Below, in pieces: positions 1-64,000 of a stretch of 64,000 nucleotides of DNA (its first letter is position 1; each line of letters starts with the position of its first letter). This DNA is from Roseinatronobacter domitianus. Lineage in GTDB: Bacteria > Pseudomonadota > Alphaproteobacteria > Rhodobacterales > Rhodobacteraceae. A program made the position numbers and the translations under genes. Location of the stretch: assembly GCF_023336755.1 (NCBI RefSeq), contig NZ_JALZWP010000004.1:124001-188000 (forward strand). The letters run 5' to 3'. The notes under the pieces are model-generated. The model searched no databases. It had not been told where the DNA came from and worked only from the letters and a program-made list of their open reading frames with translations.

Positions 1-90
1 CAAGTCATGGAAGCGGCCAACATTTTATTGGACCGCAGCAGCGCCGTGACAGGCTACCTGACCCAACCGGACACAGAGGCGGTGAACTGA
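1..90 (+). CDS. M16 family peptidase, C-terminal fragment
   Basis: The window opens inside a reading frame that ends with TGA at 88-90 after 29 visible residues, closing ...RSSAVTGYLTQPDTEAVN. The stop overlaps the ATG of the next gene (TGATG). A C-terminus of this kind directly before a second M16-type peptidase is what is expected for the catalytic partner of a tandem M16 pair. Its catalytic HxxEH region would lie outside the window, so the assignment rests mainly on context. Confidence 0.6.
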   Translation, partial: QVMEAANILLDRSSAVTGYLTQPDTEAVN

Positions 91-1385
91 TGCGGCTTAT
101 CCTTGCTTTCCTGCTGCTGTTCGCAACGCCCTTGCGCGCAGAAATAGACATTACACCCGTCACCAGCCCCGGCGGTCTAGAGGCCTGGCTGGTCGAGGAA
201 CGGTCGATTCCCTTCGTTGCGATTGACTTGATCTTCGAAGGCGGTGCGACGCTGGATGCGGATGAGAGCCTTGGCGCAGTCGCATTCATGACCGCGCTGC
301 TGAATGAGGGCGCGGGCGCGTTGGATGCGCAGGGCTTTGCCATCCGCGCCGAGGAATTGGCCGCGCGTATCAGCTTCGACTCCGGGCGCGACACGGTCAG
401 CGTCTCGGTCCAGTTCTTGACCGAAACGGCCGAGGAAACCATCGCGCTGTTGAACAGCGCCTTGACCCAGCCGCGCTTCGACGAGGATGCAGTGGAACGG
501 GTGCGCGCCCAACTGATCGCCAGTTTGCGCCGCGACGCGCTGGACCCGAACACGATCGCCAGTCGCGCCTTTGCCGAGGCCGCGTATCCTGGTCATCCCT
601 ATGCCCGCCCGTCAGAGGGCACGCCCGAAAGCATCGCCGCGATAACCCGCGACGACCTGCGGAGCGCGCACCGGGCCGCCATTGCCCGCGACCGCGTGCA
701 TATAGGGGTGGCGGGCGACATTGACGCCGCAACGCTTGGACCTTTGCTGGACGCCCTGTTTGAAGACGTCCCGGAAAACACCGCAACCCTGCCCGAACGC
801 GCCAGCTTTGCCGCCGAATCGGGCGTCACTCAGGTGCCATTTGACGGCCCGCAATCGGTCATTGCATTCGGTCATCGCGGCATACCGCGCGACGACCCCG
901 ACTTCCTGACCGCCTTCGTGGTCAATGAAATCGTCGGGGGGGGACGGTTTGGAACGCGGTTAATGCGTGAATTGCGCGAGAAGCGCGGGCTGACCTATGG
1001 GGTTGGCGCGTTCCTTGCCTCCGGGCTTCTTGGCGAAAGCTATCAGGGGCGGCTATCTGCCAGCAATGCCGATGCGGCCGAGGTAATCGCGTTGATCCGC
1101 GCCGAGTGGGAAAAGCTGGTTGCCGGGGGCGTGACCACAGACGAACTGAACCGCATCCAGACTTACTTGACCGGTGCCTACCCGCTGCGCTTTGACGGAA
1201 ATGGCGCGATTGCGGGCATCATGGCGTCGATGCAGTTTCAGGGGTTTGGCATTGATTATGTCAATATTCGCAACGACAAAATTGAGGCCGTAACGCTGGA
1301 AGAGGCCAATGAAATTGCCCGGCGCCTCTACCGCCCCGATAGCCTGCGTTTCATTATCGTCGGGCAACCCGAGGGCATAAACTAG
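90..1385 (+). CDS. M16 family peptidase-like protein, probable non-catalytic subunit
   Basis: This 431-residue protein starts with a signal peptide (about residues 1-18, ending ...PLRA) and is therefore probably periplasmic. It has the two-domain layout of insulinase/processing-peptidase M16 proteins. The zinc-binding HxxEH expected around residues 60-75 is absent; the segment reads AVAFMTALLNEGAG. The C-terminal half keeps the LREKRGLTYGVGAF region with the R...Y pair typical of the partner subunit. Together with the preceding M16 gene, whose stop it overlaps, it probably forms a two-chain peptidase in which this chain helps bind substrate. The substrate is not evident. The start is fixed by the TGATG overlap. 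Confidence 0.82.
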   Translation: MRLILAFLLLFATPLRAEIDITPVTSPGGLEAWLVEERSIPFVAIDLIFEGGATLDADESLGAVAFMTALLNEGAGALDAQGFAIRAEELAARISFDSGRDTVSVSVQFLTETAEETIALLNSALTQPRFDEDAVERVRAQLIASLRRDALDPNTIASRAFAEAAYPGHPYARPSEGTPESIAAITRDDLRSAHRAAIARDRVHIGVAGDIDAATLGPLLDALFEDVPENTATLPERASFAAESGVTQVPFDGPQSVIAFGHRGIPRDDPDFLTAFVVNEIVGGGRFGTRLMRELREKRGLTYGVGAFLASGLLGESYQGRLSASNADAAEVIALIRAEWEKLVAGGVTTDELNRIQTYLTGAYPLRFDGNGAIAGIMASMQFQGFGIDYVNIRNDKIEAVTLEEANEIARRLYRPDSLRFIIVGQPEGIN

Positions 1386-1424
1386 GCTTGGCAGCGCTTC
1401 CGATGGCGTGCTATATGCTGTGGG

Positions 1425-3254
1425 ATGAACCGTCCTGACCGCAATATACGGCCTGAAATCCGCCAGTTGGATGAAGCCTCCGTGAATCGTATCGCGGCGG
1501 GCGAGGTGGTCGAGCGCCCGGCCTCTGCCGTAAAAGAGCTGGTAGAAAACGCGCTGGATGCCGGGGCAACGCGGGTTGATGTGGCCTATGCCGAGGGCGG
1601 CAAGACCTTGATCCGAGTGCGCGACGATGGCTGCGGCATGGCAGGCGATGACCTGCCACTTGCACTTTCACGACATGCGACCAGTAAAATAGACGGGTCT
1701 GACCTTCTGAACATACACTCTTTCGGCTTTCGGGGCGAAGCTCTGCCCTCTTTGGGGGCCGTGGGCCGCTTGCGGATTGTCAGCCGCATGGCCGGGGCCG
1801 AGGGGATGGCAATCATGGTCGACGGGGGGCGCATGACCGCGCCCCGGCCCGAAGCCGCACAATTCGGGACATTGGTGGAACTGCGTGACCTGTTCCATGC
1901 CACCCCTGCCCGGCTGAAATTCATGCGCTCTGACAGGGCCGAAGCGCAAGCCATTGCCGACACGGTCAAACGGTTGGCCATGGCCGAGCCTTATGTCAGC
2001 TTTACCCTGTCGGATATCTCGCAAGGCGATACGCGAGAGATCTTGCGTCTGGATGCAGCCCAAGGTGCGCTGTTCGATGCGTTGGAAGAGCGTCTTGCCG
2101 CCATTCTGGGCCGGGACTTTACCGAGAACGCCCTGCGCGTAGAGGCCGAGCGCGAAGGGCTGCGCCTGACGGGGTTTGCCGCCCTGCCAACCTATTCGCG
2201 CGGTGCCGCCGTGGCGCAATACATGTTCGTCAATGGCCGCCCGGTGCGCGACAAGATGCTGTTGGGCGCATTGCGCGCAGCATATATGGATGTGCTGTCA
2301 CGCGACCGCCACCCGGTGGCGGCGCTCTTCATCGGCTGCACCCCCGAACTGGTGGATGTCAATGTCCACCCGGCGAAATCCGAAGTGCGGTTCCGCGATC
2401 CGGGCCTGGCGCGGGGGCTGGTCGTCAGTGGGTTGCGTCATGCACTGGCCGGCGCGGGGCATAGGGCCAGCAGCACCAATACCGGGGCGATGTTGGGCGC
2501 GTTTCAGCCCACGCCCCCGGCCCGGTCCTACCAGATGGACCGCCCCTCCGGCGCGGCACGCGTCGCCGCATACCAGTTGCAAGCGCCACAGGGCATGTCC
2601 GAAAGCGCCGGGTTCTGGGATGCAGGCGCGACCATGGCCGCGCGCAGCGACACCGCACCGGAAGCGCCGGTCGATGCACCGCTTGGTGCAGCCCGCGCGC
2701 AACTGCATGAAAACTACATCGTGGCTCAGACCGAACGCGGCATTGTCATTGTCGATCAGCATGCGGCGCATGAACGGCTTGTCTATGAAAAGCTGAAACG
2801 CCTGAGGGCGGAAAACGGCGTGCCATCACAGGCGCTTCTGATCCCCGAAATTGTGGAATTATCTGCCGGAGAGGCCGCCGCGGTGCTGGACATCGCGCCG
2901 CAACTGGCAGCCCTTGGGCTGGTGCTGGAACCCTTTGGCGGCGGCGCAATCGTGCTGCGCGAAACGCCTGCCCTGCTGGGCAATGTCGATGCCCGTGCCC
3001 TGATCCGCGACATTCTGGATGAATTGGCCGATCAAGGCGCGTCTGCCGGGTTGGAGGCACGCATCGACGCGGTGCTGTCGCGCATGGCTTGCCACGGATC
3101 GGTGCGGTCCGGTCGCCAGATGCGCCCCGAGGAGATGAACGCGCTGCTGCGTGAGATGGAAGCGACGCCGCTTTCGGGCCAGTGCAACCACGGTCGGCCC
3201 ACCTATGTGGAGCTGTCATTGGCCGATATCGAAAAGCTGTTCGGGCGGCGATGA
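1425..3254 (+). CDS. mutL: DNA mismatch repair protein MutL
   Basis: A 609-residue MutL, of usual length. The N-terminal GHKL ATPase shows [37 protein letters not shown] and [16 protein letters not shown] within the first 110 residues. The C-terminal dimerisation domain carries [12 protein letters not shown] from residue 444, which matches the DQHA-x2-E-x4-E endonuclease motif of MutL from bacteria without MutH. It couples mismatch recognition by MutS to strand incision. It starts 39 bases after the peptidase gene and its stop overlaps the start of rmuC (ATGA), suggesting co-translation. Confidence 0.97.
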
Positions 3255-4312
3255 GCTTTGACCCACAGACTTGGCCGGTCGACCCGTGGCTGGCGGCGCT
3301 TGCGCTGCTGGGCGTTCTCGTGCTGTGGCGTGTGGCCCGCGTGATGGGCGATCTGACCGCGCGCCTTTCGGCGCTGGATACGCGGCTGACACATTTGGCG
3401 GATACGCAAAATCAGCTTTCCGGCGGGCTAAGCCAAGTTGCACAGGGGCAAGCGCAGACTGTCGGTCTGGTCGAATCGCGGCTGGCCGACCTTGGGCGCT
3501 ATATGGGGCAATCGCTGGCCGGGTCCGCCGAGAGCACGGCTGCCAGCGTGGGCGCGCTGCGCGAACGGTTGCAGGTGATCGACGCAGCACAGGCCAAGAT
3601 AGAGGCGCTGTCGTCAAACGTGCTGGGCTTGCAGGATATCCTGTCGAACAAGCAAGCGCGCGGCGCATTCGGCGAGGTTCAGCTTGAAGCGCTGTTGTCG
3701 GACGCATTGCCGCCAGATGCGTTCAGCCTGCAAGCGACTTTGTCGAACGGACGGCGGGTCGATGCACTGATCCGGATGCCGCAGCCCATCGGGGTGGATG
3801 CGAAATTCCCGCTCGAAGCCTATCGCATGCTGATCGCGGCACCGGATGACTCGGCGCGCACGGCCGCGCGGCGCGCGCTGGCGCAGGCTTTGCGAGCGCA
3901 TATTCGCGCGATTTCCGAACGCTACATCCTGCCCGGCGAAACCGCCGAAGGGGCGCTGATGTTCCTGCCTTCGGAAGCGGTCTATGCCGAGATGCACGCC
4001 TCTTTGCCCGAAGTGGTCCGCGAGGCTTTCGCTGCCCGTGTCTGGATCGTGTCGCCCACCACGCTTATGGCCACACTCATCACCCTGCGCGCCACGCTGA
4101 AAGACACCCGGTTGCGCGCCGAAGCGCAGGCCGTGCGCCGCGAAATTGCGCTGATGGCCACCGATGCAGAACGGTTGGGCGCGCGCGTGGCCAAGCTGGA
4201 ACAGCATATCCAGCAGGTGCAGGGCGACCTGGGCGATATTCGCATTTCCGCCGATAAAATCACCCGGCGCGGGGCGCGGCTGGACAGTTTCGATTTCGCG
4301 CAAGGCGGTTAG
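3251..4312 (+). CDS. rmuC: DNA recombination protein RmuC
   Basis: The protein has 353 residues from the ATG at 3251, which overlaps the mutL stop. A hydrophobic segment near residues 14-24 anchors it, a coiled-coil-like stretch follows (about 30-130), and then comes the RmuC core with [17 protein letters not shown] and [17 protein letters not shown], typical of this PD-(D/E)xK-like family. RmuC limits inversions at short repeats and is thought to cleave DNA structures. The frame stays open upstream inside mutL, but the overlapping ATG is the natural start. Its stop overlaps the stop of the convergent pxpA by two bases. Confidence 0.92.
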
Positions 4313-5076
4313 CGCGCCCCCTCGAATTGCGCCAGTGTCACGCCCGCCTCTTGCAGGGAGTCGCGCAGTTTACGCGCGGCGATCACGGCTGATGGGCCAT
4401 CGCCATGCAGGCAGATCGTGTCAATGCGCGCAGGCAGATGGATGCCCTGTGCGGTGATGATCGCTTCCGCCTGCAACATGGCCAGGATGCGCGCCGCCAT
4501 CTCATCGGCGTCATGCAAAAGCGCGCCGGGCAAGCGGCGGTCCATCAGCAGCCCGTCCTCGGTATAGGCGCGGTCGGCAAAGATTTCGCGGGCGATGCGC
4601 GCATCAAGCTCGCGCGCCGCGCGCTCTTGCGCCGTACCGACAAGGACCACGATGATGATGTCTGGGTCAACCATCAGCGCGCCTTGGTAGCAGGCCCGCG
4701 CCAGTGCTTCATCCTCGGCCGCCATATTGGCCAACGCGCCATGCAGTTTCAGGTGCCGGACATGTCCGCCTGCCGCACGCGCCATGGCTTGGGCCGCCCC
4801 AAACTGGTAAATGGTCAGGTTGCGCGCGGCATCCTGCGATATCTCCATGCGCCGCCGCCCGAAGCCTTGCAGGTCCGAGAAGCCCGGATGCGCCCCGATA
4901 CCCACGCCGTTCTTGACCGCCAGCGCCATTGCGCCCGCCATTACATCCGGGTCCCCCGCGTGAAGGCCACAGGCAATATTGGCAGAGGTAATGATGTCCA
5001 GAAGCGCGCTATCTGCACCCATTGGCCATGGTCCAAAGCTCTCGCCCATATCGGCATTCAAATCGACACGCATCAT
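4309..5076 (-). CDS. pxpA: 5-oxoprolinase subunit A (LamB/YcsF family)
   Basis: A 255-residue LamB/YcsF protein with the family N-terminus VDLNADMGESFGPWP and the stretches SANIACGLHAGDP, VGIGAHPGFSDLQGFGRR and LKLHGALANMA. PxpA works with PxpB and PxpC in ATP-dependent opening of 5-oxoproline (pyroglutamate) to glutamate in the cytoplasm. It is the last gene of pxpB-pxpC-pxpA, and its ATGATG start overlaps the pxpC stop, preceded by GGGAG. The position beside a TRAP uptake system supports scavenging of external oxoproline. Confidence 0.94.
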   Translation of the reverse strand: MMRVDLNADMGESFGPWPMGADSALLDIITSANIACGLHAGDPDVMAGAMALAVKNGVGIGAHPGFSDLQGFGRRRMEISQDAARNLTIYQFGAAQAMARAAGGHVRHLKLHGALANMAAEDEALARACYQGALMVDPDIIIVVLVGTAQERAARELDARIAREIFADRAYTEDGLLMDRRLPGALLHDADEMAARILAMLQAEAIITAQGIHLPARIDTICLHGDGPSAVIAARKLRDSLQEAGVTLAQFEGAR

Positions 5077-6089
5077 GCGCTCTCCCTTTCCAGTTCGTCG
5101 CCTGCGGTGACACCGCTGACAAGTTGATAGCTTAGCAGATCTGGCATGTCTCGCGGGTCGCGCAGCAGCGCTTGCAGATTGCGCGACAGCCCGGCACGGC
5201 GCGCGACCTCTGCGCGTTCCAGCGCGGCCCCGTCTTCGAGCGTGACAAACCGCAGTTGAAACAGGCTGCCCGGCCCCGCGCGCAGCAGCTTGGGCAGATC
5301 ACAGGGCAGAACCGTCCCGATCCGTGGATAACCGCCCGTGGTCTGACACTCGGAGAGCAGCACATAGGGCATACCATCGCCAGTGATCTGAATATCGCCC
5401 GGCACGATGGTTTCCGACAAGATGCTCAGGCCCTCGGCGGTGGCGAAACCTTCGCCATCGGGGACCAGCCGTTGCCCCATGCGGTTGCCGCGCGCGTCCT
5501 TGGTGAAGCGCGTTGCTTCCAGCCGGTCAAGCGCGTCCTGCCCAAACAGCGCGGTTTGCAGGCTTGGGACAAGACGCAGGGTCGTATCCATGACCGCGTT
5601 TGGCAGGCACATGCCGGTGCGGTGGCCACGGTCGCCGCCAACCGCGATCGTGTCACCCGCCTGCACCGCGCGGCCAATGCCGGCGGCCAGATGGGCACTG
5701 GCCGCGCCCAGGCGTTCGGCCGGTTCCAAGCCGCCGCCGAGGTGCAGGTAGCCAAAGCCCCCGCGCAAGGGGCTTATCTCCAGCCGGGCACCTTGGGGCA
5801 GCGCATGGCTTGCGCCCCAAACCAGCGGCGTGCCGTCCAGCGTAGCGCGCATATCTGCACCGGTCAGAGCCACGCGCATATCCTGCGATGCACTCAGCGC
5901 GACCGCGCCACCCGCCAGTTCCAGCACCGCGCAAGTGTCGGGCTGGCCCAGCAGCGCGGCACCTTCGGCGAGGGCCAACAAATCCACCGCCCCCCCCCGC
6001 GATAAGCCCTGTGCCAAGAACCCCGTGCGGCCCTTGTCTTGCACCGTTACGCCGGGTGATGCGGTGTGGATGTTCAAGGCGCGGGTCAT
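5073..6089 (-). CDS. pxpC: 5-oxoprolinase subunit C (KipA/biotin-dependent carboxyltransferase-like)
   Basis: A 338-residue KipA-type protein of normal length. Family features include SPGVTVQDKGRTGFLAQGLS near the N-terminus, SPLRGGFGYLHLGGG in the middle and LLSECQTTGGYPRIGTVLP in the C-terminal half. It forms the PxpBC unit that activates 5-oxoproline. Both ends overlap neighbours by four bases (ATGA with pxpB upstream and pxpA downstream), so the three subunits are probably translated in coupled fashion. Older annotations call this family allophanate hydrolase subunit 2; the linked pxpA favours oxoprolinase. Confidence 0.93.
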   Translation of the reverse strand: MTRALNIHTASPGVTVQDKGRTGFLAQGLSRGGAVDLLALAEGAALLGQPDTCAVLELAGGAVALSASQDMRVALTGADMRATLDGTPLVWGASHALPQGARLEISPLRGGFGYLHLGGGLEPAERLGAASAHLAAGIGRAVQAGDTIAVGGDRGHRTGMCLPNAVMDTTLRLVPSLQTALFGQDALDRLEATRFTKDARGNRMGQRLVPDGEGFATAEGLSILSETIVPGDIQITGDGMPYVLLSECQTTGGYPRIGTVLPCDLPKLLRAGPGSLFQLRFVTLEDGAALERAEVARRAGLSRNLQALLRDPRDMPDLLSYQLVSGVTAGDELERESA

Positions 6090-6841
6090 GTCAGCGCCTC
6101 TGCGAAAGCACCGCCATCAGGGGCCGCGCGAAGGCGGTCCAGATCTTCGGCGGGATGGAACAAGACTTCGTCGCCGGGTCGCAGCAAGAACGGGTCCGCC
6201 GCATCTGGTCGAAACAGGCGCAAACCGGTTTGCCCGATATGCCGCCAGCCGGTCGGTGTGCCCACCGAAAACACGATAAGCTGCCGGATCGCAACCACCA
6301 GCGCGCCTTGCGGCACCAAGGGCGTAAGCCCGGTTTGCCGGGGAATATTCCAGTTTTCGGGCAGTTGGCCCAGATACGGCTGGCCGGGTGCAAAGCCAAT
6401 GGTCTGCACCCGCACCGGGGATGCGCAAAGCGTGGCGATCGCGTCGCGCTTGGATTGTCCGGCCAGCTTTGCCGCCTCTGCCAGTTGCGGGCCGTTATCG
6501 CCGCCGAACACAACAGGCACGCGCCACAGCCGCCGTCCGTCCGGCAAGGGTGCGTCATACCAGTCGCGGCTGGCCAGCAGGGTCGTCAGCCGCGCACGCA
6601 AGCTGTCATGGTCGCAAGCCGCCAGATCAAACCGCAAAAACGCCGAGACAAGCGAGGTGGCGCATTCGGCAACGCCGGGCCAGCTTTCACGCTCCAATGC
6701 CGCGCGAAAGGCCAGAGCCGCCCGATTCGCCCGCTCGTCGAGCCCGTCTGCAAAGCTGACCAGAAACCCATCCACACCCACGGTGCGGATGGCTGGGAAG
6801 CTTGCCTTTGCAGGGCTGTCAGTCTGGGTCATGGCCGTCAT
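6086..6841 (-). CDS. pxpB: 5-oxoprolinase subunit B (KipI family)
   Basis: The protein has 251 residues from the ATG at 6841, chosen because AAGGACG lies just upstream; the frame stays open to 6883 but without a better site. The KipI signature is clear: AIRTVGVDGFLVSFADG at the start, TIGFAPGQPYLGQLPE and TPTGWRHIGQTGLRLF towards the end. It is the first gene of the pxpBCA operon, transcribed away from the TRAP genes across a 145-base divergent spacer that holds an inverted repeat. Confidence 0.92.
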   Translation of the reverse strand: MTAMTQTDSPAKASFPAIRTVGVDGFLVSFADGLDERANRAALAFRAALERESWPGVAECATSLVSAFLRFDLAACDHDSLRARLTTLLASRDWYDAPLPDGRRLWRVPVVFGGDNGPQLAEAAKLAGQSKRDAIATLCASPVRVQTIGFAPGQPYLGQLPENWNIPRQTGLTPLVPQGALVVAIRQLIVFSVGTPTGWRHIGQTGLRLFRPDAADPFLLRPGDEVLFHPAEDLDRLRAAPDGGAFAEALT

Positions 6842-6902
6842 GGCATCGTCCTTATGCCTGATTTCTTGGCAATTTCGAAGCAATTGCTCATCTCATATCA
6901 AA

Positions 6903-6936
6903 AACGTTGACAAAATGTCGATGTATTGTCAACGTT
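6903..6936. promoter_or_regulatory. Perfect inverted repeat, candidate operator between pxpBCA and the TRAP operon
   Basis: AACGTTGACA at 6903-6912 and its exact reverse complement TGTCAACGTT at 6927-6936 flank a 14-base spacer in the divergent intergenic region. Each arm contains TTGACA, which also resembles a -35 box, one on each strand. A 10-bp perfect dyad centred between two functionally linked operons is best read as a regulator site controlling both. Which protein binds it is unknown; the MarR-like gene at 9841-10392 is the nearest candidate. Confidence 0.6.
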
Positions 6937-6986
6937 ATATCACGCAGTCATCCAGAACTGTCACCATCCATAACAGGGGGTCCATT

Positions 6987-7958
6987 ATGACCATTCGTTT
7001 CACCACCGCCGCCGCGTTTTTCGCATTGGCCACCGCACCCGCACTTGCCCAATCCGCGTGGGACATGCCGACACCTTATGGCGATAGCGTCTTCCACACG
7101 CAAAATATCATGACCTTTGCCGATGATGTGCGCGAGAGCACGGGCGGCAGCGTCGATATTACCGTTCATTCCGCAGGCTCGCTATTTGCGCATGGCCAGA
7201 TCAAGGATTCTGTGCGCCGCGGGCTGGCGCCGATTGGCGAAATCCTGATGTCGCAGCTTGTGAATGAAAACCCGGTTTTCGGGGCCGACAGTATTCCGTT
7301 TCTGGCCGCCAGCTATGATGATGCAAGCGCGCTTTGGGATGCCTCACGCGAGGATGTCGCAGAGGCTTTGGCCGACCAAGGTCTGACGCTTCTGTTTGCT
7401 GTGCCCTGGCCCGGCCAGTCGCTTTACCTGCGCGAGGCTGTGACCGACCCCGCGCAACTGCAAGGCGTCAGCTTCCGCGCCTATAACAACGCTACCGAAC
7501 GCATGGCGCAACTGCTGGACATGGTGCCGACGCAGGTCGAAGCGGGCGACATTCCGACCGCCTTCAGCACCGGGCGGATTGCGGGCATGATTACTTCGCC
7601 CTCGACCGGGGTGTCGTCGCAGGCATGGGATTATACGACCCATTACATCGACACGCAGGCTTGGTTGCCCAAGAACATGGTCTTCGTGAACAGCAGCGCC
7701 CTTGAAGCCCTGTCCGACGAAGAGCAGGCCGCCATCCTTGCCGCCGCCGAGGCAGCAGAGGCGCGCGGCTGGGACATGTCCGCCGCAGAGACCGCAGACA
7801 AGATCGCCGCACTGGAAGCGGGCGGCATGACGGTGATGCAGCCGTCCGATGCGCTGTCGGAAAAACTGGCCGAAGTTGGCGAGGTGATGGTGTCGGAATG
7901 GCTGGAAACGGCAGGCGATGCCGGGGCTGCGATCCTGACACGCTACCAAGGCGAATAA
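6987..7958 (+). CDS. TRAP transporter solute-binding protein (DctP family)
   Basis: A 323-residue protein from the ATG at 6987, behind CAGGGGG. It begins with a signal peptide (about 1-24, ending PALAQ) and continues as a DctP-type periplasmic receptor (SVDITVHSAGSLFAHGQIKD, GVSFRAYNNATERMAQLL, and AFSTGRIAGMITSP in the ligand-contact region). It captures the substrate for the DctQ-DctM permease encoded just downstream. The adjoining pxp genes suggest 5-oxoproline as ligand; DctP proteins binding pyroglutamate are known from Bordetella. The frame runs open far upstream, but that part is the antisense of pxpB. Confidence 0.9.
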   Translation: MTIRFTTAAAFFALATAPALAQSAWDMPTPYGDSVFHTQNIMTFADDVRESTGGSVDITVHSAGSLFAHGQIKDSVRRGLAPIGEILMSQLVNENPVFGADSIPFLAASYDDASALWDASREDVAEALADQGLTLLFAVPWPGQSLYLREAVTDPAQLQGVSFRAYNNATERMAQLLDMVPTQVEAGDIPTAFSTGRIAGMITSPSTGVSSQAWDYTTHYIDTQAWLPKNMVFVNSSALEALSDEEQAAILAAAEAAEARGWDMSAAETADKIAALEAGGMTVMQPSDALSEKLAEVGEVMVSEWLETAGDAGAAILTRYQGE

Positions 7959-7966
7959 GCCAATAC

Positions 7967-7994
7967 GGGCAGGGCCACACGCCCTGCCCTTTTT
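7967..7994 (+). terminator. Terminator-like hairpin between dctP and dctQ genes
   Basis: GGGCAGGGC (7967-7975) and GCCCTGCCC (7981-7989) form a perfect 9-bp stem with a CACAC loop, followed by TTTTT. This is a textbook intrinsic terminator inside the operon. It probably acts as a partial terminator or 3' mRNA stabiliser so that more binding protein than permease is made. Confidence 0.8.
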
Positions 7995-8007
7995 CATGGG
8001 GGCTGCG

Positions 8008-8565
8008 ATGTTGCGCCGAGTGCTTGACCATATCTACAACGCGGCCCTTGGGGCTGCGTGTCTGGCCATGATCGCCATCGCGGTGCTGGTCTTTGTGCAA
8101 ATCATCGGTCGCATCATCGACCGCGCGCTGATCCTGTCGGGCGTGGACCCGCTGGGGCTGGCCATCCCATCATTGTCAGACTTCGGCGGATTCCTGTTCG
8201 TGGCTGCGGCTACGCTTGCTTTGCCCGCGACCTTGCGCGCGGCAGGGCATGTGCGGGTCACATTGGCGCTGGCCCTATTCGGCCCGCGCGCCGGTCGGGT
8301 GCTGACCCTTGCGGTCCTGGTCATTGCCTTGGGGCTGGCCGGATTCGCCGCATGGCATTCGGGCGTGCAGATGTGGGATTCGCTCAGCTTTAACACCGTC
8401 TCTTTCGGGATGGTGAAGGTGCCTTTGTGGATACCACAAGCGGTGATGACGACCGGCTTTGCCCTGCTGGCATTGGCGGTGCTGGACGAATTGATGATCG
8501 CACTGCAAGGCCAGTCCCCCGCCTTCCGACTGGCGGAAACCAAGCGCAGCGAAGGGGGGCACTGA
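8008..8565 (+). CDS. TRAP transporter small permease (DctQ family)
   Basis: A 185-residue membrane protein with four hydrophobic segments, of DctQ type. They include ACLAMIAIAVLVFVQIIGR near the N-terminus and VLTLAVLVIALGLAGFAAW in the middle; PLWIPQAVMTTGFALLALAV precedes the C-terminal tail. I prefer the ATG at 8008, which has GGGGGC at a proper distance; an in-frame ATG at 7996 falls against the terminator T-run. DctQ links to DctM, which follows after one base. Confidence 0.88.
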   Translation: MLRRVLDHIYNAALGAACLAMIAIAVLVFVQIIGRIIDRALILSGVDPLGLAIPSLSDFGGFLFVAAATLALPATLRAAGHVRVTLALALFGPRAGRVLTLAVLVIALGLAGFAAWHSGVQMWDSLSFNTVSFGMVKVPLWIPQAVMTTGFALLALAVLDELMIALQGQSPAFRLAETKRSEGGH

Positions 8566-8566
8566 C

Positions 8567-9871
8567 ATGGACATCCTGACGCTGTCGATCATCCTTGTGG
8601 TCGTGCTGTTCGGATTGCTTCTGTCGGGCCTGTGGGTTGGGTTCTCGCTTATGGCCGTGGCGCTTGTGGCGATGGAACTGACCCGCCCCGGCCTTGCAGG
8701 CGCGGTATTCGCCACCAAAGTCTGGGGGTCACTGAACATCTGGGATCTGACAGCACTTCCGATGTTCATCTGGATGGGCGAAATCCTCTTCCGCTCGCGC
8801 CTGTCTTCGGACTTGTTTCGCGGCTTGGCACCCTTCACGCGCCGCCTGCCCGGCGGGTTGCTGCACGCCAATATCCTGGGCTGCGCGCTGTTTGCCGCCG
8901 TTTCCGGGTCATCCGCCGCGACCACCGCCACGGTGGGCCGCATGTCGCTGCCGGAACTGAAAGCGCGCGGCTATGATGCGAATATCGCCATTGGCACGCT
9001 GGCGGGTGCGGGGACGTTCGGCTTTTTGATCCCGCCATCGATTATCCTGATCGTCTATGGCGCGGCAACGGAACAATCCATTGCGCGGCTGTTTCTGGCG
9101 GGTGTGCTGCCGGGGCTGATGCTGGCCGCGCTATTCGCGGGTTATGTCATGATCTGGGCGCTGATGAACCGTGACCGGATGCCCGCCCCCGACCCCGCGC
9201 CCACATGGGCCGAACGCTGGGACGCGATCCGCGCTTTAGGACCGACTGTGGCGCTGATCGTCGCCGTGATCGGGTCGATCTATGCGGGGCTAGCCAGCCC
9301 CACAGAGGCGGCGGTGATCGGAGTTGTCGGCGCGCTGCTGATTTCCGGCCTGTCGGGCGGCTTGGACATGGCCAGCGCGAAAGCCAGCATAACCGGGGCC
9401 GCGATTACCACCTGCATGATCGCCTTCATCCTTGCGGGCGCGTCGTTCCTGACAGTGGCCATGGGCTACACGGGCATTCCGCGCCAATTGGCGGCATGGA
9501 TCGGCGAACAAGGCTATTCCCAATTCGCGCTGCTGGCGGCGCTTTTGGTGTTCTTCATCGTGCTGGGGTTCTTCCTTGACGGCATTTCCATTGTCGTGCT
9601 GACCACATCCGTGATCCTGCCCATGGTCATGGCCGCTGGGATTGACCCGATCTGGTTCGGCGTATTCCTTGTGCTGGTGGTGGAAATGAGCCAGATCACC
9701 CCGCCCGTGGGCTTCAACCTGTTCGTGTTGCAATCCATCACCGGGCGCGGCATCTTTCAGATCGCCCGCATGGCACTGCCATTTTTCCTGATACTGGTGC
9801 TTGCGACTGCCATTTTGTCCATATTTCCGGAGATTGCCCTGTGGCTGCCGAACACGATGCTAAACCGATAA
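8567..9871 (+). CDS. TRAP transporter large permease (DctM family)
   Basis: A 434-residue polytopic membrane protein, the usual DctM length. Family features include LGCALFAAVSGSSAATTATV near residue 105, GTLAGAGTFGFLIPPSIILI near 145 and GFFLDGISIVVLTTSVILP near 340. It is the sodium-dependent translocating subunit of the tripartite TRAP importer. It begins one base after dctQ, and its 3' end overlaps the next gene by 31 bases. Confidence 0.93.
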   Translation: MDILTLSIILVVVLFGLLLSGLWVGFSLMAVALVAMELTRPGLAGAVFATKVWGSLNIWDLTALPMFIWMGEILFRSRLSSDLFRGLAPFTRRLPGGLLHANILGCALFAAVSGSSAATTATVGRMSLPELKARGYDANIAIGTLAGAGTFGFLIPPSIILIVYGAATEQSIARLFLAGVLPGLMLAALFAGYVMIWALMNRDRMPAPDPAPTWAERWDAIRALGPTVALIVAVIGSIYAGLASPTEAAVIGVVGALLISGLSGGLDMASAKASITGAAITTCMIAFILAGASFLTVAMGYTGIPRQLAAWIGEQGYSQFALLAALLVFFIVLGFFLDGISIVVLTTSVILPMVMAAGIDPIWFGVFLVLVVEMSQITPPVGFNLFVLQSITGRGIFQIARMALPFFLILVLATAILSIFPEIALWLPNTMLNR

Positions 9872-10392
9872 ACCGCGTTGAGATTCCAGATATTGGCCCG
9901 GTGGTCAGTTCCGCGCATCTGGCTAATTCGTCGCTGCCGGCGCTGTCAGAGGTGGAATTTGCCCTGACAATGGCGAATAACGCCTATCACCGCTGGATGA
10001 TGCGTTGCATGACCGCTGCGGGGTTGCCGGGGCTGTCACCGCTGGAAATATTGATCGTGCATCTGGTCAACCACCGCGACCGCGCGAAAACGCTGGCCGA
10101 TATCTGCCTTGTGCTGAATGTGGAAGATACGCATCTGGCCAATTACGCCATCAAGAAACTGGACGGGCACGGGCTGGTGCAGGTGGGGCGCAACGGCAAG
10201 GAAAAGACCATTGCCATCACCGAAAAAGGTGCTGCACTGTGCACACGCTACGGCGAAATCCGCGAGGCACTGGTGGTGCGCGCGGCACGCCAGTTGGGCC
10301 ATGACCCGGCCGATATAAGCCGCGTCGCAGCGCTGTTGCGCACGCTGTCGGGGGCCTATGACCAAGCGGCGCGGGCAGCAGCCGCGTTATAG
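9841..10392 (+). CDS. MarR-like winged-helix regulator (COG5631-like)
   Basis: A 183-residue protein with GTG start inside the end of dctM. The central part (about residues 60-135) is a winged helix: LSPLEILIVHLVNHRDRAKT, the recognition-helix region VEDTHLANYAIKKLDGHGLV, and the wing RNGKEKTIAITEKG. It resembles the predicted MarR-type regulators often found beside oxoprolinase and TRAP genes in alphaproteobacteria. As the last gene of the transport operon it is a plausible local regulator of the divergent pxp/TRAP unit, perhaps through the 6903-6936 palindrome. The effector is unknown. Confidence 0.78.
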   Translation: MAAEHDAKPINRVEIPDIGPVVSSAHLANSSLPALSEVEFALTMANNAYHRWMMRCMTAAGLPGLSPLEILIVHLVNHRDRAKTLADICLVLNVEDTHLANYAIKKLDGHGLVQVGRNGKEKTIAITEKGAALCTRYGEIREALVVRAARQLGHDPADISRVAALLRTLSGAYDQAARAAAAL

Positions 10393-10461
10393 CGCATAAT
10401 GGCTTGAACCTGCGCGCGGGCTTCCCATTTATGAAGGGTCATTCATGAAAAGGGCTTGCCG

Positions 10462-11211
10462 ATGTTCGATGCAAAACGACTTCTTGATCAAGTGATGGGG
10501 GCAGCCCAAAGCGGCAATCTCGGCCAACTTGGCGCGCAGCTTGGGGGCGGTCAGCCGCAAACCGGAACACAGACCGGCGCACAGGGCCAGGGCGGCATGA
10601 ATGCCGGTCAACTAGCCACGGGTGCTTTGGCAGGCGGTGTTCTGGGGCTTCTGGTCGGCAACAAGAAAACCCGCAAGATGCTGGGCAAAGGTGCTGGCAC
10701 CGCGCTGAAAGTGGGCGGCTTGGCGGCTATCGCCGCTGTCGCTTACACCGCCTATCAGCGCCGCAATCCGGCAGCACACGCCCCGGCGGCACCACAGCAA
10801 CCTATGCAACTTGCACCAGAGCAAAGCAGTTTTGCCCCCGCGCAGGTCGCAGGCGGGGAAGGCAACCTGGCAGAGGGTGTTTTGGTCGCGATGATACAGG
10901 GTGCCAAGGCCGATGGGCACATTGACGGTCATGAGCACCAGCGCATTTTCGCGCAGCTTGGCCAAATGGGTCTGGACCCGGACGGCAAAGCCTTCGTCAT
11001 CGACGAATTGGCGCATCCCGTCGACATGGCGCGGGTGACACGTTACGCGACCAGCCCCGAGGTTGCCGCCGAGCTTTATGCGGCCTCGTTGATGGCAATG
11101 GACCCCGATTTGCCCTCCGAGCGGGAGTATCTGGACAATCTGGCCCGCGCATTGGGGATAGATGCCGGATTGGCAAGGGAACTGGAAAACGCGGTCGCTG
11201 AAGCGCGGTAA
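10462..11211 (+). CDS. DUF533 / TerB-like tellurite-resistance-fold membrane protein
   Basis: A 249-residue protein from the ATG at 10462, with AAAGGG eight bases upstream. The N-terminal part is rich in Gly and Gln. A hydrophobic stretch (AGGVLGLLVGNKKTRKMLG to about residue 95) suggests a membrane anchor. The C-terminal ~110 residues form a DUF533/TerB-like helical domain (GVLVAMIQGAKADGHIDGHE, ELYAASLMAMDPDLPSEREY), resembling E. coli YebE. The function is not established. The acidic GHIDGHE turn suggests metal binding, as in TerB folds. It stands alone between the TRAP operon and a repeat element. Confidence 0.8.
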   Translation: MFDAKRLLDQVMGAAQSGNLGQLGAQLGGGQPQTGTQTGAQGQGGMNAGQLATGALAGGVLGLLVGNKKTRKMLGKGAGTALKVGGLAAIAAVAYTAYQRRNPAAHAPAAPQQPMQLAPEQSSFAPAQVAGGEGNLAEGVLVAMIQGAKADGHIDGHEHQRIFAQLGQMGLDPDGKAFVIDELAHPVDMARVTRYATSPEVAAELYAASLMAMDPDLPSEREYLDNLARALGIDAGLARELENAVAEAR

Positions 11212-11252
11212 ACCAAGTTAAGCGTGGCCCGGCCATGCCTATGCCAACCCAT

Positions 11253-11353
11253 TAGAGGATGTCGGGTAAAAGCGGTTCCCGATTTTGCCCGACATGCGAC
11301 CCTAAAAGGCTAGAGTGCGTCGTGTGAATTCCAAGGCACGCGACACGCTCTAG
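11253..11353. repeat. Composite palindromic repeat, copy 1
   Basis: Two hairpins lie in tandem: ATGTCGGGTAAAA...TTTTGCCCGACAT (11259-11295) and AGAGTGCGTCGTGTG...CACGCGACACGCTCT (11312-11351), separated by a CCTAAAAGG-containing linker. The layout and sequence match copy 2 at 26061-26164. The CTAG at its right end supplies the stop codon of the minus-strand gene at 11350-12807. It looks like a dispersed, non-coding intergenic repeat of the REP/MITE kind. Confidence 0.8.
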
Positions 11354-12807
11354 CGGGTGCTGAAGGGAATTTTCAGACCAAGCGTGGCAATATTGCTGTC
11401 CAACCCGTTGCCGCGCACGGCCCGCATCTTGCCAAGGCCAAGCGACAGAGCAACGCGGTCTGTTATGCTGTAGTCGATCTCTGCACGCAGGCTGCCGACA
11501 ATACCGCCCGCGACATTGACGCCACCGCCCCCGGCGGCCCCGATATGCCCTTCGAGAGAGACAGCCCAGCGCGGGCTGATATCGACCTGGTAGCCCAGCC
11601 CCAACAGCCCCACCGCATAGCCCGCGATCCCGCCATGTAGCGCCGTCTGGCCATTGCCCGAAACATACAGGTTCTCGCCAAGGAAATAGTCGAAAGAGCT
11701 TTCCTGCATGACAACGAAACTGGCGGTATTGGCGTTGAGGAAATAGTTGCCGCCAGTCTGCTGCACCGAAATGCCGCCACTAAAGGCCCAGCGATTGGGT
11801 CGTTCGCCCAAACCGGCATCGCCGCGCGTGCGGGCGAAATTGCGCAGGATGGACAGAGACACGCCCGCCGCGCGGAAATCACCCGTGGGCGCGATCAGCC
11901 CGCCGACCGCGAGTTGCGCGTCAAGTTCGCGAGTGACAGGCAGGCTGACCCCTGCCACCGCCTCTAGCAATGGTCCGGCGCCCGTGTCGACCTCTCCGCC
12001 GCCACCAAATCCGACACCGCCTTCAACGAACAGTGTGGCTGGCCCAAGTGCGAAATTGCGGCGCAGCCCGGCCATGACCTGCATATATCCCTGCGCCCCA
12101 GAGGCCGCCCCCGCCGCGCCCAAGCTGAGTTGCGTGTTCCGGCCAAGCCCGAACAGCGCGCGCGCGCCCACAAGCGCCACGCGGTCTTGCGGCTGGCCTG
12201 CGCGGTTCAGAACGCCACTTGGCGCGACCATACCCGTAATCGTGCCACCGGCGGCATCAAGCTGGGCATCCCAGCCACCCGGTGCCTGTTTGCCGATCTG
12301 ACGGCGCAGGCCGACCCCAAAGGCCGGGCCGTCAATCGGCGCACCGTCAATGCTTATCCAAGACCCGGTCAACTGCACCGCCCAAGAATCGGCAATCTGG
12401 TAATCCAACGCCAGACCGGCCCGGATCATGGTGCCATCGCCAATAACCTGCGCCGCGCCGCCGCCGCCGCCAATAAACCCGGAGGCCGAGAGCGACAGAC
12501 CCTTGGACAAGGGCATGCGCGCCACACCCTCGAACCCCCAGAAGAACGCGCCGCCCGCATCGCCCTGAACCGCCGAGTAAAAACTTTGCCCAAAACTCAG
12601 ATTGTCGGTGAATTGATACCCGACATAGATGCGGTTCAACCCTTCGATCAGGGTTTGCGGCGAAGACAACTGCTCGAACCCGGTCTCAAAACTCAGGGTC
12701 TGTGCCGCAACAGGCTGCGTGGCGATACCAGCGCAAAAGGCTGTTGCCAGCGCCAAGATCCGGCCTTGGCGTTTTCCAATGGCGCGCTTCGGGAATTGGG
12801 ACGTCAT
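11350..12807 (-). CDS. Predicted outer-membrane beta-barrel protein of unknown function
   Basis: A 485-residue protein with a long signal peptide (about 1-35, ending QPVAAQ). The mature part is a succession of short amphipathic strands with alternating hydrophobic residues and Gly-rich turns (FIGGGGGAAQVIGDGT, FVEGGVGFGGGGEVDTG), and the C-terminus ends LGLKIPFSTR, with a near-terminal Phe as in barrels. There is no recognisable enzymatic motif. It is probably an outer-membrane barrel, but I recognise no named family. Its TAG stop lies within the repeat at 11253-11353, so the last codon may have been set by the repeat's insertion. Confidence 0.7.
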   Translation of the reverse strand: MTSQFPKRAIGKRQGRILALATAFCAGIATQPVAAQTLSFETGFEQLSSPQTLIEGLNRIYVGYQFTDNLSFGQSFYSAVQGDAGGAFFWGFEGVARMPLSKGLSLSASGFIGGGGGAAQVIGDGTMIRAGLALDYQIADSWAVQLTGSWISIDGAPIDGPAFGVGLRRQIGKQAPGGWDAQLDAAGGTITGMVAPSGVLNRAGQPQDRVALVGARALFGLGRNTQLSLGAAGAASGAQGYMQVMAGLRRNFALGPATLFVEGGVGFGGGGEVDTGAGPLLEAVAGVSLPVTRELDAQLAVGGLIAPTGDFRAAGVSLSILRNFARTRGDAGLGERPNRWAFSGGISVQQTGGNYFLNANTASFVVMQESSFDYFLGENLYVSGNGQTALHGGIAGYAVGLLGLGYQVDISPRWAVSLEGHIGAAGGGGVNVAGGIVGSLRAEIDYSITDRVALSLGLGKMRAVRGNGLDSNIATLGLKIPFSTR

Positions 12808-12960
12808 GAGCGTTCCTCAAGTTACGGTAATGACGAGTCGGCGGTAATGCAGCAGCCGAACACCAACGTGCATAAAGCACCATTGCGCTTTGGCCTAGCC
12901 CTGCACCGCCGGTTTCTGGAAACTGCGCTCAGATTCCACGGCTACGGGCGAAATTCACGC

Positions 12961-12994
12961 AAAAGCCCCGCGCGACCGGCTGGCCACGCGGGGC
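12961..12994 (-). terminator. Intrinsic terminator of the pyc gene
   Basis: Read on the minus strand, GCCCCGCG (12994-12987) pairs with CGCGGGGC (12972-12965), followed by TTTT (12964-12961). It starts about 22 bases after the pyruvate carboxylase stop and in the right orientation. Confidence 0.8.
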
Positions 12995-13015
12995 GTGTTT
13001 CGGCCAACGGGGGGC

Positions 13016-16000
13016 TTAGTCCTCGAACTCTATCAGCAGGTCCTTGGCTTCGATCTGCGCTCCGGGCTGGACATGGACGGCCTTTACCACCGCGTCACGG
13101 TCGGCATGCAAGCCGGTTTCCATCTTCATGGCCTCGATCGTCAGCAGCAGGTCGCCTGCCTTGACCGTCGCGCCGGCCTTGGCGGCCACAGTGGCAACAG
13201 CACCCGGCATGGGCGCACCGATATGGGCCGGGTTAGACGCATCAGCCTTAAGCCGTTGCGCGGTCTTGGCGGCAACTTCGCGGTTGGCGATACGCACCGA
13301 ACGGGGCTGACCGTTCAACTCGAAGAACACTTTCACCTCGCCATCATCACCGGTTTCGCCAACAGTGATAAGCCGGATTTCCAGCGTCTTGCCGGGGTCG
13401 ATCTCTGCCGAGATTTCCTCGCCCGGTTCCATCCCGTAGAAGAAGGTCCGCGTTGGCAAGGTCCGCACCGGACCATAGATGCGGTGGCGCCCCATGTAAT
13501 CCAGGAACACCTTGGGATACATCAGGTAGCCGTTCAGATCTTCATCATCGATCTTGAAGCCATCAAGGTCTTCGATCAGCTTGGCGCGCACCGCTTCCAG
13601 ATCAACCGGGTCCAGATGTTTGCCGGGACGGTCGGTGAACGGCGTGTCGTCTTTCAGCACCTTGCGTTGCAGCGCCGCTGGCCAGCCGCCGGGCGGTTGG
13701 CCAAGATTGCCCTTCATCATGTCCACAACGGAATCCGGGAAGCTGACATCCTTGGACGGGCTTTCGACGTCGTCGCGCTTCAGACCCTGCGACACCATCA
13801 TCAGCGCCATGTCGCCCACCACTTTCGACGAGGGCGTGACCTTGACGATATCGCCAAACATCTTGTTCACATCGGCATAGGTCTGGGCGACCTCGGGCCA
13901 GCGTTCTTCCAGCCCAAGGCTGCGCGCTTGCGCTTTCAGGTTGGTAAACTGACCACCGGGCATTTCGTGCAAATACACCTCGGAGGACGGCGCCTGCTGT
14001 GCGCTCTCGAATGCGGCATATTGCAGGCGAACCTGCTCCCAGTAATCCGAAATCTGCCGGATCGCGCCCATGTCAAGGCCCGTGTCGCGCTCGGTAAAGC
14101 GCAGAGCTTCGACGATGGACCCAAGTGTCGGCTGGCTGGTATTGCCCGAAAACGCATCCATCGCGGCATCTGCGGCATCGACCCCGGCTTCAGCGGCGGC
14201 CAGAATGGTTGCGCCCGCAATGCCCCCGGTGTCATGCGTGTGGAAATGGATGGGCAGGCCCACCTCTTCCTTCAGCGCCTTGATAAGAATGCGCGCACTG
14301 GCGGGTTTCAACAGCCCGGCCATGTCCTTTACGCCCAGCACATGCGCGCCTGCGTCGCGCAACTCCTTGCCCATCTGGACATAGTATTTCAGGTCGTATT
14401 TGGCACGGTCAGGGTTCAGGATGTCGCCGGTATAGCAGACGGTGCCTTCGCAGACCTTGTTTGCCTCTATCACGGCATCCATGGCAACGCGCATGTTTTC
14501 AACCCAGTTCAGGCTGTCGAACACGCGGAACACATCGACCCCGCTGGTTGCGGCTTGCTTGACGAACGCCTGCACCACGTTGTCGGGGTAATTGGTATAA
14601 CCCACCCCGTTCGAGGCGCGCAGCAACATCTGTGTCATCAGATTGGGCATTGCCGCGCGCAGGTCGCGCAGGCGCTGCCACGGGCATTCCTGCAAGAAGC
14701 GATAGGCCACATCGAACGTCGCGCCGCCCCAGCATTCCATGCTGAACAGACCCGGCATCATCTGGGCATAAGAGGGGGCCACGCGGATCATGTCGATAGA
14801 GCGCATGCGCGTGGCCAGCAGCGACTGGTGCCCGTCGCGCATGGTGGTGTCGGTCAGCAGCAGTTTCTTCTGCGCCGCCATCCAGTCGGCCACGGCCTGC
14901 GGGCCTTGCTCGTCCAGAATCTGGCGGGTGCCGCGCGGCGGCGCTTCCGTCGAAACCTTGGGCGCGACCGGGTCTTTCAGCCCGGCAGGTGGCCGCGCAC
15001 GACCAGCCGTTTCGGGGTGCCCGTTGACAGTGATATCCGCAACATAGGTCAAGATTTTGGTTGCCCGGTCACGGCGCTTGCGGAAGTTGAACAGCTCATC
15101 CGTGGTGTCGATGAACTTGGTCGTGTAAGTGTCATCCAGAAAGGTCGGGTGTTTCAGCAGGTTCTCGACAAAGGCGATATTGGTGCTGACGCCACGAATA
15201 CGGAATTCGCGCAAGGCCCGGTCCATCCGCGCGATCGATTCCTTCGGCGTTGGCGCCCAAGCCGTGATCTTGACCAAAAGCGAGTCGTAATAGCGCGTAA
15301 TCACGCCCCCCGCATAGGCGGTGCCGCCGTCCAGACGAATGCCCATGCCCGTGGCAGAGCGGTAGGCGGTCAGGCGGCCATAATCGGGGATGAAGTTGTT
15401 CAGCGGGTCTTCGGTCGTGACGCGGCATTGCAGCGCGTGGCCCGACAGCGTCACGTCACCTTGGCTGGGGGTGCCGGTGGCGTCGGACAGATGCGCCCCT
15501 TCGGCAATGCGGATCTGCGCTTTCACAATGTCGATGCCGGTCACTTCTTCGGTGACGGTATGTTCAACCTGAACGCGGGGATTCACTTCGATGAAATAGA
15601 ATTTCTCATCATCCATATCCATCAGGAACTCGACGGTGCCTGCGTTCTGATAGCCCACGGCGCGGCCAATCTTCAGGCCCAGCTCGCAGACTTCGGCGCG
15701 TTGGGCTTCGGTCAGATACGGCGCTGGCGCGCGTTCAACGACCTTCTGGTTGCGGCGCTGCACGGTGCAGTCACGTTCATACAGATGATACAGGTTGCCA
15801 TGCGTATCGCCCAGCAACTGCACTTCGACGTGGCGCGCGCGCTGGATCATCTTTTCCAGGTAGCCTTCGCCATTTCCGAATGCGGCCTCTGCCTCGCGGC
15901 GACCTTCACGGACCTTGGTCTCGACCTCATCCTCGGACAGGATGGGACGCATCCCGCGCCCGCCGCCGCCATGGCTGGCTTTCAGCATCAGCGGAAAGCC

Positions 16001-16462
16001 CACCTCGCGTGCCATGCGGCGCACCTTGTCCATATCGTCATCCAGCACTTCGGTGGCGGGAATGACCGGCACACCGGCCTTTATGGCAACATGGCGGGCG
16101 CTGGCCTTGTCACCGAGCGCGCGCATGGTTTCCGCTTTCGGCCCGATAAAGGTGATCCCGTTGGCCACGCAAGCATCTATCAGGTTGGGGTTTTCCGACA
16201 GCAGACCATAGCCCGGATGCACCGCATCGGCGCCGCTGGCCTTGGCAACCCGAATGATCTCTTCAATTGACAGATACGCCGCGACCGGCCCCATCCCCTC
16301 GCCAATGCGGTAGGCTTCGTCCGCCTTGAAGCGGTGCAGCCCCAATTTGTCTTCTTCAGCATAAACCGCGACGGTGCGTTTGCCCAACTCGTTGGCAGCA
16401 CGCATGATGCGAATTGCGATTTCACCACGGTTGGCGACGAGGATTTTCTTGAAGTCGGCCAT
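13016..16462 (-). CDS. pyc: Pyruvate carboxylase
   Basis: A single-chain pyruvate carboxylase of 1148 residues, the normal length. The N-terminal biotin carboxylase (about 5-460) includes KASHGGGGRGMRPI and the ATP-grasp region FIEVNPRVQVEHTVTEEVTG. The carboxyltransferase (about 540-810) has LLTDTTMRDGHQSLLATRMR and a metal site at PIHFHTHDTGGIAG. The C-terminal carrier domain has EAMKMET, with the biotinylated lysine near residue 1113. It makes oxaloacetate from pyruvate, replenishing the TCA cycle. An FMN-dependent 2-hydroxyacid dehydrogenase lies 87 bases upstream on the same strand. A terminator follows. Confidence 0.98.
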   Translation of the reverse strand: MADFKKILVANRGEIAIRIMRAANELGKRTVAVYAEEDKLGLHRFKADEAYRIGEGMGPVAAYLSIEEIIRVAKASGADAVHPGYGLLSENPNLIDACVANGITFIGPKAETMRALGDKASARHVAIKAGVPVIPATEVLDDDMDKVRRMAREVGFPLMLKASHGGGGRGMRPILSEDEVETKVREGRREAEAAFGNGEGYLEKMIQRARHVEVQLLGDTHGNLYHLYERDCTVQRRNQKVVERAPAPYLTEAQRAEVCELGLKIGRAVGYQNAGTVEFLMDMDDEKFYFIEVNPRVQVEHTVTEEVTGIDIVKAQIRIAEGAHLSDATGTPSQGDVTLSGHALQCRVTTEDPLNNFIPDYGRLTAYRSATGMGIRLDGGTAYAGGVITRYYDSLLVKITAWAPTPKESIARMDRALREFRIRGVSTNIAFVENLLKHPTFLDDTYTTKFIDTTDELFNFRKRRDRATKILTYVADITVNGHPETAGRARPPAGLKDPVAPKVSTEAPPRGTRQILDEQGPQAVADWMAAQKKLLLTDTTMRDGHQSLLATRMRSIDMIRVAPSYAQMMPGLFSMECWGGATFDVAYRFLQECPWQRLRDLRAAMPNLMTQMLLRASNGVGYTNYPDNVVQAFVKQAATSGVDVFRVFDSLNWVENMRVAMDAVIEANKVCEGTVCYTGDILNPDRAKYDLKYYVQMGKELRDAGAHVLGVKDMAGLLKPASARILIKALKEEVGLPIHFHTHDTGGIAGATILAAAEAGVDAADAAMDAFSGNTSQPTLGSIVEALRFTERDTGLDMGAIRQISDYWEQVRLQYAAFESAQQAPSSEVYLHEMPGGQFTNLKAQARSLGLEERWPEVAQTYADVNKMFGDIVKVTPSSKVVGDMALMMVSQGLKRDDVESPSKDVSFPDSVVDMMKGNLGQPPGGWPAALQRKVLKDDTPFTDRPGKHLDPVDLEAVRAKLIEDLDGFKIDDEDLNGYLMYPKVFLDYMGRHRIYGPVRTLPTRTFFYGMEPGEEISAEIDPGKTLEIRLITVGETGDDGEVKVFFELNGQPRSVRIANREVAAKTAQRLKADASNPAHIGAPMPGAVATVAAKAGATVKAGDLLLTIEAMKMETGLHADRDAVVKAVHVQPGAQIEAKDLLIEFED

Positions 16463-16549
16463 TTCGGTCCTTTCCGGAGAGGTATGGCTAATTTTATTGC
16501 GTGTATTAGACAGATTATTGCGCGCAGGTAAAGCGGCTGTGAGGTTCCG

Positions 16550-17722
16550 TTACATTTCGTCGCGCCTGTTATTGCTTTGTGCAAGCTGGCTTGCGACCTG
16601 TTCGGGACGGGTCGCGCCCATCTGCACCATATTGGCGATCAGATCGTCATGCAGGATCGTTGCCAAATGATCGGCTCCCCGCTCTCCAAGCGCGCCTAGT
16701 GCATAATGCCAGCCGCGCCCCAGCATGGTGAAACTCGCGCCACAGGCCAGCGCGCGCAGCACATCAAGGCCAGATTCCACGCCGCCATCGTAGATCAGCG
16801 GCATATCCGGCCCAAGCGCCGCGCGTATGTCGCGCAGCGCATCCAGCGATGCAGGCGCCCCGTCGAATTGCCGCCCGCCATGGTTCGACACCCAGATCGC
16901 ATCGGCACCCGCATTGCGCAGGCGCTGCGCATCGGCCGGGTCCATCACGCCCTTAATGACCAACGGCCCCTCCCACAGGTCGCGCACCGCGCGGACATAC
17001 TCCCAATCTGGGGCGGCGCGCAGCAAATAGCCCGGATGCGCTGTGGACGGTGCATTGCCGTCCAGCTTAAGATACTCTTCCATCAACCGCAGACGTGGCG
17101 TGCCTGCGCGCAAGGTTCCCAGCGCCCAAGCCGGACGCTGCGCTACCTGCAACAGCATGGACGGCGTCAGCTTGGGGGGAATAGCCAGTTGCGCGCGCAA
17201 CTGGCGTTCGCGCCGCGAGGGGCCGGGCAGATCGACCGTCAGCACCAGCACCCGAAAGCCCGCGTTTCGCGCGCGGGTCAGAATATCGGCGCGGATGCCT
17301 GGGTCTTTCGGCGGGTAAAGCTGGAACCACCCCATATCGCCTGCAACAGGCCCGATGGTTTCGGGCGTTTGCGTGGCAACCGTGCTAAGCGTGTAGGGAA
17401 TGCGCCGCGCTTGCGCCATGCGCGCCAAGGCAGCTTCGGCCCCCGGCCAGATCAACCCCGACATGCCAACCGGGGCCACGCCTACGGGCATAGCGTAGTC
17501 AATTCCAAGAAGATGGGTGGTCAGGTCCGGCGCGATCGGACCGCGCAGGATGGCGGGGCGGAACAGCACCCGCTCCAATGCCGCACGGTTTCGAGGCTTC
17601 ACAGACTCGCTGCCCGTCGCGCTGTCCAGATACTCCCACACAAACCACGGCACGCGCGCTTTGCAGGCCGCTTTGAGGTCGGACAGTGCCGGGAATCTTA
17701 GGGTCGGGTCCATGGGGCGCAT
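16550..17722 (-). CDS. FMN-dependent alpha-hydroxy acid dehydrogenase (lactate dehydrogenase-like)
   Basis: A 390-residue member of the L-lactate dehydrogenase/glycolate oxidase family. It shows the N-terminal family segment YLDSATGSESVKPRNRAALE, the FMN-site stretch TLSTVATQTPETIG, the catalytic-histidine motif WVSNHGGRQFDG and the phosphate-binding IYDGGVESGLDVLRALACGA. It oxidises a 2-hydroxy acid such as L-lactate to the 2-oxo acid. The frame is open to 17851, but normal family length argues for the ATG at 17722 or 17713; neither has a strong ribosome site. Lying just before pyc, it could feed pyruvate to the carboxylase. The exact substrate cannot be told. Confidence 0.85.
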   Translation of the reverse strand: MRPMDPTLRFPALSDLKAACKARVPWFVWEYLDSATGSESVKPRNRAALERVLFRPAILRGPIAPDLTTHLLGIDYAMPVGVAPVGMSGLIWPGAEAALARMAQARRIPYTLSTVATQTPETIGPVAGDMGWFQLYPPKDPGIRADILTRARNAGFRVLVLTVDLPGPSRRERQLRAQLAIPPKLTPSMLLQVAQRPAWALGTLRAGTPRLRLMEEYLKLDGNAPSTAHPGYLLRAAPDWEYVRAVRDLWEGPLVIKGVMDPADAQRLRNAGADAIWVSNHGGRQFDGAPASLDALRDIRAALGPDMPLIYDGGVESGLDVLRALACGASFTMLGRGWHYALGALGERGADHLATILHDDLIANMVQMGATRPEQVASQLAQSNNRRDEM

Positions 17723-17888
17723 AAAACGCGGGGAACGGCGAATTGTAAACCGGGACAGTTGCGGCCTGTCGCGGCACAGCGCATGCAGCGCCGTTAACAC
17801 GCCCTGATGTCGCGCGATTATCCGCTCTGCCTCATACGACGTGCTAACCATGTGTCCCGGCTTTTCTTGATCCCGGCAACAGCACGCG

Positions 17889-17914
17889 TTAACCTTTTGT
17901 TAACCTTTGTTAAC
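17889..17914. promoter_or_regulatory. CtrA-type binding site(s) upstream of an uncharacterised gene
   Basis: TTAA (17889-17892), seven bases, then TTAAC (17900-17904) is a perfect match to the alphaproteobacterial CtrA consensus TTAA-N7-TTAAC. A third TTAAC at 17910-17914 follows with a six-base gap. The array sits 13-38 bases before the ATG at 17927, so it would overlap the promoter or leader of that gene. Confidence 0.65.
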
Positions 17915-17926
17915 GAAAGCGACCCG

Positions 17927-18394
17927 ATGGGCGAAGTCGAACTTGCCGCGCTGCTCTGCGCCTTCCTTGGCGGCAGCGAAGCCGAAACACGCCAGTATTT
18001 CGATACATATGAGATGAAACGTCATGTCCGGGTGGATTGCGAAACCGACCGACATGTGATCGAGATCGCGCTTGATGGCACATCTTCTGCACGTGACAGC
18101 GTGCATCAGGCACTTTTCGCGGCGCATCTGACTGGCAAAGACCCCGCTGTCATCATGATTGACCGTGACGGATTTGTCGGCCGTTTCGAATATGAGATGC
18201 GCCCGGTCACGCAGGCCGCCGGTGTGGCCTATATCCGTTGCGCCCAAAATGTGATCCTGCGTTGGGCGGCAACGTCTGGCTTGCGTGACACGCCACGCGA
18301 TCTGCGGATGGATGACATCCCAACGGCCGGAAACAGTGCAGCCCTTTGCGATCTGCGGGCACTTGGTGCAGAGAGCAGCGCGACACTGTTCTAG
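17927..18394 (+). CDS. Uncharacterised protein behind a CtrA box
   Basis: A 155-residue protein from the ATG at 17927. The frame is open to 17807, but that stretch contains the CtrA box, so the later ATG is preferred. I do not recognise a family. It is a soluble, mixed alpha/beta sequence with no signal peptide, for example ETRQYFDTYEMKRHVRVDCE and DPAVIMIDRDGFVGRFEYEM, and three cysteines. It is transcribed divergently from the hydroxyacid dehydrogenase and lies 75 bases before the helicase gene. The CtrA site suggests cell-cycle, motility or gene-transfer-agent linked expression; this is inference. Confidence 0.6.
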   Translation: MGEVELAALLCAFLGGSEAETRQYFDTYEMKRHVRVDCETDRHVIEIALDGTSSARDSVHQALFAAHLTGKDPAVIMIDRDGFVGRFEYEMRPVTQAAGVAYIRCAQNVILRWAATSGLRDTPRDLRMDDIPTAGNSAALCDLRALGAESSATLF

Positions 18395-18469
18395 GATCAT
18401 GCGAATTCTCTGGAACAATCCTTGAACATTGGGTTTAATTCCAGTCGCCACCGCGCTAGAGTTTCCGCC

Positions 18470-20845
18470 ATGTCAGATTTCAACACCGACCTGCCCCTCT
18501 CTGCCCGCGCCATGGCTGCGCGCCCCGCGCCCTATCTGGACGGGCTGAACCCCGCGCAGCGCGAGGCCGTGGAAACGCTGGATGGCCCGGTGCTGATGCT
18601 GGCGGGGGCTGGCACCGGCAAGACCAAAGCGCTGACCGCGCGCATTGCGCATCTGCTGAACACCGGGCGCGCGTTCCCGTCACAAATTCTGGCTGTGACC
18701 TTCACCAATAAAGCCGCGCGAGAGATGAAATTGCGCGTCGGCGGCTATCTGGGCGACGCCGTCGAGGGGATGGCGTGGATGGGCACGTTCCATTCCATCA
18801 GCGCCAAGCTGCTGCGGCGCCATGCCGAATTGGTCGGGCTGAAATCCAGCTTCACGATTCTGGACATGGACGACCAGTTGCGGCTGATAAAGCAAATCCT
18901 GTCCGCCGCGAATATAGACGAAAAACGCTGGCCCCCGCGCCTGCTGGCCAACATCATCGACCAGTGGAAGAACCGGGCATGGACGCCGGAACAGGTGCCG
19001 TCATCCGAGGCGAACGCCTTCGACAATCGCGGGACAGAGTTTTACGCCGCCTATCAAGACCGGTTGAAAACCCTGAACGCCTGCGATTTTGGCGATTTGC
19101 TGCTGCATTGCGTCACGATCTTTCAGGCGCACCCGGATGTGCTGCAAGACTACCAGCGCCGCTTCAAATACGTTCTGGTGGACGAATATCAGGACACCAA
19201 TGTCGCCCAATATCTTTGGCTGCGGCTGCTGGCGGCGGGGCACAAGAATATCTGCTGCGTGGGCGATGATGACCAGTCCATCTATGGCTGGCGCGGGGCC
19301 GAAGTGGGCAATATCCTGCGGTTCGAGCGGGATTTTCCCGGTGCCAAGGTGGTGCGGCTGGAACAGAATTACCGCTCTACCCCGCATATTCTGGCCGCCG
19401 CCGGGCAGGTCATTTCCGGCAATCAGGACCGCTTGGGCAAAACACTCTGGACCGAAGCGCAATCGGGCGAAAAACTCCGCCTGATCGGCCATTGGGATGG
19501 CGAGGAAGAAGCGCGCTGGGTGGGTGAGCAGATCGAGGATCTGCAACGCGGCACGCGCGGGCTGCAACCGTTCAATCTGGAACAAATGGCAATCTTGGTG
19601 CGGGCCAGCCACCAGATGCGCGCCTTCGAGGATCGTTTTCTGACCATCGGCCTGCCCTACCGCGTGATCGGCGGCCCACGCTTTTATGAACGCATGGAAA
19701 TTCGCGATGCGATGGCCTATTTCCGGTTGGCCGTCAGCCCCGGCGACGACCTTGCGTTCGAGCGGGTGGTGAACACCCCCAAGCGTGGCTTGGGCGACAA
19801 GGCGCAGCAGGTCATTCAACGGTATGCTCGCGCGGCAGATGTGCCATTGGTGCAAGGGGCCGCATTGGCCATAGAGGCAGGCGAGATCAAGGGCCGGGGT
19901 GCCGGACAATTGCGCGCGTTTCTGGAAGGGGTCGCGCGGTGGCACCGTGCCGTTCTGGGCCTTGGGGCTGTGCCAGATGATGATGCGCTGATCGAGACGG
20001 TCACAGAGCCTTCGACATCGGGGAACCATATAGAACTGGCCGAGCAGATCCTTGAGGAATCCGGCTATACCGAAATGTGGCTGAACGACAAGACACCCGA
20101 AGCGCCGGGGCGTTTGGACAACCTGAAAGAACTGGTCAAGGCTCTGGAATCTTTTGAGAATCTTCAAGGGTTCCTGGAACATGTCGCGCTGGTCATGGAC
20201 AATGACAGCGACGGGGCAGAGGACAAGGTCAGCATCATGACGCTGCACGCGGCCAAGGGGCTGGAGTTTCCCGCAATTTTTCTGCCGGGCTGGGAAGAGG
20301 GGTTGTTCCCGTCGCAGCGCTCGATGGACGAGTCGGGCCAGAAGGGCTTGGAAGAAGAGCGCCGCCTTGCCTATGTCGGCATAACTCGCGCCGAGCAGCT
20401 TTGCACCATCAGTTTTGCCGCGAACCGGCGGGTCTATGGGCAATGGCAGTCGCAACTGCCCTCGCGCTTTGTCGATGAATTGCCCGGCGACCATGTCGAG
20501 GTGCTGACGCCGCCGGGGCTATATGGCGGGATCGGCGCTGGCTTTGGCGGCACAGGGTTTGGCAGCGCGGTCGAGGAACGCGCGTCGAAAGCCGATGTGT
20601 ATAATTCGCCCGGCTGGCGGCGGTTGCAAACCGCCGAACGCAGCCAGCCCAAACTTGTGCATGGCACGGTTGTGCCCGAATTCGAGGAAGGCGCGCGGGT
20701 GTTCCATCAGAAATTCGGCTATGGGCGCGTGGCGTCCGTGGATGGTGACAAGTTGTTTGTCGAGTTCGAGAAGTCATCCGCCCGGCATGTCATGGCCGCC
20801 TATGTCCAAGAGGCCGATGCATCGGCGGGGGATGTGCCGTTTTGA
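18470..20845 (+). CDS. ATP-dependent DNA helicase UvrD/PcrA
   Basis: A 791-residue superfamily 1 helicase of UvrD/PcrA size. Visible motifs are Q-motif LNPAQREAVETLDGP, Walker A LAGAGTGKTKALTARI, Ia AVTFTNKAAREMK, II VLVDEYQDTN, III GDDDQSIYGWRGAEV, IV EQNYRSTPHIL, V TLHAAKGLEFPAIFLPG and VI EERRLAYVGITRAEQL. The C-terminus (VFHQKFGYGRVASVDGDKLF) matches the Tudor-like end seen in PcrA/UvrD. It unwinds DNA in repair and replication. The ATG at 18470 gives the family start; an upstream TTG at 18422 is unlikely. Confidence 0.95.
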   Translation: MSDFNTDLPLSARAMAARPAPYLDGLNPAQREAVETLDGPVLMLAGAGTGKTKALTARIAHLLNTGRAFPSQILAVTFTNKAAREMKLRVGGYLGDAVEGMAWMGTFHSISAKLLRRHAELVGLKSSFTILDMDDQLRLIKQILSAANIDEKRWPPRLLANIIDQWKNRAWTPEQVPSSEANAFDNRGTEFYAAYQDRLKTLNACDFGDLLLHCVTIFQAHPDVLQDYQRRFKYVLVDEYQDTNVAQYLWLRLLAAGHKNICCVGDDDQSIYGWRGAEVGNILRFERDFPGAKVVRLEQNYRSTPHILAAAGQVISGNQDRLGKTLWTEAQSGEKLRLIGHWDGEEEARWVGEQIEDLQRGTRGLQPFNLEQMAILVRASHQMRAFEDRFLTIGLPYRVIGGPRFYERMEIRDAMAYFRLAVSPGDDLAFERVVNTPKRGLGDKAQQVIQRYARAADVPLVQGAALAIEAGEIKGRGAGQLRAFLEGVARWHRAVLGLGAVPDDDALIETVTEPSTSGNHIELAEQILEESGYTEMWLNDKTPEAPGRLDNLKELVKALESFENLQGFLEHVALVMDNDSDGAEDKVSIMTLHAAKGLEFPAIFLPGWEEGLFPSQRSMDESGQKGLEEERRLAYVGITRAEQLCTISFAANRRVYGQWQSQLPSRFVDELPGDHVEVLTPPGLYGGIGAGFGGTGFGSAVEERASKADVYNSPGWRRLQTAERSQPKLVHGTVVPEFEEGARVFHQKFGYGRVASVDGDKLFVEFEKSSARHVMAAYVQEADASAGDVPF

Positions 20846-20866
20846 AGAGCGGTTCACGTCCCGATC

Positions 20867-20999
20867 GCAATCGGCTGGCCGGGGACTGCCGATCTGACGC
20901 CTGAGTAATAGCACATTATGCCAGCCAAATCCGAAAGACGGGTGCGCTTTGCGGTTTGCCTGGCCAAATCGGCAGGCCATGGGACGGCCAGCCGATTGC
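20867..20999. repeat. 133-bp imperfect palindromic element
   Basis: GCAATCGGCTGGCC (20867-20880) is repeated exactly as its reverse complement at 20986-20999. Just inside, CTGCCGAT (20886-20893) pairs with ATCGGCAG (20968-20975). About 75 bases separate the inner arms. It fills most of the 185-base gap between the helicase gene and the DCC protein gene, where I see no gene. It could be a miniature inverted-repeat element or a structured 3' end shared by the two convergent genes. Confidence 0.6.
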
Positions 21000-21030
21000 G
21001 CGGCGGGCGACGCCCTTGTTCCGCGCAAGA

Positions 21031-21393
21031 TTACGCCTTCTTAGCCTCTCGCCGCAGGTGCAGCCGATATAGGATCGGCGCGGCCAGCCTGTCATAAACC
21101 AGCCCGACTGCATGGCGCAGACCCGGCAGCGCGACCAGCTTGGCAAGCCAGCGCCAGCGCGGCAAGGCTTGCCAGATCAGCAGGAACGCCGGAAAGCCCG
21201 ACACGATCTGCCCGTCTTGGCGCGCATGCAGCCGGCGGATGGCTTGGTCGGCGCTAATGCCCCAATCTTGCAATGGTGCCGTATTCAGGTCGGTAAACTG
21301 CAAATCTGCCCCTGTCGCGGCGGCGCGCGCGCTGTAATGCGCAATCTCGGCGGAGCAAATCGGGCAACGCCCGTTATAAAGTATCTCTGTCAT
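21031..21393 (-). CDS. DCC family thiol-disulfide oxidoreductase-like protein (DUF393)
   Basis: A 120-residue DUF393 protein with the N-terminal motif MTEILYNGRCPICSAEI, whose CPIC is a thioredoxin-like CxxC. The rest has the family's SGFPAFLLIWQALPRWRW and a C-terminal basic tail. Members are thought to be thiol-disulfide oxidoreductases, but the physiological partner is unknown. It follows the AlkB-type gene by 30 bases on the same strand and may be co-transcribed with it. Confidence 0.85.
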   Translation of the reverse strand: MTEILYNGRCPICSAEIAHYSARAAATGADLQFTDLNTAPLQDWGISADQAIRRLHARQDGQIVSGFPAFLLIWQALPRWRWLAKLVALPGLRHAVGLVYDRLAAPILYRLHLRREAKKA

Positions 21394-21423
21394 AGCCGAT
21401 AAATAGCGCCCTGCCCGGCCCGC

Positions 21424-22563
21424 TCAAGCCGCGCCCTTGGGCCACGGTGTCGCATGGCGATCGTAAGGCGACCAATCCTCGATGTCTGGGTAGAACTGCC
21501 GCCGCCACGCACGCACTTTCGGGTCCATGAAGCGACGCCACAGGGGCGGAACCATCGCCAGCGTGGTCAGCGCCGGGTAGCCATAGGGCAGTTGCGGGGC
21601 ATCTTCCCGCGCGTAGGTTTGCAGCAGCGGAAAGCGGCGGTCGGGCTTGAAATGGTGGTCGGAATGGCGTTGCAGGTTTATCATCAACCAGTTCGACGCC
21701 TTGTGCGACGCGTTCCAACTGTGATGCGGGCGGACAGGTTCGTATTTGCCATCGCCCAAGTAACGGCGCGTTAACCCATAGTGTTCGATATAGTTGGTCA
21801 ATTCCAACTGCCAGATCGCGATCAGCGCTTGCCATGCAAACAGGACCACACCCCACCAACCCGCGATACTGAATGCTAGCGCCAGCATCCCGCCTTGCAA
21901 CGCCGCATAGCGCCAGAACGGGTTTGACCAGTGCCATGCCGAAACCCCTTTACGCGCCAGCATCGCGGCTTCGGCCCGCAGCGCCGATCCGGGGCAATCG
22001 CGCAGCACGCGCCAGAAATACGCCTGAAACCCTTCGCCCATGCGCGCTGTCACAGGGTCGCGCGGCGTGCCGACATAACGGTGGTGAACTTGCAGATGCT
22101 CTGACCGGAAATGGCTGTAAAGCACGGACGCCAACAGCAAATCGCCAAGCCAGCGTTCCAGCTTTGGTTTCTGGTGCATCAATTCATGGCTATAGACGAT
22201 CCCGATCACCCCGGACATGACACCCACGCCGAACATCAGCGACAGTTCCTCGAACCAATGCAGATGGTCGGTCGCCGCGATCCACCACAAAGCGCCGAAG
22301 ATGACCGCGAATTGCACCGGGAACCAGACAAGCGTGATCGCGCGATACCAGAACAGGTCTTTCAGCGGGGTTTGCGTGTCGGGGTTATCAAGGTTCAGCC
22401 CGGTGACAAAATCCATCGCCGTGAAGACGCCCCAACCGTAAAGCGGCATCAGCAGCAACCACCAGCCACCATAGGCAGCCGCGATCACGATCAGCGGCAC
22501 AAAGCCCATGCTTGCCCAAAACGGCATCGCGGCGGAAAAACGGCGGAACTGGTCTGGTGTCAC
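21424..22563 (-). CDS. AlkB-type alkane 1-monooxygenase / membrane diiron hydroxylase (paralogue 1)
   Basis: An integral membrane diiron enzyme of the AlkB branch. It shows HELMH (near residue 125), HLQVHHRYVG, NYIEHYGLTRRY and LQRHSDHHFKPDRRFP, the last two diagnostic of alkane hydroxylases rather than desaturases. Several hydrophobic segments precede the first His box. It would hydroxylate a terminal methyl group of an alkane or alkyl chain, using rubredoxin electrons; no rubredoxin gene is visible nearby. The open frame runs into mutY, so I place the start at the GTG at 22563 (379 residues); an ATG at 22527 is the alternative. Confidence 0.85.
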   Translation of the reverse strand: MTPDQFRRFSAAMPFWASMGFVPLIVIAAAYGGWWLLLMPLYGWGVFTAMDFVTGLNLDNPDTQTPLKDLFWYRAITLVWFPVQFAVIFGALWWIAATDHLHWFEELSLMFGVGVMSGVIGIVYSHELMHQKPKLERWLGDLLLASVLYSHFRSEHLQVHHRYVGTPRDPVTARMGEGFQAYFWRVLRDCPGSALRAEAAMLARKGVSAWHWSNPFWRYAALQGGMLALAFSIAGWWGVVLFAWQALIAIWQLELTNYIEHYGLTRRYLGDGKYEPVRPHHSWNASHKASNWLMINLQRHSDHHFKPDRRFPLLQTYAREDAPQLPYGYPALTTLAMVPPLWRRFMDPKVRAWRRQFYPDIEDWSPYDRHATPWPKGAA

Positions 22564-22636
22564 ACTGGGAACCCTTTGGCTATGGGCAAGAAATAGCGCA
22601 AATCGCGCGCGCTGACAGCCCCCGACGGGTGCGGCA

Positions 22637-23680
22637 TCACGCGCCCAGTTCCGACGCGGCCAAGGCATGGGCCTTGCGCATAAGCGTGGGCAGATCGCGC
22701 GGGTTAAATTGGGCATCGGGGACGAAATGACCCGGCGCGTCTATCGGCAAGAGAGCCACCCGCAGCGACAGGCGTAGATGGAAATGGGTGAAAGTGTGGC
22801 GGACCTCTTCTTCCAACGCACGCCAATTGGCCGGAAGGGGTGGGGTTTCAACCAACCCACTCTCGGCCCAAACCGTCCCCGGCCAGCCCAATGTGCCGCC
22901 CAGCAAGCCCTTGGGTGGGCGGCGCTCCAGCAACCACGCACCATCTGAACGCCGCCCGATATAGGCAATCCCAAAGCGTATGGGCTTGGCGGCTTTCGGT
23001 GTTTTGCGCGGCAAACTCGGCGCTGTGCCACTCGCGCGCGCGGCGCATGGCCCGCGCCACGGGCAGATGCCGCAAGCCGGGTTGCGCGGTGTGCAAATGG
23101 TCGCGCCAAGGTCCATCACGGCTTGCGCGTAGTCGCCGGGACGCTGCACAGGCGTCAGCCGCGCAGCATAGTCGGTCAGCACCGGCTTGGCGGCGGGTAA
23201 GGGCGTGTGGTCGTCGAATATACGCGCCATAACGCGCTCTACATTGCCGTCGAGCACGGTTTCCGGGCGGTCAAACGCAATCGCTGCAATTGCAGCAGAG
23301 GTATAGGGACCAATGCCGGGCAATTCTTGCAATTTCGCCCGCGTCTTTGGAAAACCACCCTGCGCCGCAACGGCGCGTGCGCATTTCAGCAGGTTGCGCG
23401 CGCGGGCGTAATATCCAAGCCCCGCCCACTCGGCCATAACATCGGCGTCATCCGCAGCCGCAAGCGCCTCGACATTAGGCCAGCGCGTTGTAAAGCGGTG
23501 GAAATACTCTTTCACGGCGGCCACCGTGGTTTGTTGCAACATCACCTCTGACAGCCAGACACGATACGGGTCAGCCTTGCCCCCATCAGGTGGCACACGC
23601 CAAGGCAACACACGCGCATGACGGTCATACCAAGCCAACAGCTCCGCTGCCATCTGCGAATAAGCGCTCTCGTCACGCAT
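22637..23680 (-). CDS. mutY: A/G-specific adenine glycosylase MutY
   Basis: A 347-residue MutY. The HhH-GPD domain has WLSEVMLQQTTVAAV, with the catalytic Glu, ELPGIGPYTSAAIAAIAF, and VLDGNVERVMAR, with the catalytic Asp. The iron-sulfur cluster cysteines are C-x6-C-x2-C-x5-C in CTPRNPACGICPWRGPC. The C-terminal part is the NUDIX-like 8-oxoG recognition domain. It removes A opposite 8-oxoguanine. The ATG at 23680 is used; the frame continues upstream to 24130 only as the antisense of the next gene. Confidence 0.95.
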   Translation of the reverse strand: MRDESAYSQMAAELLAWYDRHARVLPWRVPPDGGKADPYRVWLSEVMLQQTTVAAVKEYFHRFTTRWPNVEALAAADDADVMAEWAGLGYYARARNLLKCARAVAAQGGFPKTRAKLQELPGIGPYTSAAIAAIAFDRPETVLDGNVERVMARIFDDHTPLPAAKPVLTDYAARLTPVQRPGDYAQAVMDLGATICTPRNPACGICPWRGPCAARASGTAPSLPRKTPKAAKPIRFGIAYIGRRSDGAWLLERRPPKGLLGGTLGWPGTVWAESGLVETPPLPANWRALEEEVRHTFTHFHLRLSLRVALLPIDAPGHFVPDAQFNPRDLPTLMRKAHALAASELGA

Positions 23681-23770
23681 GTTTGACGATCCATCCCCAA
23701 GAAAAACCGCGCGCCCCTCTGGCCACGCGCGCCCATAAGGATAAACTGCGCCGCACAGGAGACAAACGCA

Positions 23771-24298
23771 ATGCCACCCAAAACCGAGCGCCGCATGCGC
23801 GGGTTTCAGCCCGCCGCCAGCTTGCTTGGCCCACAAATTCGCAAAGTGGGCGAAGCGCGCGGCTTTGCCGTGTCGCGCCTGCTGACGCATTGGGCCGAAA
23901 TCGCGGGGCCGGACATTGCCGCCTGCGCGCGGCCCGTCAAGATTGGCTATACCAAGGGCGGGTTCGGGGCCACGCTGACATTGCTGACCACCGGCCCTGC
24001 CGCGCCCATGGTGCAGATGCAACTTCCCCGCCTGCGCGACAAGGTCAATGCCTGCTACGGTTACAACGCAATTTCCCGCATTACAATCACCCAGACCGCC
24101 CCCACCGGCTTTGCAGAAGGGCAAGCGCAATTCACCCCAGCGCCGAAAGTGCCACCCAAAGCGCCTGATGCCCGCGTTGTGGCGACCGCGCAGGCTGTCA
24201 CCGGCGGCGTGACCGACGAAAGCTTGCGCGCCGCGCTTGAACGTCTGGCCACGAATGTCTTAAGCAAACACGAGCGAACACAAGGAAAGACCCGATGA
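23771..24298 (+). CDS. DUF721 family protein (DciA-like)
   Basis: A 175-residue DUF721 protein. The core (about 10-105) reads SLLGPQIRKVGEARGFAVSR, LLTHWAEIAGPDIAACARPV and AAPMVQMQLPRLRDKVNACY, matching the KH-like family that includes DciA, the ancestral loader of the replicative helicase DnaB. Alphaproteobacterial members are divergent, so the DciA role is inference. It is divergent from mutY and overlaps the DsbA-like gene by ATGA. Confidence 0.8.
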   Translation: MPPKTERRMRGFQPAASLLGPQIRKVGEARGFAVSRLLTHWAEIAGPDIAACARPVKIGYTKGGFGATLTLLTTGPAAPMVQMQLPRLRDKVNACYGYNAISRITITQTAPTGFAEGQAQFTPAPKVPPKAPDARVVATAQAVTGGVTDESLRAALERLATNVLSKHERTQGKTR

Positions 24299-24948
24299 AC
24301 AAATTCATCCTGCCCGCCATTGCCGTCGTCGCAGCCCTTGGCGCGGGCGGTTGGTGGTATTCCAGCCAATCCACGCCGACCCCGACAGCCAGCGGCGTCG
24401 AAAGCGCAAGCCCCGTGCAATCGCATGAGCTGGATTTCCCGCTGGGCAACCCGAATGCACCGGTCACGGTGGTGGAATATTCGTCCTTCACCTGCCCGCA
24501 TTGCGCGACCTTCAACCAAGGCCCGTATGAGCAGTTGAAAGCGGATTTCATCGATACAGGGCGCATTCAATATATCAAGCGCGAGGTCTATTTCGACCGC
24601 TATGGCCTGTGGGCCGGGATGGTTGCGCGCTGCGGTGGGGGCGAGCGCTATCATGGCATTGTAGAGATGCTGTATGACCAGCAGCGCGAATGGGCAGGCG
24701 CGAATGATCCCGCGCAAGTGGCCGCGAACCTGCGCCGCTTGGGCCGTCAGGCCGGCATGAATGACGCAGAACTGAACGCCTGCCTGGAAGATGCGGACAC
24801 CGCTCTGGCACTGACCGAATTTTACCAGGCCAATGCAGAGGCTGACAATATCCGCGCCACGCCCACATTCATCATTAACGGGCAGAGCTATCAGAACATG
24901 CCCTATGACGAATTCGCCCGCGTTCTGACCGAAAAGCTGGGCGGCTAA
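24295..24948 (+). CDS. DsbA family thiol-disulfide oxidoreductase
   Basis: A 217-residue protein with an uncleaved-looking N-terminal hydrophobic segment (about 4-22) that exports or anchors it facing the periplasm. The thioredoxin fold with helical insertion has the active site CPHC at residues 67-70 (VVEYSSFTCPHCATF) and the cis-proline region RATPTFIINGQSY. It resembles the DsbA/BdbD/ScsC group. It would oxidise or isomerise cysteines in exported proteins. Translation is probably coupled to the DUF721 gene. Confidence 0.9.
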   Translation: MNKFILPAIAVVAALGAGGWWYSSQSTPTPTASGVESASPVQSHELDFPLGNPNAPVTVVEYSSFTCPHCATFNQGPYEQLKADFIDTGRIQYIKREVYFDRYGLWAGMVARCGGGERYHGIVEMLYDQQREWAGANDPAQVAANLRRLGRQAGMNDAELNACLEDADTALALTEFYQANAEADNIRATPTFIINGQSYQNMPYDEFARVLTEKLGG

Positions 24949-24953
24949 GCCTT

Positions 24954-26063
24954 ATGCCGGGACCGTTGCAAGGGCTGCGCGTAATAGAATTGGCGCGCAT
25001 CCTGGCCGGGCCATGGGCGGGACAGACGCTGGCCGATCTGGGGGCAGAGGTCATCAAGGTCGAAGCGCCCGAGGGCGACGACACCCGCCGCTGGGGACCG
25101 CCCTTCGTAACCCGACAGGACGGCACCCAAGAGGCCGCTTATTTCCACGCGGCGAACCGGGGCAAGGCGTCGGTCACAGCCGATTTCCGCACGGAAGACG
25201 GGCGTGACAAGGTGCGCGCGTTGGTGGCGGATGCCGATATCCTGATAGAGAACTTCAAAGTCGGCGGCTTGGCCAAGTTCGGACTGGACTACGCAAGCCT
25301 TGCGGCACTGAACCCGCGGCTGATCTATTGCTCGATCACCGGCTTTGGACAGACCGGGCCTTATGCCCACCGCGCAGGGTATGATTACATCATTCAGGGC
25401 ATGTCGGGGCTTATGTCCATCACCGGCCCAGAGGATGGCGCGCCGCATAAAGTGGGCGTGGCCGTGACCGATATTATCACCGGCATATATGCCAGCACCG
25501 CCATTCTCGCCGCTGTGCAAGACCGCCACCGCACGGGGCGCGGCCAACATATCGACATGGCGCTGATGGATTGCGCAGTGTCGATCATGGCCAATCAGGC
25601 CATGAACTATCTGGCAACCGACACCGCGCCGCGACGGTTGGGCAACTTTCACCCCAATCTGGCGCCCTATCAGGTCGTGCCCTGCTCTGATGGCCATATC
25701 ATCATCGCCACCGGGAATGACGGGCAATATCAGCGGCTTTGCGCGCTGCTGTCACGTCCCGATCTGGCACAAAACGCAGATTACGCCACCAATGCCGACC
25801 GCGTGGCCCGCCGCACAGCCCTGTCAGACGCCCTCTGCACGGAGACCTCCGGTTGGACCAAATCAGCGCTTCTGGCCGCTTGCGAAGCACAGGGCGTTCC
25901 CGCCGGGCCGATCAATGACATGGCAGAGGTGTTCGCCGACCCTCAAGTGCAGGCGCGGGGGCTGGCGCTTGATATGGACGGGTTGAAGGGCGTGCGCTCG
26001 CCCTTTCATTTCGCAGATGCCCCTGCCGCGCGCGCCGCACCAATGCTGGGGCAGGACGACTAG
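24954..26063 (+). CDS. Class III CoA-transferase (CaiB/BaiF family)
   Basis: A 369-residue family III CoA-transferase. Typical features are PLQGLRVIELARILAGPWAG, the nucleotide-contact ADADILIENFKVGG, YCSITGFGQTGPYAHRAGYD and the catalytic-Asp region GQHIDMALMDCAVSIM. It moves CoA between carboxylic acids; the substrate pair cannot be deduced. It starts five bases after the DsbA-like gene. Its TAG stop is part of the repeat that begins at 26061. Confidence 0.9.
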   Translation: MPGPLQGLRVIELARILAGPWAGQTLADLGAEVIKVEAPEGDDTRRWGPPFVTRQDGTQEAAYFHAANRGKASVTADFRTEDGRDKVRALVADADILIENFKVGGLAKFGLDYASLAALNPRLIYCSITGFGQTGPYAHRAGYDYIIQGMSGLMSITGPEDGAPHKVGVAVTDIITGIYASTAILAAVQDRHRTGRGQHIDMALMDCAVSIMANQAMNYLATDTAPRRLGNFHPNLAPYQVVPCSDGHIIIATGNDGQYQRLCALLSRPDLAQNADYATNADRVARRTALSDALCTETSGWTKSALLAACEAQGVPAGPINDMAEVFADPQVQARGLALDMDGLKGVRSPFHFADAPAARAAPMLGQDD

Positions 26064-26164
26064 AGCATGTCGGGCAAAAGTGGTTTCCGGTTTTGCGCAA
26101 AAAGACATGCGGCCTCAGAAGGTTAGAGCATGTCGCATGCATGCGAATGAACGCGACATGCTCT
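26061..26164. repeat. Composite palindromic repeat, copy 2
   Basis: It starts TAGAGCATGTCGGGCAAAAG, continues through GGTTTCCGGTTTTGC, and ends with a perfect 12-bp hairpin, AGAGCATGTCGC (26125-26136) with GCGACATGCTCT (26153-26164). Order, linker (AGAAGG before TAGAG) and hairpins parallel copy 1 at 11253-11353. The first three bases are the stop codon of the CoA-transferase. The element fills the gap between that gene and the convergent ptsH and could also act as a bidirectional terminator. Confidence 0.82.
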
Positions 26165-26168
26165 CGGG

Positions 26169-26438
26169 CTACATCCCCTCGCCGAACTTGTCAGCGACAA
26201 GGGCTGCAAGAGCGTCCATGACCTCTGCCTCTTCCGCGCCGGAGATTTTCACCTTGATGGACGTGCCGCGCGATGCCGCCAGCATCAAGAGCCCCATGAT
26301 GGAATCGCCCGGCACGCTCATGCCGTCCTTCATCACCTCGACATCTGCGCCGAACCGCTCCACCACTTCCACGAATTTCGCAGATGCGCGCGCGTGAAGC
26401 CCTTTTTCATTCACGATCTCAAGCTCTTGTTCAATCAT
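26169..26438 (-). CDS. ptsH: Phosphocarrier protein HPr
   Basis: An 89-residue HPr. The phosphorylatable histidine is H15 in NEKGLHARASAKFVE, and the regulatory serine lies at S46 in VPGDSIMGLLMLAAS, the site HprK would modify. It belongs to the alphaproteobacterial regulatory PTS, which lacks sugar permeases. It is the last gene of chvI-chvG-hprK-rapZ-EIIA-ptsH. Enzyme I is not in the window. Confidence 0.95.
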   Translation of the reverse strand: MIEQELEIVNEKGLHARASAKFVEVVERFGADVEVMKDGMSVPGDSIMGLLMLAASRGTSIKVKISGAEEAEVMDALAALVADKFGEGM

Positions 26439-26460
26439 GCGGCCTGTCGTCCATGTCTTG

Positions 26461-26850
26461 TTAATTGCCCAACTCTATGGAATTTATGTATTTACGCCCC
26501 GACTCCAATGCCGCGGCCGTGGCCTCTGGCAAAGGCAGCTCACGCGATTTCGCCAGCTTGATAAGCATCGGCAGATTTGCCCCATACAATATCCGACGGT
26601 TTGGCGACGCACAGGCCGGCAAGGACAGGTTAGAGGGCGACCCACCGAACATGTCCGTTACCACCACGGTGCCTGCCCCGGTATCGACGGCTTCCGCAGC
26701 GGCGGTAATTTCGTTTTGTTTGGTGCCGCGATCATGATCATACTCTATCGACACCGCCACCATACCGGATTGTTTGCCGATCACATGCTCGATCGCTGCC
26801 AGATATTCGCGCGCCAAGCCGCCATGTGCGACGATCACGATCCCGATCAC
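26461..26850 (-). CDS. PTS EIIA component, mannose family
   Basis: A 129-residue EIIA-Man domain protein with IGIVIVAHGGLAREYLAAIE, whose H9 is the predicted phosphorylation site, and VVVTDMFGGSPSNLSL. In alphaproteobacteria this stand-alone EIIA takes phosphate from HPr and acts as a regulator rather than a transporter part. It lies nine bases after rapZ and 22 before ptsH. Confidence 0.92.
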   Translation of the reverse strand: MIGIVIVAHGGLAREYLAAIEHVIGKQSGMVAVSIEYDHDRGTKQNEITAAAEAVDTGAGTVVVTDMFGGSPSNLSLPACASPNRRILYGANLPMLIKLAKSRELPLPEATAAALESGRKYINSIELGN

Positions 26851-26859
26851 GCCCTAACC

Positions 26860-27765
26860 CTACCCATTCGCCGAGGCTTCGACCCCGGCCTTGCGTTCCA
26901 GTTCCCTGTGTCGTTTAGACACGCGCCATGGCCCCCGTGCAAGTGCATTCGCCAGTTTTTCCGCCATTGCAACAGAGCGATGTTGCCCGCCAGTGCAACC
27001 AAGCGCCACCATAATGAGCGGTTTTCCCTGTTCGGCGAATTCCGGCAGAAGGCTTTCTACCAAAGCGTGTATCTTGTCGAAAAACGGAAGCGCGCGCGCA
27101 TCCTGCATGATAAATGCGGCAACGGCCGGGTCGCGCCCGTCGAAGCTGCGCAACTCTGGCTGCCAATGCGGATTGTTCAGAAAGCGGCAATCGAACACCA
27201 TGTCCACCCCGCGCGGGATGCCGCGCTTGTAGGAAAAGGACTGCACCTGAACCCCCATTGCCACACGGCCTTGCGGGGCAAAAAGCTGAACGATCTCTGC
27301 ACGCAGATCATGCGGGCTGAGGGCCGAGGTGTCGATCAGCATGTCGGCGCGGCTACGGACCGTCTTTAACAACCGGGTTTCCAGCCCAACCCCATCGGCA
27401 GGCGGTAAATCCGGGCGCAGAGGGTGACGGCGGCGGGTTTCCGCGAAGCGCCGGATCAAGGCATCCTCCGAGCAATCCAGATAGAGCAGGTCAAAACTTG
27501 TGTCAGGCAGGCTTGCAAGCGCTTCGACCAACGTCAGCAGCGCATCGACAGAGAAATCACGATTGCGCGTATCAAGCCCAAGGGCCAATGGGCGTTCCAG
27601 CCGGGCACGGACAAGGCGCGGCACCAGCGAAGACGGCATGTTGTCAATCGCCTCGAAACCGATATCTTCCAAAGCCTTGAGCGCCGTGCTGCGCCCTGAC
27701 CCGGACGGCCCCGTTACCAACACCAGCCGCGGCGGAATGTGGGAAAGGTTGCCTTGGTCGCTCAT
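26860..27765 (-). CDS. rapZ: RapZ / YvcJ family nucleotide-binding protein
   Basis: A 301-residue RapZ-type protein from the ATG at 27765, which overlaps the hprK stop. The N-terminal P-loop reads LVTGPSGSGRSTALKALEDI, with Arg where most ATPases have the Walker A lysine. The C-terminal half has VQVQSFSYKRGIPRGVDMVF, DCRFLNNPHW and the conserved ALGCTGGQHRSVAMAEKLA. In E. coli RapZ is an RNase E adaptor sensing glucosamine-6-phosphate; in alphaproteobacteria its role is less known. Confidence 0.92.
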   Translation of the reverse strand: MSDQGNLSHIPPRLVLVTGPSGSGRSTALKALEDIGFEAIDNMPSSLVPRLVRARLERPLALGLDTRNRDFSVDALLTLVEALASLPDTSFDLLYLDCSEDALIRRFAETRRRHPLRPDLPPADGVGLETRLLKTVRSRADMLIDTSALSPHDLRAEIVQLFAPQGRVAMGVQVQSFSYKRGIPRGVDMVFDCRFLNNPHWQPELRSFDGRDPAVAAFIMQDARALPFFDKIHALVESLLPEFAEQGKPLIMVALGCTGGQHRSVAMAEKLANALARGPWRVSKRHRELERKAGVEASANG

Positions 27766-28214
27766 GTCGCGCGCTCGTTCTGTGCCATCCACGCTTGTCC
27801 CAACATGTATTGCCGAAGTCCAGCCGCCACGGCCCCATGGCCGGGAAGATGCAGGCACGGCAGGCGCACGCCAAGCACATAGTGGCACCGCGGCGCAGGC
27901 AGACGGTCTTGTGCGGAACTATCCATGTCGACCCATGCGACGACCGGCGCTTGCTCCAGATATGCCACCGGCAACAGACCAACGCCGCGCCACTCTATCA
28001 ACCCGGCAATTGCCGGAGGGGCTGTGGCGATCAACTGACCGCTTTCGGCATGTAGCACGGTCTGATCGTCACTGACCAAGCGTGCGCCTATGGCCAATAA
28101 TTCCAGCGCCAGCGCAGATTTTCCACGGCCAGACCGCCCGGAAAGCACCAAGGCACGCGGGCCAACAGGTAGATCGAACGCTACGGTGCTGGCATGAACC
28201 GTCACCCGCTCCAT
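27762..28214 (-). CDS. hprK: HPr kinase/phosphorylase, short alphaproteobacterial form
   Basis: A 150-residue protein holding only the catalytic domain, about half the length of Firmicutes HprK. The P-loop is LVLSGRSGRGKSALALELLA, followed by ARLVSDDQTVL and the family signature region GLIEWRGVGLLPV. It phosphorylates HPr at Ser46, here encoded downstream at 26169-26438. Both flanking genes are nearly contiguous: two bases from chvG, overlapping rapZ. Confidence 0.92.
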   Translation of the reverse strand: MERVTVHASTVAFDLPVGPRALVLSGRSGRGKSALALELLAIGARLVSDDQTVLHAESGQLIATAPPAIAGLIEWRGVGLLPVAYLEQAPVVAWVDMDSSAQDRLPAPRCHYVLGVRLPCLHLPGHGAVAAGLRQYMLGQAWMAQNERAT

Positions 28215-28216
28215 GA

Positions 28217-29875
28217 TCAGAGCGGCAGGCCCACGACAAAGCGCGCGCCAAGTGGTGGGCTGTCGGGGTCGGCGTCGGGCAGGCGGATATTCTCTGCCCA
28301 GATAACGCCCTGATGCGCCTCGACGATCTGCTTCGAGATCGCAAGACCCAGCCCCGAATGATTGCCGAATTGCTGAACCGGACGTTCCGAATAGAACCGC
28401 TTGAACACTTTTTTCAAAGCGTTGTCGGGGATGCCTGGCCCCGTGTCCTCTACAACGACAAGCACCCTGTCAGCACGTTTGCGCGCCCAGACGCGGACCG
28501 CATCACTATCCTCGCAAAACGAGATCGCATTCGTAATGAGGTTGACAAAAACCTGTGCCAAGCGGGATTCCAAACCCGTCACGATGATCGGTTCACCTGG
28601 CAAAAGCTTGACAAATTCGACGCCCTTTTCACCGGCCTCGACAGAGAGATGTTCGCATAAATTGTCCAGCAACTTTGTGAGGTCGAATTCCTCTTCTTCT
28701 TCCTTCACCAGTTCCGCATCCAGCCGGGATGCATTTGACGTGTCGGAAACAAGCCGGTCCAACCGGCGAACATCATGCTCCACCACGTCGAGCAGACGTT
28801 GCACCTGGTCTTCGCGCTTGGCCATGCGCAAGCTGCCCACGGCAGAGCGCAGGCTGGCCAAAGGGTTCTTGATTTCATGCGAGACATCGGCGGCGAATTG
28901 TTCATTCGCCTCTACCCTGTCATAAAGCGCGCCGACCATACCACGCATGGCGCGAGACAGATCACCGATTTCATCGGGCCGCCCGGACAGATCAGGAATG
29001 CGCACCCGGCCCGGCCGCGACTTGCGCGCGTCACGGTTCTTGCCAAGTTCAGCGGCAACGGCAAGGTCAGCCAGTGGATTTGCGATTGTCGAGGCCAGCA
29101 CAAAGCTGAGCCCGATAGACACGACCAGCGCGATCAGGAAGAATTGCAGAACCTGTTCCCGGTCATAGCGCATCAGTCTGGCAGTGTCTGCCGCGTCGCG
29201 CCACATCACAACCGCGCCCTGCACCTGCCCCCCGACCGTGACCGGCGCGCTGGCAGTAATCCACATCACGTCATCAGCGCGGTGGGTGTGGGCCGCCGGT
29301 TCGCCTGCAAGATTGCGCGCAACAATATCGCCCAGCAATTCGTCAAGCGTTTCGGGTTTCTGGTCGATCCCGGTTGCGCGCGACAGGAACGCCACACTGT
29401 TCCAAATCCCTCCAAGAATGTCGCTGATCGCGGTGGACCGGTCAGGCACCTCTGATACAGGTGGCGGCAAGGACCCACGCGTGCGCGCCCGAAGCTGCCC
29501 TGTCTCATCGAAGAACAACAACTCGAACCGGGCATCTAGTGCCAGGCGCTGTGCGACGGCCTGTGCCGATTGTTCTACCCCACCGGCGGCCCCCACAATA
29601 TCGGCCACGATCCGGACGCTGGTGCCCAGCATCTCTTCTTGTTGGCGCAACAAAGAGTCGCGGAACGGATTGGTAAAGAGAATGCCTGCGACAAGAATAA
29701 TAAGTGCCAGCAGGTTGAACAGCGTGATCTTGCGGGCCAGCGGAGAACTGGAAATGCTCAACAAGCCGCGGCGCGCGCGGGTTGCGCGCACTTCGGATTC
29801 GACTGCATCGCCGGGCCCTACCCAGTCATCGCCCAGAACAACGTCGTTCGGCGCTGTTACAACATCCATTTTCAC
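28217..29875 (-). CDS. chvG: Sensor histidine kinase ChvG
   Basis: A 552-residue membrane kinase. One transmembrane segment lies near residues 52-72 (KITLFNLLALIILVAGILF), a periplasmic sensor follows to about 240, and a second segment (FFLIALVVSIGLSFVLAST) leads into HAMP. The phospho-acceptor is in FAADVSHEIKNPLASLRSAV, and the ATPase shows VFVNLITNAISFCED and VVVEDTGPGIPDNAL. It pairs with ChvI and responds in rhizobia and agrobacteria to acid or envelope stress. The N-terminus might start two codons later at the second Met. Confidence 0.94.
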   Translation of the reverse strand: MKMDVVTAPNDVVLGDDWVGPGDAVESEVRATRARRGLLSISSSPLARKITLFNLLALIILVAGILFTNPFRDSLLRQQEEMLGTSVRIVADIVGAAGGVEQSAQAVAQRLALDARFELLFFDETGQLRARTRGSLPPPVSEVPDRSTAISDILGGIWNSVAFLSRATGIDQKPETLDELLGDIVARNLAGEPAAHTHRADDVMWITASAPVTVGGQVQGAVVMWRDAADTARLMRYDREQVLQFFLIALVVSIGLSFVLASTIANPLADLAVAAELGKNRDARKSRPGRVRIPDLSGRPDEIGDLSRAMRGMVGALYDRVEANEQFAADVSHEIKNPLASLRSAVGSLRMAKREDQVQRLLDVVEHDVRRLDRLVSDTSNASRLDAELVKEEEEEFDLTKLLDNLCEHLSVEAGEKGVEFVKLLPGEPIIVTGLESRLAQVFVNLITNAISFCEDSDAVRVWARKRADRVLVVVEDTGPGIPDNALKKVFKRFYSERPVQQFGNHSGLGLAISKQIVEAHQGVIWAENIRLPDADPDSPPLGARFVVGLPL

Positions 29876-29914
29876 GACGTCACCTGCTCAATAACGAGCG
29901 TCGCAATCGCTGCG

Positions 29915-30613
29915 TCACGCTTCGTTGTACTTGTAACCGATACCATAGAGCGTTTCGATTGACGAAAACTCAGGATCAACCGAGCGCATTTTCTTGCGCA
30001 AACGCTTGATGTGGCTGTCGATCGTGCGGTCATCCACATAGACCTGATCGTCATAGGCCACATCCATCAACTGGTCGCGCGATTTTACGACGCCGGGACG
30101 TTGCGCCAGCGCCTGAAGAAGCAGGAATTCCGTGACTGTCAGGGTCACATCCTCTGCCTTCCATTTCACCTGGTGGCGCAACGGGTCCATCTCCAGATTG
30201 CCCCGCACAAGTATCTTGGCTTCCTCGCCGGCCTCGATCACGCCTTCATTGGCTTGCTTGCGGCGCAGCAGCGCGCGGATGCGTTCGACCAGCAGGCGCT
30301 GCGAGAACGGCTTTTTGACATAATCATCCGCCCCCATGCGCAGGCCCAAAACTTCGTCAATCTCATCGTCTTTCGATGTCAGGAAAATGATCGGCATCTG
30401 AGTTTTCTGGCGCAGGCGCTGCAACAATTCCATGCCATCCATGCGGGGCATTTTCATGTCCAGAACGGCCATGTCGGGCAATTTGCGGTTGAATGCATCC
30501 AACGCCGCCTGACCATCATTATATGTCTCGACCTCGAACCCTTCGGATTCCAGACAAATCGAAACAGATGTCAGAATATTGCGGTCGTCATCGACCAATG
30601 CGATTTTCGACAT
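29915..30613 (-). CDS. chvI: Response regulator ChvI
   Basis: A 232-residue OmpR-type regulator. The receiver has [20 protein letters not shown], the phospho-acceptor Asp in [18 protein letters not shown] and the switch Thr/Lys in [10 protein letters not shown] and DDYVKKPFS. The C-terminal winged helix reads [20 protein letters not shown] and [17 protein letters not shown]. It heads the operon chvI-chvG-hprK-rapZ-EIIA-ptsH, facing pckA across 340 bases, the classic alphaproteobacterial arrangement. Confidence 0.95.
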
Positions 30614-30953
30614 TTGCCTGTCCTTTTATACTGCTCTGGCCCGGCGTAATCGCCTTATTTTTGACACGACTATGCCCAAATTGCCGTTTCGTGCAACAAA
30701 AATAGTGCAATGCCCCTCTTTACAGACTGATTCGCCTCGGCAGACATGCCGATCTGCAACATGATCGTGCACTGCAAACCTTGATATTGCGCTAACTTGG
30801 GATTGGTTGCGCTAACGGCAACAATGGTGCCTATGAATTGCCCTAATCGTGGTGTTAAAGCCTTAGCGTGGACAGTCGCAGTCGTTGTGGCGCTGCAAAC
30901 CGACCCCACGCGCCCCGCGCGCTATTTTATTACGCCAGATGGAGCAGGCACCC
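30614..30953. promoter_or_regulatory. Divergent chvI / pckA promoter region
   Basis: This 340-base gap holds no convincing gene. The chvI-proximal half is AT-richer (30650-30720) and probably carries the chvI promoter. The central part holds the TTGCGCTAAC direct repeat described separately. The pckA-proximal part includes GGAG about 10 bases before the pckA ATG. I see no riboswitch-like fold. Confidence 0.6.
30787..30822. promoter_or_regulatory. Repeated TTGCGCTAAC, candidate operator for pckA
   Basis: TTGCGCTAAC occurs at 30787-30796 and again at 30807-30816, exactly 20 bases apart (two helical turns). The second copy lies in the dyad GTTGC-N7-GCAAC (30806-30822). GCGCTAAC-type half-sites are typical of LacI/GntR-family regulators. 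In Sinorhizobium pckA is controlled by a LacI-type protein, PckR; whether such a protein binds here is inference. Confidence 0.5.
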
Positions 30954-32552
30954 ATGTCAAACCCCCGCGTAAACCCGAAACAACGCTTGGAAGATCAAGG
31001 CATCACAGGTGTTGCTCGGGCCTATTACAACCTGCTGGAACCTGCGCTGATGAACGAAGCCATCGCACGTGGCGAGGGCAAGCTGGGTCTGGGCGGAGCG
31101 TTTTTGGCAACAACCGGCGCCCATACGGGCCGGTCACCGAAAGACAAGTTCGTCGTGCGCTGCCCAAGCGTTGAAAACAGCATCTGGTGGGAGAACAACG
31201 CCCCGATGACGCCTGAGGCGTTCGAAAGCCTGTATCAGGACATGCTGACCCATATCAAAGGCCGCGATATGTTCGTGCAGGATTTGTATGGCGGCGCTGA
31301 CCCCGCGCATCGTCTGGATGTGCGCGTTGTGACGGAACTGGCGTGGCATGGCCTGTTCATCCGCAATCTGATGCGCCGTCCGGCAGCCGAAGAATTGGCG
31401 ACATTCATTCCCGAATTCACCATCATCAACTGCCCCAGCTTCAAGGCCGACCCTGCCCGCCACGGCTGCCGGTCAGAAACCGTGATCGCGCTGGATTTCG
31501 AGCGCAAGCTGATCCTGATTGCGAACACCGCCTATGCCGGTGAGAACAAGAAATCGGTCTTCACACTGCTGAATTACCTGCTGCCGGCAAAGGGCATCAT
31601 GCCGATGCATTGTTCCGCCAACCATGCCATTGACGACACCGAAGATACCGCCGTGTTCTTTGGCCTGTCGGGCACCGGCAAGACCACGCTCTCGGCCGAC
31701 CCGTCGCGCGTTCTGATCGGGGATGATGAACATGGCTGGTCCAACACGGGCATCTTCAATTTTGAAGGCGGCTGCTACGCCAAGACCATCAACCTGAACG
31801 CCGAGGCCGAACCCGAAATCTATGCCACAACGCATCGTTTCGGGTCCGTCGTGGAGAACATGGTCCATGACCCCGACACGCTGGAGCTGGATTTTGAGGA
31901 TGACAGCCTGACCGCCAACACCCGTGTGGCCTATCCGCTGGATGCGATTTCGAACGCGTCGGAAACCTCGCTGGGCGGTGTGCCGAGAAATGTTGTCATG
32001 CTGACCTGCGATGCGTTCGGCGTGCTGCCGCCAATCGCGCGCCTGTCCTCTGCGCAGGCGATGTATCATTTTCTGTCGGGCTTCACGTCCAAGGTCGCCG
32101 GCACCGAGCAAGGCGTGACAGAACCGCAGCCCACCTTCTCGACCTGCTTTGGCGCCCCCTTCATGCCGCGCCGCCCGGAAGTCTATGGCAAGCTGCTGCA
32201 AGACAAGATCGCCGAATTCGGCGCGGAATGCTGGCTGGTCAATACCGGCTGGACCGGCGGCGCCTATGGCACTGGCTCTCGGATGCCAATTCGGGCCACC
32301 CGCGCGCTGCTGACGGCGGCGCTGGACGGATCGCTGAAAGATGTGGAATTCCGCCGCGACGAGAATTTCGGTTTCATGGTGCCCGTCTCGGTGCCGGGTG
32401 TGGCAGATGTTCTGCTGGACCCGCGCCGCACATGGGATGACCCGGATGCCTATGACGCGCAGGCACAAAAGCTGGTAGAGATGTTCGCCGAGAATTTTGC
32501 GCAATATGTGCCATTTATCGATGACACGGTGAAGCAAGCCGCAATCGGCTGA
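30954..32552 (+). CDS. pckA: Phosphoenolpyruvate carboxykinase (ATP)
   Basis: A 532-residue ATP-dependent PEPCK from the ATG at 30954. Motifs include [35 protein letters not shown], the kinase P-loop [38 protein letters not shown] and [14 protein letters not shown]. It converts oxaloacetate to PEP for gluconeogenesis, the reverse flux to pyc encoded earlier in the window. The frame extends to 30885 without a good start. A strong terminator follows. Confidence 0.98.
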
Positions 32553-32571
32553 CTGCACGATCCTGACTGAA

Positions 32572-32604
32572 AAAACCCGGCACGCCAAAAGCGTGCCGGG
32601 TTTT
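32572..32604 (+). terminator. Intrinsic terminator of pckA
   Basis: CCCGGCACGC (32576-32585), loop CAAAA, GCGTGCCGGG (32591-32600), flanked by A and T runs. It is symmetrical enough to serve both pckA and the convergent aroA. Confidence 0.9.
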
Positions 32605-32642
32605 GCATAGGTGCCGCCCAGGGCTTGGGCCGCTGAAGCTGG

Positions 32643-33986
32643 TCAGGAATTGACGCGGGTGATCTGCGCGCCCAGACCGGTCATCAAGGGCTCGAATACC
32701 GGGAAAGACGTGGCAATGGGGCTGGCGTCATCGACCGTGATGGGCTTGGCACTGACCATGCCCAGACACAGGAACGCCATGGCGATGCGGTGGTCCAGAT
32801 GGCTCGCCACCGTCGCCCCGCCCGGCACTTTGGCCATGCCGTAAACGGTCAGGCTGTCCTCGGTTTCCTCCACGCGCACGCCGCAGGCTTCCAGCCCCCG
32901 CGCCATAGCGTCGATGCGGTCGGATTCCTTGACCCGTAATTCCTTGATGCCGGTCATGACTGTCACCCCTTCGGCGGTCGCCGCCAAAGCAGCAAGGACC
33001 GGGTATTCGTCAATCATGCTGGCCGCGCGCTCTGGTGGCACATGGATACCCTTTAGCGCCCCGAACCGCACGCGCAGATCGGCAACAGGCTCGCCCCCTT
33101 CCTCGCGCGGGTTTTCCATGACCAGGTCTGCGCCCATATCCTGCAATGTCAGGAAAATGCCATTTCGGGTGGGGTTTTGACTGACTCCGGGCACCAGAAT
33201 GTTCGAATCCTGCACCATGAGGGCTGCGCAAACCGGAAAGGCGGCAGAGCTTGGGTCACGCGGCACAGCCACATCCTGCCCGTTCAATTCGGGCTGGCCG
33301 GTCAGTGTGATAACACGGCCTTCATCCGTATCCTCAACCGTCAGCTCTGCCCCGAACCCGCGCAACATCCGCTCGGTATGGTCGCGGGTTGGCTCACCCT
33401 CGATGACCAGAGTCTGGCCCGGCGCGTTCAAACCCGCCAGCAGAACCGCCGATTTCACTTGCGCCGAGGGCATCGGCACGCGGTAGCGCACCGGCACAGG
33501 CTGCGCCGCGCCGACAACCGTCATGGGTAAGCGTCCGCCCTCACGGCCCACCGCCTGCGTGCCAAACAGCGCCAGCGGGTCGGTCACGCGGCCCATCGGG
33601 CGTTTGACCAGACTTGCATCGCCCGTGAAACTGGCCGTGATCCCGGTCGTGGCCATCGCCCCCATAATCAACCGCACCCCGGTGCCGGAATTGCCGCAAT
33701 CAATGACCCGGTCGGGTTCGGCAAAACCGCCAATGCCTACGCCATGCACCGTCCACTCTCCGGGGCCGTGTTGCGTAACCTCTGCCCCGAAAGCGCGCAT
33801 GGCGCTGGCAGTATCCAGCACATCCTGCCCTTCCAGAAGCCCGGAAATGCGGGTTTCCCCAACCGAGAGCGCCCCCAAAATCAGCGCACGGTGGGAAATA
33901 GACTTGTCGCCCGGCACCTCTGCCACGCCCTGCAAGGGGCCAGATTTGCGGGCGGTCATGGGAATAGCAGGGCCGTGGCCAGACAT
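32643..33986 (-). CDS. aroA: 3-phosphoshikimate 1-carboxyvinyltransferase (EPSP synthase), class II type
   Basis: A 447-residue EPSP synthase from the ATG at 33986. It carries [71 protein letters not shown] and [11 protein letters not shown]. The set GDKS, SAQVK, RDHTE and NPTR is that of class II enzymes such as Agrobacterium CP4. The PEP-site loop reads GNSGTG, with Gly where CP4 has Ala. It joins shikimate-3-phosphate and PEP on the way to chorismate. It is divergent from asd; a later ATG at 33959 is possible. Confidence 0.95.
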
Positions 33987-34119
33987 TGGGGCTACCTTTC
34001 GCGCGAATGATCGCCCCGCTGATAGCGCAGCCAAGATGCAGCGTCCATAACCCAAGCGCCCCTATACCTTGCCCTGCAGATGCGGTATGAGCCGCCGAAC
34101 CTGTCAATAGGAGACCGAC

Positions 34120-35142
34120 ATGGGCTACAAGATCGTCGTCGTTGGTGCCACGGGCAATGTGGGCCACGAAATGCTGAACATCCTCGCAGAGCGCGAGTTC
34201 CCGGTCGATGAGATCGCGGCGCTGGCCTCGCGCCGGTCGATGGGGACCGAGGTCAGCTTTGGCGACCGCACGTTGAAATGTCAGGATCTGGACCAGTTCG
34301 ATTTCACCGGCTGGGATATGGCGCTGTTTGCCGTGGGGTCGGACGCGACAAAGAAATACGCCCCCATCGCCGCCAAGGCGGGCTGCGTGGTGATCGACAA
34401 TTCATCGCTCTATCGCTACGATCCGGACGTGCCGCTGGTGGTGCCCGAAGTGAACGCCGCCGCCGTGGACGACTACGCCAAGAAGAACATCATCGCGAAC
34501 CCGAATTGTTCGACCGCGCAGATGGTTGTCGCGCTCAAGCCCTTGCATGACCGCGCACGCATCAAGCGCGTTGTCGTCAGCACCTATCAATCGGTCTCTG
34601 GCAGCGGTAAAGAGGCGATGGATGAGCTGTGGAACCAGACCAAGGGCATGTTCGTGCCCGGTCAGGAAGTCGCACCCAGCGTCTACCCCAAGCAGATCGC
34701 CTTTAACGTGATCCCGCATATCGACGTTTTCCTTGACGATGGCTCGACCAAGGAAGAATGGAAGATGGTCGCGGAAACCAAGAAAATCATGGACCCCAAG
34801 ATCAAACTGACCGCGACCTGCGTGCGCGTTCCGGTTTTCGTGGGCCACTCGGAAGCGATCAATATCGAGTTCGAGGATTTTCTGGACGAGGACGAAGCCC
34901 GCGACATCCTGCGCGAAGCTCCGGGTATCCTTGTGGTCGATAAGCGCGAGGACGGCGGCTACATTACACCCGTGGAAAGCGTTGGCGAATACGCGACCTA
35001 TATCAGCCGCATCCGTCAGGACAGCACCATCGACAACGGCCTGAACATATGGTGCGTCAGCGACAACCTGCGCAAAGGTGCCGCGCTGAACGCTGTTCAG
35101 ATTGCCGAAGTTCTGGGCCAGCGCTGCCTGAAAAAAGGCTAA
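34120..35142 (+). CDS. asd: Aspartate-semialdehyde dehydrogenase
   Basis: A 340-residue Asd with the NADP-binding [19 protein letters not shown], the catalytic cysteine in [13 protein letters not shown], and the binding region [17 protein letters not shown] with its conserved His. It reduces aspartyl phosphate to the semialdehyde for lysine, threonine, methionine and diaminopimelate. GGAGACCGAC precedes the ATG. It stands alone, closed by a terminator. Confidence 0.97.
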
Positions 35143-35159
35143 GCCAGCCCAACTCACGA

Positions 35160-35194
35160 AACGCGGGGGTGTGCCAACACCCTCGCGTTTTTTT
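35160..35194 (+). terminator. Intrinsic terminator of asd
   Basis: AACGCGGGGGTGT (35160-35172), loop GCCA, ACACCCTCGCGTT (35177-35189, one G-T pair), then a T run through 35194. It begins 18 bases after the asd stop. Confidence 0.9.
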
Positions 35195-35324
35195 GTGGCC
35201 AACCGCATACCGAAACAGAGCCACGGCGGAACTGACGGCAAAACTGTCGCAATCGCCCCTGTTCGACCAACACCGCCCGGATATAGCCGTTGGAGAACGC
35301 GACACCATACCGCAGGGGGGACAC

Positions 35325-37001
35325 ATGAGCTTCAAGACCGATATCCAAATAGCCCGCGAGGCGAAAAAGCTGCCAATTCAAGAGATTGGCGCGAAATTGA
35401 ACATCCCGACAGAGCATCTTCTGCCCTTCGGGCATGACAAGGCAAAGGTCAGCCAAGATTTTGTCGCCAGTGCGCGTGCAGCCAAGCGCGGAAAACTGAT
35501 CCTTGTGACGGCGATAAACCCGACACCCGCAGGCGAAGGCAAGACCACCACCACAGTGGGCTTGGGCGACGGTTTGTGCGCGATCGGGAAACGTGCGGCG
35601 ATCTGCATCCGCGAAGCGTCACTTGGGCCAAATTTCGGGATGAAGGGGGGTGCCGCGGGGGGCGGTATGGCCCAGGTTGTCCCGATGGAAGACATGAACC
35701 TGCATTTCACCGGCGACTTCCACGCGATCACATCGGCGCATAACCTGCTATCGGCGATGATCGACAACCATATTTACTGGGGCAACGCGCTGGAAATCGA
35801 CGAACGCCGGATTGTCTGGCGGCGCGTGATGGACATGAACGACCGCGCGCTGCGCGACACCGTGGTCAGCTTGGGCGGCGTGTCGAACGGCTTTCCGCGC
35901 CAGACCGGGTTCGACATTACCGTGGCCTCCGAGGTCATGGCGATCCTGTGCCTTGCCGCCGATCTGGACGACCTGCAAAACCGCTTGGGCGATATTGTCG
36001 TGGCCTATACCCGCGAGAAGAAGGCCATCACCTGCCGCGATATCGGGGCCGAGGGCGCGATGACTGTGTTGCTGAAAGACGCGATGCAGCCCAACCTTGT
36101 GCAGACACTGGAAAACAACCCTGCCTTTGTGCATGGCGGACCTTTCGCTAATATCGCGCATGGCTGCAACTCGGTCGTGGCCACGCAAACCGCGTTGGGC
36201 TTGGCGGATTACGTCGTGACCGAAGCGGGCTTTGGGGCCGACCTTGGGGCAGAGAAGTTCTTCGACATCAAATGTCGCAAGGCGGGGTTGGCACCGTCGG
36301 TTGCGGTCATCGTGGCCACTGTGCGCGCGATGAAGATGAACGGCGGCGTGGCGAAAGCGGACCTTGGTTCGGAAAATGTAAGTGCTGTGCAAAAAGGCTG
36401 CCCAAATTTGGGTCGCCATATTGAGAATGTGAAAGGATTTGGCGTACCTGTGGTGGTCGCCATCAACCATTTCCACAGCGATACCGATGCCGAGGTCGCG
36501 GCGGTAAAAGCCTATGTCGCGGAACAAGGCGCCGAAGCGATCCTGTGTCGCCACTGGGCCGAAGGCTCGAAAGGGGTGACGGCACTGGCCACGCGCGTGG
36601 CGGAACTGGCTGATGCCGATCAAGCACAATTCGCCCCGCTTTACCCCGATGACATGCCACTATTCGAGAAGATGCAGACCATCGCGCGGCGCATCTACCG
36701 TGCCGATGATGTTCTGGCCGATGACAAGATCCGGGCGCAACTGAAGGAATGGGAAGCGGCGGGCTACGGCAACCTGCCGATCTGCATGGCCAAGACACAA
36801 TATTCCTTTACAACCGACCCGACCCGACGCGGTGCGCCCACCGGCCACTCGGTGCCGGTGCGCGAGGTGCGTCTATCGGCAGGTGCTGGCTTCATCGTGG
36901 CAATCTGCGGCGAGATCATGACCATGCCGGGTCTGCCGCGCAAACCGGCGGCGGAAAGCATCCGCTTCAACGAAGAAGGGCTGATCGAAGGGCTGTTCTG
37001 A
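35325..37001 (+). CDS. fhs: Formate-tetrahydrofolate ligase
   Basis: A 558-residue Fhs from the ATG at 35325, preceded by AGGGGGG. The frame is open to 35049 without support. Motifs are the P-loop [38 protein letters not shown], the [19 protein letters not shown] stretch and [13 protein letters not shown] near the C-terminus. It makes 10-formyl-THF from formate, ATP and THF. It leads a run with a chorismate mutase and two folD paralogues on the same strand, a formate-assimilation set. Confidence 0.97.
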
Positions 37002-37021
37002 GGGGATGAAGGGATGCCGCT

Positions 37022-37045
37022 CGCCGGGCCGCCTGCGGCCCGGCG
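37022..37045. other. GC-rich hairpin in the fhs-aroQ spacer
   Basis: CGCCGGGCCG (37022-37031) and CGGCCCGGCG (37036-37045) form a perfect 10-bp stem with a four-base loop, 21 bases after fhs. No T-run follows, so it is not a standard terminator. It may mark an mRNA processing end or a weak stop before the chorismate mutase gene. Confidence 0.5.
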
Positions 37046-37140
37046 TCGCCCCACCCTCCATCCCGTCTTCTGGCGTTTGCAGTTGCAGTATGACCGGTCT
37101 AGGACACAGGGGCATGATCTGTTCATAAAGGCCATCTGCA

Positions 37141-37452
37141 ATGCCCGATCCAACTACTTGCACCAACATGGCGCAACTGCGCGTCCAGATTGACCAGATA
37201 GACCGCGAGCTTGTCGCGCTGCTTGCCCTGCGTGCCGCGCATATTGACCGGGCTATTGAATTGAAACCGGGCGAAGGATTGCCCGCGCGGATAGAGGATC
37301 GGGTTAGCGATGTTCTGGACAAGGTCGCGTCGGAAGCGAGCAAGCAGGGTCTGGACCCCGCGCTTGCACGCGCACTTTGGTCTGAATTGATTGATTGGTC
37401 CATCACCCGTGAGGAACGGGTTTTGGGAAGCACAGGAAAGAACACGACATGA
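37141..37452 (+). CDS. Chorismate mutase, AroQ-type
   Basis: A 103-residue all-helical protein with the AroQ pattern: AQLRVQIDQIDRELVALLAL with R-x2-I-D-x2-D, then LRAAHIDRAIELK, IEDRVSDVLDKVASEA and a C-terminal helix WSELIDWSITREE. It would turn chorismate into prephenate, or be a PchB-like relative. It lies between fhs and folD, and its stop overlaps the next ATG (ATGA). aroA is about 3 kb away in another transcript. Confidence 0.82.
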   Translation: MPDPTTCTNMAQLRVQIDQIDRELVALLALRAAHIDRAIELKPGEGLPARIEDRVSDVLDKVASEASKQGLDPALARALWSELIDWSITREERVLGSTGKNTT

Positions 37453-38324
37453 CGGCCACATTGATTGACGGCAAATCCATCGCACAGGCCATGCGCGACG
37501 AGGTTGCGCGCGATGTGGCAGAGCTGGACCGGACCGGATGGGCGCCGAAACTTGTGTCGATCACGGTGGGGGATGGTGCGGCATCTGCGCTCTATGTTCG
37601 CAACCAGCAAAAACAGGCCGAAGCCACCGGCGTGGAATTCGAACAACGCACCTACCCGGCGGAGATTTCGCTTGAGCAACTGACCGGCGTTTTGACTGGC
37701 CTGAACAGCGACCCGCGCGTGCATGGCATTATCATTCAGCGCCCGCTGCCCGCCCATATCCCGGTCAAGGCGCTGCAAAAGGCCGTCCATCCGTTCAAGG
37801 ATGTGGAAGGCATGCACCCGGCCTCTATCGGGAATATCGTCTATAACGATCTGGCACTTGGCCCCTGCACCGCGGTCGCAGCGGTCGAGATGCTGAAAAC
37901 CCTTCCCTTGCAGGTCGAAGGGTTGGACGTGGTGGTGATCGGGCATTCCGAGATCGTGGGCAAACCCATTGCCTTTCTTATGATGGGTCTGGGCGCAACC
38001 GTCACGGTTTGCCACCACATGACACGGCAAGTGGCGGTCCATTCGCGCCGCGCCGATGCGGTTTTCGTGGCCGTGGGCCGTCCCGGACTTGTGACCGGAG
38101 AAATGCTGAAACCCGGCGCGGCGCTGATTGATATCGGAATCAATCGGGTTGATGGCCGCACCGTGGGTGATGCTGATTTCGACAGTTGCGCCGAAGTCGC
38201 GGGCTGGATCACGCCTGTCCCCGGCGGTGTCGGCCCTGTAACCGTCGCCACCCTGCTGAAGAACGCCGTTCTGGCAGCCCGCATGCAAAGAGATCATTAC
38301 GCGGCAAATTACGCCGCCAGTTAA
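37449..38324 (+). CDS. FolD-like protein with altered catalytic residues
   Basis: A 291-residue member of the methylene-THF dehydrogenase/cyclohydrolase family with a typical Rossmann half ([19 protein letters not shown]) and [20 protein letters not shown]. The first half deviates. The catalytic Y-x3-K appears as YVRNQ (Y49, Q53), the Asp of KDVDG is Glu (KDVEG, E120), and the Gln of the substrate motif is kept (IIQRPLP, Q97). Loss of this lysine removes cyclohydrolase activity in studied FolD enzymes, so this protein may be a dehydrogenase only or have another substrate. A canonical folD follows 16 bases downstream. Confidence 0.85.
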
Positions 38325-38340
38325 GAGCGAGGAGAGCACG

Positions 38341-39234
38341 ATGCCTGCCACCCTGATTGACGGAAAAGCCTTTGCCGCACGCGTGCGGGCGAAGGTCGCG
38401 GATCATGTCACACGGCTGCGCGAAGAACATGGGCTGGTGCCGGGTCTGGCCGTCGTCCTTGTGGGTGAAGACCCAGCCAGCCAGGTCTATGTCCGGTCCA
38501 AAGGGAAGCAGACGGCCGAGGCCGGAATGGCATCTTTTGAACATAAGCTGGATGTAAAGACATCCGAGAGTGATCTGCTGGCGCTGATCGCGAAGCTGAA
38601 TGCCGATCCCGAAGTTCATGGAATTTTGGTGCAGTTACCGCTGCCTGCTCATCTGGATTCGGACCTTGTCATCAACAGCATCGACCCGGCCAAGGATGTG
38701 GATGGCTTTCACATTTCCAATGTTGGGCTATTGGGCACCGGCCAAAAGAGCATGGTGCCTTGCACGCCCCTTGGCTGTCTGATGATGCTGCGCGACCATC
38801 ACGGCAGCCTGTCAGGGATGAATGCGGTGGTTGTGGGCCGGTCAAACATTGTCGGCAAGCCCATGGCGCAGCTTTTGCTGGGTGACAGCTGCACCGTGAC
38901 GATTGCCCATTCGCGTACGCGCAATCTGGCAGAAGTATGCCGTGGCGCGGATATTCTGGTCGCCGCCGTCGGCCGACCAGAGATGATCCCCGGCGATTGG
39001 GTGAAACCCGGCGCGACAGTGATCGATGTCGGCATCAACCGCGTGGAGGGTGCCGAAGGCAAGACACGTCTGGTCGGCGATGTGGATTTCGCAAGCTGCG
39101 CCGAAGTGGCGGGCGCGATCACACCTGTCCCCGGTGGTGTTGGCCCGATGACAATTGCCTGCTTGCTGGCCAATACCGTCACCGCCTGCTGCCGGGCGAA
39201 CGGTTTGACCGAACCCGAGGGACTGACGGCCTGA
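38341..39234 (+). CDS. folD: Bifunctional methylene-THF dehydrogenase / methenyl-THF cyclohydrolase
   Basis: A 297-residue canonical FolD preceded by AGGAG. It has the catalytic YVRSK (Y50, K54), [46 protein letters not shown] and [20 protein letters not shown]. With Fhs it interconverts 10-formyl-, methenyl- and methylene-THF. It follows the altered paralogue directly, suggesting duplication and divergence within the operon. Confidence 0.96.
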
Positions 39235-39237
39235 ACG

Positions 39238-39951
39238 CTATTTCAGCTTTGAAAACAAGACCCGGCCCATCAGCCGGGTCAGGGTTTGCGGGGCCAACCG
39301 CCCCAGAACAGCCGCCAGCTTCGGCCCGGCACCGGGAATGATGGTAAAGCTGCGGGCGTTCAAAATTGCCTGTGCCGCGCGGTCAGGCGCAAGACGCCCC
39401 TTGGTGCTGGCCCCGTCGGGCGCGTATCGCGTGGCATGGGGCGTGTCCATCGGGCCGGGACACGCTAGTTGCACCGTGATCCCACGTTTGCGCATCGGCC
39501 TGCGCAAACTGCGCGCGAATCCTGCCAGCCCATCCTTGCTGGCGGCATAACTGGCGGCCCCCGGATACCCTGTAAAACAAGAGAGCGAGGCGATGCAAAT
39601 CAGCCGCCCGCCGGCGCGCAACAGGTGTCCACTCTCTAACAGATGCACAAGCCGGATCGGCCCGGCAAGGTTGACCGCCGTCACGTTCTGATGCTGGGCC
39701 AAGGGGATTGTTTCAAATCGGCCAGTCGCGCTGATGCCCGCCGACAGGATCACCAGATCGAACGGACCCTGCGTGGCCAGCCAGTCCGCAAGCGCGGCCC
39801 ATGCGGCAGGATCGGTGTTGCCAAGGTCATGCGCCCAACTGCGCTCGGCCGGGTCCAGGTCTATGGCACAGACCTCATCGCCGCGCGCGCGACAGGCCGC
39901 GACCAATGCTGCCCCCAGCCCGCTGGCCCCTCCGGTGACAAGAACCTTCAT
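39238..39951 (-). CDS. Short-chain dehydrogenase/reductase
   Basis: A 237-residue classical SDR with the coenzyme motif LVTGGASGLGAALVAACRAR, LSAGIS in place of NNAG, and the catalytic YAASK (with Ser upstream in CIASLSCFTGYPG). The acidic residue after the second strand (CAIDLD) hints at NAD preference. The substrate is unknown. Its ATG overlaps the stop of the SDR gene upstream, so the two are co-translated. It converges on folD with three bases between the stops. Confidence 0.85.
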   Translation of the reverse strand: MKVLVTGGASGLGAALVAACRARGDEVCAIDLDPAERSWAHDLGNTDPAAWAALADWLATQGPFDLVILSAGISATGRFETIPLAQHQNVTAVNLAGPIRLVHLLESGHLLRAGGRLICIASLSCFTGYPGAASYAASKDGLAGFARSLRRPMRKRGITVQLACPGPMDTPHATRYAPDGASTKGRLAPDRAAQAILNARSFTIIPGAGPKLAAVLGRLAPQTLTRLMGRVLFSKLK

Positions 39952-40634
39952 GCCGCTCCCTTAAGCACGCGATGCAAGCCCACGCGCAAGAAAGACACGG
40001 TCTGCCTGTCTGCCCCGCTTTCTGCATTTAGCGCGGCCAACAACGCGGCGGCGGTTTGGCGCGGCGGCAAGAACACACGGTCAGCGAAATCGGGGGTGCG
40101 ACCGGCGCGGGTTGCCATGCCGGTTGCCACAGGGCCGGGGTGCAGCACACGCAGTTTGACCGTTCCGCGCCATTCTTCGGCCAAGGCCCGCCCAAACCCG
40201 TCCAGTGCGGATTTGCTTGCTGCATAGACCGGCATTCCGGCAGCGCCCTTATGCGCCACAGAACCGATCAGGCCCAATCGCCCCCCGGACAAGACCGGGC
40301 ACAGCCGATGCGCCAGTGCTATATTGGCATCGAGGTTGATGGCCAGAACACGGGCGATGGCGTCAGGGGTTTCCTGCGCCAAGGGGCGAAAGAACCCCGC
40401 ACCCGCATTCAGCACCACCGCGCGAAGCGGCCCCTGCCCCATGGCCCAGTCGGCCAATTTCGTGACCGCCATAGGATCAGCCAAGTCGCAGGCGTGATAG
40501 GGGATATTTGGAAAATCATCCGGTAGATCACCCGGTCCACGTCGGCCAGAGGCGCAAACAGGCACCCCGCGCGCGGCCAGAAGGCGCACCATTTCCAACC
40601 CCAGCCCAGAGGACGCCCCGGTTATGAACCACAT
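39948..40634 (-). CDS. Short-chain dehydrogenase/reductase
   Basis: A 228-residue SDR from the ATG at 40634 (MWFITGASSGLGLEMVRLLA); the frame is open to 40691 but begins oddly there. It shows VVLNAGAGFFRPL, the catalytic region LIGSVAHKGAAGMPVYAASK and a short C-terminus. An Arg in CASGRRGP after the second strand suggests NADP. It pairs with the following SDR gene through an ATGA overlap; the substrate is not evident. Confidence 0.82.
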   Translation of the reverse strand: MWFITGASSGLGLEMVRLLAARGVPVCASGRRGPGDLPDDFPNIPYHACDLADPMAVTKLADWAMGQGPLRAVVLNAGAGFFRPLAQETPDAIARVLAINLDANIALAHRLCPVLSGGRLGLIGSVAHKGAAGMPVYAASKSALDGFGRALAEEWRGTVKLRVLHPGPVATGMATRAGRTPDFADRVFLPPRQTAAALLAALNAESGADRQTVSFLRVGLHRVLKGAA

Positions 40635-40714
40635 TCCAACTGCCCCCGCATAATCATCCGATTGGCTATGCGCAAAGGCCCGCGCCGGCAAGGGCGGGCC
40701 GGTTCACAGGCGCG

Positions 40715-42613
40715 TCACGGAAGCAGCTTGGCAACGATCATATCCGCCGCGTCCTCGGCGCTCATCTGCGTTGTGTCAATGCGGATTTGCGGCGATTCGG
40801 GCGGCTCATAGGGCGAATCGATGCCGGTGAAGTTCTTCAACTGACCCGCGCGGGCCTTCGCATAAAGCCCCTTCACATCGCGTTTCTCGGCCTCTTCCAG
40901 CGGTGTATCGATGAAGATTTCGACAAACTCACCCGGCTGCATCATCCCACGCACCATGTCGCGTTCCGACCGGAAGGGAGAGATAAAGGCTGTAATCACG
41001 ATCAGCCCCGCATCGGTCATCAGGCGCGCGACTTCGCCCACGCGGCGGATATTTTCCACGCGATCGGCATCGGTAAAGCCCAGATCCTTGTTGAGCCCGT
41101 GGCGCACATTGTCACCATCCAGAAGGTAAGTGTGCCGGTTCATCCGCGCCAGTTTCTTTTCCACAAGGTTGGCGATGGTGGATTTGCCAGAGCCAGAGAG
41201 GCCCGTCATCCAGAGCACCATCGGGGTCTGGTTCTTCATACCCGCATGATGCTCGCGGCTGATGTCGGTCGCCTGCCGGTGAATGTTCTGCGCCCGCCGC
41301 AACGAGAAATGGATAAGCCCCGCCGCCACCGTGCGATTCGTCATCTTGTCGATCAGGATGAACCCGCCCAGATCACGGCTATCAGAATAGGACGCAAAGG
41401 GAATGTCGCGGTCTACGGTAATATTGGCCACACCGATGGCGTTCAGGTCCAGCGCCTTGGCGGCCAGATGTTCCATCGTGTTGACATTGACCTGATATTT
41501 CGGCTGCGCGACGGTGGCGCCCACGGTCTGCGGCCCCAGTTTCAGCCAATAGGCACGACCGGGGGTCAGTTCGACCTCGTCCATCCAGATAACGGTTGCT
41601 TCGAACTGATCGGCCACTTCCACAGGGTTTTGCGCCGCGCACAGAATTTGCCCGCGCGAGCAGTCGATCTCATCGGCAAGGCAGAGCGTGACCGCCTGCC
41701 CGGCAACAGCTTGCGGAAGGTCGCCATCCATCGTCACGATCCGTGAGATGGTCGATGTCTTGCCCGAGGGCAGCACGCGCACGCTATCGCCCACGGCAAC
41801 CGCACCGGTGGCGATGGTGCCGGCAAAACCACGAAAATCAAGGTTCGGGCGGTTCACCCATTGCACCGCCATGCGGAAGGGTTTGTCCTGCTCGACCGAT
41901 TGGTTCAGCTCGACCGTTTCCAAGTGCTCCAGCAGCACCGGCCCATCATGCCATGGCGTGTTGTCGCTACGACTTGTGATGTTGTCGCCCGCAAGGCCTG
42001 AAAGCGGGATTGCGGTAAACTCGGTAATCCCGATGCTTTCGGCAAAGGCACGGTAATCGGCGACGATTTCCTCATATTTCGCGCGATCATAGCCGATCAG
42101 GTCCATCTTGTTCACGGCCAGCACGATGTTGCGAATGCCGATCAGATGCGCAAGGTAGCTGTGCCGCCGGGTCTGGGTCAGCACGCCTTTGCGCGCGTCG
42201 ATAAGGATGACGGCCAGATCAGCGGTGGACGCGCCCGTGACCATGTTGCGGGTATATTGTTCATGCCCCGGCGTATCGGCCACGATGAATTTGCGCTTGT
42301 CGGTGGCAAAGAAGCGGTAAGCCACGTCAATGGTGATGCCTTGCTCGCGTTCGGCGGCCAGACCATCGACCAGCAGCGCAAAGTCAATGCCTTCGCCTTG
42401 GGTGCCGACACGCTTGGAATCCGCTTCCAAGGTCGCAAGCTGGTCCTCGAAGATCATCTTGCTGTCATACAGCAAACGGCCAATCAGGGTTGATTTACCA
42501 TCATCCACCGACCCGCAGGTGATGAACCGCAGCATGGTTTTGTGCTGGTGAATTTCCAGATATTTATCAATATCTTCCGCAATCAGGGCATCGGTTTTGT
42601 AAATCTCGGACAT
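40715..42613 (-). CDS. cysNC: Fused sulfate adenylyltransferase large subunit / adenylylsulfate kinase (CysNC)
   Basis: A 632-residue fusion. The N-terminal EF-Tu-like GTPase (about 25-450) has [37 protein letters not shown] and [12 protein letters not shown]. The C-terminal APS kinase (about 455-632) has [20 protein letters not shown] and [15 protein letters not shown]. With CysD it activates sulfate to APS, then PAPS. Its start overlaps the cysD stop (TGATG), keeping subunits stoichiometric. Confidence 0.97.
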
Positions 42614-43515
42614 CAGAAATACCCTTCCTGCTTCTTCTTCTCCATGGACGCGGCTTGGTCGTGGTCAATTGCGCGGCCCTGGCGCTCGGATGTGGTGGTC
42701 AGAAGCATTTCCTGAATGATCTGCGGCAAGGTCGTTGCCGTCGATTCCACCGCACCGGTCAGCGGGTAGCAGCCCAGCGTGCGGAACCGGACAGAGCGCA
42801 TGACGGGTTCTTCACCGTTCAGCGGGAAACGGTCGTCATCGACCATCAGCAGCATCCCGTCGCGGATGACCGTGGGGCGTTCAGCGGCGTAATAGAGCGG
42901 CACAATGTCAATATTTTCCAGGTGGATATACTGCCAGATATCCAGCTCGGTCCAGTTGGACAACGGAAACACACGCATGGATTCGCCCTTGGCCTTGCGC
43001 GCGTTAAAGGTGCGCCACAGCTCCGGGCGCTGGCTTTTAGGATCCCAACGATGCGCCGCGGTGCGGAAGCTGAAAATGCGTTCCTTGGCGCGGCTCTTTT
43101 CTTCGTCGCGGCGCGCGCCACCGAAGGCCGCGTCAAACCCGTGCAGGTCCAGCGCCTGTTTCAGCCCTTCGGTCTTCCACATATCGGTATGCAATCCGCC
43201 ATGGTCGAACGGGTTGATGCCCTGTCGCAGCGCATCGGGGTTCTGGTGAACAATCAGCTGCATTCCGGCCTTGCGCGCGGCGGCTTCGCGCATGGCATAC
43301 ATGGCCTTGAATTTCCACGTTGTATCGACATGCAACAGCGGGAACGGCGGTGGAGATGGGTAGAACGCCTTTTTCGCCACATGCAGCATGCAAGCGCTGT
43401 CCTTACCAACGCTATACAGCATGACCGGGTTTTCCGCCTCTGCGACGACCTCGCGCATGATGTGGATGGCTTCGGCTTCCAGTCGCTGCAAATGGGTCAG
43501 GTTGGTCTGTGTCAT
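42613..43515 (-). CDS. cysD: Sulfate adenylyltransferase small subunit
   Basis: A 300-residue CysD with the PP-loop region [40 protein letters not shown] and [19 protein letters not shown]. It forms ATP sulfurylase with the GTPase half of CysNC. First gene of cysD-cysNC, divergent from an HTH regulator across 81 bases. Confidence 0.96.
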
Positions 43516-43569
43516 ATCCGCTCCGCAATTTTGCTGGGAATGCTGTAACTTGCCGCAAGATTGACCACA

Positions 43570-43584
43570 CCCCCCAAATGGGGG
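43570..43584. promoter_or_regulatory. C-run/G-run dyad in the cysD-regulator spacer
   Basis: CCCCCC-AAAT-GGGGG lies 12 bases before the ATG of the HTH regulator and 54 bases before the cysD start on the other strand. The symmetrical arms in a short divergent spacer suggest an operator, possibly for the adjacent regulator. There is no direct evidence. Confidence 0.4.
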
Positions 43585-43596
43585 TAATATGCCAAG

Positions 43597-44451
43597 ATGA
43601 TCGCGCGTGATGATGCTGACTTACTGCTGGCCTTGGGGGACGTCGCGGGCGGTCGGATCGCCCGGGGAGCGGTGTTGCAGGTATTGGCCACACAAATGCA
43701 GGCAAGCCACGCGACGCTCTATGCGCAAGACGACGTCTGGGGCGAAGCACCACCGCCCCGCCCCGCCTGCTTCGACAGCTTGCGCGCCGATCGCGTCTAT
43801 TCTGCCGAGGAACTGGTCGATCGCGCCGGGCCGTTCGACCCCGATTTCGGTTCAGGCGACCACCGTGTGATCGCAGCCAAAGGGCCACCACTTTGGCTTT
43901 GGATACACAAAACACGCGGCAGTTTTCGCGCCGCAGATAGCGCAAGGCTCTCCGGTCTGATGCCGCATATCGCGCAAAGCCATGTTTTGGGGCAAGAGCG
44001 CGCCGGGTTGGCGCAAGCATTGGGTCAGGCACAGGCGATGCTGTGGCACGCGGGGCTGGGACGAACCGGGCCGAACGGGCCGGACGCAACCGCCGCGCGG
44101 CTGTTGGCAGAGGCTGGTATTTCCGCACCCGATGTCGCGCCCGGCGCGTTGCACGCCCTCCCCGACGGAATCACGGCCTATGGGCTGTCAGATGATGACA
44201 TTCTGCTGCGCGCGGCGCGCGATCTGCCCGCCCCCGCACGGCTTGCGCAAGCGCTTGGCCTGACCCTGTCGGAAGCGCGGCTTGCCCGTGCGCTGGGACA
44301 AGGACAAAGCCTGCCACACGCCAGCGCCGCGTTGGGCCTGACCCGAGAGACCGGGCGCAGCTATGCCAAGCAGATTTACGCAAAAACCGGGGTATCTGGT
44401 CAAAGCGGGCTGGTGCGGCTGCTTTGGTGCAGCGCGCTGGCCTTTGGGTAG
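43597..44451 (+). CDS. HTH transcriptional regulator, LuxR-like C-terminus
   Basis: A 284-residue protein. The last ~60 residues resemble a LuxR-type helix-turn-helix: [20 protein letters not shown], then [20 protein letters not shown] and [15 protein letters not shown]. The N-terminal ~150 residues look like a degenerate sensor domain ([40 protein letters not shown]) as in PAS/GAF-linked LuxR solo regulators. It is transcribed away from cysD-cysNC and may control sulfate activation; that link is inferred from position only. Confidence 0.72.
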
Positions 44452-44510
44452 CGCGCCAGATCGCAGATCACGCGGCCCGCAATGCCGCGAGTGCCCCGAG
44501 CCACGCAGGA

Positions 44511-44903
44511 TCATACCCCAACTTCCGGCCCCGGACAGATCAGCGGGCGCGGGCTTTGCTGCACCTCATAAAGCTCGGTTCCCCCCTCCCCCATGAAGCG
44601 GGCATTCAGGCCGTTATCCTCTTGCCAGAATATCCAGCAATGCTCTTCCGAAGGGCGGTCATCATAGACAAAACAAATCTGCTCGCCTCTCGGAAACCAG
44701 CTTCCCTCGCGGCATTCTTCCTGCATGAAAGCCCATGTGGTGCGGCGGCCTTCGCGGAATTCTTCCACCCCATAGGCCTGCCCCTCAAAGCCAAAGGTCA
44801 GGGTGCGGCCGGTGACATAGGCCTCGAACTCGGCTGCGGTCATGGGGGTTTGCGCCTGCACAGGCAGCGACAGCACCATAAGCGCAATCAAAAGACGGAT
44901 CAT
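44511..44903 (-). CDS. Small secreted protein of unknown function
   Basis: A 130-residue protein with a signal peptide (about 1-18, ending PVQAQ). The mature part has aromatic-rich strands (AYGVEEFREGRRTTWAFMQE) and four cysteines (ECREGSW, QICFVYD, EHCWIFW, LICPGPE), which may form two disulfides. No named family is recognised. It overlaps the preceding AlkB-like gene by ATGA, so the two are probably expressed together. Confidence 0.72.
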   Translation of the reverse strand: MIRLLIALMVLSLPVQAQTPMTAAEFEAYVTGRTLTFGFEGQAYGVEEFREGRRTTWAFMQEECREGSWFPRGEQICFVYDDRPSEEHCWIFWQEDNGLNARFMGEGGTELYEVQQSPRPLICPGPEVGV

Positions 44904-45934
44904 ACACCCTCCATCCGGGCCAGAACCCTGTCGACCCGCTTATCCATCAGTTTGAACCACAAGGGCGGCACAAGCGCAATGACCCCCATGGCGGGCAGCG
45001 AATAGGGCAACACCGGCATCTCGTCGGGCAAGCGCAACGCCGGGTAAACCCGGCCCGGATTGCCGTGGTGGTCGGAATGGCGCGAGGCATTGACCATCAT
45101 ATGCGACGAAAACCAATGCGGGCTGTTCCAGCTATGGTGGATGGTTTGCGGCGCATAAGACCCATCTGCCCGCTTGCGACGCGCCAGACCGTAATGTTGC
45201 AGGTAATCCACCATCGCCAGTTGCGATTGCGCGTAAAAGCACAGGCCCAGATAGGCCAGCACGCCAGCCAGCCCAAAGATCAGGTAGGCCGCGATCAGGA
45301 AAACCAGCGCGCCGCCGACATACTCGATATAGGGGTTCATCCGCCCCGTGCGCGCGGCACGTTCGCGTTCCACAGCAAAGCCATGGGTAAAGCTACGCAC
45401 CCAGCCGCGCGGGAAATAGCTGTAAAAACTGCGGCCCTTGGGGGGGAAGTTCGGGTCCAGCGGTGTCGCCACATGGGCATGATGCAACAGTCGGTGCGCC
45501 GTGGTGTGGTGCCCGTAAAGCATCGATATATAGACCCATTTTCCAAGGCCAAACAGGCCCGCGCTGCTGCGATGGATCAGCTCATGCGCGTTGGAATTAC
45601 TCACCTGACCGAAAAACAGCCCAAAGCCGAAAAAGGCCAGAACGCGCTCCAGCGTGGTCAGGTCGGTCACGCCCGCAACTGCCGCCACGCCCAACGGGAT
45701 GAACGCCAAATGCGCAACGGCCAGCACGACCGACAGACGGTTTGCTGCGCGCTCAATGCTGTCCTCCGCGCCCTCGCGGCTGGCCATGCCCAAGGCCTCG
45801 TCCAACCCGAACGCAAAAAAAGAGGTGTAAAGCGCCGCCGCCCAAAGCCACAGCCCACCCTCGAACGTGCCGACCGTCAGCAGCAGAACCGGCGGAAGGC
45901 TGGCGAGGGCAAAGGGCAGGACCGGGTGTTTCAT
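44900..45934 (-). CDS. AlkB-type alkane 1-monooxygenase / membrane diiron hydroxylase (paralogue 2)
   Basis: A 344-residue membrane enzyme from the ATG at 45934 (MKHPVLPFALASLPPVLLL). Histidine boxes are HELIHRSSAG, HRLLHHAHVATPLDPNFPPK and ASRHSDHHGNPGR, plus LQHYGLARRKRADGSYAP and a HHSWNSPHWFSSH segment. These define the AlkB family of diiron hydroxylases. It has a second homologue at 21424-22563 that differs in the LQHYG versus EHYGL box. Substrate unknown; electron partners are not in the window. Confidence 0.88.
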   Translation of the reverse strand: MKHPVLPFALASLPPVLLLTVGTFEGGLWLWAAALYTSFFAFGLDEALGMASREGAEDSIERAANRLSVVLAVAHLAFIPLGVAAVAGVTDLTTLERVLAFFGFGLFFGQVSNSNAHELIHRSSAGLFGLGKWVYISMLYGHHTTAHRLLHHAHVATPLDPNFPPKGRSFYSYFPRGWVRSFTHGFAVERERAARTGRMNPYIEYVGGALVFLIAAYLIFGLAGVLAYLGLCFYAQSQLAMVDYLQHYGLARRKRADGSYAPQTIHHSWNSPHWFSSHMMVNASRHSDHHGNPGRVYPALRLPDEMPVLPYSLPAMGVIALVPPLWFKLMDKRVDRVLARMEGV

Positions 45935-46074
45935 GGCGCGACAACCTAATAAGTTGCACTCAAGATAGCACGGTTGCGCCTGACTGCCATGCGACCTGTT
46001 GCAATGCCCCGGCATCTTTCCCTTCGGCGCGCAATACGTTAGCTCTGTCTGGGAACAATCAGGGCGCGGATCGC

Positions 46075-47076
46075 ATGTCGTTTTTCAAGAAGCTCAAGGA
46101 TCGTATGTTCAAATCTTCCTCCAAGCTGGAGGAAGGGCTGGATGCGCTGGTCGAGGACAGCACCGCAGAGGAAAGCCGCAAGCCGGAACCGGGCCTTCTG
46201 GGCCGGGTCATGGGCAGCGCCCCGCGGCGCGTGTTGGATGATGACATGCTGGAGCAGTTGGAAGACCTGCTTATTTCTGCCGATATGGGGGTCGAAACCG
46301 CTGGCCGCGTCACTGCCAATCTGGCCGAAGGACGGTTCGGGCGCAAGATGTCGGTGCCAGAGATTAAATCGGCACTGGCCGAAGAAATCGCCCGCATCAT
46401 GGAGCCGGTCGCCAAACCGCTGCCGCTCTACTCTGCGCGCCCGCAAGTTGTGCTGGTGGTGGGCGTGAATGGCGCGGGCAAGACCACGACCATCGGCAAG
46501 CTGGCAAGTCAGTTCCGAACGGCTGGAAAATCGGTGATGATTGCGGCAGGTGACACCTTCCGCGCCGCCGCCGTAGAGCAATTGCAGGTCTGGGGAGAGC
46601 GCGCGGGCGTGCCGGTGATGACCGCGCCCGAAGGGTCAGACCCTGCCAGCCTTGCGCATGACGCGCTGAACCGCGCACGGGCAGAAGGTATTGACCTGCT
46701 GATGATCGACACTGCCGGGCGTTTGCAAAACCGCGCCGACCTGATGGAAGAGCTGGCAAAAATATTGCGTGTGCTGCGCAAGGTGGAACCCGACGCCCCC
46801 CATAACACGCTTTTGGTGCTGGATGCGACGACAGGGCAAAACGCCCTGAACCAAGTCGAAATTTTCCGCAAGCTGGCGGATGTGTCCGGGCTGGTCATGA
46901 CCAAGCTGGATGGCACGGCACGCGGCGGGGTTCTGGTGGCCTTGGCGGACCGTTTCGGCTTGCCGATCCACGCCATCGGCGTGGGCGAACAGATCGACGA
47001 TCTGCAAGCCTTCGACCCCGAAGAATTCGCCCAAGCTCTGGTCGGCGGCGAGTTGACAGCCATACCCGAGGACTGA
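46075..47076 (+). CDS. ftsY: Signal recognition particle receptor FtsY
   Basis: A 333-residue FtsY from the ATG at 46075. A short acidic N-terminus is followed by the NG domain: VVGVNGAGKTTTIGKLASQF (G1), GDTFRAAAVEQLQVW (G2), LLMIDTAGRLQNRADLMEEL (G3), VMTKLDGTARGGVL (G4) and PIHAIGVGEQIDDLQAFDP. It docks ribosome-SRP complexes at the inner membrane. It lies alone, divergent from the AlkB gene and convergent with surA. Confidence 0.96.
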   Translation: MSFFKKLKDRMFKSSSKLEEGLDALVEDSTAEESRKPEPGLLGRVMGSAPRRVLDDDMLEQLEDLLISADMGVETAGRVTANLAEGRFGRKMSVPEIKSALAEEIARIMEPVAKPLPLYSARPQVVLVVGVNGAGKTTTIGKLASQFRTAGKSVMIAAGDTFRAAAVEQLQVWGERAGVPVMTAPEGSDPASLAHDALNRARAEGIDLLMIDTAGRLQNRADLMEELAKILRVLRKVEPDAPHNTLLVLDATTGQNALNQVEIFRKLADVSGLVMTKLDGTARGGVLVALADRFGLPIHAIGVGEQIDDLQAFDPEEFAQALVGGELTAIPED

Positions 47077-47109
47077 CCGCGCTATCGCAGTTGGCGGCGT
47101 CGCGTCCGC

Positions 47110-48345
47110 TCAGTAATCGACGATCATCGTGTCGGCGATCAACTCGTCCAGCCGCAACTGTGCACGTTCGCCAAGGCGTGCATTGAACAATGAGTTCTCG
47201 ATCTGAAGGCTCGTCGGGCGCGGGTCTTGTTCCAATTCGCGCGCGCACAGCATCAGAACGACCATATTCCCGCCTTCAACCGTGTTGGCCGACATCTCGA
47301 ACCGGTCCAGCCGCGCCAGTTCCACAGCATCGCTTTGCGGGATGGACTGCATCAACGCCTCGTGATCCGTGATGTAGCCATCGGGCAAGCCAGCCGCATA
47401 CGGGTCCAACCCGTTGCAATGCTGCACGCGCGCGCGGATGTCAGCATAGCTGGCAAGGGTTTCAGGGCTGCGGCCACCGGGCAAAAGCAAGCGTTTATAG
47501 GTCAGTTTGACCTGGGCTGCCGGAATGTTGCGGGTGCTGTCGACCGCGCGCAGTTGGAAAAACGCAATCGCGCCGCTCAACTCGACAGGGCCGATGATCT
47601 GGCCCGGCACGGCTGATCCGATCAGCCCGCCAATCTGGCCCGGCAGTTGTTCCAGTGGCACCCAGTCCAATCGGCCGCCACTGTCCCGGCTGCCTGCAAG
47701 AGAGTATTCACGCGCGATTGCCGCAAATTCCTCTATGCTGCTTGCATTTTCGATCAGCCCGATGATCTGCGCCACCGGCTCTGCGAATTGCGGGTCAGCA
47801 GGCAGGAAGATTTCAGAAATCAACACCAGCTTGGTGCCGCGAATGGCCGCCACATCGCGGGCGCGCGCAATATCGGTGGCGGTAACGTTCACGGTCGGGC
47901 CAAGTTCCGGCCCCACGATCTTGCGCCACAACAACCCGGCCTCGACAAAGCTCTGGAATGTTTCTCGCGCAATGCCGGCCTCTTCAAGCTCTGCCACGAA
48001 AGCATCGGTTTCCAGTTGGGCGCGGCTGGCGAATTCGGCCATCCCTTCGGCCAGTTCATCCGGCGTGATCCGAACACCAAGCCGGCGCGCATGCTCTCGT
48101 TGCACGGCCTCTTCGGTCAACCGCCCGATTGCCTCGGCGCGAATATCCGCCGCCCCTGCATTCAGCACTTCCAGAAAGGTGATGCGCTGTGCGACATCAT
48201 ATTCCGTGATGACCCGGTCGCCGACCTTGCGCACCGCAGAAAACGGGCTTTGGGCCAGGGCCGGGCCTGCTGCAATCTGGAACGTGGCCAGCACGACAAG
48301 GGCAAAGCCGATCAGGCTGGCGCGGAAAGACAAGGTGTCAGGCAT
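47110..48345 (-). CDS. surA: Periplasmic chaperone/peptidyl-prolyl isomerase SurA
   Basis: A 411-residue protein with a signal peptide (about 1-32, ending GPALAQ), a SurA N-terminal helical domain (VITEYDVAQRITFLEVLNAG, LTEEAVQREHARRLGVRITP) and one parvulin-like domain (about 175-275: EIFLPADPQFAEPVAQ, DSGGRLDWVPLEQLPGQIGG). It escorts outer-membrane proteins, including LptD. It is the last gene of lptF-lptG-lptD-surA. The ATG at 48345 gives a proper signal peptide. Confidence 0.9.
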   Translation of the reverse strand: MPDTLSFRASLIGFALVVLATFQIAAGPALAQSPFSAVRKVGDRVITEYDVAQRITFLEVLNAGAADIRAEAIGRLTEEAVQREHARRLGVRITPDELAEGMAEFASRAQLETDAFVAELEEAGIARETFQSFVEAGLLWRKIVGPELGPTVNVTATDIARARDVAAIRGTKLVLISEIFLPADPQFAEPVAQIIGLIENASSIEEFAAIAREYSLAGSRDSGGRLDWVPLEQLPGQIGGLIGSAVPGQIIGPVELSGAIAFFQLRAVDSTRNIPAAQVKLTYKRLLLPGGRSPETLASYADIRARVQHCNGLDPYAAGLPDGYITDHEALMQSIPQSDAVELARLDRFEMSANTVEGGNMVVLMLCARELEQDPRPTSLQIENSLFNARLGERAQLRLDELIADTMIVDY

Positions 48346-48458
48346 CTGAGTTTGGTCCGTTTTGCTGCGAGGCGGACCGATCCAAGAAGAACCGGCACAA
48401 CCGCTTTGCTTGGGCATACACCACAGTGTTCGTCATGTCATGCCCCGCGAGCCTGCTT

Positions 48459-50648
48459 CTACAAGCCATCAGAGCATCTTTTTCGGGCACGAGACGGATT
48501 TCCGCCGATGCCCAGAATATCGACCGCCAGTCCGAACCGCGTGGAATTGGAGTTTGTCGTCGCAGAATATTCGCGTTCGATCTGCATGGCCATGCGCAGG
48601 CATTCATTTTCATAGTCCAGCCCGACAATCGCGCGCGCGGCGCGTTTTTGGGCCACGTCATATCGCCAGCCAACGCGCGCGGTCCAGTTCTCGTCCAGGA
48701 CACGCGCGCCGTCAAAGCTCCATTCAGAGGCGGTGACGTTCCGGTTTTCGAACATGTCCGCCTCAATCCGCATATAGCTGGTCGAAATGCTGAATGTGTC
48801 GGTCGTCCAATCCAGTTCGATTGCCGCGCGCGTCAGGTCGAAATCATCTGAAAACAGCGACCGGCTCGACAGGGTCAGCCCCGCTGCTGTGTCGACACTG
48901 GCCGCCAGCAGCCAGTCAGATTCGCTGCCCGACAGCGGCGATGCGGCCGAAAACTGGTTGAGGTCTTTGTCGCGCAGGATACGTCCCAGCGTGATGGTGC
49001 TGGACCAGCCATCAGGGTCATAGCGTGTCCAGCTCAGTCCCAGATTGGCGCGCAATCCGGCTTCGCGGGCATCGCCGCCGGGAAAACGGTCGAAGCTGAA
49101 CAGATTGCCTTCATCCAGTTCGGGCATAAGGCTGGTCGCGTTGGGCAGACCATGCAGGCGATCATTACTCCAGATCACCTGCGCGACAGGCTCTATCACA
49201 TGGCTTGCGCCGCCCGTGCCAGCGCGCACCAAGGGCCAGCGTAATTCGGCCATCAGCGACGGACGAAACCGGGTGGTCGTGGGCGCAAACGCACTTGCGG
49301 CAGGGGCAACGCGGAAATGGTCAAGACCCAGATTGGCCCCCACCGCCCCCAGCACACCGCCGGGCAAAACGGCATCACGTCGCCAATTCAGATCCGCCGA
49401 CAAACGGGCCACACGCTTGGGGTCGGGACCGGGCGCCACAGCCAAGGGCTGCCGTCGAGCATAGCCCTCACCCTCCAGCCGGATGCGCCCGACACCGCCC
49501 AGAACGGGCATGTCAAAGCGGCGATCATACAGCCCCTGCCCCACGCTATTGGGCAGATTGGCGTTCACATCGGCCACCCGCAAAGAGCGAAACTGCAACG
49601 CTTGCAGCCGGATGCGTTCGTCGCGGCGCACCCGTTCCAGCGTGATGTCACTGGTCAGGCGCGGCTCGCCCTGGTCATAATCTTCCAGCAAGCTGCGATC
49701 GGAGGGCTGGATAAGATTGAAGCTAAGGCTATACCCGCGCGGCACCGCGAAATCACCCTTGGCATATACCATGCCGCGCGATTCGCCATTGCGGATGGAA
49801 TCGCGCGCGACCAGCCCGCCCAGTTCCAACAGACCGCTGGAAAAGGCCTGCCGGTAGCGCGCCTCAAGGGCATATGTGCCCTTGGTGCCCAGAAACGGCG
49901 TCAGCGTCAGATCCTTGTCGCTGGACAGCGCAATGAAATACGGCGCGCGCAGGCCGAAGCCATGCTCAGTATCGAGCGAGAAACGCGGGCTGAGAAACCC
50001 GGTCGCCCGCTCAAGGCTGGGGTCGGGCACGCGCAACCGCGGGATATAGGCAACCGGCAAGCCGAACATCCGGAACTGCGCGCCCTCGAAATACAACTGA
50101 CGCTCTTCGGCGTCATGGACCACGCGGTCGGCGCGCACTTCCCAAAGCGGCGTTTCGGTGTCGGGGCAAATTTCGCAGGCCGACGCGATCACGTTGTTCA
50201 TTTCGGTAAACCGCTCGGACCGCCGCTCGACCGTGTTTGCGGCGATCTGCAACTGCTGCTCCATCACCACACGGGCGGAACGGATCAACCCAAGTCGCAG
50301 CCCCTCGCGCAATTCTGCGCTATCGGCCAGCAGGACAGTCGATGCCCCTTCGGTCAAAACCAACGGCCCGGTGATCTGCATTGCCCCGGTGGAACGGTCA
50401 TAAACAACACGCGCCGCAGTCAGCCGCGTTTCTGCAAAGAACGCCTCGACATTGCCTTCGGCGATAAGACGATTTGGACCATCAAGGAACAACCGGTCCG
50501 CCAGAAGCGTTGCAAAACCCGCTTGATCTTGCGCCAATACGGGCGTGACCATGACAGGAAGCGCAGCACCGGAGATCGTCAGCCCCAGCACACAGGCCAG
50601 AACCCGGCCAAGACCGCGGCGCTGTGGGTTGGGCGACGGGGCACCCAT
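48459..50648 (-). CDS. lptD: LPS-assembly outer-membrane protein LptD
   Basis: A 729-residue LptD from the ATG at 50648, which overlaps the lptG stop. It has a signal peptide (about 1-40), an OstA/LptA-like beta-taco domain (NRLIAEGNVEAFFAETRLTA) and a C-terminal barrel. Conserved family segments include YFEGAQFRMFGLPVAYIPRL and GLRAPYFIALSSDKDLTLTP. It inserts LPS into the outer leaflet with LptE. Cysteines are few (EICPD near residue 160 and CLR near the C-terminus), fitting the disulfide needed for function. Confidence 0.94.
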   Translation of the reverse strand: MGAPSPNPQRRGLGRVLACVLGLTISGAALPVMVTPVLAQDQAGFATLLADRLFLDGPNRLIAEGNVEAFFAETRLTAARVVYDRSTGAMQITGPLVLTEGASTVLLADSAELREGLRLGLIRSARVVMEQQLQIAANTVERRSERFTEMNNVIASACEICPDTETPLWEVRADRVVHDAEERQLYFEGAQFRMFGLPVAYIPRLRVPDPSLERATGFLSPRFSLDTEHGFGLRAPYFIALSSDKDLTLTPFLGTKGTYALEARYRQAFSSGLLELGGLVARDSIRNGESRGMVYAKGDFAVPRGYSLSFNLIQPSDRSLLEDYDQGEPRLTSDITLERVRRDERIRLQALQFRSLRVADVNANLPNSVGQGLYDRRFDMPVLGGVGRIRLEGEGYARRQPLAVAPGPDPKRVARLSADLNWRRDAVLPGGVLGAVGANLGLDHFRVAPAASAFAPTTTRFRPSLMAELRWPLVRAGTGGASHVIEPVAQVIWSNDRLHGLPNATSLMPELDEGNLFSFDRFPGGDAREAGLRANLGLSWTRYDPDGWSSTITLGRILRDKDLNQFSAASPLSGSESDWLLAASVDTAAGLTLSSRSLFSDDFDLTRAAIELDWTTDTFSISTSYMRIEADMFENRNVTASEWSFDGARVLDENWTARVGWRYDVAQKRAARAIVGLDYENECLRMAMQIEREYSATTNSNSTRFGLAVDILGIGGNPSRARKRCSDGL

Positions 50649-51742
50649 CAATGTTCCTCCTGGTTCAGCATCACACCCATTGCAAGCAGCATCGTGGCAA
50701 CTGGCAAACCCCAAGCGGCAAGCACCACGGGAATCTGCCCGGTCTCCCCCAAGACCTGTGCGAAGTTACGCAAAAAGAACAGGGTAAATCCAGAGAGAAT
50801 CGTGATCATGGCCCGAATTCCGACCCCTCCGGCCCGCGCATGGTGTATGCTGAGCGCCAGCGCCAACAACATCATGCCTGTCAGCAGCACTGGAAGCGCA
50901 AGCTCCATGTGCAATCGCATCCGGTGTTCCAGCGCCGAAAATCCGGCGCGCTCCAACGTCTCGATAAAGCCAGGAAGCTGGAACAGCGGTATCGTGCGGG
51001 CTTGAGCGAAGCTGTCGCGGATCTTCTCGGGCGTCAGGTCCGTGGGAATGGCAAGACTGGACAGGCTTGCCGCCTGCGCTTCGGGGTTAAGGTCGGACAT
51101 GCGCCACCGCTTCACGCCGGACAGATGCCATGATCCGGGGCGCAAATCGGCACGGTCGGCTTGCAGCCGCACCGACAGCCCCCGCTCGGCGTGAAACACG
51201 AAAAAGCTGGCATCGAACAAGACCGTCCCGGTCTCTTCGGCGCGCGGCGCATGGATCACGGTCTGTCCCAGCCTGTCGGCCTGCCGCAGCCAAATTTCAT
51301 CGCCTGCCAACGCGACCACCGCGCCCCCGCCACCCTGAAGTGACGTCAGGCTGCGCTGGTATTCGCGCACGGAACTGGCCACCAGAGGGTTCATCACCGC
51401 CACAAACCCGGCCGCAGCCACCAACAACACAAGGCCCGGCATAACCAGCAAATGCGGCACCGACCTGCCAGCCGCCCGGATAACCACGAATTCTGAACTG
51501 CGCGACCACGACAATCCCAGCCAGAGTGCCGCCAGCATCATCACCAGTGGCGCAATTTCGTAGAACGCTTCAGGCGTATTCAACAAAGATAAGCGCAAAG
51601 CCGCGCCAAACCCGGCATCAAGATCGGACAAGCGGCGCAATTGTTCGACCATGTCCAAAAGCAGGATCATGCCAAGGAACACGCCCGAAACCATCGCCGC
51701 CGCGCCCAACAGGCGGCGCAGGACATAACGCGCAAGGATCAT
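50648..51742 (-). CDS. lptG: LPS export ABC transporter permease LptG
   Basis: A 364-residue inner-membrane permease from the ATG at 51742 (MILARYVLRRLLGAAAMVSG). It has an N-terminal set of membrane helices, a periplasmic beta-jellyroll (about 135-265) and C-terminal helices (LALPVLLTGMMLLALALSIH, GIRAMITILSGFTLFFLRNF). With LptF and LptB it pulls LPS from the inner membrane. Its ends overlap lptF and lptD by ATGA. The open frame continues upstream to 51922 inside lptF only. Confidence 0.94.
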   Translation of the reverse strand: MILARYVLRRLLGAAAMVSGVFLGMILLLDMVEQLRRLSDLDAGFGAALRLSLLNTPEAFYEIAPLVMMLAALWLGLSWSRSSEFVVIRAAGRSVPHLLVMPGLVLLVAAAGFVAVMNPLVASSVREYQRSLTSLQGGGGAVVALAGDEIWLRQADRLGQTVIHAPRAEETGTVLFDASFFVFHAERGLSVRLQADRADLRPGSWHLSGVKRWRMSDLNPEAQAASLSSLAIPTDLTPEKIRDSFAQARTIPLFQLPGFIETLERAGFSALEHRMRLHMELALPVLLTGMMLLALALSIHHARAGGVGIRAMITILSGFTLFFLRNFAQVLGETGQIPVVLAAWGLPVATMLLAMGVMLNQEEH

Positions 51743-52839
51743 GCCCGCCCCTTTCGCCGCGTCACCCACCATAGCATCGCACCGACCACCACCAAACCGG
51801 CCAGAACCGGCGCAAAGGCAAGCGGCGCCAGATCTGCTTGGCGCAGGGCGAAGCCAGCCGTCGCATTGGCCAGAAGCTGGATCACAATCAGCACCAGAAT
51901 GGCAGAAAGCACCTGCCTCCACGCGCCAAGGCGGCTGAATTGCCCCAAGAACAGCGCCGTAAACCCGACCAATGCGGTGATGACGGCCAGCAAGGGTTGT
52001 GCCACGCGCGACGCCAGTTCGAAGCGCACCTCTGCCAGCGTGACCCCAAGTGCAGCACGCGCGGGCGCATCAACGGCCAGCAGCGTTGCGGTTGGCAATT
52101 CCACCACATCAACCCTGCGCCCACCCGGCGCGATCAACGCCCCGATATCGTAGGTCAGTTCATCGAAACTAAGTGTGGTCAGGCGACTGTCGGCAGTTTC
52201 ATGCGCCAAAGCCACGCCGTCAAGCATGACAAGAACCGCATTTCCACCGTTCGTAACAAGCAAGGCCTGCTTTGCATTATAGTCCACCCTCCGCCCGCTG
52301 GACCGCGAATCTGACAGGAAGACATCGTTCAGCGTTCCATCCTCTGCAATATCGCGGATGAATACGACAATCCCGTCGGTGGGTTGCAAAAACTCGCCCG
52401 CACGCAGCAGCCGCGCGCTGATATTGCCCGCAATTGCGACTTGCCGTTCGGCCAATTGCGCGCGCGACATCGGGCTGAGCACATGCATCAGCGCCCCCAG
52501 CATCAGGGCCACGATCAGACCAAAGACGACAACCGGGCGCAGCAACCGCGCATAGGACATACCGGTGCCTTGCAACACGACCATTTCATTGTCGCGCGTC
52601 ATGCGGATTGCCACGTACACCGCCGCCGCGAAGGCCGAAAGCGGCAGCACGACACGGAACACATTGGGCAGCGTCAGCGCCGATAACTCCAGAAACACCC
52701 AGAAGCTTTGTCCGTCACCGACCACGGCATCGAAAAGACGCGCGGCGCGATTGACCCAATAGACAGCGACCAGAACCAGCGTGAAAAACGCGAAGACAGA
52801 CAGAAGCTGTGACAGCAGGTATCGGTCGATGCGGCTCAC
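51739..52839 (-). CDS. lptF: LPS export ABC transporter permease LptF
   Basis: A 366-residue permease of the YjgP/YjgQ family. MSRIDRYLLSQLLSVFAFFT starts the first helix, and IRMTRDNEMVVLQGTGMSYA is the conserved cytoplasmic coupling-helix region. A jellyroll domain and three C-terminal helices (PLLAVITALVGFTALFLGQF) follow. First gene of the LPS export operon, 130 bases from the divergent P450 gene. Confidence 0.94.
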   Translation of the reverse strand: MSRIDRYLLSQLLSVFAFFTLVLVAVYWVNRAARLFDAVVGDGQSFWVFLELSALTLPNVFRVVLPLSAFAAAVYVAIRMTRDNEMVVLQGTGMSYARLLRPVVVFGLIVALMLGALMHVLSPMSRAQLAERQVAIAGNISARLLRAGEFLQPTDGIVVFIRDIAEDGTLNDVFLSDSRSSGRRVDYNAKQALLVTNGGNAVLVMLDGVALAHETADSRLTTLSFDELTYDIGALIAPGGRRVDVVELPTATLLAVDAPARAALGVTLAEVRFELASRVAQPLLAVITALVGFTALFLGQFSRLGAWRQVLSAILVLIVIQLLANATAGFALRQADLAPLAFAPVLAGLVVVGAMLWWVTRRKGRA

Positions 52840-52969
52840 GCGGGGTTGGTCCTTCGAAATCTGTTGCCAGACCTTAACGCGCCGGGCGCGTGATTGCCAC
52901 GGTCAACAGACCAGCGGGGCTTGTGGCGCTGGCAAAACTTGCGCAGTCTGCCCCAGAGGGAGGACGACA

Positions 52970-54172
52970 ATGCCGGATGTGACCGATTTTGACCTAGCCA
53001 AGCCGCCGCCGGGCTTTCTGGACAACCCCTTCCCGACTTATGCGACGTTGTTGCAAGAGGCCCCCGTGTTGCGGCTGCGTGATGGCTCTGTGCTGCTGTC
53101 GCGCCACGCCGATCTGGACAGGGTTTATCGCGACACGGCGCGGTTTTCGTCCGACAAGCGCGACATGTTCGCGCCGGTCTTCGGGCGGGGTGCAGCGCTT
53201 TACACGCATCACACCAATTCACTGGTGTTCAATGACCCGCCCCTGCACACGCGGGTGCGCAAGATCATGGCCTCTGCCCTGACCCCGCGCGCCATTGCCC
53301 GGATGGAGCCGGGGTTGATGGCGACGGTGGATCGGCTGCTGGACCGCATGGGGCCGCGCGTCGACCTGATCGAAGAGTTCGCGAGCGCCATCCCGGTCGA
53401 GATTATCGGCAACCTGCTGGACGTGCCGTTGTCCGAGCGCGGGCCGCTGCGCGATTGGTCTTTGGCGATCCTCGGCGCGCTGGAACCCGCGCCGGGGCCA
53501 GAGGTTCTGGCGCAGGGCAACCGGGCGGTGGAGGACTTCACCGCCTATCTGGAAGGGCTTGTCGCGCGGCGGCGCGCAACCCCCGGCGACCCGGAGGTGG
53601 ATGTGCTGACCCGGCTTATCATGGGCACGCGCGAGGGTGAGACGCTGTCGGAAACCGAGCTTTTGCAGAACTGCATTTTCATCCTGAACGCGGGGCATGA
53701 GACGACGACCAACCTGATCGGTAACACTCTGGCCTTGCTGGACGATTTCCCGGATCAGCGCGCGCGGCTGTTGGCGGACCCCGACCTGATCGGCCCGGCG
53801 ATAGAGGAAAGCCTGCGCTATCTCTCGCCCAACCAGTTCGGCAACCGGCAGGCGGTGGAGGATGTGGAGATCGGGGGCATCGAGATCGCGGCGGGCACGG
53901 TGCTGCACCTGTGCATCGGCGCGGCGAACCGCGACCCTTTGGTGTTCGACGCGCCCGAGAGTTTCGACATCACCCGAAAACCGAACCGGCACCTCGCCTT
54001 CGCGGGCGGGCCGCATGTCTGCGTGGGGCTGACACTGGCGCGACTGGAAGGGAAAGTGGCGGTGAGCCGCTTTCTGGCGCGCTATCCGGGCTACCGGCTG
54101 GAGGGCGCACGGGTGCCCGGCGGGCGGATACGGTTTCGGGGGTATACGCGGTTGGAGGGGGTGTTGGGGTGA
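52970..54172 (+). CDS. Cytochrome P450
   Basis: A 400-residue soluble bacterial P450 from the ATG at 52970, with GGGAGGA six bases upstream. The I-helix oxygen motif is ILNAGHETTTNLI, the K-helix ExxR is IEESLRYLSPNQFGN, and the heme ligand is C351 in LAFAGGPHVCVGLTLARLEG. It resembles the CYP family that oxidises small hydrophobic or terpenoid substrates with a ferredoxin partner, none of which is visible here. It stands alone; the composition of its last part is very GC-rich, directly before the AT-rich cassette. Confidence 0.93.
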   Translation: MPDVTDFDLAKPPPGFLDNPFPTYATLLQEAPVLRLRDGSVLLSRHADLDRVYRDTARFSSDKRDMFAPVFGRGAALYTHHTNSLVFNDPPLHTRVRKIMASALTPRAIARMEPGLMATVDRLLDRMGPRVDLIEEFASAIPVEIIGNLLDVPLSERGPLRDWSLAILGALEPAPGPEVLAQGNRAVEDFTAYLEGLVARRRATPGDPEVDVLTRLIMGTREGETLSETELLQNCIFILNAGHETTTNLIGNTLALLDDFPDQRARLLADPDLIGPAIEESLRYLSPNQFGNRQAVEDVEIGGIEIAAGTVLHLCIGAANRDPLVFDAPESFDITRKPNRHLAFAGGPHVCVGLTLARLEGKVAVSRFLARYPGYRLEGARVPGGRIRFRGYTRLEGVLG

Positions 54173-54221
54173 GGGGTTGTTGGCTATAAACTACCGCGAA
54201 CACAAGGGGGCGGCGTAAGGG

Positions 54222-54761
54222 TTATCCTTCTTCAAACGCCTGAACAAATGACTTGATAACATATTGCCCTACCCTGTGCGCTTGATATACATCATTAAAT
54301 GTTGCTGGTGTTGTTCTTTCATGAGCATACGAATTTCTCCACGTAAAGATACTCGTGTAGCTAACGATCAAATCCGCTCTAAACCGACGTTCTACAACTT
54401 TTCTGCGATCATCAAGAATTTTATGAAAAGTGGTCGAATTCTTCTTCACCTTGTGACCAGTCCACACAGGCAAGCCAAAGCGACGTGAATACGATTTGAG
54501 ATCCTCAATCTTTATTCTCGCATTTAAATTTTCAAAGTCTTTCTCAACGTGCTGTCTATATTTAGGATGAAACTTACCAGCATAACCAACTAAGGTCTCT
54601 CTGACGATACCTTCATACGAGGCAGCAACTGTGACAGCAAACATCCCAGCTATCTCATTCCGAAGCCGTTGATCTGCGCTCGATGTCCCGTCAAGTTTGT
54701 GATTTATATCACGCGCAATGGCTCGTATGTGTTGGAAATTTTCAGAAACAATATCATTCAT
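54222..54761 (-). CDS. HEPN-domain protein, putative RNase partner of the DUF262 protein
   Basis: A 179-residue mostly helical protein from the ATG at 54761, overlapping the end of the DUF262 gene by eight bases. The C-terminal helices carry WRNSYAHERT with R142 and H147, the R-x4-H arrangement of HEPN ribonucleases (RNxxxH form). Upstream helices (FAVTVAASYEGIVRETLVGY) resemble the RiboL-PSP-HEPN or MAE_28990-like groups; I cannot tell which. The tight overlap and shared AT-rich composition make it a functional partner of the DUF262 protein, perhaps a toxin or abortive-infection effector. This is inference. Confidence 0.75.
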   Translation of the reverse strand: MNDIVSENFQHIRAIARDINHKLDGTSSADQRLRNEIAGMFAVTVAASYEGIVRETLVGYAGKFHPKYRQHVEKDFENLNARIKIEDLKSYSRRFGLPVWTGHKVKKNSTTFHKILDDRRKVVERRFRADLIVSYTSIFTWRNSYAHERTTPATFNDVYQAHRVGQYVIKSFVQAFEEG

Positions 54762-55833
54762 GTCCAAACAAGATTCTATCAGCAGCATCTTTCCTTGACT
54801 GCACGCTGTCCAAGCTAGAAGTGTTTGAGGTAATCGCAACTCGGAAGTTTGGGTCGAGAAGCAACGCGTCATATCGGTCTGTTGAAAACTCGACCGATCT
54901 ATCTTGCTCCATCAAGGATACCATAACTGCCTCTAGCGTCGCAGCATTCAACAGGCCGCGTGGCCTAAAGGGCTTTTCCAAAGTCCGATTTATAAGCTCA
55001 ACAGCTCTAACAAAAGCTGAACTGAATTCCCTGTTTTTCTCAGAGTTGTAGTGCCTATTTTTTGCCATTGAACGAGATAAAAAGTCTTTCATAGGAGGCG
55101 TATAGTCATGATAATTGCGGAAAAATGCGAGAAGCCTCAGTATTAACTCAATATCTCTCTGCTTAGGATCGGGATCGGGCTTACCATAAATTTTACGCCA
55201 ATCGGGGTTTTTATTTAGTCTTTCAAGCTCTTCCAACAACGCACCACGATATACGGCGTTCCGAATTTCCTGCGCATTGAGAGGCAAACCTCCAGTATTA
55301 AGTCGTTCAAAAATGTGGTAGACGCTCTCTGGCTGTTCTTCCTCGGGGGTAAGCTGCTTAACAGTCACCCCTCGCAGTGTTGCATTTTTAATCCGCCTTT
55401 TTGTCCGCTCATCTAGTTCTTCAAACGTCTTTTCCTCTAAGTCCTTGCGCTGCTCTAAACCTCTTAATTTGAAAACCTTCCTATTTCCTTGCACATCTTC
55501 TTTTCCAAAAAGTCCCTCAAAAAAATATGCGATTGATGTAATTCTTTGCTGACCATCAATGACTTCCAGTTGCCCTTCATTATTCTCATAAAAAAATACT
55601 TGAGGAACTGGCAATCCGATCGCAAATGATTCGATGAGAGTCGATGCCCTCCTAATATCCCAAACAAATTTTCTCTGATAATCAGGTATTATAATATCAC
55701 CAGACTGGAATTTACTCGCTAGAAGCTCTAACGTCCAATCACTTGAGGTGACTACAATGTTGAACTCGACAGTAGAAGTTTCTGTATTCTCATCTGTCAA
55801 ATACTCAATTTCGACTTCTTTACCTTCGCTCAC
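54754..55833 (-). CDS. DUF262 domain protein (ParB/GmrS-like NTPase or nuclease fold)
   Basis: A 359-residue protein with all DUF262 signatures: IIIPDYQRKFVWDIRRASTL (about 48-66), the DGQQR motif at 93-97 in VIDGQQRITSIAYFFEGL, and HIFERLNTGGLPLNAQEIRN (173-191). DUF262 is found in GmrSD-type modification-dependent nucleases and SspE, where the DGQQR site hydrolyses nucleotides. Here the usual DUF1524 HNH nuclease part is missing; the C-terminal ~140 residues are helical, and a HEPN gene follows instead. Codon use and base composition differ sharply from neighbours, pointing to transfer. A defence role is likely but unproven. Confidence 0.85.
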   Translation of the reverse strand: MSEGKEVEIEYLTDENTETSTVEFNIVVTSSDWTLELLASKFQSGDIIIPDYQRKFVWDIRRASTLIESFAIGLPVPQVFFYENNEGQLEVIDGQQRITSIAYFFEGLFGKEDVQGNRKVFKLRGLEQRKDLEEKTFEELDERTKRRIKNATLRGVTVKQLTPEEEQPESVYHIFERLNTGGLPLNAQEIRNAVYRGALLEELERLNKNPDWRKIYGKPDPDPKQRDIELILRLLAFFRNYHDYTPPMKDFLSRSMAKNRHYNSEKNREFSSAFVRAVELINRTLEKPFRPRGLLNAATLEAVMVSLMEQDRSVEFSTDRYDALLLDPNFRVAITSNTSSLDSVQSRKDAADRILFGHE

Positions 55834-55893
55834 GCTTGACCCACCTTGAATAAAATTGAACTTCGATTGGACGTGACTTGATTTAAAATCGGA

Positions 55894-57315
55894 TCACTCC
55901 CCATCCCGGACCGTCATCACCCCGTCTTCCCAGTCGCCCGACAGCACTTCGCCGGTGGCGTAGCGCAGCACCCCGGTGCCAGAGCGTTGGCCACCCACGA
56001 ATTCGCCTTCATAGACATCGCCCGTCGCATAGGTCGCAACCCCCTGCCCGGTGATCTCTCCCGCCAGCCAGTCGCCTTCATAGACAAACCCATCTGCCAG
56101 TTCGATCCGGCCCTGCCCGTCGCGCAGCCCTTCGACGAATTGGCCGGTATAGACGGACCCGTCAGGATAGGTCATGACCCCGTCCCCGTGCAATTCACCA
56201 CCCTTGAAGGCGCCGGTATAGATGCGCCCGTCAGCGAAGGTCATGGTGCCCTGCCCTTCGGCCAGACCTTGCACATGGTCGCCCTCGTAGCTGGACCCAT
56301 CCGCGAATGTCGCGCGGCCTTGTCCGTGGAATTGCCCATCCAGCCAGGCGCCCTCATAGGTCGCGCCATCGGCATAGGTGATGCGCCCCTGCCCATCCGG
56401 CAGACCCGCGCGGAACTGGCCGACATATTCCGAGCCATCGGGCTGCACCAACCGCCCGTCACCTGCGATCTGGCCCGCGACCCATGTGCCTTCATAGAGG
56501 TAGCCATCCGGCCCCGACAGTTTGCCCGGCCCCTCGCGCTGGTCGCCCGCGAACTGCCCCTCAAAGAGCAGCCCATCGGCTTGCTGCACTGTCGCCGCGC
56601 CCTGACGCAGCCCGTTTTCAAACCCGCCCGTGTAGATATCGCCATTGGCCTCGGTCAGCACGCCTTGGCCGTGCAGCGCGCCATCTTGCCAGTCACCCTC
56701 GTAGCGCAGGCCATCGGGGCGGGTCAGCGTGCCGGTGCCGTGGCGCAGGTCGGCCAGCATCTGGCCTTCATACACTGCGCCATCGGGATAGGTGATGCGC
56801 CCCTGCCCTTCGCGCGCGCCGGCAACCCAAGCGCCGGTATAGGCATAGCCGTCCTCGCGGGTCAGCGTGCCATCGCCTTCGGGCTGACCATTGACCATGT
56901 CGCCTTCATAGACCGCGCCATTGGCAAAGACCCGGCGGCCTTGCCCGGTAATCGCCCCCGCCATCCATGCCCCTTCATAGGTGGAGCCGTCGGCGAAGGT
57001 CATCATGCCTTGCCCTTCGGGACGACCGGCGACAAAGCTGCCTTCATAGACTGCGCCGGACGGATAGCGCGCAACACCTTGCCCGGTGATCTGTCCATCC
57101 ACCCAGTCACCGGTGTATTCGAACCCGTTGGGCAACCGGTAGTTGCCTTGACCATGTTGCAGCCCGTCTCGGAACTCGCCTTCATAAACACCGCCATCTT
57201 CGTATTGGCGTGTCAGGACACCGTCAGTCTGGGCGGCAACGGGCGGCACCATGACGGGCGCGGCAAGTAAGAACGCGGCGGCAAGCGCACACGAAAGGTC
57301 AGTGCTGGAAGCCAT
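55894..57315 (-). CDS. Secreted MORN-repeat protein
   Basis: A 473-residue protein from the ATG at 57315, behind GGGGGA. A signal peptide (about 1-29, ending PPVAAQ) is followed by 18 consecutive 23-residue MORN repeats of the form VYEGxFxxGxxxGxGxxxxxDG and a shorter nineteenth ending VMTVRDGE. Repeats such as TYEGAWMAGAITGQGRRVFA form beta-hairpins stacked into a long strip. MORN proteins often organise membranes or bind lipids or peptidoglycan; here the function is unknown. At DNA level this appears as a 69-base period. Confidence 0.9.
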   Translation of the reverse strand: MASSTDLSCALAAAFLLAAPVMVPPVAAQTDGVLTRQYEDGGVYEGEFRDGLQHGQGNYRLPNGFEYTGDWVDGQITGQGVARYPSGAVYEGSFVAGRPEGQGMMTFADGSTYEGAWMAGAITGQGRRVFANGAVYEGDMVNGQPEGDGTLTREDGYAYTGAWVAGAREGQGRITYPDGAVYEGQMLADLRHGTGTLTRPDGLRYEGDWQDGALHGQGVLTEANGDIYTGGFENGLRQGAATVQQADGLLFEGQFAGDQREGPGKLSGPDGYLYEGTWVAGQIAGDGRLVQPDGSEYVGQFRAGLPDGQGRITYADGATYEGAWLDGQFHGQGRATFADGSSYEGDHVQGLAEGQGTMTFADGRIYTGAFKGGELHGDGVMTYPDGSVYTGQFVEGLRDGQGRIELADGFVYEGDWLAGEITGQGVATYATGDVYEGEFVGGQRSGTGVLRYATGEVLSGDWEDGVMTVRDGE

Positions 57316-57645
57316 GACGCGAAATCCCCCTAGGTTACGGAGCAAGCCTAGTCGGGGGGAGGTTTTCGTGCAAGGGGGAGGGACGCCCCGCAGGTCGCAA
57401 TGCGGGCACGTGGGCCGGGTGCCTTGACCATTGATCACAAAGGGGCCGTCGGACCAGGACACAGACTTTGGCTTTTGTCACCTGACAGAGCAGGATACGC
57501 TTGCGGACTACAGCGCGCACAGCGTGGCACAGATGGAACAGTTGTTCTTCTTGGAAGGTCGCGCCTGACGGGCAGTCTGCCCCTTTCCTTGACGGGTCAG
57601 CGTGATATGTGAACGCATCTTTGCAGCCACCCAAGGCCCGACCGC
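57316..57645. promoter_or_regulatory. Divergent spacer between the MORN gene and nadE
   Basis: This 330-base gap should hold both promoters. I see no RNA gene. GGGCAGTCTGCCC at 57577-57589 is a short hairpin without a good T-run. The nadE-proximal part is otherwise featureless; a 45-codon frame at 57431-57568 is discussed and rejected. Confidence 0.5.
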
Positions 57646-59310
57646 ATGTCCGACCGCTTTCGCCTGACTCTCGCGCAGCTTAACCCGACCTTGGGCGACC
57701 TTTCGGGCAATGCTGCCAAGGCGCGCGCGGCTTGGGAACGGGCCAAGGCAGACGGCGCGGATATGGTTGCGCTGCCGGAGATGTTCCTGTCGGGCTACCA
57801 GACCCAGGACCTTGTGCAACGCCCGGCCTTTCTGGCCGATCTGCGCGCCACGCTGGATGATCTGGCACGCGACTGTGCAGATGGTCCGATGATGGGCATA
57901 GGGCTGCCCATGGCAGAGCGCGGAGCGATCTATAATTGCTGGGTGGTATTGGGCGGCGGCGCAATGCGCGCGACAATCCGCAAGCATCATTTGCCCAATG
58001 AACAGGTTTTTGACGAGCAGCGTGTTTTCACCTCGGGCGACATCTCCGGGCCATTCGTGGCGGGGCCGTTGCGCATCGGCACGCCCATTTGCGAAGATGC
58101 GTGGCACGAAGATGTCGCGGAAGCGCAGGCCGAATCCGGCGCGGAACTGTTGCTGGTGCCCAATGGCTCCCCCTATGCGCGGGGGCGTTTCGACACCCGC
58201 ATGACCCATATGGTCGCGCGCGTTATCGAAACCGAATTGCCGCTGGTCTACCTGAACCTTGTCGGCGGACAGGACGATCAGGTGTTCGACGGGGCCAGCT
58301 TCGTGCTGAACCCCGGCGGCAAGCTGGCGGTGCAACTGCCGGCGCATGAGGAAGCGATTGTCACAGTCGATTTCACCCGGCACGCAGACGGCTGGCAGGC
58401 TGATACCGGGCCGCGCGCAGCGCTTCCTGACGATCTGGCGCAGGATTACCGCACTATGTGCATGGGCCTCGGCGACTATTTGCGCAAATCGGGCTTCTCC
58501 AAAGTGGTGCTGGGCCTGTCCGGCGGAATCGATTCCGCATTGGTGGCGACCATTGCAGCCGACACGCTTGGGCCAGAAAACGTGCAGTGCGTCATGCTGC
58601 CCTCGGAATACACCTCGGCCAGCAGCCTGTCGGATGCCGCCGATCAGGCCCGCCGTTTGGGCTGCAAGCTGGACGAAGTCAGCATCGAAGGCCCACGCCG
58701 CGCCATGACCGACGCGCTTGCGCCGATCTTCGCGGGGCTGGCAGAAGACGTGACCGAAGAAAACCTGCAATCGCGCCTGCGCGGCACGATTCTGATGGCG
58801 ATCTCTAACAAGACCGGCGCGATGCTGTTGACCACCGGCAACAAATCCGAGGTCGCTGTGGGATATGCCACCATCTATGGTGACATGAATGGCGGCTATA
58901 ACCCCATCAAGGATTTATATAAAACCCGTGTTTTCGACATCTGCCGCTGGCGCAATGCCAACCACGCGCCTTGGATGCAGGCACCGGCGGGTGCGGTGAT
59001 CGTGCCCGGCATCATCGACAAACCGCCCTCGGCGGAACTGCGCGCCGATCAGCGCGATGATGACAGCCTGCCGCCCTATGACGTGCTGGACCCAATTCTA
59101 GAGGGGTTGGTCGATCATGACCTGTCGGTTGCCGATCTGGTCGCGCGCGGCTTTCCCCGCGACACGGTCGAGCGCATCGCGCATCTGATCCACATCGCAG
59201 AATGGAAGCGGTTCCAGTCCGCACCGGGGCCGCGCCTAAGCCTGCGGGCCTTCTGGCTTGACCGGCGCTATCCGATGGTCAATCGCTGGCGCGACCGGTC
59301 CGGTGCCTGA
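57646..59310 (+). CDS. nadE: Glutamine-dependent NAD+ synthetase
   Basis: A 554-residue two-domain NadE. The N-terminal nitrilase-like glutaminase (about 1-250) has Glu in VALPEMFLSGYQ, Lys in IRKHHLPNEQVFDE and Cys in IGTPICEDAWHEDV. The C-terminal synthetase (about 275-554) has the PP-loop LGLSGGIDSALVATIAAD and TTGNKSEVAVGYATIYGDMN. It amidates nicotinate adenine dinucleotide with glutamine-derived ammonia. It is a single gene, 157 bases before the SPOR lipoprotein. Confidence 0.97.
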   Translation: MSDRFRLTLAQLNPTLGDLSGNAAKARAAWERAKADGADMVALPEMFLSGYQTQDLVQRPAFLADLRATLDDLARDCADGPMMGIGLPMAERGAIYNCWVVLGGGAMRATIRKHHLPNEQVFDEQRVFTSGDISGPFVAGPLRIGTPICEDAWHEDVAEAQAESGAELLLVPNGSPYARGRFDTRMTHMVARVIETELPLVYLNLVGGQDDQVFDGASFVLNPGGKLAVQLPAHEEAIVTVDFTRHADGWQADTGPRAALPDDLAQDYRTMCMGLGDYLRKSGFSKVVLGLSGGIDSALVATIAADTLGPENVQCVMLPSEYTSASSLSDAADQARRLGCKLDEVSIEGPRRAMTDALAPIFAGLAEDVTEENLQSRLRGTILMAISNKTGAMLLTTGNKSEVAVGYATIYGDMNGGYNPIKDLYKTRVFDICRWRNANHAPWMQAPAGAVIVPGIIDKPPSAELRADQRDDDSLPPYDVLDPILEGLVDHDLSVADLVARGFPRDTVERIAHLIHIAEWKRFQSAPGPRLSLRAFWLDRRYPMVNRWRDRSGA

Positions 59311-59466
59311 AGCGCGCGCGATCTATGGCTCAAATGAATCACAAGACAGTTTATCACGGTTGGCAGGGCTGTTCTTGCGATGGATTTGGCGTATAAAACG
59401 CGCGATGGCGCAACTTGCCGCCCAACCCGCCGGCAGAGCGGGAGCGTGACGCGAGAGAGAGGCAGA

Positions 59467-60489
59467 ATGTTCAGTTTCAGAGTAGCCGGTGTTTCGCTTG
59501 TCCTATGCATTGCCCTGTCGGGCTGTTTGCAAGGAACAGGCACCAATCAAACCACAGCCGCCGCACCACGTGGCGGCGATGTTGTTGAACGTGATGTCGA
59601 AGCGCCAGACGTCTTTTCCAAACGCGACAATGCGCTTTGGGATGGTCGCCCGTCGCTGGGTGGCGTCTGGGTAGCGCATCCGGATGTGAAAGCGCCCGAG
59701 CGTGTCATCATCCGCAACACCGAAACCGGGCGCGAAACCGTTGGAGCACTGTTCAAGCGCGAGCGGATGAATCCCGGCCCGGTGTTCCAGGTCTCTGCCG
59801 AAACGGCCGAAGCCGTTGGGATGCTGGCAGGCGCCCCGACCGCGCTGGAAGTGGTCGCCCTGCGCACGGAAGAAGTTCGAACAGCGCCAGAAGCTGAGCC
59901 AGAACCCGCGCCACAACCTGAACCGGAACTCGGCCCAGAGACAGAGCCCGAAACTGCGTCCGCACCGCAAGCTGCCCCGCAAAACGCATCCGCACCAGAG
60001 GATGCCGCATCCGCGACAGGCGCCCCAGAGGAAACGATGATCGCTCTGCCCGATGTGGAAGAGCCGCGCAAACGCGGGTTGTTCGCGCGGATATTCGGCC
60101 GCGACGCACCGGAACAAAGCGAAATCACCTCTGCGCCGCTGGATGCAACCACGCCGCTGCCCGATGCCGCTGCCCCCCCCGCCAGACCCGGCGCGCCCAT
60201 GCCCATGCCATCGCCGATAGCCGGAACCACACCTGCCGCACCGGCAGCCAGTTCTCTGGATCGGCCTTTCGTGCAAATTGGCATTTTCAGCGTTGAAGCG
60301 AACGCAAACGGCGCGGCCAAGTCCATGCGCGATGCGGGCTTGTCAGCCAGTATCAAGCCCGGCCGCACTCAGGGCAACGCATTCTGGCGCGTCGTGGTTG
60401 GCCCTGCGGCATCCGAGGCCGAGCGCCGCCAGTTCCTTGCTCAGGTCAAAAGGCTCGGCTTTGCCGACGCTTATGCCGTCCGTCGATGA
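59467..60489 (+). CDS. SPOR-domain lipoprotein
   Basis: A 340-residue protein from the ATG at 59467. A lipobox CIALSGC near residues 17-23 predicts a lipoprotein. A globular part (about 40-130) is followed by a long Pro/Glu/Ala linker (PEAEPEPAPQPEPELGPETE) and a C-terminal SPOR domain (about 267-340: RPFVQIGIFSVEANANGAAK, SIKPGRTQGNAFWRVVVGPA). SPOR binds denuded septal peptidoglycan, so it likely works at the division site. A D,D-carboxypeptidase gene follows 10 bases downstream. Confidence 0.88.
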   Translation: MFSFRVAGVSLVLCIALSGCLQGTGTNQTTAAAPRGGDVVERDVEAPDVFSKRDNALWDGRPSLGGVWVAHPDVKAPERVIIRNTETGRETVGALFKRERMNPGPVFQVSAETAEAVGMLAGAPTALEVVALRTEEVRTAPEAEPEPAPQPEPELGPETEPETASAPQAAPQNASAPEDAASATGAPEETMIALPDVEEPRKRGLFARIFGRDAPEQSEITSAPLDATTPLPDAAAPPARPGAPMPMPSPIAGTTPAAPAASSLDRPFVQIGIFSVEANANGAAKSMRDAGLSASIKPGRTQGNAFWRVVVGPAASEAERRQFLAQVKRLGFADAYAVRR

Positions 60490-60499
60490 AGGAGGTCTT

Positions 60500-61690
60500 A
60501 TGCAGAACCGACTGTTAGCCAGCATCCTTGCCGGGGTGTTCGGGTTTGGCGCCCCATTCGCCCTGCAAGCACAGGACGGGCCAGGCGGCTTTACCACCCG
60601 CGCAACATCGGCCTATGTGCTGGATTTGGGCACAGGCACGGTGCTGCTGGAAAAGAACGCAGACGAACCTTTGCCGCCCGCATCCATGTCCAAGCTGATG
60701 ACGCTGGAAATGCTGTTCGAGGCGATCAAGGAAGAACGTTTGGCGCTTGATACACCGTTTTCCGTGTCGCAGCGGGCCTACCAGATGGGCGGCTCGCGGA
60801 TGTTTCTGGAAATGCGGGACCGCCCAACCGCCGAGGATTTAATTCGTGGCATTGCCATTCTGTCGGGCAATGATGCCGCGGTGGTGGTGGCCGAGGGGCT
60901 GGCTGGCACCGAAGACGCTTATGCCCGTTTGGCCACACAGCGGGCGCGCGAATTGGGGATGGAAAATACGACCATCACCAACGCGTCCGGCTGGCCGGAC
61001 CCGCTCCACCTTATGTCCAAGCGCGACCTTGTGACCTTGGCCGCTTACATGATCGATGAACACCCCGAATTCTACCCGTATCTGTCGGAACGCGAATTCA
61101 CCTGGAACGGGATCACGCAGGAAAACCGCGTGCCGCTGCTGCAGGCGGGTGTGGGTTTGGATGGGTTGAAAACCGGGTTCACCTCGGAAGCGGGCTATTC
61201 GCTGACCGGCTCTGCACAGCAAGGAAATCGGCGGATTGTGTTTGCCTATGGCGGACTGAACAGCACCGCAGAGCGCGTGCAGGAAGCGGAATCGATCATA
61301 AACTGGGCGTTCCGCCAGTTTGCCGAAGTCAGCGTTGTCCAGCCCGGCACGGTTCTGGCCGAAGCGCCGGTCTGGCTGGGCGAGGTCGAAAGCGTGCCGC
61401 TTGTCGTGGCAGAGGAGGCGCGCGCGCTGGTTCCGACCATTGGCAGCGCGACCTTGAATGCCCGCGTGGAATATGACAGCCCGCTGCCCGCCCCGATTGC
61501 CGCCGGTGACGTGTTGGGCAAACTGGTGGTGGACCTGCCAGAGATGGACAGCGTCAGCTTCGAGCTTGTTGCGGGCGCAGACGTGGCCGAGGGCGGCTTT
61601 ATGGTGCGCGCGCAAGCGGCCGCGCTGCGCCTGATCGCATTGGCGCGGGGGCAGGCTTTGGGCGACCCATCTGACACGGCGCTGAACTAG
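60500..61690 (+). CDS. D-alanyl-D-alanine carboxypeptidase (PBP5/6 family)
   Basis: A 396-residue low-molecular-weight PBP with a GGAGG site before the ATG at 60500. A signal peptide (about 1-24) precedes the three penicillin-binding motifs: SMSK in PLPPASMSKLMTLEMLFE, SGN in IAILSGNDAAVVVAEGL, and KTG in GLDGLKTGFTSEAGYSL. The C-terminal PBP5-like beta domain (about 275-370) follows. It trims terminal D-Ala from peptidoglycan. It lies between the SPOR lipoprotein and tmk on one strand. Confidence 0.95.
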   Translation: MQNRLLASILAGVFGFGAPFALQAQDGPGGFTTRATSAYVLDLGTGTVLLEKNADEPLPPASMSKLMTLEMLFEAIKEERLALDTPFSVSQRAYQMGGSRMFLEMRDRPTAEDLIRGIAILSGNDAAVVVAEGLAGTEDAYARLATQRARELGMENTTITNASGWPDPLHLMSKRDLVTLAAYMIDEHPEFYPYLSEREFTWNGITQENRVPLLQAGVGLDGLKTGFTSEAGYSLTGSAQQGNRRIVFAYGGLNSTAERVQEAESIINWAFRQFAEVSVVQPGTVLAEAPVWLGEVESVPLVVAEEARALVPTIGSATLNARVEYDSPLPAPIAAGDVLGKLVVDLPEMDSVSFELVAGADVAEGGFMVRAQAAALRLIALARGQALGDPSDTALN

Positions 61691-61692
61691 GC

Positions 61693-62319
61693 ATGACAGC
61701 ACCCGGCCTGTTCATCAGCTTCGAAGGGATTGACGGCAGCGGTAAATCCACCCAAGCGCGGCTTTTGGCCGATCTTTTGCGCGATCAAGGCCGCGACGTG
61801 GTCGCCACCCGCGAACCCGGCGGCGCGCCGGGGGCCGAAGCCATCCGCCGCCTGTTGGTCGAGGGCGATCCGGCGCGATGGTCGGCGGAAACCGAGATCC
61901 TTTTGTTCAACGCGGCACGCCGCGATCATCTGGAACGCACGATCCGCCCTGCGCTGGAGCGTGGCGCGGTGGTGGTCAGCGATCGTTTTGCGGATTCGAC
62001 CCGCGTCTATCAGGGTGTGGCGCGCGCCAGCCTGCGCCCGCTGGTGGACCGGCTGCATGATCTGGTCATTGGGGTCGAACCTGACCTGACCTTTGTCATC
62101 GACATGGACGCGCGCGCAGCCTTGGCGCGCGGCCTTGCCCGCCGTTCGGGCGAGGACCGGTTCGAGGAACTGGGCCTTGGGTTTCAGGAATCCCTGCGCG
62201 CCGGGTTTCTGGCGCTGGCCCGCGAATACCCGGACCGGGTGCAAATTATTGATGGCGCGCGCGCGCCGGACGACATTGCACAAGACGTGGCCGGGCGCGT
62301 AGCGGCGCATCTGGCATGA
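61693..62319 (+). CDS. tmk: Thymidylate kinase
   Basis: A 208-residue Tmk with FISFEGIDGSGKSTQARLLA (P-loop), TREPGGAPGAEAIRRLL, VVSDRFADSTRVYQGVARA and a lid region LARRSGEDRFEELGLGF with Arg residues. It makes dTDP from dTMP. It overlaps holB by ATGA, the widespread tmk-holB-tatD order. Confidence 0.97.
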   Translation: MTAPGLFISFEGIDGSGKSTQARLLADLLRDQGRDVVATREPGGAPGAEAIRRLLVEGDPARWSAETEILLFNAARRDHLERTIRPALERGAVVVSDRFADSTRVYQGVARASLRPLVDRLHDLVIGVEPDLTFVIDMDARAALARGLARRSGEDRFEELGLGFQESLRAGFLALAREYPDRVQIIDGARAPDDIAQDVAGRVAAHLA

Positions 62320-63419
62320 GCGATCTGCCCGATCTTCCCGACCAACGCGAGGGCGCGCCGCATCCTTGCGCAACGCCACTGCTGTTCGGCCAACAAGCGG
62401 CAGAGGCCGCGTTCCTGCAAGCCTTTGGCTCTGGCCGGATGCATCACGCGTGGTTGCTTAGCGGCCCGATGGGTGTTGGCAAAGCCACGCTGGCATGGCG
62501 GATTGCGCGCTTTCTGCTGGCAGGCGATAGGGGCGGCATGTTCGGCCCGCCAGACACGCTGGATGTGCCCGAAGATCACCCCACCGTGCGACGGTTGCGC
62601 GCGGGTGCCGATGGCGGATTGCTGGTCATTCGTCGGGGCTTGGATGACAAGGGCAATCTGCGCCGCGACATCACGGTTGATGTCATGCGCCGCCTTCACG
62701 GGTTTTTCGGGCTGTCTGCTGCCGATGGCGGGCAACGCGTGGTGATCGTAGATGCCGCCGACGAAATGAACACCAACGCCGCCAATGCATTGTTGAAAGC
62801 GCTGGAAGAACCGCCCGCCAATGCAACGCTGCTGCTGGTCGCGCACCAGCCCTCGCGGCTTTTGCCCACGATCCGCTCGCGTTGCCGGGATTTGCGGCTA
62901 TCCGCGCTGGACACGCAGGATTTCGCCCAAGCGCTGACCCAAGCCGGGGTCGAAGGCGATCCGGACACGCTGGCGGAACTCTCTGGCGGGTCTGTTGGGC
63001 AGGCGGTCGAACTGGCGCTTGGCGGCGGAGCAGAGATTTACGCAGACCTTGTGGCACTCTTCGCCACCCTGCCCCGCATGGACCGCGCCCGCGCCTTGCG
63101 CTTGGCCGAATCGATGGCAGGGAAGGGAAACGAGACGCGCTTTTCGCTGTTCCTGCGCCTGTTCGATCTGTTCATGGCGCGCGCCGCGCGTGCGGGCGTG
63201 CTGGGACCGGGGCCAGAGGCGGTGACGGGCGAAGCGGCACTTCTGGCGCGCATCGCGCCCCACGCCCATGCCGCGCAAATACTGGCAGAACTTGCGCCCA
63301 GCCTGTCGGCCCGCGCCCGTCACGGGCGCGCGGTCAACCTTGACCCTGCGGCTCTGGTGCTTGATATGGTCCTGAAAACCGAAGAGGGCCTTCGCCCCGT
63401 ATTGGGACAGACCGCATGA
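62316..63419 (+). CDS. holB: DNA polymerase III delta prime subunit
   Basis: A 367-residue clamp-loader subunit. It has MHHAWLLSGPMGVGKATLAW (P-loop form), VIVDAADEMNTNAANALLKA, LEEPPANATLLLVAHQPSRL and the sensor motif TIRSRCRDLRL (SRC). It overlaps tmk and tatD by ATGA. Confidence 0.95.
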   Translation: MSDLPDLPDQREGAPHPCATPLLFGQQAAEAAFLQAFGSGRMHHAWLLSGPMGVGKATLAWRIARFLLAGDRGGMFGPPDTLDVPEDHPTVRRLRAGADGGLLVIRRGLDDKGNLRRDITVDVMRRLHGFFGLSAADGGQRVVIVDAADEMNTNAANALLKALEEPPANATLLLVAHQPSRLLPTIRSRCRDLRLSALDTQDFAQALTQAGVEGDPDTLAELSGGSVGQAVELALGGGAEIYADLVALFATLPRMDRARALRLAESMAGKGNETRFSLFLRLFDLFMARAARAGVLGPGPEAVTGEAALLARIAPHAHAAQILAELAPSLSARARHGRAVNLDPAALVLDMVLKTEEGLRPVLGQTA

Positions 63420-64000
63420 CCCAGCCACAGCTTGTTGACAGCCATTGCCACCTCGATTTCCCCGATTTCGACAAGGAGCGTGACGAGGTTATCGCCCGCG
63501 CCCATGCGGCAGGGGTCACGCGGATGGTCACGATCTGCACCAAGCTGTCGGCGCTGCCCAAGGTGCAGGCGATTGCTGACGCGCACCCCAGCGTGTTCTT
63601 TGCCGCCGGCACACACCCGATGAGTGTGGCGAATGAACCCATGGTCACGGTAGAGGAGTTGGTCGCGCTGGCAGACCACCCCAAGATGGTCGGCATTGGC
63701 GAGACGGGGCTGGACTACCATTACACCGCCGAAAGCGCGGATGCGCAGCAAGCCAGCCTGCGCATTCATATAGAGTCCGCGCGTCAGACCGGGCTGCCGC
63801 TGATTATCCACGCCCGCGATGCCGATGACGACATGGCGCGCATCCTGACAGAGGAACACGCCAAGGGCGCTTACTCTTGTGTGATGCATTGCTTTTCATC
63901 GAGTGCAGTATTGGCGCAAGCCGCGCTTGGGCTTGGGTTTTACCTGTCCATGTCGGGGATTGCGGCTTTCCCGCGCAGCAAAGACCTGCGCGATATTTTC
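63416..64000 (+). CDS. TatD family deoxyribonuclease, 5' part
   Basis: The frame starts at the ATG overlapping the holB stop and runs off the window after 195 codons. Metal-binding motifs are VDSHCHLDFPDF at the N-terminus, AAGTHPMSV, IGETGLDYHYTAESADAQQ, IIHARDADDDMARIL and VMHCFSSSAVLA. TatD proteins are metal-dependent 3'-5' nucleases or hydrolases. The C-terminus lies outside. Confidence 0.93.
   Translation, partial: MTQPQLVDSHCHLDFPDFDKERDEVIARAHAAGVTRMVTICTKLSALPKVQAIADAHPSVFFAAGTHPMSVANEPMVTVEELVALADHPKMVGIGETGLDYHYTAESADAQQASLRIHIESARQTGLPLIIHARDADDDMARILTEEHAKGAYSCVMHCFSSSAVLAQAALGLGFYLSMSGIAAFPRSKDLRDIF

Follow-up and report, generated by a model that had tools for sequence, protein, structure and literature searches.

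Why does a bacterium keep, beside a canonical folD gene, a second one whose product lacks the catalytic lysine of the family? The question is raised by a window of 64,000 nucleotides from Roseinatronobacter domitianus, in which a gene cluster opens with fhs and runs through a gene for a chorismate-mutase-family (CM) protein into two folD genes (Table 1). The product of the first folD gene, here called Q-FolD, contains the motifs Y49-V-R-N-Q53 and K-D-V-E120-G. An earlier note had read these as replacement of the catalytic lysine by Gln53 and of an aspartate by Glu120, next to a gene with YVRSK and KDVDG motifs, and alignment to FolD of E. coli MG1655, which places Gln53 at Lys54 and Glu120 at Asp121, bears this reading out.

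Table 1. Features of the fhs-folD gene row, in window positions.
Feature	Positions	Strand	Evidence or correspondence
fhs, formate--tetrahydrofolate ligase, 557 aa	35328..37001	+	PF01268 1.3e-265; NF010030 916.6 bits vs cut-off 652
CM_2 chorismate-mutase-family protein, 103 aa	37141..37452	+	PF01817 2e-19
Q-FolD, 291 aa, ATG to TAA, Gln53/Arg98/Glu120/His166/His190	37449..38324	+	PF00763 and PF02882 complete
Gln53 codon	37605..37607	+	aligned with catalytic Lys54 of E. coli FolD, Lys56 of human MTHFD1
Arg98 codon	37740..37742	+	aligned with Leu99 of E. coli FolD; adjoins conserved Gln97
Glu120 codon	37806..37808	+	aligned with Asp121 of E. coli FolD, Asp125 of human MTHFD1
Canonical FolD, 297 aa, YVRSK and KDVDG	38341..39234	+	NF010785 515.4 bits vs cut-off 396

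The end of the CM gene overlaps the start of the Q-FolD gene by four bases (ATGA), and 16 bases separate the latter from the canonical folD gene; this spacing suggests a single transcript. The canonical FolD is presumably the source of cyclohydrolase activity in the window, and the CM_2 protein stays under the cut-off of each NCBIfam model listed. Scans for promoters (one promoter-like site vs 1.4 expected), terminators and tRNA genes (none) gave nothing useful. Further along the window, inspection of the open reading frames by eye revealed CysN/C-like and CysD-like sulfate-activation genes (40715-42613 and 42613-43515) and an AlkB-like membrane hydroxylase gene (44900-46015).

Q-FolD matched both FolD domains over their gathering scores (PF00763, 3.3e-33, span 1-115 of 115; PF02882, 4e-56, span 1-159 of 160), while none of the 25 NCBIfam models shown (30 matched) reached its cut-off, the best being NF010786 with 300.2 bits vs 421. 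The predicted structure (pLDDT 85.4, pTM 0.82) has the FolD/MTHFD fold, with human MTHFD2 (6s4e) as best Foldseek match (TM 0.86, 41% identity over the alignment); the model is poor at residues 123-136, beside the active site, and side-chain geometry was not read from it. Q-FolD is a member of the FolD superfamily without those defining features of bifunctional FolD that we examined.

To place the two substitutions in the family, we typed 221 distinct FolD sequences at the positions of E. coli Lys54, Gln98 and Asp121, counting identical strings once and requiring an alignment of about 240 residues (this excluded partial sequences, L039 and L112 among them, and one species may recur via two collections). 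There were 115 sequences with Gln-Gln-Glu (Q/E type), 104 with Lys-Gln-Asp (canonical K/D type), two of a divergent K/D type with Lys-Glu-Asp, and none of mixed type; loci fetched later agreed (46 Q/E, 41 K/D and one cut E. coli fragment). Lys54 to Gln and Asp121 to Glu thus occur together in all 115 Q-type sequences and neither occurs in any of the 104 canonical ones, so that the substitutions are not random in close relatives; randomness there was named in the earlier note as grounds for refuting its reading. Altogether, thirteen alignment columns split the two types almost completely. The Leu99 place holds Arg in 115/115 Q-type sequences and Leu, Phe or Ile in 104/104 canonical ones; other separating columns are Phe123 to Met, Pro143 to Ala, Gly145 to Ala, Arg to His at human position 173 and Ser to His at human position 197. 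The equivalents of Tyr50, Gln98 and Gly122 are invariant in both types alike, the Tyr and Gln of the dehydrogenase step being present in 115/115 Q-type sequences, and the cofactor loop GHSxIVGKP is common to the 37 rows of the family alignment. In the human enzyme, the residues named as key for the substrate are Tyr52, Lys56, Gln100, Leu101, Asp125 and two glycines (PMC3368264); their equivalence to Q-FolD positions was assigned by alignment.

This pattern can be set against mutagenesis of the same residues. The K54N variant of E. coli FolD retains about 19% of the dehydrogenase activity and has no detectable cyclohydrolase activity (PMC5688156), and human Lys56 has a mainly binding role in the dehydrogenase step (PMC9173628). 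By analogy with the E. coli mutants, Q-FolD would have lost cyclohydrolase activity. Because Gln is found in every relative typed, the dehydrogenase residues are kept and a cyclohydrolase partner lies beside, a dehydrogenase-only enzyme is the best reading, and we consider it probable that Q-FolD is dedicated to dissimilatory methyl-group oxidation, as a 5,10-methylene-THF dehydrogenase deficient in cyclohydrolase activity.

The active-site changes could also be taken as signs of a pocket that still performs both reactions, with Arg98, together with Glu120, replacing Lys54 by a relocated charge; that Lys to Gln, Leu to Arg and Asp to Glu are fixed together in 115/115 sequences is as expected for compensating changes. 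An arginine in the lysine's place would, however, remain charged. The lysine is held unprotonated for catalysis (PMC3368264), the K54N mutant lacks detectable cyclohydrolase (PMC5688156), and the other FolD or FchA that accompanies Q-FolD in 74 of 76 genome entries (see below) would be needless. We therefore regard a bifunctional Q-FolD as unlikely.

The phylogeny for which the earlier note had called resolved the Q/E proteins as one group on a long stem. In a tree of 67 rows, a branch supported at 100/100 set 36 Q/E representatives apart, their stem measuring 1.44 changes per column, and 30 K/D representatives lay together (98/90); the split that separates the Q group was recovered in 100% of 200 bootstrap trees. 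The tree was rooted by midpoint only, and the long, divergent L156 branch meets the Q group, its own place being unsure. Given this separate branch, Q-FolD is not a local copy of its neighbour. The median dN/dS was 0.159 for Q-type and 0.148 for canonical sequences (pairs are not independent, and single pairs reach 0.698), which argues that Q-FolD is kept by selection; the Q/E family as a whole is under purifying selection. We discarded local duplication or decay as an origin of the gene on the grounds of the 100/100 separation from all canonical FolDs and the low dN/dS. The only broken Q-FolD copy noticed has a frame change (genome G190). The description of Q-FolD as a paralogue beside a canonical FolD thus holds as to the adjoining gene but not as to a local origin: the protein belongs to an old family linked to methyl-group catabolism.

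Q-FolD is uncommon but widely spread. It was present in 37 of 295 genomes of Rhodobacteraceae, in 23 of them (the source genome included) at about 78-100% identity, in one at 67% and in 13 at 54-63%; the alignment showed the Gln in 36 and the Glu in all 37, the 37th being L039 of G190, split by the frame change, whose N-terminal part was not aligned. When named genomes were scanned, at least 502 relatives matched, and the best 80 of these came from Rhodobacterales, Kiloniellaceae, Hoeflea, Fodinicurvata, Inquilinus, Gammaproteobacteria, a SAR324-titled bin and Kiritimatiellales. A Q-type profile of 23 sequences, applied with a strict limit of E 1e-90 that we set ourselves, matched 15 of 398 genomes of Pseudomonadota and 3 of 115 genomes of Kiritimatiellota, the phylum of the Kiritimatiellales genome. 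Two matches, L053 (84% identity; bin titled Exiguobacterium profundum) and L115 (63%; titled Mycobacterium sp.), are alphaproteobacterial-like, and their titles are probably wrong. Rhodobacterales harbor two separate Q lineages, a main one with the order fhs-(CM)-Q-folD and a second one found partly near Tdm or beside folD-fhs. G179, of the same genus as the source, has fhs-CM-folD without Q-FolD in between, so that gain or loss of the Q-FolD gene is clean.

If Q-FolD carried out only the first step, a second enzyme would have to open the methenyl ring. We searched 76 Q-positive genome entries (the source genome plus sets of 27 and 48), which represent at most 75 genomes, G302 and G054 having the same coordinates and being the same genome. 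A second full FolD was present in 70 of the 76; 68 of these were K/D (one in the source genome, 22 in the 27-set and 45 in the 48-set), and two, both in Inquilinus-like genomes, were of the divergent Lys-Glu-Asp type with FchA beside. In the typing of the second FolDs, two rows had a gap at position 54, the cut L112 and a spurious frame at L105. Counting three gene tails at contig ends, another FolD was seen in 73 entries, and another FolD or FchA in 74. The bin G319 has FchA without a second FolD, and in the draft bins G301 and G314 neither a second FolD nor FchA was found, which is unexplained. G153, G002 and G190, in which Q-FolD is the sole PF02882 match and FchA is absent, were dismissed as counter-examples: in each, a canonical FolD immediately upstream of Q-FolD is cut by the contig end, with its last residues readable, so these are assembly gaps. 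The source genome has two full FolD genes by PF02882 matches, Q-FolD and the canonical one, and no FchA was found in it. Since FchA occurred in only 3 of the 53 Q-positive entries examined for it, the usual partner of Q-FolD is canonical FolD. Because canonical FolD is near-universal in such bacteria, co-occurrence by itself is weak evidence, and the FchA case and the adjacency of the genes are more telling.

The contigs of G153, G002 and G190 (L236, L237 and L238) come from three different genera and all break inside the canonical FolD gene beside Q-FolD. Repeated fhs-folD copies may collapse in assembly and so explain these breaks; repeated fhs copies are described for Ruegeria pomeroyi (PMC4744692). 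The divergent FolDs next to FchA in the Inquilinus-like loci L156 (2471-3427) and L157 (749-2383) keep Lys and Asp, have Glu for Gln98 and are possibly a third FolD type.

The gene order in the main clade could suggest a physical partnership, as the genes for Q-FolD and canonical FolD lie side by side, or almost, in 23/23 loci and FolD is known as a dimer (PMC5688156); Q-FolD might then regulate canonical FolD or serve it as a structural partner, for instance in mixed dimers, without catalysis of its own. Yet the dehydrogenation residues and the glycine-rich cofactor loop are retained, and many genomes have the two genes at distant places or on separate contigs. We consider a purely regulatory or structural role very improbable.

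The neighbours of the gene provide hints to its pathway. Of the 23 main-clade loci, 22 have fhs upstream of Q-FolD and all 23 have canonical FolD after it; 13 contain a CM gene, which separates fhs from Q-FolD in 12 of them and comes after Q-FolD in L018. The CM gene also occurs in G179, which is without Q-FolD. G275 carries the fhs-CM-Q-folD row twice (L024 and L042), about 288 kb apart and with equal match scores, and no exact match was found over the 2,900 bases compared. Outside the main clade, we inspected 27 loci from the named-genome scan (the main-clade locus L105 was left out), checking selected proteins and counting without a null model, and recognised C1 or demethylation neighbours within about 6 kb in 12 of the 27. 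They comprise type III glutamine synthetase with glutamate-synthase-like parts of the N-methylglutamate pathway (L096-L099), glutamate-synthase-like parts with fhs (L118), sarcosine oxidase with fhs and FolD (L110), GcvT-domain oxidoreductases (L106 and L108; L106 also with a Rieske oxygenase), trimethylamine N-oxide demethylase with fhs and FolD (L100), and MetF-like and Fhs genes (L114, L119 and L123), L119 having corrinoid-protein-like and activase-like genes further on. SoxA, Tdm and type III synthetase scored over curated cut-offs, and the corrinoid and activase proteins, which scored under them, were named by resemblance. A Ponticoccus plasmid has the order fdhF-fhs-folD-Q-tdm. The informative neighbours are genes of folate-dependent demethylation.

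This association has its limits. No C1 neighbour was recognised in 15 of the 27 loci outside the main clade, nor in the g312 genus (which has glycolate-oxidase-like neighbours), L178, L179 or Paracoccus aminovorans, and K-type FolDs are found in sarcosine oxidase operons too (Paracoccus yeei). Within the family, neither Fhs (35/37 Q-positive vs 33/37 Q-negative genomes) nor PurU (6/37 vs 8/37) separates the groups, the 37 Q-negative controls having been chosen by us among genomes at least 95% complete, not at random.

The neighbours also bear on the idea that Q-FolD is no methylene-THF dehydrogenase and, with a rebuilt pterin pocket, acts on another one-carbon carrier or folate derivative. Fixed changes at or next to pterin contacts (Leu99 to Arg, Asp121 to Glu, Phe123 to Met, Pro143 to Ala and Gly145 to Ala) and the long family stem would fit such a change of substrate, but the informative loci contain THF enzymes (Fhs, GcvT-domain demethylases and MetF-like proteins), Glu retains an acid at the pterin-binding place, and the Tyr and Gln are retained. 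A different carrier is in our judgement improbable. Among the three explanations put forward in the earlier note, the dehydrogenase-only enzyme is thus best supported (by K54N, the invariant Tyr50, Gln98 and Gly122, and a partner in 74/76 entries), the regulator lacks support, and the other carrier is weakly open through the changes at Leu99, Asp121 and Pro143.

Beyond the window, the source genome encodes Tdm, two SoxA (sarcosine-oxidase alpha) proteins, a GcvT-domain dimethylglycine-dehydrogenase-like protein and a type III glutamine synthetase with glutamate-synthase-like proteins, as well as a partial trimethylamine monooxygenase (Tmm; 559.6 bits vs cut-off 675), its gene being cut by the stretch examined. 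There is one fhs and one PurU. Because it carries several demethylation systems, the organism should, as far as its genes indicate, have the means to transfer the methyl carbon of several methylated amines to THF. In R. pomeroyi, Fhs is needed for methyl-group oxidation (PMC4744692); without both fhs copies, growth on choline is impaired and there is none when glycine betaine is the only source of carbon. The authors of that study hypothesize that NADH and ATP are gained when methylene-THF is oxidized through Fhs.

We suggest the following sequence for a dehydrogenase-only Q-FolD. Folate-dependent demethylases (Tdm, sarcosine oxidase, dimethylglycine-dehydrogenase-like enzymes and the N-methylglutamate pathway) would load carbon as methylene-THF, which Q-FolD would oxidize to methenyl-THF with NAD(P)+, perhaps NAD+. 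Without the lysine, Q-FolD would not open the methenyl ring efficiently, and the adjoining canonical FolD (FchA in one genome) would convert methenyl-THF to 10-formyl-THF, from which Fhs, or PurU where present, would release formate. Here, we infer the direction of the reaction, the preference for NAD and the division of labour. The use of NAD+ is plausible and is the weakest step. The 2'-phosphate of NADP is held by Arg173, Ser197 and His196 in the human enzyme (PMC3368264), and Q-type proteins have His at the Arg173 place (100%, rounded) and in 113/115 at the Ser197 place, which makes NAD+ use plausible. However, E. coli FolD, an NADP enzyme with Ala and Arg at these places, is also without that Arg, which weakens the cofactor argument, and Q-type proteins are without the acidic residue typical of NAD enzymes. 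Two further points speak against a dehydrogenase-only Q-FolD: canonical FolD is already a dehydrogenase, so that, barring a difference in cofactor or kinetics, nothing explains why a second one is needed, and Arg98, which may pair with Glu120, is gained in the proteins without the Lys and might partly stand in for it.

On a wider view, which we put forward tentatively as possible rather than probable, the Q/E family would be a distinct, widely spread dissimilatory class, in which a coordinated rebuild of the active site (Lys54 to Gln, Leu99 to Arg, Asp121 to Glu, Pro143 to Ala and two His at the cofactor phosphate site) produced an NAD-linked dehydrogenase. The FolD steps would be split between paralogues, and methyl oxidation would run on a cofactor pool apart from biosynthesis, as an independently evolved bacterial counterpart of yeast Mtd1 beside Ade3. 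These proteins are publicly annotated as 'bifunctional 5,10-methylenetetrahydrofolate dehydrogenase/5,10-methenyltetrahydrofolate cyclohydrolase' (records of Ponticoccus and Paracoccus aminovorans), and metabolic models copy this name. If Q-FolD performs the first step only, reconstructions of how methylamine, TMAO and glycine betaine are oxidized have to assign separate tasks to two FolD paralogues, and the enzyme bears on where bacteria consuming methylated amines gain NADH or NADPH. For the lysine and aspartate that have been mutagenised in FolD of E. coli and humans, the family is also a natural experiment, and the changes fixed along with them can be tested singly.

Our searches of the open-access literature found no description of a lysine-less FolD subfamily, and the available portions of PMC13390433, PMC9870897 and PMC12478193 describe no second FolD. 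Compared with bifunctional FolD, as in E. coli or the paralogue at 38341-39234, Q-FolD shares the two-domain fold, the family, Tyr50, Gln98, Gly122 and the PGGVGP motif, but is without Lys54 and Asp121, has Arg for Leu99 and His at human Arg173 and Ser197, and forms a separate branch. In principle, monofunctional FolDs are known, examples being Clostridium perfringens FolD and yeast Mtd1. C. perfringens FolD is reportedly dehydrogenase-only, with the cyclohydrolase (FchA) as a separate protein, in work attributed to Aluri and colleagues in 2016; a dehydrogenase-only Q-FolD would be similar but differs in that its partner is nearly always canonical FolD, not FchA. Human MTHFD2 has an oxidative methyl-to-formate role in mitochondria. 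It differs from Q-FolD in keeping the lysine (Lys88; PMC9173628), and it is bifunctional. The nearest functional analogue of the role proposed for Q-FolD is yeast Mtd1, although it is far in sequence and of another subfamily: PDB entry 1edz, which we take to be Mtd1, was the weakest of 27 matches (E 2.7e-12 vs 1.6e-72 for the FolD structure 4a5o). In yeast, Mtd1 acts as an NAD-dependent monofunctional methylene-THF dehydrogenase beside a bifunctional NADP enzyme in one cell.
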